A stretch of 37,445 nt of DNA, taken from the NCBI GenBank assembly GCA_017548425.1, contig JAFZAB010000029.1, positions 1 to 37,445 of the forward strand. The letters are read 5' to 3'. Of this stretch, positions 1 through 37,445 are shown piece after piece; the first letter of the stretch is position 1; each line of letters begins with the position of its first letter. The position numbers and the translations under genes are program-made. The notes below the pieces were generated by a model. That model did no database searches, was not told the DNA's origin, and saw nothing but the letters and a program-made list of their open reading frames with translations. Origin of the DNA: Victivallales bacterium (GTDB lineage: Bacteria > Verrucomicrobiota > Lentisphaeria > Oligosphaerales > Oligosphaeraceae).

Positions 1-1
1 C

Positions 2-361
2 AGTGAAATGCATGACATCCGTCCGAACTGGCCGGGTGGACACGATCTCTTCTGGGTGGAGAACCATGACGTATTCCGTTCGTATCATACACGTTACGGC
101 GGCGAATGGAGCGGCTTGCCCATCGTGAGCAACTTTGGCAAAGGAAAGGTGTTCATCGAAGGAAATGCGGCGCATTTTGTCAACAAGGAATCTCGTATGT
201 GTTTGATTTACAATCACGACGATGAGGCGACGGTGGTCGTCCAGCAAGTCGCCAGCATGCACAGGCTGTTTGCGGACGAGACATTCTGCCGCGGCATCCT
301 GCCGAAAAATCTCCATGTCTGCGGATATCTAGGTGATGGATTGATAAACACAAGACATTGA
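2..361 (+). CDS. C-terminal fragment of an unrecognised protein (5' end outside window)
   Basis: The reading frame is open from the left edge of the window to a TGA at 359-361, giving about 119 residues, so this is the 3' end of a gene that starts upstream. The first in-frame Met at 8-10 has no ribosome binding site and is probably internal. The fragment is rich in aromatic residues and His. It contains a GKGKVFIEG segment that recalls the GKGRVF strand of ThuA-like glutamine-amidotransferase folds, but this resemblance is weak and I do not assign a function. No membrane segment is visible in the fragment. The stop codon is followed within a few bases by an AACCACGAATG repeat array (367-440), the same arrangement seen after the DsbD-like gene and the cyclase-family gene. 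It is certain as an open frame; identity is unknown. Confidence 0.6.
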   Translation, partial: SEMHDIRPNWPGGHDLFWVENHDVFRSYHTRYGGEWSGLPIVSNFGKGKVFIEGNAAHFVNKESRMCLIYNHDDEATVVVQQVASMHRLFADETFCRGILPKNLHVCGYLGDGLINTRH

Positions 362-366
362 TTATA

Positions 367-440
367 AACCACGAATGCACACGAATGGACACGAATGCTG
401 GTAGTCCACTGAATACACGGAAGAAACAGAAAGCCTCGCC
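367..440 (+). repeat. AACCACGAATG-type word repeat array, copy 1
   Basis: Successive words of the form CACGAATG / CACACGAATG / GACACGAATG are followed by CCACTGAATACAC, then ACAGAAAG and GCCTCGCC. The same order of words recurs at 4844-4917 and, with an ACACAGATT variant, at 32457-32550. It starts six bases after the stop codon of the preceding gene. No protein is encoded convincingly in either strand. Confidence 0.8.
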
Positions 441-516
441 GCAGCCGCCGGCAAAATCAGAAGACTTCATGTGTGAAAAAGAAATCCAAAAGGAAAGACT
501 TCTAACGGCTGCCTGC

Positions 517-670
517 GGCTCGGCGGTTCGTCACGCTTCGCGCAAGCGCAAACAACGTCATGCGGAAGCTCGAAATTCATAGTCTGTTGGCTCGGCGGTT
601 CGTCACGCTTCGCGCAAGCGGAAACAACGTCATGCGAAAGCTCGAAATTCATAATCTGTCGGCTCGGAGG
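517..670. repeat. 72-bp element, two full tandem copies plus a partial third
   Basis: Copy 1 is 517-588 and copy 2 is 589-660, differing at only a few positions. A third copy begins at 661 with GGCTCGG and decays after about ten bases. A further diverged full-length copy lies at 4995-5066. Each copy contains a short inverted repeat (CGCTT..AAGCG around CGCGC). In both places the element follows an AACCACGAATG array downstream of a gene end, so the two form a composite 3'-flank block. The open frame on the minus strand across the repeat is a consequence of the period being a multiple of three. Confidence 0.85.
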
Positions 671-781
671 TATGAATCCGCGGGAGTGAAAAGCGCATGG
701 CAAAATCTTTGTCAAAAAACAAAAAAATGAACGATATGAGTACGAAGAGTTTGCCTGTTACATTATGGCTTATGGGTTGTA
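671..781. other. Remainder of the 362-885 gene-free stretch
   Basis: Between the 72-bp repeats and the terminator hairpin I see only a short A-rich run and an ATTATGGCTTATGGG word (763-777) that matches the TATGGCT repeat family found at 11166-11200. No gene, promoter or RNA can be supported here. Confidence 0.5.
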
Positions 782-823
782 AAACAGGGCTGTCGCTTGG
801 TTTGCGACAGCCCTGTTTCTTTT
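782..823. terminator. Strong hairpin terminator, possibly bidirectional
   Basis: This is a perfect 15-bp stem (782-796 pairs with 804-818) with a 7-base loop (TTGGTTT), followed on the plus strand by CTTTT. On the minus strand the stem is preceded and followed by short A/T runs. It lies between two convergent gene ends (361 on plus, 886 on minus) and could serve both. Confidence 0.8.
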
Positions 824-873
824 GGGAAGGTCGCGCTTTTGCGCGACCGGACGAGCTGGAGCTCATCCCTTCC
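824..873. repeat. REP-like inverted pair (copy 1 of the GGTCGCGCAGGAGCGCGACC family)
   Basis: Two diverged copies of a 25-base unit, roughly GGTCGCGCNGGAGCGCGACC followed by CTCCC, lie head to head. The left one is inverted (824-848, containing GGTCGCGC/GCGCGACC) and the right one is direct (849-873). It sits about 13 bases beyond the stop codon of the minus-strand isomerase gene. Related units occur at 6127-6176, 7151-7197, 11221-11280 and 34263-34312. Confidence 0.7.
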
Positions 874-885
874 GTGATGTGCAAC

Positions 886-1725
886 TTACATGGCGAGAAT
901 CTTGTCCATGGCTTTGGACGTGCGGTCGAGCAGCGTCGGATCCGGCGGCATCATTTCGGCGGTGATGGTCTTGTCGTAGCCGATGCGATGGAGGGCGGAC
1001 ATCGTGTCGTCCCACGGGATGTCGCCGTCGAGCAGATCGCAGAAGCCGTCGAGCGTTCCGACGGAGAGTTTGAAATCCTTGATGTGGATGCGGTCGATGC
1101 GTTTGCCGAGGATTTCGATCCAATGGGGCGGCCACTGCTGGTGGTTGAGGACGTTGCCGACATCGAAATAGGCGCCGACGGCGGGATTGTTGATGCTGTC
1201 GATGAACGCGGCGAATTCGACGGGTGAGTACATGAAGCCGTTCCAGACGTTTTCGACGGCGAGTTTGACGCCGAGATCTTTGGCGGTCTGGCCGAGTTCC
1301 GTGACTGCGTTGCGAGCCCATTCGAGAGCCTTTTCATACGGGACAGGCTTGAAGGAGGGTTCCCATGGGATGACAACGGCGCCCGGAACGAAGAGGAGGG
1401 ATTTGCAACCAAGCCACGCGACGCGCTGCAAGGCGCCTTTGTGGAGTTCGATGGCCTGTTTGCGGACGGCGGGATCAAGGCTTGTGGGGCAGCATCCCCA
1501 ACTCATGCCGGAGGCGACGGATTCTAGTTTGATGCCGGCCTTTTCGGCGGCGGCCTTGTAGGCTTTGCAGTCGGCTTCCGATGTTTCGGGAGTCAGCGGG
1601 CCGCTTGTTCCGACGCAGAGTTCAAGGGCTTGGAAGTTGGCGTTTTTGGCCTGTTGAATGGCGTCCTGTGCGGAGCAGGAGCCGTCGCCGCCTTGTACGG
1701 ACCAGTAGCTGATGGCTTTGATCAT
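886..1725 (-). CDS. Sugar phosphate isomerase/epimerase (xylose-isomerase-like TIM barrel)
   Basis: The 279-residue product covers a whole AP-endonuclease-2/xylose-isomerase-like TIM barrel, the usual length for the family. The four expected metal ligands are visible at the ends of barrel strands: Glu158 (LAVENVW), Asp188 (YFDVGN), His214 (RIHIKDFK) and Glu257 (TAEMM). The pattern resembles L-ribulose-5-phosphate 3-epimerases and related keto-sugar epimerases. There is no signal peptide, so it should be cytoplasmic. The start is supported by AAGGAA about eight bases upstream. The gene stands alone on the minus strand, divergent from the fusion gene at 2011 and ending in a REP pair and a hairpin. 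The exact substrate cannot be read from the sequence; isomerisation or epimerisation of a rare sugar is inferred. Confidence 0.85.
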   Translation of the reverse strand: MIKAISYWSVQGGDGSCSAQDAIQQAKNANFQALELCVGTSGPLTPETSEADCKAYKAAAEKAGIKLESVASGMSWGCCPTSLDPAVRKQAIELHKGALQRVAWLGCKSLLFVPGAVVIPWEPSFKPVPYEKALEWARNAVTELGQTAKDLGVKLAVENVWNGFMYSPVEFAAFIDSINNPAVGAYFDVGNVLNHQQWPPHWIEILGKRIDRIHIKDFKLSVGTLDGFCDLLDGDIPWDDTMSALHRIGYDKTITAEMMPPDPTLLDRTSKAMDKILAM

Positions 1726-1833
1726 GATTGATTTCCTTGAATAATGGTGTGTAGATTCTTCACGACATGGGATGAAAATACCGAAACATGTATTAAGTTA
1801 GATGAAAAAGCAGGGTTGTCAAGCGAAAAATAA

Positions 1834-1970
1834 AGAAAGGGACGAAAGGGATTCAAGGGATCAAAGGGAAGGGATAAAAAGGGATTCAAGGGAGCTAGGG
1901 GAAAGGATAAAAGGGATTCAAGGGATCAAAGGGAAGGGATAAAAAGGGATTCAAGGGATCAAGGCGATAA
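1834..1970. repeat. Period-33 tandem array built from AAGGGA words
   Basis: Nearly four copies of a 33-base unit are present: 1845-1877, 1878-1910, 1911-1942 (one base shorter) and 1943-1970. Each copy is itself made of AAGGGATTC, AAGGGATC and AAGGGAAGGGATAA words. A GGGACGAAA word at 1840-1848 links it to the period-9 GGGACNAAA arrays at 21083 and 26890. It lies between two divergent gene starts (1725 minus, 2011 plus), so here the repeat is in a 5' region. Confidence 0.85.
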
Positions 1971-2010
1971 GAAGATAGCGGTAAAAGTAATAAATAGGAA
2001 AGAGTGTTTT

Positions 2011-3276
2011 ATGGAAATTTTTGTAAAATTGAGTCCGTTCATGGTCAAGGCGGGCATTATCGAAGTCGGGCGGGACCGTTTGAAACAGGTGGCCCATAAA
2101 CTGGCGTTTCTGCTGGTGACGGAGGAGCTGTCGTTCAACAGCCTGCAGGAGCTGCTGACATCGTTTGACTGTCCTATCTACCGTTGTCTCACGGCTTTGG
2201 ATATTGAGAGATATTTCAATTTCAGGGGGACGAAAGTGTTGGGATTCCGTCGTAATGAATTGAGCGTGCAGGTGATGAAGGCGCTGAAAGGATATGACGT
2301 GAAGCGCGGTGAACGGATTCCGTCCCATCCGCGGGTGGCGATTCTGGGGGCGAGCGGAATAGGGCGGCATCATGCGAATTGGTGGCGGTTGGAAGGCGCA
2401 CAGGTGGTCGCATTCTTGGGAAGCAATGCGGAAAGCATTGCGAAAACGACGGATACGCTGAAGAGCATGTTCGAATTCAATGGCCGTGGCTACACGGATT
2501 TGCAGGAACTTTTGGCGACGGAGAAGCCAGACGTCGTGGATGTCTGCCTGCCGCCGAAGATGCATTACAACGCCGTGAAAACGGCGTTGGAGGCAGGTTG
2601 CCATGTGCTTTGCGAGAAGCCGTTTGTGTATGACGACGATTTAACGGCGGACGACATGTTGGCCCAGGCTCGCGAATTGACGCAACTGGCGGAAGAGAAG
2701 AAACTGTCGCTGGGTGTCTGCACACAGTATGTCATGGCGGCGGAGGAAATCCGCCGCCTGTGGCTGGAAGAGCATGCGGGAGAGAAAATTACGTCGTTCG
2801 AAGGTTGTCTGATTTCGCCGACGCGGAACCGTCCGCCAAATGCAAAATGGACATGGATTGATTTGGCGCCGCACATGCTTGGCGTGGCGCAAGTTCTCTC
2901 CGCCTGCGGCGACATCGACTGGTCCAACGTGAAAACGACTTTTGAAGGGCATCTGGCAGAAGCGACGTTCCCATGCAAGTGCCGTGACGGCTGTGTGATA
3001 GATTGTAAGATCACGACGTTCCACCGCGACGAAGAGCCGAAGAACGTGCGGCAGATCACGCTGAATGGCGAACTGTTCGACATCGGCGGTCATCTGGACG
3101 AGAACAAGATCTTCCAGATGGACATCAAGACGCCGAACGGCGTCGTTGAACGGCCGGACATGATGCGGTTGCTGATTCGCAGCTATATGCATGGCTGTCT
3201 GAACGTGCCCGGCAAGATGGCGCGGCAGAATCTGGAATGGATGCTGAAAGTGATTGAATTGGCGGAGAAGAAATGA
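2011..3276 (+). CDS. Fusion protein: N-terminal L7Ae/L30e-like domain and C-terminal Gfo/Idh/MocA oxidoreductase
   Basis: The 421-residue product has two parts. Residues about 8-95 follow the pattern of L7Ae/YlxQ kink-turn RNA-binding proteins: VKAGIIEVGRDRL, then hydrophobic strand LAFLLVTEEL, SFNSLQEL, CPIYR, and TALDIERYFNFRGTKVLGF. After a short linker (96-106), residues 107-421 form a Gfo/Idh/MocA NAD(P)-dependent oxidoreductase, with Rossmann loop GASGIG (113-118), the family CEKPF motif (201-205) and an Asp285-x3-His289 active-site pair. The start is supported by AGGAAAGAG upstream, and codon usage is uniform across both parts. The stop overlaps the start of the DsbD-like gene, implying translational coupling. 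The oxidoreductase assignment is firm. The L7Ae-like call is my reading of the pattern and needs structural confirmation. Confidence 0.85.
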   Translation: MEIFVKLSPFMVKAGIIEVGRDRLKQVAHKLAFLLVTEELSFNSLQELLTSFDCPIYRCLTALDIERYFNFRGTKVLGFRRNELSVQVMKALKGYDVKRGERIPSHPRVAILGASGIGRHHANWWRLEGAQVVAFLGSNAESIAKTTDTLKSMFEFNGRGYTDLQELLATEKPDVVDVCLPPKMHYNAVKTALEAGCHVLCEKPFVYDDDLTADDMLAQARELTQLAEEKKLSLGVCTQYVMAAEEIRRLWLEEHAGEKITSFEGCLISPTRNRPPNAKWTWIDLAPHMLGVAQVLSACGDIDWSNVKTTFEGHLAEATFPCKCRDGCVIDCKITTFHRDEEPKNVRQITLNGELFDIGGHLDENKIFQMDIKTPNGVVERPDMMRLLIRSYMHGCLNVPGKMARQNLEWMLKVIELAEKK

Positions 3277-4838
3277 TGGATTTTCGTCTCATGCGGAGTT
3301 TCAGACTTTTCTGCATCTTGTTGGGAATCACCCTTTTCGGGTGGTGCGCGTCGCCGTTTGACGTCAAAGCCGTCTTGACGGCGGCTGGCGAAAAGACGTG
3401 GAATCTGTCGTTGAGCTTCAAAGTCCCGCCAGAGCATCATGTGTATGAAGCGGATTTGAAAGTGGAGGCGGAAGGTCTTGAGTTGGAGCTTGTTGTGGGA
3501 GACAAGGCGGTCGATTTGGACGGCGATATGGTCTTCACGCATGACTTCCGGCGGGAATACCGTGTGAAGGGCGACGCGCAGGAGCCGTTGATTGTTTATG
3601 TGACGATGGTTGGATGTTCGGACAAAGGGCTTTGCTATCCGCCGGACAAACGTGAATTGAAATTGACATCGTCCGGCGGGGCGGAAGATGTCTCCAAGCC
3701 GTTGGATGATAGCAAGATGTCAACGGATTTGGAAGGCTTGTTGTCTTATTTCAAGACGGGCGGCGTCACGGAAGGCTACATGCGGCCGAAGGCATTTCTG
3801 GAATGGTTGGAAACGGCCCGCGAAGGGAAGACGGATGGTGATGGTAACTTGTTGCAGCGCATTCTATTGCGTTATGGATTATGGCTTGTGGCGTTGCTGT
3901 TGCTGCCGCTTGGGGCGATGCTGAATCTGACGCCGTGCGTGCTGCCGATGATTCCCATCAATCTGGCGATTCTGGGTACGGGGGCGAAGGATGGAAAGAA
4001 AGGCCGCGGCTTCGGCTTGGGGCTTGGATACGCGTTGGGCATGGCGTTGTCGTATGGCTTGCTTGGCGTCATCGTCGTCTTGACGGGAAGTCGTTTCGGG
4101 GCGATCAATTCGTCGGCGTGGTTTAATTTCGCCGTGGCGTTGGTGTTTTTGTTTCTTGGACTTGCGATGTTTGATGTCTTTTCGATCGACTTCTCGCGAT
4201 ATCGCGGGCAAGGCGGAATGCAACGTCGCGGCACAATGGTCGGCGCATTTCTGCTGGGCGGTCTGACAGCGGTTTTGGCGGGGGCTTGTGTCGCTCCTGT
4301 CTTGATTTGGGTATTGGTCATGGCGACGGAAATGTATGCCGACGGCAAGCAGATTGGTCTGATTCTGCCGTTTTTGCTGGGGGCGGGCATGGGATTGCCG
4401 TGGCCGTTTCTGGGGGCGGGGCTGTCCATGCTGCCGAAGCCTGGAGCGTGGATGGAAAAGGTCAAGAAGCTGTTCGGCGTATTGATTTTCGCAATGGCGG
4501 TTTATTATGCGCATGTTGGTTGGAACTTGTTGAATTGGAAGACGGAAGGCGTTTCAGCGGATGGCTGGCGGACGGATGTCGCGGCGGCGCTGCAGGATGC
4601 GTTGAAGGATGGTCGGCCTGTATTGGTGGATTTCTGGGGGATGTCCTGTAAGAACTGCGTCATGATGGACAAAACAACGCTGAAAGACAGAGATGTGGCG
4701 GAGTGGTTCGAAAAGAACAAGGCGGTTCTCTTGAAAGTGCAGGGCGACAATGAAGCGGACGCCGATGCGCAGGCGTTGATGAAACGCCATCAGGTCATCG
4801 GTTTCCCAACCTATGTGCTGCTGTTGCCAAATCGTTGA
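3273..4838 (+). CDS. DsbD-like thiol:disulfide interchange protein (cytochrome c biogenesis transmembrane family)
   Basis: The 521-residue product shows the three-part DsbD layout. A signal-like segment (about 10-27) leads to a periplasmic alpha-type domain with Cys115 and Cys121 (GCSDKGLCYPP). A multi-helix membrane domain carries the two conserved cysteines Cys222 (NLTPCVLPMIP) and Cys339 (AGACVAPV). A C-terminal thioredoxin domain has a Cys459-Lys-Asn-Cys462 active site and a cis-Pro GFPT loop. It would pass electrons from cytoplasmic thioredoxin across the inner membrane to periplasmic disulfide proteins. The ATG at 3273 overlaps the upstream stop (ATGA); a second in-frame ATG follows at 3276. 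The CKNC active site differs from the CVAC of E. coli DsbD. No lipobox is seen. Confidence 0.9.
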   Translation: MMDFRLMRSFRLFCILLGITLFGWCASPFDVKAVLTAAGEKTWNLSLSFKVPPEHHVYEADLKVEAEGLELELVVGDKAVDLDGDMVFTHDFRREYRVKGDAQEPLIVYVTMVGCSDKGLCYPPDKRELKLTSSGGAEDVSKPLDDSKMSTDLEGLLSYFKTGGVTEGYMRPKAFLEWLETAREGKTDGDGNLLQRILLRYGLWLVALLLLPLGAMLNLTPCVLPMIPINLAILGTGAKDGKKGRGFGLGLGYALGMALSYGLLGVIVVLTGSRFGAINSSAWFNFAVALVFLFLGLAMFDVFSIDFSRYRGQGGMQRRGTMVGAFLLGGLTAVLAGACVAPVLIWVLVMATEMYADGKQIGLILPFLLGAGMGLPWPFLGAGLSMLPKPGAWMEKVKKLFGVLIFAMAVYYAHVGWNLLNWKTEGVSADGWRTDVAAALQDALKDGRPVLVDFWGMSCKNCVMMDKTTLKDRDVAEWFEKNKAVLLKVQGDNEADADAQALMKRHQVIGFPTYVLLLPNR

Positions 4839-4843
4839 TTATT

Positions 4844-4917
4844 AACCACGAATGGACACGAATGCACACGAATTTGGCTAATCCACTGAATACACAGAAT
4901 AGACAGAATGCCTCGCA
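4844..4917 (+). repeat. AACCACGAATG-type word repeat array, copy 2
   Basis: It has the same word order as copy 1 at 367-440: AACCACGAATG, GACACGAATG, CACACGAAT, then CCACTGAATACACAG, AGACAGAATG and CCTCGC. It starts five bases after the DsbD-like stop codon. Confidence 0.8.
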
Positions 4918-4994
4918 GACGTCGGCCATAGTTCTGAGGATGTCATTGGCAATACGTGAATTTTGCAGAAAGATGAATCGGAAAGGCCTCCGTT

Positions 4995-5066
4995 TGCTCG
5001 GCGGTTCGTCACGCTTCGCGCAAGTGCTAACAACGTCATGCGGAAGCTTGAAGCCCATAGTCTGTT
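4995..5066. repeat. 72-bp element, distant copy
   Basis: This single copy of the element at 517-660 keeps CTCGGCGGTTCGTCACGC, CGCGCAAG and CAACGTCATGCGGAAGCT. As at the first site, it follows an AACCACGAATG array downstream of a gene end. Between the array and this copy (4918-4994), and on to the promoter at 5159, I see no gene. The only further structure is a short palindrome, GCAGCTCCGCTGC, at 5117-5129. Confidence 0.8.
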
Positions 5067-5158
5067 AGTTCCGGGCGCTTGCCTGTGGTTATGCGTGGTT
5101 TCGCACTCCGTGCGTTGCAGCTCCGCTGCGGAGGTGGCAATTTCTTTGTAACGTAGCC

Positions 5159-5186
5159 TTGATTTTTGTGTTTGGACGTATATTAT
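5159..5186 (+). promoter_or_regulatory. Candidate sigma70-type promoter for the isomerase-aldolase operon
   Basis: TTGATT (5159-5164) and TATTAT (5181-5186) are separated by 16 bases, about 60 bases before the start codon at 5250. The stretch is AT-rich compared with its surroundings. Confidence 0.4.
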
Positions 5187-5249
5187 TAAGGTAATGGATT
5201 TTCATTTTAAATTTGAATAAACACAAACACTATTTCATGGAGACAGACA

Positions 5250-6071
5250 ATGCCCGTAAATTATGATGTTGAGAAAATTGGCGCGAACATGAAGATCAAG
5301 CTGGCCGTCATGAGCGGCTGGTTCGGCGGATTGAACCATGTGGAAATGGTCGAGCAGGTCGCCGCCTATGGATTCCATGCGTTTGAAAATCTGGGCGCCG
5401 GCAAATGGGAAGACAAGGAAGCCGTCCGCGCGAAGTGCGAAGAGCTTGGCGTGGAAGTCGGTGCCATCAGTTGCAGCGGTTCCATCAATGGTGATGGTCC
5501 AGTGAATCCGGCCTTCCATGACAAGTTTGAATCGGACGTGAAGGAAGCGATCCGCAACGCGAAACTGCTCGGTACGAAGGTCGTGTTGGTAACGGTCGGC
5601 GGCCTGCGCTATGACATGACGCAGGAACAGCAGCTTGAAAACGTCGCCATCGCTGGCCGCCGTGTGGCGCCGTTGCTGGAAGATGCTGGTATCACGTTGG
5701 TTTATGAAACACTGAACATCAAAGTTGACCATGCTGGTTATGCATTGGTGACCTCCAAGCAGGGCTCCGATTTGGTGAAAGCCATCGACAGCCCGAACGT
5801 GAAGTTCCTCTTTGACATCTACCATCAGCAGATTACGGAAGGCGATGTCATCCGCAATTTTACGACGTACAAGAACGAAATCGGCCATTTCCATTTCGGT
5901 GACAACCCCGGCCGCCGCGAGCCCGGAACTGGTGAACTGAACTACAAGCAGATTTTCAAAGCGATTGATGCCATGGGTTACAAAGGCATCGTTTCCAGTG
6001 AGTTCAGCAAGTCGAAAGACTTGTCGCTGGAAGGCTTGCTGAAGATTTTGGCGGACTGCGCAACGTGGTAG
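5250..6071 (+). CDS. Hydroxypyruvate isomerase-like TIM-barrel enzyme
   Basis: The 273-residue product matches the hydroxypyruvate isomerase (Hyi) branch of the xylose-isomerase-like TIM barrels. Expected metal ligands are Glu153 (LVYETLN), Asp189 (FLFDIYHQQ), His215 region (GHFHFGDNPGR) and Glu251 (SSEFS). The segment PGRREPGTGELNY (220-232) is a hallmark of Hyi-like enzymes. GGAG lies about ten bases upstream of the ATG. It is followed by two DHDPS/NAL-type aldolase genes on the same strand, so the three probably form one pathway acting on 2-keto sugar acids or tartronate-semialdehyde-like intermediates. Members of this family act on several keto sugars, so the substrate is inferred only broadly. 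The product appears cytoplasmic. Confidence 0.85.
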   Translation: MPVNYDVEKIGANMKIKLAVMSGWFGGLNHVEMVEQVAAYGFHAFENLGAGKWEDKEAVRAKCEELGVEVGAISCSGSINGDGPVNPAFHDKFESDVKEAIRNAKLLGTKVVLVTVGGLRYDMTQEQQLENVAIAGRRVAPLLEDAGITLVYETLNIKVDHAGYALVTSKQGSDLVKAIDSPNVKFLFDIYHQQITEGDVIRNFTTYKNEIGHFHFGDNPGRREPGTGELNYKQIFKAIDAMGYKGIVSSEFSKSKDLSLEGLLKILADCATW

Positions 6072-6090
6072 TTTGACGTCTTACGACGGA

Positions 6091-6120
6091 GCTAAAAGCC
6101 TAAAGCTTAAAGCTTAAAGC
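6091..6120 (+). repeat. TTAAAGC word array
   Basis: GCTAAAAGC, CTAAAGC, TTAAAGC and TTAAAGC occur in succession about 20 bases after the isomerase stop codon. It is short but clearly periodic (7-8 bases). Confidence 0.6.
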
Positions 6121-6126
6121 AAAATA

Positions 6127-6176
6127 CAGAAGGGGGGATGCATCCGCGTGACAGACGCGCAGGAGAGTGTCCCTCC
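6127..6176. repeat. REP-like inverted pair, copy 2
   Basis: The right arm (6153-6176, GACGCGCAGGAG...CCCTCC) is a direct unit of the REP-like family. The left arm begins GAAGGGGGGATG and is a diverged inverted unit. The outer bases AAGGG/CCCTT can pair. It lies between the isomerase and the first aldolase and could attenuate or stabilise the operon transcript. Confidence 0.55.
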
Positions 6177-6224
6177 TTTATTTGTTTATAATATTGTTAA
6201 TCATGTATTAGAGGATAATGAAAT

Positions 6225-7145
6225 ATGGCCAAGGCTAAGTCGAAGTTGAAGTCCAAAGTTTGTTTTGAAGGCGTGATGGCCGCGTTGCCGACACCGTTGA
6301 CCGATGACGGCGAAATCAAAGTCAAAACCGTCAAGAAACTGATTGACCATCTGCTGGATGAAGGACTTTACGGTTTTTACGTGACGGGAGCGACTGGCGA
6401 AGGTGCGTGCCTGTCCGCCAAAAAACGCGAAGTCATGGTGAATGCCGCCATCGAGGCGAACGCTGGCCGCGGCAAAGTCATCGTCCATATCGGTTCCATC
6501 GATCCGTATGAAGCGATGGCGTTGACGCGTCAGGCCACGAAGGCGGGTGCCGACGGCGTGTCCGCCGTGCCGCCAAACTACATGTTCGAATATGATGCGG
6601 ACGAAATCTGCGAATACTACACGCGTTTGGCTGGCGAAACGAATCTGCCGCTGTTGATGTACGCAACGCAGAAGACGGTGGCGTTGGACGTGAACGGCAT
6701 CATCGACCGGTTGTTGGCCGTTCCGAACATCGTCGGCGCGAAGGATACGCGTGCTAACTACTACAAAATGTGGCAGTTGAAGCAGTTGAACGGCGGCGAC
6801 GTCAACGTCATCAACGGGCCGGATGAAACGCTGATCTGCGGTCTGATGATGGGCGCGGATGGTGGCATCGGCAGCACGTACAACGTGATGCCGCGTTGGT
6901 TCTCCGAACTGTTCAAAGCGTTCCGCGCAGGCAAGATAGACGAAGCGAGAGCGATTCAGACGAAGATCAACTACGGTATTCAGGCGTTGCTCCGACTGGG
7001 TCGTGGCAATACAGTTCGCTCCGTCAAAGCGGCGTTGACGCTGCAGGGCTTCGACATGGGCCCCGCCGTTTATCCGGCCGGCCATTGCTCCGCCGATGAG
7101 ATGAAATATATCAAGAAAGAACTGAAGAAGGTTGGTATTCTGTAA
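6225..7145 (+). CDS. DHDPS/N-acetylneuraminate lyase family aldolase, tandem copy 1
   Basis: The 306-residue product belongs to the class I DapA/NanA aldolase family. Visible features are the keto-acid binding loop TGATGEG (54-60), Tyr146 (LMYATQK) in the position of the proton-shuttling Tyr, and the Schiff-base Lys173 (VGAKDT). GAGG about ten bases upstream supports the start. The next gene encodes a copy about 80 percent identical over its length. The N-terminus of this copy carries about eight extra Lys-rich residues. True DapA enzymes are usually single-copy, so these are more likely lyases for 2-keto-3-deoxy sugar acids or sialic-acid-like compounds, given the upstream Hyi-like enzyme. 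No nag or nan genes are adjacent, so the substrate stays open. Confidence 0.85.
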   Translation: MAKAKSKLKSKVCFEGVMAALPTPLTDDGEIKVKTVKKLIDHLLDEGLYGFYVTGATGEGACLSAKKREVMVNAAIEANAGRGKVIVHIGSIDPYEAMALTRQATKAGADGVSAVPPNYMFEYDADEICEYYTRLAGETNLPLLMYATQKTVALDVNGIIDRLLAVPNIVGAKDTRANYYKMWQLKQLNGGDVNVINGPDETLICGLMMGADGGIGSTYNVMPRWFSELFKAFRAGKIDEARAIQTKINYGIQALLRLGRGNTVRSVKAALTLQGFDMGPAVYPAGHCSADEMKYIKKELKKVGIL

Positions 7146-7150
7146 AATGA

Positions 7151-7197
7151 AGCTCATGCTTCCGCATGAGCGGCCGCGCTGGAGCGCAGCCCTCCCG
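7151..7197. repeat. Hairpin plus REP-like unit between the aldolase copies, copy 3
   Basis: A perfect 8-bp hairpin (GCTCATGC 7152-7159 with GCATGAGC 7164-7171, loop TTCC) is followed directly by a REP-family unit at 7172-7197 (GGCCGCGC..GGAGCGCAGCC..CTCCCG). The hairpin is itself a plausible diverged inverted unit of the same family. It sits between the two aldolase copies within the likely operon. Confidence 0.6.
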
Positions 7198-7209
7198 TAG
7201 GATTAGTTT

Positions 7210-8109
7210 ATGTCCAAAGTTCGTTTTGAAGGTGTGATGGCGGCGTTGCCGACGCCGTTGACCGATGACGGCGAAATCAAAATCGCCACGGTGAAGAAGC
7301 TGGTGGACCATTCGCTGGACGAAGGTCTTCACGGTTTCTACGTGACAGGCGCGACTGGCGAAGGCGTTGCGCTGTCGGCGAAAAAGCGCGAGACGATGGT
7401 GAACGCTGTCATCGAAGCAAACGCGGGCCGCGGGAAAGTCATCGTCCATATCGGAGCGATTGATCCGTATGAGGCGATGGCGTTGACGCGGCAGGCGACG
7501 GCGGCAGGAGCGGACGGTGTGTCCGCCATGCCGCCGAACTACATGTTCGAATATGCCGCAGACGAAATCGTGGACTACTACACGCGGCTGGCCGGCGAGA
7601 CGAATCTGCCGTTGTTGCTGTACGCGACGCCGAAGACGGTCGCATTGGACATCAACGGCATCATCGAACGGCTGTTGGCCGTGCCGAATATCGTCGGCGC
7701 GAAGGACACCCGTGCTAACTACTACAAAATGTGGCAGTTGAAGCAACTGAACGGCGGCGATGTGAACGTCATCAATGGGCCGGATCAGATGCTGATCTGC
7801 GGCTTGACGATGGGAGCGGACGGTGGCATTGGCGGCACATACAGCGTGATGCCGCGTTGGTTTGCCGAATTGTACAAGTCCTTCCGTTCCGGAAAGATAG
7901 ATGAAGCACGTGCCATTCAGGCAAAGATCAACCATGGTATCCATGCGTTGCATACGATAGGCCAGGGGAACGGAATCCGTGGCGTCAAAACGGCATTGAC
8001 GTTGCAGGGCTTCGACATGGGGCCCGCCATTTGTCCGGCGGCCCGCTACACAGCCGATGAGATGAAGGAATTTGCGCAAAAACTAAAAGCGGTTGGTGTG
8101 TTGCAGTAA
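7210..8109 (+). CDS. DHDPS/N-acetylneuraminate lyase family aldolase, tandem copy 2
   Basis: This 299-residue paralogue of the preceding gene keeps the family features: TGATGEG loop (46-52), Tyr138 (LLYATPK) and Schiff-base Lys165 (VGAKDT). The two copies are nearly identical around the active site (for example KDTRANYYKMWQLKQLNGG). They diverge in the C-terminal helices, with LLRLGRGNTVRSVKAAL in copy 1 against LHTIGQGNGIRGVKTAL here. YATPK here replaces YATQK in copy 1 next to the catalytic Tyr. AGGA eight bases upstream supports the start. The clean head-to-tail arrangement points to a tandem duplication, with divergence that may reflect different substrates or a hetero-oligomer. Confidence 0.85.
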   Translation: MSKVRFEGVMAALPTPLTDDGEIKIATVKKLVDHSLDEGLHGFYVTGATGEGVALSAKKRETMVNAVIEANAGRGKVIVHIGAIDPYEAMALTRQATAAGADGVSAMPPNYMFEYAADEIVDYYTRLAGETNLPLLLYATPKTVALDINGIIERLLAVPNIVGAKDTRANYYKMWQLKQLNGGDVNVINGPDQMLICGLTMGADGGIGGTYSVMPRWFAELYKSFRSGKIDEARAIQAKINHGIHALHTIGQGNGIRGVKTALTLQGFDMGPAICPAARYTADEMKEFAQKLKAVGVLQ

Positions 8110-8179
8110 GAAGGCGGTATTTTCATGTGACTGAGTCATTCTCGCAGAGAGACGGTGGAGTTTTGGGGAGAACGAAATC

Positions 8180-8845
8180 ATGGAACATCAGAACGACGAC
8201 AAGCAGACTATAGTGGTCAAGCCAGGCTCTTGGGTAATCGTCTTTTCTCCGTTCCAGAAGAAAATCTTCTGTGTATTGTTATGCTTGATTGCATTGCTGA
8301 ATATATTTATATTATATATGCAATATCATAAATGCATGGTTGAGGACAGGAAGCATCCACGCTGCCGGGAGATGGTTGATATTCCATTTACCGTTCCTGA
8401 ATGCGATCAAATATCATTTATTGTCCAACCTGAAACACGGATGACGGAACAGGAGGCGGAAGCCTTAAGTCGTTTTGTGGATTGCACTTTGACCAGTCTT
8501 GATGGCAAAGAGGTATACAATGGACAAAAAAGCTGGCGCGGTCCAGATCCAAGCTTATGTGGATGGCCGAAAAAACGTGAAAAGCGGTTCGTTTTCTCTT
8601 TTTTTACAGAAAAAAGTGGTAATGAAGGTATGAAGCTTGTGCCGCCGGGAGAATATCGTCTCTCCATTCAATATGATCAAGGAGGAAAGTATAGAAGAAT
8701 GATTGCCGAGGCTCCTGTTCAAGTTCAATGGTTTGTATGTAGTGAGAAGGAAAGTTATCAGAGCATAACAAGTAGTAGTTTTTCGTGGAACAAAGAAATG
8801 AAAATTTGGGAATATCCAGGGAGAAGCAACTTGAAGATTGATTAA
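8180..8845 (+). CDS. Unrecognised single-span membrane protein
   Basis: The 221-residue product has a short N-terminal cytoplasmic segment and one hydrophobic helix at about 31-50 (FCVLLCLIALLNIFIL). A mostly extracytoplasmic C-terminal region follows, rich in beta-prone sequence (FTVPECDQISFIV, VPPGEYRLSIQY, VQVQWFVC), which suggests an Ig- or carboxypeptidase-regulatory-like sandwich. Several Cys residues are present outside the helix. The start has GGGGAG upstream. The gene and the next one are clearly more AT-rich than their neighbours and share no obvious function with the aldolases before them. I do not recognise a family. Confidence 0.7.
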   Translation: MEHQNDDKQTIVVKPGSWVIVFSPFQKKIFCVLLCLIALLNIFILYMQYHKCMVEDRKHPRCREMVDIPFTVPECDQISFIVQPETRMTEQEAEALSRFVDCTLTSLDGKEVYNGQKSWRGPDPSLCGWPKKREKRFVFSFFTEKSGNEGMKLVPPGEYRLSIQYDQGGKYRRMIAEAPVQVQWFVCSEKESYQSITSSSFSWNKEMKIWEYPGRSNLKID

Positions 8846-9054
8846 CTATTCAGGCTATATAGAAGTGAAGAAGATGACGGATGGGGAGGTTGAAAAGGCG
8901 TTGGCTTCATGCAGTCTCTTGCAAAGGCAAAGGCAGGAACAAAGACAGCTTGTGGACGCTTCCTTCTAGTAAAAAGTTGACTTGCCCAAAACGAATCCAT
9001 GAAGGTAAGTACCTTGATCATAATGATAAACGATGGATTCAAGTTAAAAGAAAA

Positions 9055-9324
9055 ATGAAAAATTGTGCAAATTGCGGACAATTAATTGCAAAAGACGGAG
9101 GGTATAAGGGTTTTCTTCATACTTACAGGGCTTTTTGTTGTAAAGACTGTTATAAAGCATATAAAGAAAAGTACAAGTGGTTTACCAGATGGGAAAGAAT
9201 CAAACTTAGTTTTGTCATTTGTTTTTTTATCATTCTATTAATTATATTCTTTGAAAGTGGTAAAAGTAATAAGAAAAATGACAATGGAAATAATGGTTCT
9301 ATGACAGAACAAGTTCGAGAATAG
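9055..9324 (+). CDS. Small zinc-ribbon membrane protein of unknown function
   Basis: From ATG at 9055 the product has 89 residues. An N-terminal Cys pair (CANC) and a second cluster (CCKDC) about 25 residues later could bind one zinc ion. A charged stretch (KAYKEKYKWFTRWERIK) comes before a C-terminal hydrophobic helix (LSFVICFFIILLIIFF), with an Asn/Lys-rich tail. The frame is open from an earlier ATG at 8881 (147 residues), but the added part is Lys/Arg-rich and shows no domain, so I prefer the shorter form. In another frame, ATG at 8873 gives a 31-residue coding-like peptide that stops at 8968, so 8870-9054 may be a decayed gene. The sequence is AT-rich like the gene before it. Confidence 0.5.
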   Translation: MKNCANCGQLIAKDGGYKGFLHTYRAFCCKDCYKAYKEKYKWFTRWERIKLSFVICFFIILLIIFFESGKSNKKNDNGNNGSMTEQVRE

Positions 9325-9356
9325 TTGTTAATGACCGTGGGAAGAAAAAAGAAAGA

Positions 9357-9404
9357 AAAAGGCCGATGATTGGAAACTTCAGGAATCCATGCCATCGGCC
9401 TTTT
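9357..9404. terminator. Bidirectional terminator between convergent genes
   Basis: AAAAGGCCGATG (9357-9368) pairs with CATCGGCCTTTT (9393-9404), a 12-bp stem with A and T runs at both ends. It separates the plus-strand small membrane protein from pheS on the minus strand. Confidence 0.85.
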
Positions 9405-9432
9405 GAATTTATGAATGTTGGCGTTGCCGCAA

Positions 9433-10476
9433 TCAGAACTGCTGGAGGAAGCGGACATCGTTGTCGTAGAGGAGACGGAGGTCGTTGATGCCGTAGCGGA
9501 TCATCGCAAGACGTTCGATACCAAGGCCGAAGGCGAAGCCGGAAACAGCTTCGGGATCGTAGCCGACGTTCTGGAAGACGGCGGGATTCACGATGCCCGC
9601 GCCGCCGATTTCAATCCAGCCGGAGCCTTTGCAGACGCGGCAGCCCGCGCCGCCGCAGACCATGCAGCTGGCATCGGCTTCGACGGACGGTTCGGTGAAG
9701 GGGAAGTGATGCGGGCGGAAACGGATTTTCGTCTTGTCGCCGAACATGTCGCGGGCGAAGGAGGCGAGAACGCCTTTCAAATCGGCCAAAGAGACGTGTT
9801 CATCGACATACAGGCCTTCGATCTGGTGGAAGGACATGCCGTGCGTTGCGTCCGGCGTGTCGCGGCGATAGCAGCGGCCGGGGCAGATGATGCGGATCGG
9901 CGGTTTCTGCGACATCATCGTACGAATCTGCACGTCAGACGTTTGCGAACGAAGAAGGATCGTGTTCTTGTCGAGATAGTCGCACTTGTCCAGATTGAAA
10001 TAGAACTGGTCTTCGGGGGAGCGCGACGGATGGTCCATAGGGGCGTTCAACGCGTCGAAATTGTCCCATACGGTGTCGATGTCCGGGCCGTCCGCGACGA
10101 TGAAACCCATGCGGCGGAAGATGGCGACGGCGGCGTCCATGACAAGGAAAACGGGATGCTTGTGGCCGATTTCGGGCTTGCGTCCAGGCAGCGAGAGGTC
10201 GAGTGCGTTCTTCTCTTCCTTTTTCTGCTTGAGCTGGTCGGCGCGGTCGTCGAAAGCCTTCTGGATGGCGTTTTTGACGGCGTTGAGCGTCTTGCCGACG
10301 GCGGGTTTTTCTTCCGGCGGGACGGTTCCGAGCTTGGACATCAAGGCGGGAAGGGAGCCTTTCCGGCCGATGTATTTGGCGCGGACCGCTTCGAAGGACT
10401 GTTCGTCGTTGATGGTCTGGATTTCCGCCAGGGCTTGGTCCTGAACGGCGAGAAGTTGTTGTTCGAGTTCCGTCAT
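9433..10476 (-). CDS. pheS: Phenylalanine--tRNA ligase alpha subunit
   Basis: The 347-residue product has the normal length of bacterial PheS. The N-terminal coiled coil (1-90) binds tRNA-Phe. The catalytic class II core follows, with SFHQIEGL (215-222), which lies in the phenylalanine-binding region, and motif 3 in SGFAFGLGIERLAMIRYGI (312-330). A Cys cluster, CMVCGGAGCRVC (271-282), is the form found in many bacterial PheS proteins. PheS pairs with PheT as a heterotetramer that charges tRNA-Phe. No pheT lies downstream, where it commonly sits; instead the gene ends at a terminator. Upstream on the same strand are an RluA-type synthase and lysC, so it may be the last gene of a three-gene unit. 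Confidence 0.97.
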   Translation of the reverse strand: MTELEQQLLAVQDQALAEIQTINDEQSFEAVRAKYIGRKGSLPALMSKLGTVPPEEKPAVGKTLNAVKNAIQKAFDDRADQLKQKKEEKNALDLSLPGRKPEIGHKHPVFLVMDAAVAIFRRMGFIVADGPDIDTVWDNFDALNAPMDHPSRSPEDQFYFNLDKCDYLDKNTILLRSQTSDVQIRTMMSQKPPIRIICPGRCYRRDTPDATHGMSFHQIEGLYVDEHVSLADLKGVLASFARDMFGDKTKIRFRPHHFPFTEPSVEADASCMVCGGAGCRVCKGSGWIEIGGAGIVNPAVFQNVGYDPEAVSGFAFGLGIERLAMIRYGINDLRLLYDNDVRFLQQF

Positions 10477-10504
10477 GGTGATTTCCGGTGTTTATGATAA
10501 TAGG

Positions 10505-11143
10505 TTATAGTGTATGTTTCGCTTCGAACGTGATGGGTTCTTTCGTGATTGGATGCAAGATGGTGAGGCTTGCATGCTGGAGGGCGACGGCGCCGTTTTT
10601 GTATGGTTCGCGCGAACCATAGCGTTCGTCACCGACAATTGGGCAGCCTGCGTGGGCGAGCTGTGCGCGAATCTGGTGGTAACGGCCTGTTTCAAGCTGT
10701 ATTTCAAGCAATGAATGACCGTCCGGACGCGTTTCGAGCAGGCGGTAGCGGAGCGTCGCGCGTTTGGCACCGTCGCTTCCGGGGGAGGCGACGACCGCCT
10801 TGAAGTCGTCATGAATCAGCCAGTCTTCGAGAACGCCTTCGTCTTTGGGCATCCGCCCTGTGACGAGAGCGCGGTAGATCTTGCGGCAGGAGCCGTTGCG
10901 GATCTGCTCTGTAAGGCGCGACAGCGCCTTGGACGTCCGCGCGAAGAGGACGATGCCGCAGGCCTGCTTGTCGATGCGGTGGACGGCTTCTAGGAAGACG
11001 TTGCCTGGTTTGTGGAACTCGTTTTTGATGAACAACTTGGCTTGTGCCTCCAGACTGTCGCGCTCCGTTCCTGACGGCTGCGTCAGGAGGTTGTGCGGCT
11101 TGTCTGCTGCAAGCAGGTGGTTGTCTATAAAAACAATTTCCAT
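10505..11143 (-). CDS. RluA-family pseudouridine synthase
   Basis: The 212-residue product is a single-domain RluA-type enzyme without an S4 RNA-binding domain. Motif II is HRIDKQACGIVLFART (55-70) with catalytic Asp58. The usual Leu after Arg is Ile, and Thr-Ser is Ala-Cys, giving RIDKQACG where RLDKxTSG is typical. Motif III is ETGRYHQIRAQLAHAGCPIVGD. It converts specific uridines of rRNA or tRNA to pseudouridine; the short form resembles TruC or RluA, and the target is not predictable. The gene lies 28 bases upstream of pheS and downstream of lysC on the same strand. Confidence 0.92.
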   Translation of the reverse strand: MEIVFIDNHLLAADKPHNLLTQPSGTERDSLEAQAKLFIKNEFHKPGNVFLEAVHRIDKQACGIVLFARTSKALSRLTEQIRNGSCRKIYRALVTGRMPKDEGVLEDWLIHDDFKAVVASPGSDGAKRATLRYRLLETRPDGHSLLEIQLETGRYHQIRAQLAHAGCPIVGDERYGSREPYKNGAVALQHASLTILHPITKEPITFEAKHTL

Positions 11144-11165
11144 GGGAAGCCGCTGAAGGCGGCGC

Positions 11166-11200
11166 TGATGGCTTATGGCTTATGGCCTATGGCTTATAGG
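11166..11200. repeat. TATGGCT/ATGGCCT word array
   Basis: ATGGCTT, ATGGCTT, ATGGCCT and ATGGCTTATAGG occur in a row. Related words occur at 763-777 and in inverse orientation at 32690-32720. It lies between lysC and the RluA-type gene. Confidence 0.7.
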
Positions 11201-11220
11201 ATTGCCGCGCGGTGCGCGGC

Positions 11221-11280
11221 GGTCGCGCAGGAGCGCGCCCCTCCCGTTATGGTCGCGCAGGAGCGCGACCCTCCCGTTAT
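11221..11280. repeat. REP-like direct tandem pair, copy 4
   Basis: There are two 30-base units, 11221-11250 and 11251-11280, identical except for one base (GCGCGC versus GCGCGA). Each can form a GGTCGCGC..GCGCGACC hairpin. The second unit contains the stop codon of lysC (minus strand, complement of 11277-11279). A third weaker palindrome, GCCGCGCGGTGCGCGGC, comes just before it (11204-11220). Confidence 0.85.
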
Positions 11281-12683
11281 TTTTGCAGGTCTTCGACGAA
11301 GGCTTTGTGGAGGGCCTGCTGGGCTTTCTCAAAGTCTTCGCGATCAACGACGAACTGCATGTTGACCTGCCGCGTCGATTGGACGAGCGCCTGGACGTTG
11401 ATGTTCGCGGTGTGGAGGGCGTTCGCGGCGCGCGACAGGAAGCCCGGAATGCTCATGTTCGTTCCGATGACGGAGACGATCGCCGTGTCAAACGTGCGGA
11501 TCTGGGCGTTGGGGAACGACTCGCGGAGAAGCTCCAGGCATTCTTCAAGGCGCGGATTCTTCTGGGGTACGAAGATCGTGATCGTGTTGGCGTTCGTCGT
11601 CTTGGCGATGTAGCTGATACGCGTGTCGTACATGGCTTTCATGAGCGTGTAGTCGTAACCGACTTTGCCGACCATTTCCGGATCCATGACTTCAATGGCT
11701 TCGACGTCTTTTCGACCGCAGATCATTTCGACGTGCGGCGTGGGGGAGACGTAGTCGCGGGAGATGAGCGTTCCGGGATGGTCCGGATCGAAGGCGTTTT
11801 TGACGCGGATCGGAATGTTCATGTATTCCATCTCCTTGGCGGCTTTGGAGTGGATGGCCTCCATGTCGAGATCGGAGAGCTGGTCGGCGATGTCGAAATT
11901 GGTGTGGCCGATGACCTTCACTTTGTCTTCGCCGATGATCTTCGGATCGGCCGTGCAGAGATGGTATTCCTTATGGATGATGCCTTCGCGGGCGCCTGTG
12001 ACGACGGCGACCTTCGAGAACGTGATCTCGGAATAGCCGCGGTCGAAACGCGTCATGATGCCTTCGTCGTATTTGACATAGCCTGTGACGATTGGCATGG
12101 AGGTGGAGATGTCGATGCCTTCGAAGCCGCGGCGAACCGCCTTGTCGAAAGTCATCTGCTCTTTTTTCATCCAGCCGGTCAAATCGACGAAAATGGCGTT
12201 GATGCCGTGTTTTTTCAGAATCAGGACGGAATTGTGGGCGGAATGGGCCTCGCCGACGGCGGCGAGCATTTCACGCGTCGGAAGGAGATAGCCGTCCATG
12301 TTGAACTGGCCGTATGTGCGGAGCTTCTTGAGGTCGAGGAGGCAGTCGCGGATGCCGTCGAGGCGTTCGTTGACGAATTTGTCCGCCGCGTCCAGATCGA
12401 GTCCAAGATCCGTGAACGTGCGGTTGAGGCGGAGCATTTCCGAGCGGACGGCTTCAAGAGCGTCCTGCCAGCCGTCGTCGTCCCGTGCGAATTTGCCATA
12501 GACGCCGGGGGCGCCGTTCTTCTTGTTTTCGAGCAGGAGGTTGGTGATGCCGCCGTACGCGGAGACGATGAAGATGCGGTTGTAAAGTTCGGATGGCTGG
12601 CGGTGGCCGATAATGACGTTCTGGAGAATTTCTCCGAAGCGTGTCATGGAGGTGCCGCCGATTTTTTCTACTGTATGGGCCAT
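11277..12683 (-). CDS. lysC: Aspartate kinase
   Basis: The 468-residue product opens with HTVEKIGGTSM, the amino-acid kinase signature (Lys7 to Ser12). It continues through the kinase domain, including GYSEITFSKVAVVTGA, into a C-terminal regulatory region (about 320-468) with ACT-like repeats such as FDTAIVSVIGTNM and INVQALVQSTRQVNMQFVVD. It phosphorylates aspartate, the first step to lysine, threonine, methionine and diaminopimelate. AGGAG upstream supports the start. The N-terminus and the segment YNRIFIVSAYGG resemble, as I recall them, the aspartate kinases associated with ectoine clusters (Ask_Ect), though no ectABC is nearby. The gene is divergent from ptsH and upstream of the RluA-type gene and pheS. 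Confidence 0.93.
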   Translation of the reverse strand: MAHTVEKIGGTSMTRFGEILQNVIIGHRQPSELYNRIFIVSAYGGITNLLLENKKNGAPGVYGKFARDDDGWQDALEAVRSEMLRLNRTFTDLGLDLDAADKFVNERLDGIRDCLLDLKKLRTYGQFNMDGYLLPTREMLAAVGEAHSAHNSVLILKKHGINAIFVDLTGWMKKEQMTFDKAVRRGFEGIDISTSMPIVTGYVKYDEGIMTRFDRGYSEITFSKVAVVTGAREGIIHKEYHLCTADPKIIGEDKVKVIGHTNFDIADQLSDLDMEAIHSKAAKEMEYMNIPIRVKNAFDPDHPGTLISRDYVSPTPHVEMICGRKDVEAIEVMDPEMVGKVGYDYTLMKAMYDTRISYIAKTTNANTITIFVPQKNPRLEECLELLRESFPNAQIRTFDTAIVSVIGTNMSIPGFLSRAANALHTANINVQALVQSTRQVNMQFVVDREDFEKAQQALHKAFVEDLQK

Positions 12684-12988
12684 AGCTGTCCTGCTCCTGC
12701 TTGTTTCGACAAAGAAAGGGATTGGATTCCCTTTCGGAATGCGGTTGCGGCGACATGCGCCGTGTGCAAGTAAAAATATTTAATGTAAGTATTTGACGGA
12801 GAAAATCAAGTTAGCCGAAGATGATGTTGTGTCGTGCATGCGTGGAAAGCGTCTGGAAGGCGACGGTATCTTGAAAAAAAGCGTTTGAAGATTACATTAA
12901 TATGGTAAAGAAGAGCGGAAGGTGCGGATATTGCTGCCACCGCCCGAAAGGGCGCCTGGGGCATTTGCTTCAGGCCGGAGAGGTCAGG
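12684..12988. promoter_or_regulatory. Divergent lysC/ptsH control region with candidate ptsH promoter
   Basis: This 305-base gene-free stretch separates divergent lysC and ptsH. A candidate promoter for ptsHI is TTGAAA (12871-12876) and TACATT (12893-12898) with 16 bases between. A small GNRA-type hairpin, CGCCC-GAAA-GGGCG (12941-12954), lies in the expected leader, and GGAGAGG precedes the ptsH start. An open frame from ATG 12902 runs into ptsH but has no ribosome binding site. No clear lysC promoter was found. Confidence 0.4.
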
Positions 12989-13279
12989 ATGACACAAGAG
13001 ACCGCAGATAAGACATATAGTGCAGAAATCATCGTGCAGGACCGCCGTGGTTTGCATTTGCGTTGCGCAAGCGAACTGGCGAGGCTGGCATGTAGTTTTT
13101 CGTCCGCGTTGCATTTGACGAACGGCAAGCGGACGGCGGATGTGAAGAGCATGCTGGGGCTGATTACGCTGGCGGCCGTGAGAGGAAGCCATCTTCAGTT
13201 GACGGCGCAGGGGAATGACGCGGCGGAGGCTGTTTCCGCCGTTTGCAATTATTTCACGCAGTTAGGCAAGGAGATATGA
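12989..13279 (+). CDS. ptsH: HPr-like phosphocarrier protein of the PTS
   Basis: From ATG 12989 the product is 96 residues, close to the usual HPr length. GGAGAGG five bases upstream decides this start over an in-frame ATG at 12902. The phosphorylatable His23 sits in GLHLRCAS, equivalent to GLHARPA in E. coli HPr, with Cys replacing the usual Pro. Ser54 in KSMLGL occupies the place of Ser46, the target of HPr kinase in organisms that have it, and the 31-residue spacing between His and Ser is conserved. HPr takes phosphate from enzyme I and passes it to EII permeases or regulators. The ptsI gene starts five bases after the stop. No EII gene is in the window. Confidence 0.92.
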   Translation: MTQETADKTYSAEIIVQDRRGLHLRCASELARLACSFSSALHLTNGKRTADVKSMLGLITLAAVRGSHLQLTAQGNDAAEAVSAVCNYFTQLGKEI

Positions 13280-13283
13280 CATT

Positions 13284-15095
13284 GTGAGCGCCCAGGCGGA
13301 ACCAGTGCTGAAAAAGGCGGGCTGTGAACGGCTGCAGGGCACGGGCGTGTCTGAAGGGTTGGTTGTCGGCAACGCATTCCGTGTGGACCATGGTTCCTAC
13401 GTCATGCCGGATCGTCGGATCCAGCCTTCGGAAGTCGGAGCGGAGCTGGATAAGCTTCACCGCGCCATGGAGATGTCGAAGAAGCAGTTGGATGATGTCC
13501 GCCAGAATTTGGCGAAGACGCTTGGGGCGGACCATGCGGAGATATTCGACGGATACATGATGATCGTCGATGATCCCGCGCTTACCAATCTTGCGCGGAA
13601 GATCATGGAAAAGGAGCTGTGCTGCGTCGAGAAGGCGTTTTCAGCGGCCATCGATTCGTTCTGCAAGGAGATGGACAAGCTGGAGGACGAATATCTGCGC
13701 GAACGTTCGGCGGACATACGGGACGTCGGCGAACGTATTTTACGGAATTTGATTGGCGAAGTCGTTGATGCGCCGTTGCTTCCGCCGTCTGATGGCGCGG
13801 AGCCGGAGCATTGGGTCGTCATTGCGGACGATTTGTCGCCCAGCACGGCGGCGCGCATGAATCCGGAGCGTGTGGCGGCGTTTTTGACGAGCACCGGCAG
13901 CCGTACAAGCCATACGGCGATTTTGGCGCGCGCACTCGGCATTCCCGCCGTGGTGGCCGTCAACAAACAGAGCCTGGACGCGATTGAAGACGGGACGTTG
14001 TTGGCGTTGGACGGCACGGCGGGCGAAGTGTATGTCCGTCCGGATGAACAAGTTCTGCGTATTTTTGATGAACGCCGCGAAGCGCAGGAGGCGTTGCTGA
14101 ACCACTACAAGGCGGAAAGCAACTATCCTGTGGAGACGTTGGACGGCTACCAGGCGTGTCTGGTGGCGAACGTCGAATTGCCGAGCGAGGCGTTGAGCGT
14201 CCGTCAACGCCATAATGTCGGTATCGGTCTGTTCCGTACGGAATTTCTGTTCATCAACGGGATGAACCTTCTGGACGAAGAGGAGCAGTTCAAAGCGTAC
14301 AAGAGCACGGCGGAGGCCGTGAAACCGTATTCCGTGATTTTCAGAACGCTGGATATCGGCGGCGACAAGTTCCTCAGCCAGTTGAAGATGCCACATGAAC
14401 TGAATCCTTTCATGGGCATGCGCGCCATCCGTTTTTCATTGAGCCAGCCGACCATTTTCAAGACGCAGCTGCGGGCGATCCTGCGGGCGAGCGCGTTCGG
14501 AAAAGTGCGCGTCATGTTCCCGATGATCAGCACGTTGGAGGAGCTTGAGAAGGCGTTGCGCATTCTGGACGAAGTGAAGGCCGAATTGAAGCGCGACCAT
14601 ATCGAATTCAACGACCAGATGGACGTCGGTTGCATGATTGAAGTTCCTGCGGCGGCGATGCTTGCGGAAAAACTGCTGAAGCATCTGACGTTCTTCAGCT
14701 TGGGAACAAACGACTTGGTGCAGTATTCGCTGGCGGTTGACCGCTCGAATCCGCACATCGGTTATCTCTATCAGCCGGCCCATCCGTCCATCATCCGCAT
14801 GATGAAAAATGTCGTCGATGTGGCGTTGTCGAATGACAAATGGGTCAGCGTCTGCGGTGAAATGGGCGGTGAATGCCTTTACACGCCGTTGATTCTGGGG
14901 CTTGGCATCCATGAATTGAGTATGAGCCCTGTGTCGCTGCCGTCTGTCCGCATGGTGATCCGTAGTATCAAGATGCATGAGGCGGAAGATCTTGTGAATT
15001 ATTCTCTTGGTTGCGGAAGCGCCTTTGAGGTGCAGGAGGAATGCAAGCGTTTCCTGCAGCGTGTCTGTCCGGAGCTGGTCACGAAAAATGTTTGA
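13284..15095 (+). CDS. ptsI: PTS enzyme I (phosphoenolpyruvate-protein phosphotransferase)
   Basis: The 603-residue product has the enzyme I layout. The N-terminal HPr-binding/phosphohistidine domain carries His210 in GSRTSHTAILARALG. A C-terminal PEP-binding TIM barrel contains GLFRTEFL (315-322) with Arg318, TNDLVQYS (475-482) and the active-site Cys524 in VCGEMGGE. It uses PEP to phosphorylate HPr. The start is GTG at 13284, with AAGGAG ten bases upstream overlapping the end of ptsH, so the two are co-translated. The extended N-terminus (about 15 residues before GTGVSEG) is longer than in E. coli. A strong terminator follows. With no permease genes in view, the pair may be part of a regulatory PTS; that is inference. 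Confidence 0.96.
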   Translation: MSAQAEPVLKKAGCERLQGTGVSEGLVVGNAFRVDHGSYVMPDRRIQPSEVGAELDKLHRAMEMSKKQLDDVRQNLAKTLGADHAEIFDGYMMIVDDPALTNLARKIMEKELCCVEKAFSAAIDSFCKEMDKLEDEYLRERSADIRDVGERILRNLIGEVVDAPLLPPSDGAEPEHWVVIADDLSPSTAARMNPERVAAFLTSTGSRTSHTAILARALGIPAVVAVNKQSLDAIEDGTLLALDGTAGEVYVRPDEQVLRIFDERREAQEALLNHYKAESNYPVETLDGYQACLVANVELPSEALSVRQRHNVGIGLFRTEFLFINGMNLLDEEEQFKAYKSTAEAVKPYSVIFRTLDIGGDKFLSQLKMPHELNPFMGMRAIRFSLSQPTIFKTQLRAILRASAFGKVRVMFPMISTLEELEKALRILDEVKAELKRDHIEFNDQMDVGCMIEVPAAAMLAEKLLKHLTFFSLGTNDLVQYSLAVDRSNPHIGYLYQPAHPSIIRMMKNVVDVALSNDKWVSVCGEMGGECLYTPLILGLGIHELSMSPVSLPSVRMVIRSIKMHEAEDLVNYSLGCGSAFEVQEECKRFLQRVCPELVTKNV

Positions 15096-15101
15096 TTTGG
15101 C

Positions 15102-15137
15102 GCGGAACCGCCTGATGCGGTTCCGCGGCGTTTTTTT
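15102..15137 (+). terminator. Rho-independent terminator after ptsI
   Basis: GCGGAACCGC (15102-15111) pairs with GCGGTTCCGC (15117-15126) around loop CTGAT. It is followed by GGCG and seven T residues (15131-15137). Confidence 0.9.
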
Positions 15138-15176
15138 GAATCAACACGATGACCATAGTCGAAAGAGGAGCGAAAC

Positions 15177-16727
15177 ATGAACATGCATTCAAAGTTGACG
15201 TGCATTTGCGGTGTGGGATTTCTGGCGTTATTGGCTGGCGGCGCGGCTGTTGCGCAAGAGGAGACGTTTGTCTCCTATGAGAAATTCGGTGCTGTCGGCG
15301 ACGGTAAGACGGACGACCAGGCGGCTATCGTCAAGGCGCACGAATACGCGAACGAAAAAGGCCTGCCGGTGAAAGTCGCCGACGACAAGACGTATTACAT
15401 CGGCGGCGGCAAGAATCCAATCATCATCAAGACGGACACGGATTTCGGCAAGGCGCATTTCATCATCGACGACCGCAAGGTGGAGAACCGCGGCATTGGC
15501 GTATTCCATGTGTCGCCGAGCATTAATAATATTAAGGTAGAAGGCGTTACAACGTTGAAGCGCGGCCAGACGAACATCGGTGTCAAGCTGCCGTACGACT
15601 GCATCATTCGCGCCATGAATGCGAAAGTCAAACGCTATATCCGTTACGGGGCAAACCAGAACAACGGTCAGGCACAGACGGAAGTGTTCATAGCGGATCG
15701 CGACGGCAACGTCGATCCGAAAGCACCGATCGTGTGGGATTTTGATGAAATCACATCACTTGAAGCATATCCGATGGACGACAAGACCCTGACGTTGAAA
15801 GGCGGCATTTTCAAGACCATCGCCAACCAGGCGGAATCGAAATATACTTATTATAATCGCGGCTTCATCATCCGCCGTTCACGCGTGATTGTGGAAGACA
15901 TGCGGCATGAAGTGGAAGGGGAGCTGGATCATGGCGCGCCATATAGCGGTTTCCTGACCATCAGCCAATGCGCTAACATCTTGGTGCGCAACACGGTATT
16001 GACGGGACGGAAGATGTACGGCACCATCGGTTCCGCGAAGGTGCCTGTCAACATGGGGTCCTATGACATCTCCATCAACACGGCCATCAACGTGACGTTC
16101 AAAGACTGCACGCAGACGAACGACATCAAGGACCGCCGCTATTGGGGAATTCTTGGTTCAAATTACTGCAAGAACCTAACTTATGATGGTTGTGTCTTCT
16201 CGCGGTTCGATGCGCACATGGGTGTCGCGAACGCGACGATCAAAAATTCCGTCATGGGGCACATGGGCATCAACGCCATCGGTTTCGGCACGCTTCTCGT
16301 GGAGAACACGACGATTTACGGCGGCTCGATGGTGAACCTGCGGAGCGACTACGGCAGCACGTGGGAAGGCGAGTTCATCTTCCGCAACTGCGTGTTCGTT
16401 CCGTCTGCGGGGCGCAAAGTCAAGGCATTTCTTGTGAACGGTTCGAATTCCGGCCAGCATGATTTCGGCTACCAGTGCTATATGCCGCGCAGGATATTGT
16501 TCGATAACGTGCGGATCGAAGATTCGAACCATCCTGACGTCTATGAGGGACCCGTGATTTTCGGCGACTTCAACCGGAAAAACACGAGCGCGGAATACGT
16601 CGAGAAGTATCCGTACATCAAGACGGAGGAGGTCATTCTGCGGAAGGTGACGACCGCGAGCGGCAAGGAGGTCGGCCTAAGCACCAACCCGTATATGTTC
16701 AAAGACGTGAAGGTCATTCGCGAATAG
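15177..16727 (+). CDS. Secreted right-handed beta-helix protein of the pectate-lyase superfamily
   Basis: The 516-residue product has a Sec signal peptide (1-26, likely cut after AVA) and then the motif YEKFGAVGDGKTDD, typical of Pectate_lyase_3/GH28-type beta-helix proteins. The rest is a series of short beta-rungs with Asn-rich turns (for example CANILVRNTVL, VNVTFKDCT-like and CKNLTYDGCVF). Such proteins cleave or bind acidic polysaccharides outside the cell; no catalytic triad can be identified with confidence. GAGGAG nine bases upstream supports the start. The next gene, a Gfo/Idh/MocA oxidoreductase, follows after 23 bases, so the two probably share a transcript. It may instead be a phage-tail-spike-like binder, but the chromosomal context favours glycan degradation. 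Confidence 0.85.
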   Translation: MNMHSKLTCICGVGFLALLAGGAAVAQEETFVSYEKFGAVGDGKTDDQAAIVKAHEYANEKGLPVKVADDKTYYIGGGKNPIIIKTDTDFGKAHFIIDDRKVENRGIGVFHVSPSINNIKVEGVTTLKRGQTNIGVKLPYDCIIRAMNAKVKRYIRYGANQNNGQAQTEVFIADRDGNVDPKAPIVWDFDEITSLEAYPMDDKTLTLKGGIFKTIANQAESKYTYYNRGFIIRRSRVIVEDMRHEVEGELDHGAPYSGFLTISQCANILVRNTVLTGRKMYGTIGSAKVPVNMGSYDISINTAINVTFKDCTQTNDIKDRRYWGILGSNYCKNLTYDGCVFSRFDAHMGVANATIKNSVMGHMGINAIGFGTLLVENTTIYGGSMVNLRSDYGSTWEGEFIFRNCVFVPSAGRKVKAFLVNGSNSGQHDFGYQCYMPRRILFDNVRIEDSNHPDVYEGPVIFGDFNRKNTSAEYVEKYPYIKTEEVILRKVTTASGKEVGLSTNPYMFKDVKVIRE

Positions 16728-16750
16728 CATTATATATAATAAGGTATAGC

Positions 16751-17959
16751 ATGGGTGGAAAACTGAATATCGCGTTCATCGGCTGCGGCGATTTCGCAAA
16801 GAATTTCGTGCCGTTGTTCAAACTGCATCCGCTGGTCGAAAAAGTCTATGTCTGCGATTTGATCGCCGAGCGGGCGGAAGAGTATTCGAAAAAGTTTTCG
16901 GTGGAGATTGTCGCGAGTTTCGAGGAGGTTTTGAAACGGCGCGACATCGACGCCGTGGCCATTTTCGCGCAACGCCATCTGCACGGGCCGTTGGTCCTGC
17001 AGGCCCTGTCGGCGGGCAAGCATGTCTATTCGGCCGTCCCGATGGCGAGCGAAGTCGAACAATGCCAACAGATTGTGGCGAAAGTCGCGGAAACGGGCCT
17101 GACCTACATGATGGGGGAGACGTGCTACTATTATCCGAGCTCGATGCTCTGCCGCTACAAATTCCAGGAAGGCTTCTTCGGGAAGTTCGTCTATGGCGAG
17201 GCGCAGTACCATCACGACATCAGCCATTTCCCCGCGAATTTCCGCGCGGACAAACGGTCGGCTGGCGTGCCGCCGTTCTTTTATCCGACGCATTCGACGG
17301 CGATGCTGCTGGCGGCGGCCGACAGCTATTGCACACGCGTCGTGGCCTTTGGCTACGAAGACACGGAAGGCGACGGCATCTTCGAAAAGGGCGTAAACCA
17401 ATGGGACAACGTCTTTTCCAATTCCTATTCGCTGATGAAACTGGCGAATGGCGGAACGGCGCGCATCAACGAATGCCGCCGCATCGGCTACAAGGCGCCG
17501 TCGTCCTACGTCTCGTCGTTCTATGGGACAAAAGGCGCATACCAGTTCAGCAACGCGCAGCACATCCTGACGAAACTGACGGAGAAAGGCGTTGATTTGC
17601 AGGATATTTCGGATGACGTCAATCCCATCGAGATGACGCGCCACAAAGACGAAGTGGATTTCAAGCAGAAAGTTGCGAACCACACATGGCAGTGGAACAT
17701 GTTCTCGCCTGTCCAGAAGACGGAATACGACCGTCTGCCGGAGAGTTTCAAAAAGAACGGCGCCGTGAACGGCCATATGGCCTCCCACCAGCTGCTGGTC
17801 GATGACTTCTGCACGGCGGTGTTTTTCGGAAGCATGCCACCTGTGAACGCATGGCGGGCGGCGCGGTGGACGATTCCGGGGCTTCTGGCTCATCAGTCGG
17901 CGTTGAAAAACGGCGAGGCGATGGACGTTCCGGACTGTGGAGAAGCCCCTAAAATGTGA
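16751..17959 (+). CDS. Gfo/Idh/MocA family oxidoreductase with atypical catalytic motif
   Basis: The 402-residue product begins with a Rossmann fold (LNIAFIGCGDFAKNF, loop 11-16) for NAD(P) binding. The family's EKP motif should follow GKHVYS, but the sequence reads GKHVYSAVPMAS, so the Lys that normally helps catalysis is missing. A HDISHFP segment and a FYPTHSTAM segment with His lie in the substrate domain. There is no signal peptide. The gene follows the secreted beta-helix gene by 23 bases with AAGG upstream, suggesting that it handles a sugar released by that protein. SAVP in place of EKP is, as I recall, a recurrent subgroup, so the enzyme may still be active by another route. Confidence 0.88.
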   Translation: MGGKLNIAFIGCGDFAKNFVPLFKLHPLVEKVYVCDLIAERAEEYSKKFSVEIVASFEEVLKRRDIDAVAIFAQRHLHGPLVLQALSAGKHVYSAVPMASEVEQCQQIVAKVAETGLTYMMGETCYYYPSSMLCRYKFQEGFFGKFVYGEAQYHHDISHFPANFRADKRSAGVPPFFYPTHSTAMLLAAADSYCTRVVAFGYEDTEGDGIFEKGVNQWDNVFSNSYSLMKLANGGTARINECRRIGYKAPSSYVSSFYGTKGAYQFSNAQHILTKLTEKGVDLQDISDDVNPIEMTRHKDEVDFKQKVANHTWQWNMFSPVQKTEYDRLPESFKKNGAVNGHMASHQLLVDDFCTAVFFGSMPPVNAWRAARWTIPGLLAHQSALKNGEAMDVPDCGEAPKM

Positions 17960-18029
17960 AAAAAATCACTTTTTTGACATAAAAAGCTAAAAAAGTGTCA
18001 GATTTGCCGAAAAAAATTGTCATTTTTAC

Positions 18030-18059
18030 TTGTCAATTCTGGAAATAGGTGGGTATATT
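18030..18059 (+). promoter_or_regulatory. Candidate promoter for the TIGR04073-type gene
   Basis: TTGTCA (18030-18035) and TATATT (18054-18059) have an 18-base spacer in a strongly AT-rich region. They lie about 80 bases before the start at 18138. Upstream, CACTTTTTT and AAAAAAGTG (about 17967-17999) can pair and might end transcription from the preceding gene. Confidence 0.45.
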
Positions 18060-18137
18060 ATTCTGTTTACTTATTGTAACCGTCAATAACATTAAAAAAT
18101 ATCAAACATAAATTAGGTATCAACCAACAAGGAAGTC

Positions 18138-19037
18138 ATGATGATCAGAAAAGGTTTTATGAAAAGTCTTCGTTGCGCAGTCGTCGTGTTGGCGTTGTGC
18201 ATGGTTCAGGCGAATGCCTACGAAGAGGAGTTTGACTTGAACGCGTTGATTGTCCGCAGCGAGATGTATATCTGGAACCGTATCACGGACTTCCTGGACA
18301 TCTTCCACGGCGGTATCGCCGGCGGCCCTGGCATTGGTTTTGAAGTCGCTGTGACGGATTACGGCAAACTGGGCGCCTACGTCAGCTACGAACGCGGCGT
18401 TGATTTCCCGCATTTCATTCCCCCGCTGTGGCTTATCGACTACTATGGCCGCCGCACGGTGTTCAACTATCATGAAGGCTATTACGCGACGGCGTCTCTT
18501 GGCCCGTGGCGCAAGCAGATTCTGGATGCGAATCCGACTCTGTACTTCCCGCGTGGCGAGAAGACCGAGCCCGTCATCTGGGCGAACAACACGTCCCCGT
18601 GGGATTTGCGTGTTCAGTTGGACGCGTTGCTGATCCATCCGTATCTGAACGTCCGCACGCTGGAAATCGCGGACTTCTTCGCCGGTATCGTTGGTCTTGA
18701 CCCGAAGAAAGACGATCAGGAATGCGATGACGAAGAACTGGCCCGCCGCCAGCCCGCCGATCAGTTCGGCCGTGGCGTTTGCAACATCCTGTTCGGCGCT
18801 CTTGAAATTCCGTTCAACATCATCCGCCTGACGAATGAAGAAGGCGATCTGCCCGGTATCAGCAAAGGCGTCGGCCTTGGCCTGTGGCGTTTTGCCTGCC
18901 GCGAAGTCGTCGGTGTTGTTGAACTCGTCACCTTCCCGTTTGGCTGGAGCCCCATCATCGAGCCCGAATACGTTGTTCAGAAAAAGCTCGGCCCGAACTG
19001 GAAAGTCAACCGTCCCGCCTTCCACAAGAACTACTAA
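18138..19037 (+). CDS. Exported protein with TIGR04073 (exosortase-associated) C-terminal signature
   Basis: The 299-residue product has a Sec signal peptide (about 1-27, cut near ANA). The central part (35-180) includes GGPGIGFEVAVTDYGKLG and DLRVQLDALLIHPYLNVRTLEIADF, beta-rich segments also typical of exported proteins of PVC bacteria. The C-terminal part (211-270) reads GRGVCNILFG, ALEIPFNII, then GVGLGLWRF and ELVTFPFG, matching the TIGR04073 pattern found in genomes with exosortase systems. Function is unknown; it is probably envelope-associated. Several close ATG codons (18138, 18141, 18159) make the exact start uncertain. The gene is flanked by a promoter-like region and a terminator, so it is likely monocistronic. 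No PEP-CTERM tail is present. Confidence 0.82.
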   Translation: MMIRKGFMKSLRCAVVVLALCMVQANAYEEEFDLNALIVRSEMYIWNRITDFLDIFHGGIAGGPGIGFEVAVTDYGKLGAYVSYERGVDFPHFIPPLWLIDYYGRRTVFNYHEGYYATASLGPWRKQILDANPTLYFPRGEKTEPVIWANNTSPWDLRVQLDALLIHPYLNVRTLEIADFFAGIVGLDPKKDDQECDDEELARRQPADQFGRGVCNILFGALEIPFNIIRLTNEEGDLPGISKGVGLGLWRFACREVVGVVELVTFPFGWSPIIEPEYVVQKKLGPNWKVNRPAFHKNY

Positions 19038-19079
19038 TTTGACCATGGGCCTGGCCCTGTCATGAATTAAATGAATTGG

Positions 19080-19117
19080 CATCCCGCAATTTTTGCAAGA
19101 AAGTTGCGGGATGTTTT
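19080..19117 (+). terminator. Rho-independent terminator
   Basis: CATCCCGCAA (19080-19089) pairs with TTGCGGGATG (19104-19113) and is followed by TTTT. It ends the TIGR04073-type gene. Confidence 0.88.
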
Positions 19118-19143
19118 GTCATTTCGTCCAAAGGAGAAAGCAG

Positions 19144-20217
19144 ATGAAAAGCACAGTTGAAATGCTGACGGGGCTGATGTCCTGCCATGCGATGACGTCG
19201 AATGTCGAAGGCGTGAACAAGGCCATGGAAGTCATGAAAGGATACGCCGAGGCGGAAGGCCTTTATACAACGGTTGAAGACTTCAACGGCCGCCATGCGA
19301 TGTTTGTCGCGACGGTTCCTGGCAAGGAAGTGGATTTCCTTCTGAACACGCATCTGGACGTGGTGGTTGTCCCGTCGGATGACATGTTCATCCCGAAAGT
19401 TGAAGGCGATGTCATCAAAGGTCGCGGCGTTTCGGACGACCAGGGGCCAGCCGTTTGCGCGTTGAAGGTCATGGCCGCTTTGAAAGGTCGCGCCAGCGTC
19501 GGCACGATTTTCACGGCGGATGAAGAGCATGGTGGCCGAACGACGGGCGGCATGGTTGATCGTGGCTACAAAGGCCGCAAAATCGGCCTGATCATCGACG
19601 GACCAGCCTACGGCGTGGCGGTGGCCCAAAAGGGCATCATCACGTTGCATTTGCGCGCTCATGGCGTCTCCGGCCATTCGTCCCGTCCATGGAATTGCCA
19701 GAATGCCATCGACCGCCTGATTGATGGTTATCTGAAATTCCGCGCCGAATGGCCTGTCGTGACGGAAACGGATCAGTGGCACAACACGATGGCCGCGACG
19801 GTTATCAATGGTGGCAATCCGGAATCCACGAACCAGATTCCGAATGTGGCGGAGATGACGCTGAATATCCGTTATACGTCGGAAGAGGACTATGAAAAGA
19901 TCATTGCGAAGGCGAAGGAAGTGACGGGGCTTGATGTTGAAACGACGCCGCATCATTGCCAGCCGATGTACACGGATGAGAACAACCCGTTGATTCAGAA
20001 GCTGATGGATGAGATGCGGGTGGCGTTTCCAGATCATAAGATTGGCACAAGCCGCATGAACGGCGCGACAGATGCCCGCCATCTGGTGAAGCTTGGCATT
20101 CCGTTGGGAATCATCGGTCTGCCTGGCGGCGACGCGCATGGTCCCAACGAATGGCAGAGCCTGTCCGGTATTGAAAAATACGCGGAACTTCTGACGAATT
20201 TCATCGTGAAGGCTTGA
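19144..20217 (+). CDS. M20-family metallopeptidase/deacylase (ArgE/DapE-like)
   Basis: From ATG 19144 the product has 357 residues. AAAGGAGAAAGC just upstream decides this start over longer in-frame options that begin inside the terminator. Metal-site residues are clear: His70-x-Asp72 (NTHLDVVV), Asp98/Asp99 (GRGVSDDQGP), Glu127-Glu128 (TADEEHGG) and a C-terminal His in GGDAHGPNEW. A central lid/dimerisation domain (HLRAHGVSGHSS) separates the two halves. These dizinc enzymes remove acyl groups or amino acids from small peptides and N-acyl amino acids; DapE, ArgE and CPG2 are relatives. The product is cytoplasmic. The following unknown gene lies 78 bases downstream. Confidence 0.9.
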   Translation: MKSTVEMLTGLMSCHAMTSNVEGVNKAMEVMKGYAEAEGLYTTVEDFNGRHAMFVATVPGKEVDFLLNTHLDVVVVPSDDMFIPKVEGDVIKGRGVSDDQGPAVCALKVMAALKGRASVGTIFTADEEHGGRTTGGMVDRGYKGRKIGLIIDGPAYGVAVAQKGIITLHLRAHGVSGHSSRPWNCQNAIDRLIDGYLKFRAEWPVVTETDQWHNTMAATVINGGNPESTNQIPNVAEMTLNIRYTSEEDYEKIIAKAKEVTGLDVETTPHHCQPMYTDENNPLIQKLMDEMRVAFPDHKIGTSRMNGATDARHLVKLGIPLGIIGLPGGDAHGPNEWQSLSGIEKYAELLTNFIVKA

Positions 20218-20295
20218 AAATCAACGTCTTCCTGCCGTATAGGGCATCCTGTGCGGCGGGAATGCAAGGGGAATAGAAAACAGGAGAAAAGAGAT

Positions 20296-21081
20296 ATGCT
20301 GCCAACAGTCGATTTTTGCGGTGTCGAGATGACGAAAATGCTCATCGGCGCGAATCCTTTCGGTGGATTCAGCCACCAGAACAAAGAGCGCGACGAGCAG
20401 ATGCGCAGTTACCACACGCCCGAACGGATCATCGAGACGTGGAATCGCGCATGGAAGGCCGGTATCAACACGTTCGTGACCAACAACGAAACGAAGCATG
20501 TGATTGAAACGACGAAGCTGTATCTGAAGTCGCCCGAATGCAAAATGAACTGGATCGGGCAGCTTTCATGGCGGACGTTGCCGAGCATGGAATGGGCCAT
20601 TGACGACGCCGTCGCGGCTGGTTGCAAGGCCCTCTTTTTCCATGGCGGATTGGTTGATGAGCTGTACAACAATCGCGACGAAGCGCAGTTGCGGAAGTGG
20701 GTGGAATACGGCAAGGCGAAAGGCGTTCCCGTTGGCACGGCCGGCCATTCAGTTGAAACGCATCGTTGGGTGGATTCATTCGATATCGTTGATTTCCATG
20801 TGGTTCCGTTCTTCAACTGCGGCAGCGTCCATTCGAAATTGGGCGGTGAACGGTTCCAATTGGAAGATCCGCCGAAAGCGGTGGAATTCATCCAATCCGT
20901 CAAGAAGCCCTGCATCGCCTACAAGATTCTTGGCGCGGGCCGTCTTGACGCGACCATGGGCTTCGACTATGCGTTGCGCAATATCAAGCCGGGCGATGTC
21001 ATCAACGTCGGTATGAATCGCGCGGACAATGACAACATCGTCGAAGAGGATGTCGCCATTGTGGAAAGGATGCTGAAGTAA
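20296..21081 (+). CDS. Conserved-looking TIM-barrel-like protein of unknown function
   Basis: From ATG 20296 the product has 261 residues. CAGGAG upstream supports this start; an in-frame GTG at 20251 has none. The sequence alternates strand and helix segments as in a TIM barrel: MLIGANPFGG, AWKAGINTFVTNN, VAAGCKALFFHGG, KGVPVGTAGHS, VDFHVVPFFNCG and KPCIAYKILGAGR, ending with GDVINVGMNRADN. GANPFGG and GINTFVTN recall aldo-keto-reductase-like openings, but the catalytic tetrad is not evident. No signal peptide is present. The upstream M20 peptidase is on the same strand. I do not assign a reaction. Confidence 0.75.
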   Translation: MLPTVDFCGVEMTKMLIGANPFGGFSHQNKERDEQMRSYHTPERIIETWNRAWKAGINTFVTNNETKHVIETTKLYLKSPECKMNWIGQLSWRTLPSMEWAIDDAVAAGCKALFFHGGLVDELYNNRDEAQLRKWVEYGKAKGVPVGTAGHSVETHRWVDSFDIVDFHVVPFFNCGSVHSKLGGERFQLEDPPKAVEFIQSVKKPCIAYKILGAGRLDATMGFDYALRNIKPGDVINVGMNRADNDNIVEEDVAIVERMLK

Positions 21082-21082
21082 C

Positions 21083-21165
21083 AGGACAAACGCGAAAAGG
21101 GACAAAAGGGACGAAAGGGACGAAATTTAAGTCTCTTTCGTCCCTTTAGTCTCTTTAGTCCTTTT
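21083..21165. repeat. Period-9 GGGAC(A/G)AAA array with inverted continuation
   Basis: GGGACAAAA, GGGACGAAA and GGGACGAAA run in a row, then the complement (TTTCGTCCCTTTAG, TCTCTTTAGTCC) runs the other way. The same unit occurs four times at 26891-26926. Confidence 0.8.
21114..21147. terminator. Repeat-derived bidirectional terminator
   Basis: AAAGGGACGAAA (21114-21125) pairs with TTTCGTCCCTTT (21136-21147) around a 10-base loop. It lies between the convergent unknown gene (plus) and toroid gene (minus). The arms are themselves units of the period-9 repeat family. Confidence 0.6.
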
Positions 21166-21171
21166 AATTAA

Positions 21172-22341
21172 TCACCGTGAGATGTTGCCCAAAGCCATGA
21201 GAACGTAGGATGTGGAGAGGGCGGGCAGCGATTCCATCCAACGGCCGTTGTCGTTGACCCATGAGCCGTCATCTTTCTGGCGTTTGGCGATGGCGGCGAC
21301 CATTTCGGCCTGCCAGTCATGGTCGATGCCTTTGGCGTCCGTGATGATCGGCTGGTTGAAGAGGGTGAGCGTCTTGCTAAATGTGTGCAAATAATAATAA
21401 TAGCCCGCTTCGCCGACGCCTGGGTTCTCATCGACTGTGTAGTAACGTTTCACCCAGTCGAAGGCGGATTTCATGCGAACGTCGTCTTGATTAACTTTTG
21501 CGTAGATAAGGCATTTGAGGCCGGAATAGGTCATGGAACCATAGGAACGGAGCATTTGGGCACGATCTTGCGGCGGACGGCCGCCGCGTTGCGGGGCGGC
21601 CGCATCCGCTGGCCGCATGGCGTCCGCAGGGCTGTAGATGAAGCCGCCTTTGTCATCCGCAGGGGCGGATTTGACCCATGCGGATTGGTTGGTCTCCTGC
21701 AGGTTTTGGCAATGGGTGATGAATGTAAGCGCTTTGTCCCACGCAAGTTTTGCCGCCGCCGCCCGTTGCGGATCGTTGTTCAGCGGCTCCTTGTCCAGAT
21801 GTTCCGTGACATGAAGGGCCTCCATGGCCCATGCCGTGTTGGAAAGATCTGAACGGCGGTTGCGGCCATAGCCTGTTCCAGCGGCGTTTGGATCGTGTTC
21901 AGGGTTACCTTCCGGATAGACATCCGGGCTGAGCAGATAGGCGCGGGCCTTTTTCATGATCTCCAAGTCTTTGGGGCGGTTGAATTTGGCGAGACAGACG
22001 AGGCTGATGGACGTCGAATAGACAGGATAACTGCGGCGTCCCATGGATGCATCGATGACGCCGTTTTCTTTTGCGCAACTGACGATGTAATCAAGCGCTT
22101 TTTCGATTTTGGCCTTTGTTTCGGGCAGGGCGGCGGAGGGCGTGTCCGCGATGCCGATGCAGGCCAGACCGGTGATGGCGGGATGAAGCATCCATGAACC
22201 GTTGGGCATCTGCGTTTTGAGCAGATAATCCGCGCCTTTCGTCTGGATGGCTTCGATTTGGCTTTTCAGCTCAGGGCGCGGCGCGGCGGCTGATATCATG
22301 GCGGCCATGATGGCGAATGACAGCAAAAGCGTTTTTTTCAT
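21172..22341 (-). CDS. Secreted alpha/alpha-toroid protein (prenyltransferase/squalene-cyclase-like repeats)
   Basis: The 389-residue product has a Sec signal peptide (1-20, cut near SAA-AP) followed by helical repeats of the terpene-cyclase/prenyltransferase alpha/alpha-toroid type. QxxxGxW-like motifs are QMPNGSW (44-50) and RQKDDGSW near the C-terminus. The acidic DxDD motif of true squalene-hopene cyclases is not seen. Exported proteins of this type occur widely in planctomycetes and relatives and have no settled function; binding or processing of polysaccharide or peptide ligands is possible. It is the last gene of a minus-strand run with the receiver protein 33 bases upstream and the CE15-type esterase before that. 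Confidence 0.85.
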   Translation of the reverse strand: MKKTLLLSFAIMAAMISAAAPRPELKSQIEAIQTKGADYLLKTQMPNGSWMLHPAITGLACIGIADTPSAALPETKAKIEKALDYIVSCAKENGVIDASMGRRSYPVYSTSISLVCLAKFNRPKDLEIMKKARAYLLSPDVYPEGNPEHDPNAAGTGYGRNRRSDLSNTAWAMEALHVTEHLDKEPLNNDPQRAAAAKLAWDKALTFITHCQNLQETNQSAWVKSAPADDKGGFIYSPADAMRPADAAAPQRGGRPPQDRAQMLRSYGSMTYSGLKCLIYAKVNQDDVRMKSAFDWVKRYYTVDENPGVGEAGYYYYLHTFSKTLTLFNQPIITDAKGIDHDWQAEMVAAIAKRQKDDGSWVNDNGRWMESLPALSTSYVLMALGNISR

Positions 22342-22374
22342 GGACGGCGGCTCCCTGAGTGTTTTAATGAAAGA

Positions 22375-23472
22375 TTACTTGTTGACATCGAAGATGTTGC
22401 GAATGGCCTTCGCCAAATCGGACATGCGGTAGGGCTTGCGGAGGAAGCCCAAGGCACCGGCGTCCAAAACATCTTTCGCGTCTTCTTCCGAAACGTAGCC
22501 GGAGGAAAGTAGCACTTTGACGTTGGGATCGATTTTTTTGAGAAGATGGAACGCTTCGCGGGCGTTCATTTCTGGCATAACCATGTCCATCAGAACGAGA
22601 TCGATGGCGTTCGGATTGTTTTCATAGATTTCGACGGCGTCACGGCCGTTTTCGGCGAGAATGACCGTGTATCCAAGCTCGATGAGCATGCTGGAGATGA
22701 CATCCCAGATCATGTCTTCGTCATCGACGAGCAGGATGGTTTCCGTGCCTTTCCAACTTTCCTGCGGTGTTTGCTGATTGTTTTTGGCTGTTTGCACAGG
22801 GAAGAGGAGGCGGATCGTGCCGTCCGCCGCGATGACGGCATCGCCGTCATGGAGTCTTGCGACGCCGCCGACATAGACCTGCGTGTCAAACGGCAGGGCG
22901 GTTTCATTGGACGATACCGTCTCGGCATGGATGGTGACCATGATGTAATCGTCTGCCGACAACGATATGTTGAGCTTGCGTAGTTCGTTCAGTTCGAAGT
23001 GCTTCTGCTCTAATTCGACGTTGGTTGCGGTGTTGGGGGCGGAGGCTTGGACGATGGATTGGATGGCGTCCAGAAAGGCGTTTTGCAGTTGATAGACGTT
23101 GCCATGGAGAGTGAACTGGCTCTGCGGGGCGAACGTGATGGTCCGTCCATCTTCCAAAATCTTGCGGCAACGTTCGACGACGCCTTTGAGCGTGGCGACG
23201 AGATTGATGTCCTCCTGATCGATTTTGACGGCGGTCTGTTCGCCGAGATAATCGATTGATTTCACGAGCGTTGCAAGAGCTCCCGCGCCTTTGTCGAGAA
23301 AATCGGCCGCCGACGGCAGGTCTTCGATTTCGTCTTCCAGAAGGTCGTGGTAGCTTTTTAGCTTCTGCGTGTCCGAATGGAGGAGCTTTGCGCAGCCGTT
23401 GGCGAAAATCAGTAGCTCTTGGAATTTCTCCGCGTCGCTGAGCGTATTGTCGTCAAAATGAAAGTGTGTCAT
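22375..23472 (-). CDS. Response-regulator protein with degenerate histidine-kinase-like N-terminus
   Basis: Of the 365 residues, 245-365 form a complete receiver domain: acidic pocket Asp250/Asp251/Asp253 (LLVDDED), phosphoacceptor Asp296 (LVLMDMVMP), SSGY at 323-326 and Lys346 (LRKPY). The N-terminal part (1-235) follows the layout of a histidine kinase: a helical hairpin (12-60), then GNVYQLQNAFLDAIQSIV where the N box should be, and GDAVIAADGTIRLLFPV where the kinase fold ends. It lacks a phosphorylatable His box, the N-box Asn and the Gly boxes, so it is unlikely to bind ATP. It is probably a phosphorylation-responsive output or scaffold protein. No DNA-binding domain is seen. It is cytoplasmic and lies between an esterase and a secreted-protein gene. 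Confidence 0.85.
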   Translation of the reverse strand: MTHFHFDDNTLSDAEKFQELLIFANGCAKLLHSDTQKLKSYHDLLEDEIEDLPSAADFLDKGAGALATLVKSIDYLGEQTAVKIDQEDINLVATLKGVVERCRKILEDGRTITFAPQSQFTLHGNVYQLQNAFLDAIQSIVQASAPNTATNVELEQKHFELNELRKLNISLSADDYIMVTIHAETVSSNETALPFDTQVYVGGVARLHDGDAVIAADGTIRLLFPVQTAKNNQQTPQESWKGTETILLVDDEDMIWDVISSMLIELGYTVILAENGRDAVEIYENNPNAIDLVLMDMVMPEMNAREAFHLLKKIDPNVKVLLSSGYVSEEDAKDVLDAGALGFLRKPYRMSDLAKAIRNIFDVNK

Positions 23473-23508
23473 GCGGAATGGTTTGGGTTAGTGGTTATAA
23501 ATATGGTA

Positions 23509-24699
23509 TTAGCGGTTGAATTCGCGGTCTGCGAGATCCATGTGCGCGTTCCAGTCGAAGACTTTGTAGTTGTGTTCGCCCGTGCGGATGTGGTAGCCCA
23601 TGCCGTCGCCGATGAGTGGTTTGTCCAACGGCGGCATGATGTCTGACGGAAGTCCTTGGCGTCCAAATAGTTTCCAAACTGGTTCCGCTTCATGAACGGC
23701 GAGCCATTCGCCGCGTTGGTCCGCCCACAGGTCTTCGTCCGCACTCGTGACATAGACGGCCCGCGGCGCGACGAGAGCGACGAGTTCATGCTGGTCGAAC
23801 GGAAGATCGTCTTCGCGATCGATGTATTTTCTGTAATTACCGCAGAACCAATGTTTGAAGGCGTTTTGGATGACCTTCAGCGATTCGCCGAAGCGGCGTC
23901 TGGCGATGGCGGCTCCCGAACAGCCGGTGCAATTGGAAATCGTGAGCGCCCACCGTTCGTCCTGCGCGCCGCACCACAGGGCGGTCTTGCCGCCGCGCGA
24001 ATGGCCTGTCACGGCGCAGTGCTTTTCATCGATGTCTGGATCGGTTTCGAAATAATCCATGACGCGGGAGCCGCCCCATGCCCATGCGGCGATGGTGCCC
24101 CATGAATTGAATTTACGCGCGGCGGGATTCTGCAGATAGGCGTGGATGCCAGTCGTGAAGCCGTCGTATTTGTCTGGAGCGACGTCGCCGTTGAAGAACG
24201 ATGCGGCGGCATAGCCGCGTGCGACGATTTGCTCCGCAGGCCAGAAGTCGGATTTGATCTTGCGGGTTGGATCAATGTTGCTACGGTCGCGGTTGCAGAT
24301 GAGCAGGAAGGCGGGAGCGGGCTTCGTCCGATTGTTGGGAATGAACAAGTTAAGATGGATGACGGGGGCTTCTGGCTGGGCTCCGAGATGGATGTTGACA
24401 AGTTTCAGCGTGGCGGCGCCATCCATGGCCTTGCGGTCGATTTTGGCGACTTCAAACCATTCGTCCTTCGGACGTTCCGGCGAGTATCCGTAGAGTTCGT
24501 TGCGGAAAAGATCCAGAAGTTTGGCGCGTCTTGCGGTCCATTGCGCAACGGTCGTGATGGGCTGTCCGTCGTCGTCCTTCAGGAGCGGCGGCAGTTCGTA
24601 TGACGGGACTTTGTCTTCGAAGTAGTTGATTCCCGCACGCTGTTCGGAGAGCTTACGGGCGAGTTCGATATTTTCTGTCCAAGTATCAGTCTGTGTCAT
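23509..24699 (-). CDS. Alpha/beta-hydrolase of the CE15 (glucuronoyl esterase/acetyl xylan esterase-like) type
   Basis: From ATG 24699 the product has 396 residues. An in-frame ATG at 24759 would add 20 residues, but these are poor in coding signal and neither start has a clear ribosome binding site. The nucleophile Ser234 lies in TGHSRGGKTALW, where CE15 enzymes have GCSRxGK. AAWAWGGSRVMDYF precedes it and APRAVYVTSADEDLWADQRGEW follows, both typical of the family. The likely catalytic His is in RTGEHNYKVFDW. CE15 enzymes cut ester links between glucuronoyl groups of xylan and lignin or act on acetylated sugars. No signal peptide is visible, so this one may work inside the cell on imported fragments. 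Confidence 0.85.
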   Translation of the reverse strand: MTQTDTWTENIELARKLSEQRAGINYFEDKVPSYELPPLLKDDDGQPITTVAQWTARRAKLLDLFRNELYGYSPERPKDEWFEVAKIDRKAMDGAATLKLVNIHLGAQPEAPVIHLNLFIPNNRTKPAPAFLLICNRDRSNIDPTRKIKSDFWPAEQIVARGYAAASFFNGDVAPDKYDGFTTGIHAYLQNPAARKFNSWGTIAAWAWGGSRVMDYFETDPDIDEKHCAVTGHSRGGKTALWCGAQDERWALTISNCTGCSGAAIARRRFGESLKVIQNAFKHWFCGNYRKYIDREDDLPFDQHELVALVAPRAVYVTSADEDLWADQRGEWLAVHEAEPVWKLFGRQGLPSDIMPPLDKPLIGDGMGYHIRTGEHNYKVFDWNAHMDLADREFNR

Positions 24700-24949
24700 G
24701 GGCTGTTGTGATGTGTATGATTGGTATGTAGTGATGGAGCATCGTGCCTTGGCGACCATGTCGCTTAACAGTTCTATAAACTAATCCGCCTTTCGGCGAT
24801 GTCTAATATAATGGAAAATATCTGTGTAAATTTCATCTGATTCTTGCGAATAGTTTGTTTTTTTCAGAATATGCGTTAATTTTATAGGATTTGAATGATT
24901 GGACTCAACATAAAAGTTTATCAAATAAATCAAGAGAAGGAATGAAACC

Positions 24950-25375
24950 ATGAAAATGATGAGAAACGTATTGGTTCTGGCCGCTATGATTGGTTTGTGC
25001 CTGTTCAGCGTCTCATGCACACGACGCAACGAACAGCCGACCAGTGCGAATGTCACAAACGAGCAGTACAGCTGGGGCACCTATCGCGCGGACTTTGATT
25101 CGACGATGTTCCTGCTGGACAAGGCCGTCCGCAACGCCTGCGCACGCGCCCGCTTGGTGAAGCGTGAACAGACCTTCAGTGGCAACTTGAGCTTCTATAA
25201 GTATCAGGACGTCGATGGCATTGAAGTGAAGGTCACGATCGTCGAACTGAAAGAAGGCGGCGTCCGCATGAAGATCCGCATCGGCTCCATGGGCGACAAG
25301 GAATCCAGCCAGAAGCTGTTGCTCGCGATTGATGACGAGCTCCGCCTGTTGGTGACGACGCCGGCCGCGATGTAA
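24950..25375 (+). CDS. Small lipoprotein-like exported protein, DUF3568-like
   Basis: The 141-residue product has a hydrophobic signal segment ending in FSVSC at residue 23, a near-lipobox with Ser instead of Leu/Val at -3, so lipidation is likely but not certain. The mature part (TYRADFDSTMFLLDKAV, VKREQTFSGNLSFYK, GIEVKVTIVEL, VRMKIRIGSMGD, LLLAIDDEL) follows the short beta/alpha pattern of DUF3568 lipoproteins, whose role is unknown. AGAAGGAATG upstream supports the start. It is a single gene, closed by a terminator and framed by AATTAAC arrays. Confidence 0.78.
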   Translation: MKMMRNVLVLAAMIGLCLFSVSCTRRNEQPTSANVTNEQYSWGTYRADFDSTMFLLDKAVRNACARARLVKREQTFSGNLSFYKYQDVDGIEVKVTIVELKEGGVRMKIRIGSMGDKESSQKLLLAIDDELRLLVTTPAAM

Positions 25376-25411
25376 ATTAATAATTAATAATTAACAATTT
25401 ACAATTAAGTT
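25376..25411 (+). repeat. AATTAAT/AATTAAC period-7 array
   Basis: The array begins at the TAA stop of the lipoprotein gene and runs as ATTAATA, ATTAATA, ATTAACA, ATTTACA, ATTAAG. A mirror-oriented array lies at 25573-25623. Confidence 0.75.
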
Positions 25412-25424
25412 CATCATTGCTATT

Positions 25425-25461
25425 AAAATCCTCCAACCGAAATTCGGCTGGAGGATTTTTT
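25425..25461 (+). terminator. Rho-independent terminator
   Basis: AAAATCCTCCA (25425-25435) pairs with TGGAGGATTTT (25449-25459). An inner CCGAA/TTCGG stem extends it, and six T residues close the structure. It ends the lipoprotein gene. Confidence 0.88.
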
Positions 25462-25572
25462 ACGTCGGCTATCTGGAGATGGTCAAAACATGGGCAGGGG
25501 AAGTTTCTGATTGTCTATGTCATTCAATCTGCGTTGCGATGCATGATATTCTAGTTATCCGTTGCCTGACGT

Positions 25573-25623
25573 TGTAAATTATTAATTGTAAATTATTAAT
25601 TGTTAATTGTTAATTGTTAATTA
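25573..25623 (-). repeat. AATTAAC period-7 array at the end of the aminopeptidase gene
   Basis: Read on the minus strand it starts with the TAA stop codon of the aminopeptidase gene and continues TTAACAA, TTAACAA, TTAACAA, TTAATAA, TTTACAA. It is in the same orientation relative to its gene as the array at 25376. Confidence 0.8.
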
Positions 25624-26877
25624 TTCCGAAAGGAAGATCTGCGCGGCTTTGATCAAGTCTTCATGGTCTTTCAGACCGCCGATTTCGCGGCAGCTGTGCA
25701 TGGCCCACAGGGCGGAACCAATGTCGAGGCCGGGCACGCCGAGTTCGGCGGCGCACGTCGGGCCGATGGTGGAGCCGCAAGGCATGTCAGAGCGGTTGAC
25801 AAAATCCTGCAGTTTGATGTCATGCTTCTTGCAAAGCGCGCGGAAACGAGTCGCCGATTCGGAGGTTGTCGCGTATTTGAAATCCGCATTGTGTTTGACG
25901 ACAATGCCTTGGTTCATTTTGGGCGCATAGGCGGAATCATGCTTCTCCGGATAGTTCGGATGGATGGCGTGGGCGGAATCAATGGACAGCATACTTGATG
26001 CCGCCATGGCGCGGTAAGTGTCTTCCTGCGTACCCTTTGCGGCAAGCGTGATGCGATCCATGACCGTGTGGAGATAAGTTGACATGGCGCCTTGCGGCGT
26101 GCGGCTACCAATCTCTTCATTATCCGCTAGGAAGATGACAGGCGTGACGCCGCGCGGTTTAGCGTTGAGCAGGCCGCAGATGGCTGCATGGCAGGAAGTT
26201 AGGTTGTCCAGACGGGGCGAACTGATGAGCGAATTATCCAGTCCGACGATGGTCGCGGGCTGGATGTCGTAGAGGAACAGTTCCGCATCCAGAATCGTCG
26301 TGATTTTCTGCTTCGCGGCTTTGGCGAATTCGGCGATCAAATCTTCAATAGACTTGCCACCGAAAAGCGCCGCCATCTGCGATTGCGGATTGAGCGCAAG
26401 GCCGTTATTGGCGCCGTGGTTCAGATGGATGGCGAGATTCGGGATGATGGCGACAGGGCGGTTGATGTTGACAAGAGCGGTTTTCGGCTGGTTCTTCGCG
26501 TCCAGAAACGCGATGCGGCCGGCCACGCCAAGCGGGCGATCCAACCATGATGTGTGGATGTCACCGCCATAGAGTTGGACGGGAACGCGGACGGAACCAT
26601 TTGAGAATGAGGCACCTGCGAGTTTCAGCTTCGGCGCGGGGCTGTCCGTGTGGCCTGTGACGAGACGGAATCCGCCTGTAGTCTTCCCATGGTATTGGAA
26701 GGCGATGACGGAGGATTGATTGCGGGTGACGAAATAGCCTTTGCCGGGCTTCAGTTGCCAATGGCTTGCTTCGTCAAGTTGCTGGTATCCTGCGTCTTGG
26801 AGGATCTTGCAGGCATTGGCGGTGGCGTGGAAGGCGGAAGGGCTTTTGTCAAGAAATTGGAAGATGTTTGGAATCAT
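25621..26877 (-). CDS. M18-family aminopeptidase (aspartyl aminopeptidase type)
   Basis: The 418-residue product matches M18 enzymes along its length. Features are His76-x-Asp78 in GHTDSPAPKLKL, SPRLDNL, FLADNEEIGSRT with the catalytic Glu pair, SMLSIDSAHAIHPNYPEKH, and the C-terminal segment IGPTCAAELGVPGLDIG followed by AMHSCREIGG with the last His ligand. These are cytoplasmic dizinc exopeptidases that form a tetrahedral dodecamer and remove N-terminal, often acidic, residues from peptides. No strong ribosome binding site precedes the ATG at 26877. The gene is alone on its strand between a repeat array at its end and a GGGACNAAA array at its start. Confidence 0.95.
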   Translation of the reverse strand: MIPNIFQFLDKSPSAFHATANACKILQDAGYQQLDEASHWQLKPGKGYFVTRNQSSVIAFQYHGKTTGGFRLVTGHTDSPAPKLKLAGASFSNGSVRVPVQLYGGDIHTSWLDRPLGVAGRIAFLDAKNQPKTALVNINRPVAIIPNLAIHLNHGANNGLALNPQSQMAALFGGKSIEDLIAEFAKAAKQKITTILDAELFLYDIQPATIVGLDNSLISSPRLDNLTSCHAAICGLLNAKPRGVTPVIFLADNEEIGSRTPQGAMSTYLHTVMDRITLAAKGTQEDTYRAMAASSMLSIDSAHAIHPNYPEKHDSAYAPKMNQGIVVKHNADFKYATTSESATRFRALCKKHDIKLQDFVNRSDMPCGSTIGPTCAAELGVPGLDIGSALWAMHSCREIGGLKDHEDLIKAAQIFLSE

Positions 26878-26890
26878 GGTGGTAAAAGAG

Positions 26891-26926
26891 GGGACTAAAG
26901 GGACAAAAGGGACAAAAGGGACTATA
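26891..26926. repeat. Period-9 GGGACNAAA array, four units
   Basis: GGGACTAAA, GGGACAAAA, GGGACAAAA and GGGACTATA lie at 26891, 26900, 26909 and 26918. This is the same unit as at 21083-21125. It lies upstream of both the aminopeptidase (minus) and the tRNA (plus). Confidence 0.85.
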
Positions 26927-26928
26927 AT
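26900..26928 (+). promoter_or_regulatory. Candidate tRNA-Gly promoter inside the repeat array
   Basis: GGGACA (26900-26905) and a perfect TATAAT (26923-26928) are 17 bases apart, about 70 bases before the tRNA. The -35 part is a repeat unit, and the array ends exactly in the -10 box. Confidence 0.4.
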
Positions 26929-26998
26929 TTTGGGGAAAAGCGTTTAGGATGGCTTGCGGAAACGGAAAGCCGCATTATTTTAATAGTATGTTATCAAT

Positions 26999-27072
26999 GC
27001 GGGTGTAGCATAGTGGTAATGCTCCAGCTTCCCAAGCTGGCTAGGAGGGTTCGATTCCCTTCACCCGCTCCA
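26999..27072 (+). tRNA. tRNA-Gly, anticodon CCC
   Basis: A full cloverleaf of 74 bases is present. The acceptor stem is GCGGGTG/CACCCGC, the D arm GCAT..ATGC with AGTGGTA loop, and the anticodon stem CCAGC/GCTGG with loop TTCCCAA (anticodon CCC at 27031-27033). The T arm is AGGG-TTCGATT-CCCT, with discriminator T and an encoded CCA (27070-27072). It reads GGG codons. A terminator follows at once. Confidence 0.97.
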
Positions 27073-27084
27073 GATTTTTTCAGA

Positions 27085-27114
27085 AAGCTCCAAGCCGTTG
27101 GCTTGGAGCTTTTT
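27085..27114. terminator. Terminator after tRNA-Gly
   Basis: AAGCTCCAAGCC (27085-27096) pairs with GGCTTGGAGCTT (27100-27111), a 12-bp stem with a 3-base loop and a T run. It also lies just past the end of the minus-strand EamA gene. Confidence 0.9.
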
Positions 27115-27119
27115 GTTCT

Positions 27120-28028
27120 TCAAATTTTGATGACTGTGAGAGCGAGTCCAATCAAGATGAGGGCGACGCCGACATACTTTGGCGGCGCGCTTTTCTCTTT
27201 CAGGACGATGATGCCGAGCGCCATGCCGATGGGCAGGCCAAGCTGGCGGAAGACTTGCACATAGGAGACGTTCGTCACGAAATTCATCGAGAAGAGCACG
27301 AGTATGTAAGTGACGGAGACGATGACGCTTGCGACGGCTGTGCTCCATTGGCGCTGCGCGATGATTTCCTTCGTGTTCGCGCGGAAGGACGGTGTGAACG
27401 CGATGATGGTCCACAGCACGGTCGTCAGAACGATGCAACGGACGGAGTAGATCGTCATGGAGCGGATGTATGGCTTGACTTGCGGGACGAATTCCGCGAT
27501 GACCTTCTGGGCTTGACTGTCAAAGACCGTATATCCCGTTGTGCCGCAGGCGACAAGCAGGATGAATAGCATCTCCTTCCGCAGGTAGTTCTGGATGCGG
27601 AAGTCCGAGAATTTGTTCAGCGGCATGCAGAGGCAACCGACGAAAACGGTGAACATGCCGATGATGGCCGTCGGCGTCAGCGGTTCGCCCCAGCCGAAAA
27701 TCTTCGTGACGATGATGATGAGCAGGATGGGCAGGGAGCGTTGGATGGGATAGGACGTTGACATGTCGAAATGACGGTACGTCCACATGAGTCCGAAGCA
27801 ATAACATGCGTCCGCGGCGATGCTTGCGAAAAGGAAAATCCAGAATTTCTGCGGCATCTGGAAGATCGGGATCGGTGTCCAGAAGACGACATGGGCCCAC
27901 ACGATGGCGCACGTCACGCAGAGGCATGCGTAGAAGACGACGGTCATGTGGTTTTTCTTGGCGATGAGATTCCACGTGGCATGGAGCACGGTGGAGGTGA
28001 GAATTAGAAGAAAGGCAAAGAGTGACAT
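27120..28028 (-). CDS. EamA/DMT-family transporter
   Basis: The 302-residue product consists of about ten hydrophobic helices in two EamA-like halves. The first half opens with FAFLLILTSTVLHATWNLIAKK. The second ends with the characteristic VFRQLGLPIGMALGIIVLKEK followed by a last helix (YVGVALILIGLALTVIKI). Members are inner-membrane exporters or importers of small metabolites such as amino acids, sugars or nucleotide-linked compounds; the substrate cannot be told. No clear ribosome binding site is seen. It starts 13 bases after the SGNH hydrolase stop, so the two are likely co-transcribed. Confidence 0.9.
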   Translation of the reverse strand: MSLFAFLLILTSTVLHATWNLIAKKNHMTVVFYACLCVTCAIVWAHVVFWTPIPIFQMPQKFWIFLFASIAADACYCFGLMWTYRHFDMSTSYPIQRSLPILLIIIVTKIFGWGEPLTPTAIIGMFTVFVGCLCMPLNKFSDFRIQNYLRKEMLFILLVACGTTGYTVFDSQAQKVIAEFVPQVKPYIRSMTIYSVRCIVLTTVLWTIIAFTPSFRANTKEIIAQRQWSTAVASVIVSVTYILVLFSMNFVTNVSYVQVFRQLGLPIGMALGIIVLKEKSAPPKYVGVALILIGLALTVIKI

Positions 28029-28041
28029 GGCGGGATGTTGT

Positions 28042-29211
28042 TTACTTGGCGATGGTTATGTTGCAGATTTCGAAGGAGTGGCCTGCGCTGCCGGCGTTCT
28101 TTTCTTCCATGATTTCAATCGTGATGACATGCTTGCCGGGCTGGTCGCGGATGATTTGATGGTAGGGCGTGTAGCGCCATGTCTGATTGAACCATGCTTC
28201 CAAAACGGCGACTTGCTTGCCATCGACGATGACACGGGCGTGTCCCGCCGGCTGGTTGCTGCGGCGGTAGATGATGCCGAACGACGGGCCTTCGACTTCG
28301 AACGTGATTTTGTCTCCGGGCTTTTCGCCTTTGAAGCCGTCTTTCCAATAATGGTCTTTTGTCGGCTGGAAGCCGTTGTTTTCGAGAATCTTGATGGCCT
28401 TCATGTCAAGCAGGTCTCCATTGTCGAACGTCGTGCCGACAAGCGGTTTTTCCGGCATGGGCGGAATGGCCGCGGCGGGGCGTTTGGCCGCTTTGAAGGC
28501 TTCGAGTTTTTCGGAAAGGAAACGGTTGACGAGCGCGGCGGCGTAGGTGTGACCGATGGCGTTGGGATGGATGTTGTCCGGTGAGATGTCCTTCCAAATG
28601 ATGGTCTTAGCCTGCATTTCAGGGAAGAGGGCGTCGCGGTAGCTGATGTGGGGGAGGTTGTAGTATTTGGAGACGGGCAGATGGAAGGATTGGACGTTGC
28701 CGCCGCTTTCGCTCATCATGGAAAGCAGAAAGACGGCGGGGGCGTTCGGTTGCCGAAGAATCTGCCGCACAAGGCCTTCCATCCATTCTGTTGCGATTGG
28801 TGCACCGCCGTCGTTGACGGAAAATTCGATGCCGACGACGTCTGGTTTATGGACAAGAAGATGTTTGGCGGCGCGGTGGGCGCCAATGTCGGAACCCGTC
28901 GCGCCGATGCCCGCGTTGTGGTAGGTGATGGTCGCGTTGGGGAAGTTGACCTTCCACCAATTGGCCATTTGGTTGCCCCAACGGTTTTCGACCTTTTCCG
29001 CATGGGCGCCTTCCGTGATGCTGCCGCCGATAACGGCGACGGAGATCTGTTCGCCTTTCATGGCGCGTTCGAAGACGTGTTCGAGACGTCCTAAATCGCC
29101 TTGGTTGAGGATGGAACGCGGATAGATGGCTTCTAGGTCCGGAAGTTTGTTTCCGCTTGGAAACGTACCCGCAAGTGCGATGACAAGTCCTAATGACAGC
29201 AAATTCTGCAT
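28042..29211 (-). CDS. Secreted SGNH/GDSL hydrolase with C-terminal accessory domain
   Basis: The 389-residue product has a short signal peptide (about 1-20). The SGNH catalytic blocks are visible: Ser64 in VIGGSITEG, Gly101 in YHNAGIGATGSD, Asn133 in FSVNDGG, and Asp212..His215 in PDNIHPNAIGH. A C-terminal beta-rich domain (about 265-389, DKITFEVEGPSFGIIYRR, HVITIEIME) probably binds carbohydrate. Such proteins remove acetyl or other ester groups from polysaccharides; CE2, CE3 and related families are comparable. AAAAGGAG upstream supports the start. Its neighbours, a GH2 glycosidase on the other strand and a transporter downstream, suit a role in glycan use. Confidence 0.9.
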   Translation of the reverse strand: MQNLLSLGLVIALAGTFPSGNKLPDLEAIYPRSILNQGDLGRLEHVFERAMKGEQISVAVIGGSITEGAHAEKVENRWGNQMANWWKVNFPNATITYHNAGIGATGSDIGAHRAAKHLLVHKPDVVGIEFSVNDGGAPIATEWMEGLVRQILRQPNAPAVFLLSMMSESGGNVQSFHLPVSKYYNLPHISYRDALFPEMQAKTIIWKDISPDNIHPNAIGHTYAAALVNRFLSEKLEAFKAAKRPAAAIPPMPEKPLVGTTFDNGDLLDMKAIKILENNGFQPTKDHYWKDGFKGEKPGDKITFEVEGPSFGIIYRRSNQPAGHARVIVDGKQVAVLEAWFNQTWRYTPYHQIIRDQPGKHVITIEIMEEKNAGSAGHSFEICNITIAK

Positions 29212-29230
29212 GACTGCTCCTTTTGATGGT

Positions 29231-29284
29231 GTGTCGGCGGCGTCCCGCCGTCGGTCTGGTGTGCCGTCGGCGTCCCGCCGTCGG
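29231..29284. repeat. GTCGGCGTCCCGCCGTCGG direct pair
   Basis: Two 24-base units, 29231-29254 and 29261-29284, have a period of 30. Each contains a CGGCG-TCC-CGCCG hairpin. They lie upstream of the SGNH gene in the divergent region shared with the GH2 gene. Confidence 0.85.
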
Positions 29285-29457
29285 AAAAATCCTCCATCTT
29301 ATACTTTCATGTTTCAATGCGATAAGTCAATAAATCACATGAAAAGAATGTGCAAAAAAGCGTGAAAAACAGTGCGCAAGATTGCGTTTGAGTGCTACAT
29401 TAGCTGTTCATATTGACAAGCATTACTTTTTACCATACAAATAAAAAAGGAACAGAC

Positions 29458-31719
29458 ATGCAGACGATTGATTTGAATGGCGTGTGGCGGTTGACTGGAC
29501 AAGGCAAGAAAGCGTTGGGGCCTTTCGAGGCGACAGTGCCCGGAAACATCGAACTGGAATTGGTGAAGAACAACATCGTTCCAGATCCGTATTTCGGCTC
29601 CAATGAAAAGCTGTTGCGTCCGTATGAGTTTTATGACTGGACATTTACGCGCGATTTCGATGTTCCGGCGGATTTTCCCGCCGGGGCTGATTTGGTCTTC
29701 GATTGCATTGACACCGTGGCGGAAGTTTATCTGAACGGCGAAAAAATCGCCGAGCCGGCCAACGGCTTCATTCGCCATACGTTCGCCGTCGATGACAAAA
29801 TCCGTCGTGGGCAGAAGAATACGGTGACCGTCGTTGTGAAGTCACCGATTCTCGCGGCTGCGAAATATGAACTTGACCATCGTGATAAGACGTTGTGGCG
29901 CAACACGGAAGGACTGGCATTGCGCAAGCCGATCCATGAATTCGGATGGGACATCTGCCCGCGTTGCTGTTTGGGCGGCATCACGCGGAACGTCCGCCTT
30001 GTGGAACGGCCGCCACATCGCATGATCAGTTGCTATTTCGATGTGTTGCGCGACACGCGGCCGGGCTGGGCGAACATTATGTTCACATACAATTTCGCGA
30101 CATCGCTGACGGAATGGGACGAATTCACCGTCGAAATCGACATGAAATGCGGCGATTCCGTCTATAAGAACAAATGGAAGCAGTACTTCACAAGCGGTCA
30201 CATAGGCTTCGGCATCAGCAATCCAAAGCTTTGGTGGCCACTTGGTTACGGCGATCAGAATCTTTATGACGCAACCATCCGCGTCTATTCGGGCGAGCAG
30301 TTGCTGTTTGAAGAAAAGAAACGCGTCGGCTTGCGGTCCATGGTGTTCGAATACGATGAAGATCCGAAGAATTTCGTGGCGCGTTTCGTTGTGAACGGCA
30401 CGCCGATCATGGTGAAAGGCTCGAACTGGGTTCCGACCGACGCTTTGCACAGCCTTGATTACAAGCGTGAAATTCCGATATTGGAACTATTTACGGATTT
30501 GGGATGCAATATGCTCCGCGTCTGGGGCGGCGGCACCTACTGCACGTCGGCCTTTTATGATTACTGCGACGAACACGGTATCATGATTTGGCATGATTTC
30601 ATGATCGCATGCGCGCTCGCACCGCAGACGGAAGAGTTTCTGGCCCGTTTCGCGACGGAGGTCGAATGGGCCGTCAAAGAACTGCGGCAGCATCCGAGTC
30701 TGGCGCTGTGGGCGGGCGACAACGAAGTGGATGCCATGTGCAACTGGAGCAATACCAACATCAAAGCCAGTTCGAACCGCCTGACGCGCGAAGTCATTCC
30801 GCACATTCTGAACCGTCTGGATCCGAACCGTCCATACCAGAAGAGTTCGCCGTACTATTCGCCCGAATCGGAGGCGAAGCATCTTTCGTGGGAAGCTACG
30901 CCCGAACAGCACGTCTGGGGGCCACGCGACTACTTCAAGAGTCCGTTCTATGCGGACAACAATGCGGCGTTCATCAGCGAATGCGGCTACCACGGCGCGA
31001 ATTCCGTCGCTTCCATGAAGAAGTTCCTCAGTGCGGACAACGTCTGGCCGTGGAAGAAGAAAGGCGATTGGTACACAACGAAAAACGAAGAGTGGCTCCA
31101 TCATGCGACGCTTGGCTACGACTATCGCATCCCGCTCATGTTCAAGCAGATACGAGAGGAATTCATGCTTGATCCGGACAATGCGGAAGACTTCAGCCTG
31201 GCCAGCCAGATCGTGCAGGCGGAGGCCAAGAAGTTCTTCGTGGAGAACGTCCGCATCCACAAGTGGAGGAAGGCGGGCATCCTGTGGTGGAACGTGATGG
31301 ACTGCTGGCCGCAATTCTCCGACGCAATCGTCGATTACTACTTCGACAAGAAGTTGGCCTACGATTATCTGAAGCGTTCGCAGAAGCCCGTGCTCGGCAT
31401 CATCGGCGAATGGCGCAATTGGGCACATGAGGTTGTCATCACGAATGATACGCTTCAGGAAAAGGAAGGCAAACTGACTATTACGGACGCGGACAGCGGA
31501 CAGGTCATCATGGAGCGCACCTTCCATGTCGCCGCGAACGCCAACCAAGGGCTCGGTCGTTTCGAACTGCCGAACAGCGACCAGCGGCTGTTGATCATCC
31601 GTTGGGAGACGAAGGACGGCATCAAAGGCGCGAACCACTACATCACTGGCCGTACGCCGTTGGATTACAAGAAGTACCGCGACAACTGGCTGCCGAAGAT
31701 CAAAGCTCTTGGAAATTAA
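29458..31719 (+). CDS. GH2-family beta-mannosidase-like glycoside hydrolase
   Basis: From ATG 29458 (AAGGAAC upstream) the product has 753 residues. It starts with the GH2 sugar-binding jelly roll (LNGVWRL, PGNIELEL, RPYEFYDWTFTRDF, AEVYLNGEKI). It then passes through an Ig-like domain to the catalytic TIM barrel with RVWGGGTYCTSAFYDYCDEHGI, the acid/base Glu423 in WAGDNEVDAMCNW and the probable nucleophile Glu508 in FISECGYHG. The layout is that of beta-mannosidases, which release terminal beta-mannose; the usual GNNE is GDNE here. No signal peptide is found, so it should act on imported oligosaccharides. The stop codon is inside an AATTAAC repeat. It is divergent from the SGNH hydrolase. 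Confidence 0.93.
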   Translation: MQTIDLNGVWRLTGQGKKALGPFEATVPGNIELELVKNNIVPDPYFGSNEKLLRPYEFYDWTFTRDFDVPADFPAGADLVFDCIDTVAEVYLNGEKIAEPANGFIRHTFAVDDKIRRGQKNTVTVVVKSPILAAAKYELDHRDKTLWRNTEGLALRKPIHEFGWDICPRCCLGGITRNVRLVERPPHRMISCYFDVLRDTRPGWANIMFTYNFATSLTEWDEFTVEIDMKCGDSVYKNKWKQYFTSGHIGFGISNPKLWWPLGYGDQNLYDATIRVYSGEQLLFEEKKRVGLRSMVFEYDEDPKNFVARFVVNGTPIMVKGSNWVPTDALHSLDYKREIPILELFTDLGCNMLRVWGGGTYCTSAFYDYCDEHGIMIWHDFMIACALAPQTEEFLARFATEVEWAVKELRQHPSLALWAGDNEVDAMCNWSNTNIKASSNRLTREVIPHILNRLDPNRPYQKSSPYYSPESEAKHLSWEATPEQHVWGPRDYFKSPFYADNNAAFISECGYHGANSVASMKKFLSADNVWPWKKKGDWYTTKNEEWLHHATLGYDYRIPLMFKQIREEFMLDPDNAEDFSLASQIVQAEAKKFFVENVRIHKWRKAGILWWNVMDCWPQFSDAIVDYYFDKKLAYDYLKRSQKPVLGIIGEWRNWAHEVVITNDTLQEKEGKLTITDADSGQVIMERTFHVAANANQGLGRFELPNSDQRLLIIRWETKDGIKGANHYITGRTPLDYKKYRDNWLPKIKALGN

Positions 31720-31737
31720 CAATTAACAATTAACAGT
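31714..31737 (+). repeat. AATTAAC period-7 array
   Basis: AATTAAC occurs three times in a row; the TAA stop codon of the GH2 gene lies within the first unit (31717-31719). It is followed by a second word array, CACGTCTCGCGTCTCACGTTTCACGTCTCACGTC, split over 31762-31795 with period about 9-10. Confidence 0.8.
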
Positions 31738-31831
31738 TTACTATGGTAGTCAATAACGTGCCACGTCTCGCGTCTCACGTTTCACGTCTCACGTCAAAGA
31801 CATTTTATTTTAGATTTGAAACAACAAGAAC

Positions 31832-32455
31832 ATGCCGATCATTGATTTGACAAGACCGTTTTCAAACGAGCCGCTGTTCCGTCTGGATGCGGCAGACGTG
31901 CCGCTCGTATCGGATGCAACTCGCTACACAGGCGTGATTTACCAGTTGCATTTGGATTCCATGTGCAGCACGTATATCGATCTGCCCGGACATATTCGTG
32001 AAACGGACGACGGGCAGACGGCGGAAAATGTTCCACCAGAACGATTTTTCCGTATGCCCGCCCGCGTTGTCCATCTGTCTCGACCGTCTGGAAGCGGCGC
32101 TGTGACGGGAGACGAATTATCGGCTGGACATGAAGGGTTAAGGACGGAATGTCTTGTGATCAATGCACTTGGAAAATTGAATGCGACGGATATCGCGGAG
32201 CGGACCGTCTGGTTAGACAGCACCGCCATCGACTGGATTCTCTCCACGGGATGCCGCGTTCTCATTTCGGACATTTATGAAAGCCGACGCCTGGAAGGCG
32301 TCTTTCAACGGCTGTTCAAGGCGGGTGTCAGCACCATCTGCCTGCCGGTCAATTTGTTTGAATTGAAAGATGCCGCCACCGTCACGGCGCTTTTCTGTCC
32401 TGTACCGAAAATGACGCAGATTCCATGCCGCGTCATTGCAGAAACCACGGAATAA
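31832..32455 (+). CDS. Cyclase-family protein (kynurenine-formamidase-like) with altered metal motif
   Basis: The 207-residue product opens with IIDLTRPFSNE, the start typical of the cyclase family (PF04199) that includes bacterial kynurenine formamidase KynB. The family's metal motif HxGTHxDxPxH is represented by DSMCSTYIDLPGH (42-54). Asp50 and His54 are kept, but the His of GTH is Tyr48 and the Gly is Ser46. The segments ARVVHLS and LVINAL continue the fold. No kyn genes are near, and the tryptophan role is unlikely. Given the change in the metal site, it may be a hydrolase for another amide or lactone, or have lost activity. It lies 112 bases after the GH2 gene. The ribosome binding site is weak. 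Confidence 0.75.
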   Translation: MPIIDLTRPFSNEPLFRLDAADVPLVSDATRYTGVIYQLHLDSMCSTYIDLPGHIRETDDGQTAENVPPERFFRMPARVVHLSRPSGSGAVTGDELSAGHEGLRTECLVINALGKLNATDIAERTVWLDSTAIDWILSTGCRVLISDIYESRRLEGVFQRLFKAGVSTICLPVNLFELKDAATVTALFCPVPKMTQIPCRVIAETTE

Positions 32456-32456
32456 G

Positions 32457-32550
32457 AACCACGAATGAACACGAATCAACACGATTTTTTCTTTTTTCGA
32501 AACCACAGATTACACAGATTACACAGATTTTTCACAGATTGCCTCGCCGC
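32457..32550 (+). repeat. AACCACGAATG / ACACAGATT word array, copy 3
   Basis: It starts two bases after the cyclase-family stop. AACCACGAATG and ACACGAATC words come first. Then AACCACAGATT, ACACAGATT, ACACAGATT and TCACAGATT follow, and it ends in GCCTCGCCGCC like the copies at 367 and 4844. Confidence 0.8.
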
Positions 32551-32816
32551 CGAGCCGACAACCGCCGAAAGGATTCAATGAAGAAACAAGACGTTGGTTA
32601 CGAATGCCGCAAACGGCTCTGGCGGCTACGGCGGTCTGAATCCGCTTCGCGGGAGGTGACGCTCCAACAATATGTCATTAGCAAAAATTATAAGCCATAG
32701 GCAATGAGCCATAAGCAAGCAAAGCTTTGTTTGGCCTCTGGCGGTTTATAAGCGCTTCGTGCGGAGATTGAAACGAAAATAATCAGAATTTAACTATATT
32801 TGTCAAAGAGGATGAT
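32551..32816. other. Remainder of the gene-free stretch before the fusion gene
   Basis: After the word array there is decayed sequence with repeat-like words (GGCTCTGGCGGCTACGGCGG, CCGCTTCGCGGGAGG) and ATAAGCCATAGG..GAGCCATAAGC (32690-32715), the inverse of the TATGGCT family. A short open frame, ATG 32578 to 32700, has no recognisable product. A likely ribosome binding site, AGAGGATGAT, precedes the next start codon. Confidence 0.5.
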
Positions 32817-34253
32817 ATGAAAAAGAGTGATCTTGTTAAAGGTTTGAAGGAATTAGGCTTGAAGAAGAACGATATCGTGTTGATGCACAGTTCGTTCCGA
32901 AGCCTGGGGGATTTTAAAGGCAGTGTGGATGATGTCATCGATGCGTTCATGTCGGTTCTCGGCCCGAAAGGTGCGTTGATCGTGCCCGTGTTTGGATCGT
33001 TAGGCATTCTGACGGAACGCGTTAAGGCGCGTAAGGATGTGTTCGTCAGCGAAGTGCCTGTTGGAACGTTGGCGGGCATTGGTGGTCGCGCAAAAGATGT
33101 GCTGTCAGGCCATTGGGAGGCCGAGACGGCGCATGGCGAAGGTTCGCCGTTTTTGAAAATCGCGGAAGCGGGCGGTTATATCTGCCTGCTGGGGGTCGAT
33201 CAAGACCGCAACACCACGTTGCACAGTGCGGAGGCATTGTTGAAACTACCGTATCTCGGAAGTTGCACACGGACATGCAAAGCTCCTGATGGAAAGGAAG
33301 TTACGCGCACATGGCATTATTATCCGGGGCCGCACCGCGATTTTATCGGGCTCGACCATATCATGCGCGAAAGCGGCATCATGGAAGTGTCCCGCATCGG
33401 CGACGCGCAGGTTCGTCTGATCAAAGCGAAGGAAATGCTCGAACTGATGGTCGAACTGGGCGACGAAGATCCCGCGTTCGCGTTGTGCGACAATCCCGCC
33501 TGTGCAGACTGCGTCCGTCAGCGTGCCGCCATTTTCGCGGATCGCATCGCGAACGAATCGTTCAAATTGAGCGTATCCTCCCGTCTCGCAGGACATTATG
33601 TTCCTGAAATGATTGAAAAGTTGCAAGCGGCTGGAATCAAATATGTCGAACTGGATTACGTGCAGGGCAAGGCCTGTGCATTCATGGACGCGCAGCAGTT
33701 GAAACGCATCGTCGATGATTTCAAAGAAGCGAAGATAACCGTCTCTGCTCTGCGGAGTTACGTCGTCCCGGAAGATACCAACGGCTTCGTCGGCAAGATG
33801 AAGGAAGCTGGCATTGATCGTGTCATCCTGCCGTTGTTCGATTTCTTCTATGGCGCGTCGGCGTTCGCAAAGGAAGGCATCGTCGTGGATTTCGTGAACA
33901 CGCATGTGACGCCTTCGCAAGCCGTGCAGGCATTGCTGAAAGTCGCTCCTCTCAAACGGCGTGCTTTCGTGTTTTCGCCGAGCGGTTTTGTTCTGGCCGG
34001 AAGGAATCCGTTTTTGAATGCATGGCGCGTCGGCCAGTTCATGAAGACGATTGCCCAATTGGATGTGGCCGATCGCACATGGGATGGCGAAATCCGTTCA
34101 TTTGCAAAGGGTAATGGCGAGATCAAGGAACTCGTTTCGATTCTGCGTTGCCATAATTTCAGCGGTTGGCTGACGCTTGGCGGCGGCTCCCCGTATCCAG
34201 GCAATTTGGAAGCCGCTGTAAAGGATTTCACGCATCTTTTGGATACCATATAA
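32817..34253 (+). CDS. Fusion protein: AAC(3)-like acyltransferase domain and C-terminal sugar-isomerase-like TIM barrel
   Basis: The 478-residue product has two parts. Residues 1 to about 235 follow the AAC(3)/antibiotic_NAT family: VLMHSSFRSLG (21-31), ETAHGEGSPFLKI (103-115), GGYICLLGVD and RNTTLHSAEA with His136. A Cys-rich hinge, CDNPACADC (224-232), could hold a metal. Residues about 245-478 alternate strands and helices like the xylose-isomerase-like barrels (IKYVELDYVQ, ITVSALRSYVVPE, IDRVILPLFDF, GIVVDFVNTH, RRAFVFSPSGF, FSGWLTLGGG). AAC(3)-like enzymes transfer acetyl groups to amino sugars, and most environmental members are not resistance genes. Acylation of a sugar amine coupled to isomerisation is a guess. 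AGAGGATGAT supports the start; codon use is even across both halves. Confidence 0.82.
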   Translation: MKKSDLVKGLKELGLKKNDIVLMHSSFRSLGDFKGSVDDVIDAFMSVLGPKGALIVPVFGSLGILTERVKARKDVFVSEVPVGTLAGIGGRAKDVLSGHWEAETAHGEGSPFLKIAEAGGYICLLGVDQDRNTTLHSAEALLKLPYLGSCTRTCKAPDGKEVTRTWHYYPGPHRDFIGLDHIMRESGIMEVSRIGDAQVRLIKAKEMLELMVELGDEDPAFALCDNPACADCVRQRAAIFADRIANESFKLSVSSRLAGHYVPEMIEKLQAAGIKYVELDYVQGKACAFMDAQQLKRIVDDFKEAKITVSALRSYVVPEDTNGFVGKMKEAGIDRVILPLFDFFYGASAFAKEGIVVDFVNTHVTPSQAVQALLKVAPLKRRAFVFSPSGFVLAGRNPFLNAWRVGQFMKTIAQLDVADRTWDGEIRSFAKGNGEIKELVSILRCHNFSGWLTLGGGSPYPGNLEAAVKDFTHLLDTI

Positions 34254-34262
34254 GAAAGCTCT

Positions 34263-34312
34263 GGGAGGGACGCGCTCCTGCGTGACCGGACGCGTAGGAT
34301 CACGTCCCTCCC
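34263..34312. repeat. REP-like inverted pair, copy 5
   Basis: This is the best-preserved inverted pair. Unit 34263-34287 (inverted) and unit 34288-34312 (direct) form arms GGGAGGGACG/CGTCCCTCCC, with inner GCGTGACC against GGA..CACG. It begins nine bases after the stop of the fusion gene and could act as a terminator-like or RNA-stabilising structure. Confidence 0.8.
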
Positions 34313-34399
34313 GATATGGTTTTATGTGCAGAAACAAATTTGTATCTGCATATTCTTCAGGAAGAAAATGTGCAGATGAGGAAGAGGATTGGGGAGATT

Positions 34400-36775
34400 T
34401 CAGCGGGTGAACAGCGGTTTGGACGTGCCATCCCAACGGATTATATCGGTATGGGATGGCCATTGGATCGTGTATTCCAACACGTTGCCGTCGAGATGTT
34501 TGGCCATGATTTTCGGCTCCTGCATGTTGGGCGGCAACGGGATGAGCAACGCGCCAAAATGCGGATTGATGGCGTTGGCGTGGAAACGGATGCGCGGCAT
34601 CGCCTGCGGTTGGCGGCCGTCTTGCGGAGCATAGATGTCGATGGACGGCATGGCCATGTCCGTTTCGGCATGGACGGCGAGCAGCATGGTGGATTTTGAG
34701 ACCTGCTCTTGATCCAAATCGCGTTTTTGCATGCCGCCGGACATCGTGGCGGCATCGACGGTGAAGGTGAATTCGCCACATTGTTTCAGTGAAAGAAAAG
34801 CGGGCTTGGCTTCGGCGGAACGTGTTAGAATGACGGCGGATATGGCGGCTTCCGGTTCGCGCGTCATGATGCGGAGCGTATGTCGGCCGGCGGCAAGTGT
34901 CGGCCGGAACGGCTTCTTGTCGATGGCACCGTTTGAAACTTCGCCCCACTGCCAGACGGCAGTGGACGGCATGTGATAATGCTGAACAGGCAGGTCATCG
35001 ATTTGGACACAGAAGGAGTCGCTTTTGGTAAGGATTTCGCCTTTGGCGGCGGTTTCGGCGAAGAAGCGCCATTCGCCTTCTTCCGTGGTTGTGAACGTCC
35101 ATTCAAGCTTGCCCGATGGCGCTTTCAACGGCGTGATGGCGTATTGTTTTGAAAGCGTGGGAGATACGGAGCGTATGAGCGCTCCGTTTTGATGTGGGAC
35201 GAACTCTTTGTCCGGCCATGACAGCATCTGCCATGTGAAATCGTGCTTTGCGTCATCCTTTTCGATGTCGTCAAAAACGGCGGCATATGCGGGAGCGCCG
35301 TTGAACGGCTGGACGAAGAGATTGTGGCGCAACGCTTTGCGTGCGCCAATGCCTTTTTCATTGTAATAGTTGTGCTGATAGGCTTCCGTGGCGTCCGCCA
35401 AAGCGTAGCCCGGAACATTCGCGGAGGAAGGCTCAAATGAAAGAATCTTGCCGTTTGTTCCTGTGCCGCAACCACTTCTGGCCTGACCTCCACCATCGAT
35501 CAAGACGCAATTGTGGGCAAGCGTGTGGCAACGGCTGTCTTCAAATTTGTTGTCATTGCCGTAACCTGCGTCGGCGGCCCATCGTTCACCGTAGGCATAG
35601 AGGGTGAAATGGCCTTTGTCCGACTGATTATGCGTAATATGGTAGTACTTACCGGCTTCCGTGCTGAACATGACATCGTTGTCCGACCAGCCTGTCCGCC
35701 AGACGCAGAGGCCGCGATCGCGGAAACGGATGTCGTGCGGGACGACTTTTTCTGGCGGCGTCATGGCGGGCAGTTTGTCTTCCAGCAGGATGGACCACGG
35801 GAAGCCCGGACGGCCCGCTTTGTTCCACAAATAGGCCGCAAGCGAATCTTGGTTGTGGACGGCGATGAGCATCGTCTCGAAGCCGACGGAATCGTAGCCG
35901 CAGTCGTTTCGCGCGTCCATCAATGTCGTTCCAGGCAGCATGGAAGCGGCGAAAAACTGCGGCAGTTTGGCGATGTGCGGATGTTTGAACAAATCCTTTC
36001 CGCCGTGTTCATGAAGAAGCCAAGCGAAGAGCAGACAGTTGGAAAAGCCGTATTTACAATAACCTGCGCCTTCGGCGTAAGCACCGTCGTCATCAACGCT
36101 GTTGTCGAACCACCGTTCCAGAACGATGATGATTCGGTTTTGTTGTGCGGCAATGTCCGGATAATCTGCAAATGCAATGGTTATGAGGCCCGCCGCGCCG
36201 CCGCAGACACCGTTGAAATTGTGGACGTTTTTCCACCATGTCTTGTCGCTTTCCGCTTCCGTGAGAAAGTTGTCCAGATAGCCTTTTGCACAGGCGGCGA
36301 CGGTATCGCGCTGCGCCTTTGTCATCTTCGGTGAGAAGAAGGCGTAGCCCATGGCGAGGCCGCGCATCGTATCGCCGCGACCGCCGGCCATCGTGCCCGG
36401 ACCGCTCATCCAATGCTGTTCAATGGGAAAGCGTTCGACCATCGTCAGAAGGAGCGAAATGCCTTTGTCCGCGTACTTTGCGTCATTGGTAAGCGTCCAT
36501 GCCCAGCCGAGCGATTCCATCCAGTTGGTCAGATACCGTCCGACCGTATGGCAGATGACGGCGGCACTGAGCGAAAGATTGCGGCCCGATGGCGCAAGTT
36601 TTTCCGGATCAAGCGGTTCCGCCTTTAGATAACTGTCTGCCGTACGGATGAGTTCCTGCGTAGCGGGATGATTTTGTAGCTTTTCGCGGACTTCCGCTGA
36701 CATTGGAAAGATGGTTTGTGCGCTGACAGCGCCTAAAAGGCATAGACTGGAAATAGTGGCTAGGCGGAAGTGCAT
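34400..36775 (-). CDS. Secreted heparinase II/III-like polysaccharide lyase
   Basis: The 791-residue product has a signal peptide (1-19, cut after VSA). An alpha-helical toroid domain (about 30-340) carries NVHNFNG (183-189) and DDDGAYAEGAGYCKYG (228-243), both typical of heparinase II/III and alginate-lyase relatives. A beta-sandwich domain contains ITHNQSDKGHFTLYAYGERW (380-399) with His382 and His389. Residues about 560-791 add further beta-rich modules (EWTFTTTEEGEWRFFAET, GRHTLRIMTREP) that probably bind carbohydrate. Such lyases cut uronic-acid-containing glycans by beta-elimination. The gene starts 33 bases after a glycyl radical enzyme gene, and an AT-rich repeat fills the gap, leaving no visible ribosome binding site. 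Confidence 0.9.
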   Translation of the reverse strand: MHFRLATISSLCLLGAVSAQTIFPMSAEVREKLQNHPATQELIRTADSYLKAEPLDPEKLAPSGRNLSLSAAVICHTVGRYLTNWMESLGWAWTLTNDAKYADKGISLLLTMVERFPIEQHWMSGPGTMAGGRGDTMRGLAMGYAFFSPKMTKAQRDTVAACAKGYLDNFLTEAESDKTWWKNVHNFNGVCGGAAGLITIAFADYPDIAAQQNRIIIVLERWFDNSVDDDGAYAEGAGYCKYGFSNCLLFAWLLHEHGGKDLFKHPHIAKLPQFFAASMLPGTTLMDARNDCGYDSVGFETMLIAVHNQDSLAAYLWNKAGRPGFPWSILLEDKLPAMTPPEKVVPHDIRFRDRGLCVWRTGWSDNDVMFSTEAGKYYHITHNQSDKGHFTLYAYGERWAADAGYGNDNKFEDSRCHTLAHNCVLIDGGGQARSGCGTGTNGKILSFEPSSANVPGYALADATEAYQHNYYNEKGIGARKALRHNLFVQPFNGAPAYAAVFDDIEKDDAKHDFTWQMLSWPDKEFVPHQNGALIRSVSPTLSKQYAITPLKAPSGKLEWTFTTTEEGEWRFFAETAAKGEILTKSDSFCVQIDDLPVQHYHMPSTAVWQWGEVSNGAIDKKPFRPTLAAGRHTLRIMTREPEAAISAVILTRSAEAKPAFLSLKQCGEFTFTVDAATMSGGMQKRDLDQEQVSKSTMLLAVHAETDMAMPSIDIYAPQDGRQPQAMPRIRFHANAINPHFGALLIPLPPNMQEPKIMAKHLDGNVLEYTIQWPSHTDIIRWDGTSKPLFTR

Positions 36776-36777
36776 TG

Positions 36778-36811
36778 AAATTATGAATTATGAATTGTGA
36801 ATTATGAATTA
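36778..36811 (-). repeat. AATTCATAATTCAC word array between two genes
   Basis: Read on the minus strand it starts within the TAA stop codon of the glycyl radical enzyme gene (TTAATTCATAATTC) and runs as AATTCAC, AATTCAT, AATTCAT, AATTTCA up to the ATG of the lyase gene. It thus replaces any normal Shine-Dalgarno site for the lyase. Confidence 0.8.
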
Positions 36812-37445
36812 ATAAAGCGTTCTGGCGATGATGTTATTCTGCAGATTGGCAGGGAGGCGGACGAAATATTCGCTGTAGCCGCCGACACGGACGATCAAAT
36901 CGCGGTATTTGTCCGGTTCCTTCTGTGCTTCGAGCAGGGCGGCGGAATCGAGAACATTGACGGATAGCTGCTGGCCGCCGTTGTTGAAGAACGTCTTCCA
37001 CAGGCCGATGAAGCCGTCGCGGCCTTCGGGCGTGTTGAAGAGCGATTTCTCGAACTTCAACTGGAAGACGAAGCCGCTCTTTGCGAGCTTGTGGTCGTAG
37101 GAGAGGGCGGACTTGATGGCGGCGGTCGGACCATGCGTGTCGAAGCCGGGCACGGCGCCGATGCTGTCCGCAAGATTCGGATCGCCTGCATGGCGGCCGG
37201 AAGCCGTTGCGCCAAGCGTAGAACCATATGTTGCAGTCCGTTGGAACGTGCTGAGGCCGCCGCCGTAGATGCCGTTGACTGGATCGCGCCACGTGCGGTA
37301 ACGGGTCATGTCCGAATAATGATGGCGGATGATTTCGGCGGCGAGATCATCGACTTCCGGATTGTCGTTGCCGAATTTCGCCTTGTAGTCGCGGAGCTTC
37401 AGGCGGAGCTGTTCGTTGTCTTTGAAATCGTTGCGGAGAGCCGTA
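36809..37445 (-). CDS. Glycyl radical enzyme, C-terminal part (5' end outside window)
   Basis: The frame is open to the right edge, giving 211 residues of the C-terminus of a pyruvate-formate-lyase-like protein. GRHAGDPNLADSIGAVPG and a following GPTAAIKSAL segment lie in the barrel. The glycyl-radical loop is RVGGYSEYFVRL; the Gly before Tyr, 22 residues from the C-terminus, is the radical site. NNGGQQLSVNVLDSAALLEAQ precedes it as in the family. These oxygen-sensitive enzymes need a radical-SAM activase, which may lie outside the window. The substrate-determining Cys-Glu region is not in view, so it could be a diol or glycerol dehydratase, PFL or another lyase. It implies an anaerobic life style. 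The downstream gene is a secreted lyase on the same strand. Confidence 0.93.
   Translation of the reverse strand, partial: TALRNDFKDNEQLRLKLRDYKAKFGNDNPEVDDLAAEIIRHHYSDMTRYRTWRDPVNGIYGGGLSTFQRTATYGSTLGATASGRHAGDPNLADSIGAVPGFDTHGPTAAIKSALSYDHKLAKSGFVFQLKFEKSLFNTPEGRDGFIGLWKTFFNNGGQQLSVNVLDSAALLEAQKEPDKYRDLIVRVGGYSEYFVRLPANLQNNIIARTLY

Follow-up and report, generated by a model that had tools for sequence, protein, structure and literature searches.

A conserved fusion of a predicted L7Ae-fold domain with a Gfo/Idh/MocA-type oxidoreductase in Oligosphaeraceae

In L7Ae, RNA is contacted through the β1-α2, β2-α3 and α4-β4 edges, and the canonical pair of k-turn-contacting residues that follows a glycine is N-E in L7Ae and K-Q in YbxF. 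The YlxQ gene lies beside nusA/infB. In YbxF, the amides neighbouring G15 contact the k-turn, and a G15-to-D mutation was obtained from a suppressor selection (PMC9723947). The protein described here resembles YlxQ/YbxF (OapC; PDB 3v7q, 3on1) in its N-terminal part and the Gfo/Idh/MocA dehydrogenases (PF01408) in the remainder, with which it shares the Rossmann motif, the EKP lysine and D-x3-H. To our knowledge, the RNA-binding metabolic enzymes usually met with bind through the enzyme fold itself. Metabolic enzymes have been reported to bind RNA under the REM hypothesis (PMC10380284). The present fusion is alike in that it may connect a metabolic enzyme with RNA, but differs in that a dedicated domain of a predicted RNA-binding type is attached to the enzyme. 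The preliminary description knew of no described pairing of a ribosomal-type RNA-binding domain with a sugar dehydrogenase, and no paper combining L7Ae with MocA was found in the literature searched, which covered few subscription papers. Both domains are of known kinds; what appears to be new is their combination, together with an L7Ae-fold family that is not in Pfam.

The stretch of DNA analysed here, called the window, comprises 37,445 nt from a Victivallales bacterium of the Oligosphaeraceae (GCA_017548425.1, contig JAFZAB010000029.1, positions 1-37,445, forward strand). The genome's close relatives are rumen Victivallales MAGs, with RGIG7794 at 95% identity, and the isolate Oligosphaera ethanolica belongs to the same family. 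At 2011..3276 on the + strand, a single open frame of 421 aa joins an L7Ae/YlxQ-fold domain (residues 1-96; 2011..2298, +) to a Gfo/Idh/MocA-type oxidoreductase domain (residues 107-421; 2329..3273, +). The two are separated by a linker at about residues 97-106 (2299..2328, +), placed by the borders of the N-domain alignment A1 and the oxidoreductase alignment A3 and by a pLDDT of 52 in residues 101-105. The in-frame join seen in the preliminary description is thus borne out, and the search in related genomes that it had proposed brought the species with the same domain order to 17, the window's own included. An assembly artefact or a chance fusion is ruled out, because full-length fused matches occur in 16 further species, including O. 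ethanolica DSM 24202, where the fusion lies on a 5.7-Mb isolate contig. The fusion is, therefore, real and conserved. An alternative start near the oxidoreductase was also considered, but M89 is conserved in just 7 of the 26 sequences of A1, so that conserved internal initiation is not supported. Within genera, pairwise dN/dS runs from 0.10 to 0.14 in the N part and from 0.02 to 0.13 in the C part, which indicates purifying selection on both.

The oxidoreductase assignment made earlier from the GASGIG and CEKP motifs holds. The PF01408 model (GFO_IDH_MocA) matches residues 108-236 with an E-value of 2.3e-22 (80.3 bits, cut-off 24), and the Rossmann motif GASGIG, the CEKP lysine and D-x3-H (DLAPH) are intact. 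The E-K-P motif with its catalytic lysine (residues 202-204; 2614..2622, +) is kept in all full-length homologues aligned (28 homologues in A3), as is the D-x3-H motif (residues 283-287; 2857..2871, +), which occupies the catalytic Asp/His position. The protein differs from known members of the group in carrying the N-terminal L7Ae-type domain and in its distance from solved dehydrogenases (best E-value about 1e-11). Its C-terminal Gfo/Idh/MocA domain is divergent and matches no Pfam model at E-values up to 1. On these sequence features, this part of the protein is best read as a dehydrogenase of the Gfo/Idh/MocA type that depends on NAD(P) and retains its catalytic residues.

Taken alone, residues 1-105 of the N-terminal part reach the cut-off of no family in Pfam or NCBIfam, PF01248 (Ribosomal_L7Ae) has no match above cut-off in the window's own genome or in any of 60 relatives, and, when compared with 28 members of the N-domain family, it gives one match at E 0.12. 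AlphaFold on the single sequence is uninformative (pLDDT 48.8); with 14 homologues, it gives a model of residues 1-105 with a pLDDT of 90.8 and a pTM of 0.82, and a predicted element order of α-β-α-β-α-β-α-β-α. In a Foldseek search of the PDB, this model finds YlxQ first (9a5p, TM 0.77/0.80, rmsd 1.8), with further YlxQ matches to 3v7q (TM 0.76/0.82) and 3on1 (TM 0.74/0.78). The rest of the top 50 consists of Snu13, Nhp2, L7Ae, ribosomes and pre-ribosomes, the matching chains of the last two being, we assume, L7Ae-family proteins. The top matches to YlxQ, Snu13 and L7Ae, which share the three-layer α/β/α L7Ae fold, have a Foldseek probability of 1.00.

Sequence profiles are weakly but consistently in keeping with this fold. 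The profile of A1 (26 sequences) ranks 3on1 and 3v7q first, at E 0.11 and 0.14, and with the broader alignment A5 the match to 3v7q improves to E 0.0022. In profile-profile comparison with a YlxQ pair, A1 gives 4.2e-4 and A5 1.9e-5, against 0.54 for the dehydrogenase alignment used as a control. The NCBIfam model 'ribosomal protein L7Ae family protein' matches 13 of 26 and 17 of 28 members, at best 1.1e-6. Two alternatives were rejected: a winged-helix match (HTH_34, E 0.08) lies below cut-off and is contradicted by the predicted fold, and no methyltransferase with a SpoU-type L30e-like substrate-binding domain is named in the top 50 fold matches. The L7Ae/YlxQ-type fold that had been proposed from residue patterns is, thus, recovered by structure prediction and fold search, and the domain is best read, from its model, as belonging to the L7Ae/L30e superfamily, in which it is divergent and comes nearest in fold to YlxQ of bacteria. 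It is like YlxQ/YbxF in fold (TM 0.74-0.82), element order and weak sequence similarity, as well as in an invariant glycine at the β1-α2 edge, before helix 2; it differs in escaping PF01248 and in its partners, a dehydrogenase or an RNA helicase, to which it is fused or coupled.

That glycine, G20, is invariant in 26/26 and 28/28 N-domain sequences and corresponds to YbxF G15. It opens codons 20-26 (G-R-[DEQ]-[RK]-L-x-Q; 2068..2088, +), the equivalent of the k-turn-contacting loop of L7Ae/YbxF, as judged from the conservation of G20 and R21 in A1 and from the G15 contact (PMC9723947). R21 (invariant in A1), D/E39 and K75 are nearly invariant and lie at the β1-α2, β2-α3 and α4-β4 edges, respectively. 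The last of these belongs to codons 74-79 (T-K-x-x-G-F; 2230..2247, +), covering the α4-β4 loop and the start of β4, where T74, K75, G78 and F79 are kept in 25-26 of the 26 sequences. The domain is mostly basic. The canonical N-E or K-Q pair is absent, positions 22-23 being [DEQ]-[RK] in 26/26 sequences, and k-turn binding by this domain is, therefore, not assured; YlxQ itself also departs from the pair (G-E-D/E). A permutation test for extra polar conservation in the RNA-contact zones is not significant (p 0.08). An autoregulatory k-turn leader was rejected, since the only Rfam match in the window is a tRNA and the upstream region is not conserved; neither an Rfam RNA nor a conserved k-turn leader lies beside the fusion gene. 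The domain is best read as probably RNA-binding.

The family sample consists of 29 genomes, drawn from the 60 relatives searched plus the window genome. The fusion is found in 17 of them, and in G017 it is cut by a contig end; in G013, only a piece of the N part is present, at the end of a contig. In two genomes of one genus (G016 and G023), the fusion has an intact L7Ae-like half but a decayed dehydrogenase of some 156-160 aa, with CETP or CKTP in place of CEKP and no D-x3-H. In five of the 29 (G006, G008, G014, G018 and G025), the N part stands alone, and neither part was detected in three, all incomplete. Beyond the family, four species of two other families have the parts as adjacent genes with an ATGA stop/start overlap (4/4), and two further genomes (G029 and G037) have both parts on different contigs. 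Only the dehydrogenase was found in G032, G034 and three Candidatus Hydrogenedentota records. Nearly all genomes in which the L7Ae-like family is found have a single copy.

Homologues without residues 1-100 had been named in advance as evidence against the fusion. Such oxidoreductases, starting at the Rossmann domain, do exist, in the three Hydrogenedentota records and at four further loci (L023-L026), but since 17 species keep the fusion, they point to modularity and not to refutation. In the maximum-likelihood tree of the N part, N-only members appear at the base as well as within fused clades (G025 next to G009; G008 and G018 with G021), and G045, whose two genes are separate, groups next to fused genera with a support of 87/84. 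The tree does not resolve single from repeated fusion. We read the distribution as a coupled gene pair that gave rise to a fusion, followed by later losses.

The N domain is also present in a second class of the phylum, in 8 of 188 genomes. Four species from two families (three in one genus, the fourth in another family) have it as a free-standing gene whose start codon overlaps the stop codon of a DEAD-box helicase gene in the sequence TGATG; the helicases carry Helicase_C, DeaD-dimerisation and DbpA RNA-binding domains. This overlap, the strongest clue from gene context, supports, without proving, an RNA job for the L7Ae-like domain. At the loci inspected, most Lentisphaeria members do not lie beside RNA genes. 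As a separate observation, in G062 (L099:6113-6685), ~140 aa of N-terminal extension, with no match in Pfam, precede the L7Ae-like domain in a frame cut by the contig end.

Around the fusion gene, the surroundings vary. The 4-bp overlap (ATGA) with a DsbD-like gene (3273..4838, +; PF02683, PF11412 and thioredoxin domains) is real, and the same order is shared by another species of the window's genus. The gene is, nevertheless, a neighbour outside the conserved unit: it is not beside the fusion at the four loci inspected in other genera, and a general redox link, an extension of the possible link named in the preliminary description, is not supported, as DsbD adjoins the fusion only in the window's genus among the genera inspected. 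The divergent neighbour on the other side (886..1725, -) is a xylose-isomerase-like TIM barrel (PF01261), a protein that adjoins the fusion in genera g1 and g4 and hints at sugar or polyol metabolism. With the TIM barrel and DsbD in these places, nusA/infB is not beside the fusion in the window, and neither was recognized by eye at other loci. In several Oligosphaeraceae (five loci), a flavin amine-oxidase/desaturase-like gene precedes the L7Ae-like gene, whether this is fused or free, and a gene for an ATP-cone protein lies further upstream; in L086, the two match PF01593 and PF03477, respectively.

Repeats are another feature of the window. A 33-nt tandem array of 3.6 copies (1845-1962) lies directly upstream of the fusion gene; the corresponding regions of the close relatives G002 and G004, where aligned, show no such array. 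A ~72-nt repeat (GGCTCGGCGGTTCGTCACGCTTCGCGCAAGCG...) has three copies in the window, at 517-660 and 4995-5066, and 58 matches in the genome, often as tandem pairs. Two tandem paralogues of the DHDPS (dihydrodipicolinate synthetase) family (6225-7145 and 7210-8109) have 75-83% DNA identity over long stretches and, judging by this, are a tandem duplication.

With a confidence a little above even, we favour the reading that a divergent, unannotated L7Ae-fold family, probably RNA-binding, was first coupled in translation to a dehydrogenase and later fused with it, keeping an RNA job of its own besides its link to the enzyme. The L7Ae-like gene would first have been free-standing, the ATGA overlap would then have coupled its translation to that of the dehydrogenase gene, and the fusion would have followed in Oligosphaeraceae. 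Most likely, the N part would bind structured RNA (rRNA or another k-turn-like element), through the β1-α2 edge (G20-R21), D/E39 and the α4-β4 loop (T74-K75), and its job would not need the enzyme; the fusion would most likely either put the enzyme on an RNA or a ribosome-associated complex or let the cofactor or substrate state affect RNA binding. We infer the RNA binding itself; cross-talk between enzyme and RNA is possible, and any RNA target or direction of regulation is speculative. In favour of this reading are the predicted fold and profiles, the 17-species fusion, the ATGA pairs, the purifying selection on both parts, the retention of the N part where the enzyme is decayed or missing, the helicase overlap, the YbxF-equivalent glycine and the mostly basic domain. 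Against it stand the replaced canonical pair, the p of 0.08, the position of most Lentisphaeria members away from RNA genes, the lack of a k-turn leader or Rfam RNA, and the dehydrogenase homologues without the N part in other lineages.

The confidences expressed for this and the other readings are not exclusive shares. A substantial, though less than even, chance is given to a neutral fusion, in which coupled genes simply lost the stop codon between them, so that an RNA-binding protein and a dehydrogenase share a chain, each doing its own work without cross-talk. It would agree with the ATGA-coupled ancestors, with the occurrence of each part without the other and with the decay or loss of the dehydrogenase in some genera, but 17 species across the family have retained the fusion, and purifying selection acts on both of its parts. 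This account overlaps with the favoured one, because both keep RNA binding. A further form of the enzyme-RNA link, in which the redox or substrate state of the enzyme and an RNA, probably rRNA or an intermediate of ribosome assembly, control each other as an RNA-enzyme-metabolite switch, is doubtful. It is unlikely that the L7Ae-like domain now serves as a protein-protein or oligomerisation module and has lost RNA binding: the replaced pair, the non-significant RNA-zone conservation and the coupling to the enzyme gene in several families would suit such a module, but the domain persists where the enzyme is decayed or missing, overlaps an RNA helicase gene in another class and retains G20, R21 and K75. 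That residues 1-96 are an odd N-terminal extension of the oxidoreductase without an L7Ae fold, as the missing Pfam match of the window's own domain and the poor single-sequence model might suggest, is very improbable, given a confident alignment-based model that matches the L7Ae superfamily, free-standing genes for the domain and profile searches that pick YlxQ first.

The genomes provide a natural series, from the free gene through the ATGA-coupled pair and the fusion to the fusion with a decayed enzyme, with which it can be asked directly, on one protein, whether a metabolic enzyme is linked to RNA. More broadly, both Lentisphaeria and a second class of the phylum are seen to carry an L7Ae-fold family that Pfam does not recognize.

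Follow-up and report, generated by a model that had tools for sequence, protein, structure and literature searches.

AAC(3) enzymes are known chiefly as drug-resistance proteins, and to our knowledge the normal acetylation targets of their non-resistance relatives are largely open. Kynurenine formamidase is a member of the PF04199 family of cyclases and metal-dependent hydrolases. Diacetamido-sugar pathways such as Wbp run from a dehydrogenase through an aminotransferase to an N-acetyltransferase. Xylose-isomerase-like barrels also occur as fusion partners, as in 5hmq, where the barrel is joined to a 4-hydroxyphenylpyruvate dioxygenase. For AAC(3)-IVa (Antibiotic_NAT group 1; 6mn3-6mn5), PMC8956665 reports a C-terminal "insert 4", unique among the enzymes compared there, which comprises a helix and a C3H1 zinc site, and names Glu185 as critical for drug contact.

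The locus described here lies in a window of 37,445 nucleotides (the whole stretch of DNA analysed) from a rumen-type Victivallales bacterium. It encodes a fusion of an AAC(3)-like acetyltransferase with a xylose-isomerase-like barrel and, upstream, a cyclase-like protein. The fusion is like AAC(3)-IVa in fold, catalytic His and a Cys-containing C-terminal insert; AAC(3)-IVa has no barrel and, in the available part of its description, no cyclase-like partner (PMC8956665). Its second half is like the PF01261-type barrels (3p6l, UlaE 3cqj, IolI 1i60 and tagatose epimerases) in having eight strands and in matching over the whole domain (Z 18 to 21.4), and unlike them in that the E/D/H/E ligand set reads as replaced and the barrel is placed behind an acetyltransferase. 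Compared with 5hmq, both the partner domain and the domain order differ. The features were as follows:

29413-31719, + strand: GH2-type enzyme directly upstream of the pair (PF22666, 5.6e-35; PF00703, 4.4e-8)
31832-32455, + strand: PF04199 "cyclase" partner, 207 aa, motif HxGTHxDxPxH reading MCSTYIDLPGH (Pfam, adjacency, co-occurrence)
32456-32651, no strand assigned: interspersed repeat that separates the cyclase-like gene from the fusion and has no part in the function (matched at 46 other places of this genome)
32817-34253, + strand: fusion ORF of 478 aa, uninterrupted from the ATG at 32817 to the stop at 34253; AAC(3)-like acetyltransferase, zinc-type insert and xylose-isomerase-like barrel (Pfam, AlphaFold)
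32817-33476, + strand: AAC(3)/Antibiotic_NAT domain, residues ~1-220, catalytic His136 and Glu139 (PF02522, VIA, invariance)
33477-33533, + strand: AAC(3) C-terminal insert, residues 221-239, with Cys224, Cys229 and Cys232 at 33486-33512 (6mn3 alignment; predicted zinc site)
33555-34250, + strand: xylose-isomerase-like TIM barrel, residues 247-478, canonical metal ligands apparently replaced (AlphaFold, VIA, profile comparison)

Architecture and distribution of the fusion

A first-pass annotation had read the ORF as an AAC(3)-like acyltransferase joined through a Cys-rich hinge to a sugar-isomerase-like barrel. All of the landmarks that it quoted were located: HSSF at residues 24-27, HGEGSPF at 106-112, LLGV at 124-127, TTLHSAE at 133-139 and CDNPACADC at 224-232. 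The two-domain reading was borne out by the PF02522 (Antibiotic_NAT) match in the first half (3.4e-34; 118.8 bits, cut-off 25) and by the barrel fold recovered with AlphaFold, Foldseek and VIA in the second. The AlphaFold model of the whole fusion (m44b130c5d677; 34 fusion proteins as alignment input) had a mean pLDDT of 92.7 and a pTM of 0.88. Structure prediction of both halves, which the annotation had proposed as a check, gave an AAC(3) fold and an eight-unit barrel at a pLDDT of ~93.

The AAC(3) domain was complete over residues 1-239, the insert counted in. Its top match among PDB sequences (phmmer) was AAC(3)-IVa at 1.2e-19, and VIA placed the fusion model on 6mn3_A with Z 29.6 and rmsd 2.3 over 233 aligned residues at 28% identity. 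The phmmer alignment set His136 against His154 of AAC(3)-IVa, which is replaced by Ala in the mutant structures 6mn4 and 6mn5 (H154A). Both His136 and Glu139 were invariant in 50 of 50 homologues, and dN/dS for this half was 0.07-0.15 among the three closest copies.

The Cys-rich stretch between the halves had been taken for a hinge, and as a novel linker it was not supported. In the VIA comparison 6mn3 aligned to model residues 1-239, beyond the cysteines; almost every other AAC(3) entry ended at ~220. Because the alignment reaches residue 239 and a C3H1 insert is described for AAC(3)-IVa in PMC8956665, the stretch is equated with that C-terminal insert, and a new metal linker was ruled out. 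Cys224, Cys229, Cys232 and His173 were invariant in 50 of 50 homologues. Residues 221-239 are thus predicted to form a zinc site like insert 4 of AAC(3)-IVa, with a putative ligand set. Homology of the second half to a known AAC(3) C-terminal part, which the annotation had named as grounds for giving up its reading, was accordingly found for the cysteine stretch and not for the barrel.

Profile-based counts covered 98 related genomes and a 387-genome sample of the phylum. Barrel matches occurred in 35 of the 98 relatives (own genome included), made up of 34 fusions, one of them edge-cut, and one C-terminal fragment at a contig edge (G091); all of the other barrel matches in this set were part of a fusion. 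A search for the fused architecture, also suggested earlier, thus found it to recur, and since it recurs across 35 of 98 genomes, an assembly-join artefact was ruled out. The fusion is real and conserved. Its identity to the copies in other genomes was 39-87%. Across the phylum sample, barrel matches were present in 46 of 387 genomes, of which 44 were counted as fusion (the G091 fragment included) and two, G141 and G332, were left out as weak matches to other barrels. These two and the weak matches at G253:C628 and G060:C287 were treated as ordinary barrels; at the three of these four loci that were inspected (L120-L122) no fusion was present. Two of the 44 fusion genomes (G195 and G394) fell outside the class. 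A genome-contig scan with a single sequence returned three close relatives, all MAG contigs and one of them a Victivallales from water-buffalo reticulum; as a single query, it is silent on absence from other phyla. No barrel relative was confirmed among 22 candidate stretches of viral contigs. Searches of an open-access collection of papers yielded none relevant to an AAC(3)-barrel fusion or to its cyclase-like partner, and the architecture is apparently without prior description.

Another type of AAC(3) fusion, 821-900 aa long with Antibiotic_NAT at the C-terminal end, was seen at three loci of relatives (L140:909-3560, L141:346-3048 and L142:1243-3708). Two of these (L140 and L141) had a weak Peptidase_M28 match in the first part.

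The nearest solved relative, AAC(3)-IVa, is a broad aminoglycoside acetyltransferase, so the fusion might be a resistance enzyme with an extra domain. We consider this very improbable. The fusion lay far under all resistance-family cut-offs of NCBIfam (AAC_3_IV, 96.2 against 420 bits; AAC_3, 91.2 against 270 bits). The position of Glu185, the drug-contact residue named in PMC8956665, was occupied by Pro170, a proline in all 50 of the homologues, and this change makes aminoglycosides less likely to be the natural substrates. Strict co-inheritance with the cyclase-like gene, described below, also speaks against resistance. Of 72,556 plasmid records 664 matched the fusion, none with a match spanning 80% of the query, and the six matches listed covered the AAC(3) half only. 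On these plasmid records a mobile resistance gene was ruled out. Aminoglycoside resistance is probably not the job of the fusion.

The barrel half

Modelled alone from 25 sequences (AlphaFold model mda48ad0a6a3b), the barrel had a pLDDT of 93.5 and eight beta/alpha units. The best Foldseek match was 3p6l, a sugar phosphate isomerase/epimerase, at 1.2e-9. VIA gave Z 21.4 for 3p6l and ~17-20 for UlaE, IolI, IolE and ketose epimerases. Fold neighbours from the two methods included 3-keto-sugar lyases and epimerases, and Art22 was another close fold match.

At the level of sequence the relationship was more distant. No Pfam family exceeded its cut-off in the second half of the fusion, and the barrel profile returned only noise against PDB sequences. 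The window barrel scored 13.9 bits against PF01261, under the 31.1 cut-off, and 14 of 25 barrel homologues touched this family at E values up to 1 (best 2.6e-7). The 4.9-Mb genome of the organism had 52 PF01261 xylose-isomerase-like barrel matches, and the window barrel was not among them. When profiles were compared, a set of 18 xylose-isomerase-like proteins (17 entries from the same genome, with one protein entered twice, plus one from a relative) aligned with the barrel over 226 columns at 96% probability and an E value of 4e-9.

The ligand positions were mapped through this profile alignment and not through model coordinates, with a standard member aligned to solved epimerases, whose metal-binding residues we take to be the canonical E, D, H and E of strands 5-8. 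They corresponded to residues 360, 387, 416 and 455, which in the window are Val360, Ser387, Asp416 and Gly455. Among 50 homologues, position 360 was mixed and never E; position 387 was N in 32, S in 17 and D in one; position 416 was D in 47 and Y, E and I in one each, never H; and position 455 was G in 40, A in six, S in three and T in one, never E. Any single canonical ligand was retained in at most one of the 50. Because all four positions are changed across these homologues, the canonical metal site is, on this alignment, judged to be gone, and since its four ligands are lost, the usual metal-dependent isomerase activity is unlikely. The first-pass annotation had combined acyl transfer with an isomerase or epimerase step in one protein. 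With the ligand positions reading mixed, N/S, D and G, a step of the usual metal-dependent kind is not supported, and that proposal was probably wrong.

The barrel is under purifying selection: three pairwise codon comparisons of the closest copies gave dN/dS values of 0.12, 0.12 and 0.06. A decaying barrel was ruled out by this range. Several polar residues were conserved, with Glu278, Asp280, Asp419, Glu435 and Glu438 invariant in 50 of 50 homologues, Asn361 present in 49 and Asp416 in 47. This selection, the invariant polar and acidic residues, which are also compatible with a novel active site, and the closeness in fold to isomerases and epimerases of sugars and to 3-keto-sugar lyases speak for a bifunctional protein, in which AAC(3) acetylation would be joined to an active isomerase, epimerase or lyase barrel with a non-canonical active site. 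The change of all four canonical ligand positions and the sub-threshold PF01261 score count against it, and we regard it as unlikely.

The cyclase-like partner and its surroundings

The protein encoded upstream of the fusion matched PF04199 at 33.9 bits (cut-off 23.1). In 29 of 36 loci a cyclase-like gene preceded the fusion on the same strand. Of the seven without it, three (L060, L073 and L079) started at a contig edge and one (L058) had 865 bases of room; the remaining three (L056, L070 and L077) had enough upstream room, yet no cyclase-like gene. Among a further 17 loci, 11 had a same-strand cyclase-like gene, in three cases ~2 kb upstream and separated from the fusion by a DegT gene, and six had none, one of these (L124) being at a contig edge. 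In L048 a three-part fusion that takes in the cyclase was ruled out, since a stretch of unknown bases connects the two genes there.

Within the 98 relatives the cyclase was present in 32 of 35 fusion genomes and in none of the 63 others. In three genomes (G009, G025 and G060) it was on another contig than the fusion. Over the phylum sample, after removal of weak cyclase matches in G319, G144, G358 and G370, strong matches were present in 40 of the 44 genomes with the fusion, against three of the 343 others (G290, G390 and G407). Fisher p values were 1e-22 for the relatives and 3e-46 for the phylum, both ignoring relatedness. Three genera (g1, g40 and g45) each mixed genomes having both genes with genomes having neither, a pattern of joint switching. 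Co-inheritance of the two genes is stronger than linkage, because the association of 32/35 against 0/63 holds even with the cyclase on another contig. This co-inherited partner is new here, having been missed by the first-pass annotation.

Alignment to the PDB entries 1r61 and 8hmo, members of the family which the partner matched along with the profile, supported the register of the motif. Unlike that family, the partner read MxGTYxDxPGH, with Met at the first His position in 38 of 40 sequences (Asp or Glu in the rest) and Tyr at the second in 40 of 40; over both locus sets neither histidine of HxGTH was present in any of the 40. As a control, six other, higher-scoring PF04199 proteins of the class (L145-L148, L157 and L158) had the second His in six of six and the first in five of six, while nine module members in the same search were without those histidines. 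The metal motif of the partner thus reads as degenerate.

The cyclase-fusion gap was 361 nt in the window and in L046, but coordinates put it at ~67 nt in L047; the repeat between the genes was therefore inserted or lost recently. The genes around the pair varied widely. Glycoside hydrolases were upstream in six loci: GH2 (the window, L046 and L047), GH29 (L051 and L052) and GH36 (L134). An L-rhamnose isomerase was directly upstream in L132, and other upstream genes included butyrate kinase and a dihydrouridine synthase-like gene. A creatininase-like hydrolase was upstream of the cyclase in eight of 53 loci (L065, L066, L068, L125, L126, L127, L130 and L131). At three loci (L137-L139) a PF01636 aminoglycoside-phosphotransferase-like kinase abutted the fusion upstream, with the cyclase-like gene elsewhere in the genome. 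A protein of 555-590 aa was directly upstream of the pair at L050:5642-7342, L054:10201-11865 and L135:11110-12879; those of L050 and L135 had no Pfam match. Elsewhere in the window, two adjacent DHDPS-family genes (PF00701; 6225-7145 and 7210-8109) have the look of a tandem duplication.

DegT-type sugar aminotransferases were near the pair in four of 53 loci (L125, L127, L130 and L131) and class I/II aminotransferases were directly downstream in five (L048, L049, L053, L055 and L057). No aminotransferase was detected beside the pair in the other 44. In L127 a Gfo/Idh dehydrogenase was beside the DegT gene, and in this one relative the step types may parallel those of a Wbp-type diacetamido-sugar pathway; the acetyltransferase of that pathway has a different fold, and the likeness is limited to a few loci. 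The glycan and amino-sugar setting suggested by the first-pass annotation agrees with the GH2 gene just upstream and with the sugar-type aminotransferases of some relatives.

In a catabolic housekeeping role, the pair would acetylate amino sugars freed by glycoside hydrolases during glycan breakdown, and GH2, GH29, GH36 or L-rhamnose isomerase genes directly upstream at various loci are in keeping with this. The hydrolase type changes between genera, as it would for a pair that simply happens to lie in different operons, and the role is in our judgement improbable.

Proposed function of the module

Our tentative reading, to which we give somewhat less than an even chance, is that the module N-acetylates an amino sugar or aminocyclitol, the acetyltransferase having a metal-free barrel and a cyclase-like protein as partners. 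From its fold and the invariant His136 and Glu139, the fusion would belong to the AAC(3)-IVa type of N-acetyltransferase and would pass the acetyl group of acetyl-CoA to a primary amine on such a substrate. The barrel, with its usual metal site apparently lost, would most likely bind or position the sugar-like substrate and carry out no isomerisation. Co-inheritance and motif loss point to the cyclase-like protein as a functional partner, perhaps in a complex. Neighbouring genes in some relatives suggest that the acceptor amine would most likely be made by an aminotransferase from a keto-sugar; this pathway guess is weak because 44 of 53 loci showed no aminotransferase beside the pair and the upstream genes vary widely.

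The two-protein module is the most interesting part of the finding. A bolder version of the proposed reading, which we hold to be doubtful, is that two ancestral metalloenzymes, a sugar-isomerase barrel and a cyclase-type hydrolase, have lost their metal sites and been retained as obligate partners for an AAC(3)-type acetyltransferase that is still active, in a module new to science, and that the product is a new acetylated amino sugar or aminocyclitol of Lentisphaerota-type gut bacteria. Two metalloenzyme folds that appear to have lost their metal sites within one small module under strong selection raise the question of scaffold or metal-free catalyst. A conserved AAC(3) fusion with one specific partner offers a defined handle on the substrates of non-resistance AAC(3) enzymes.
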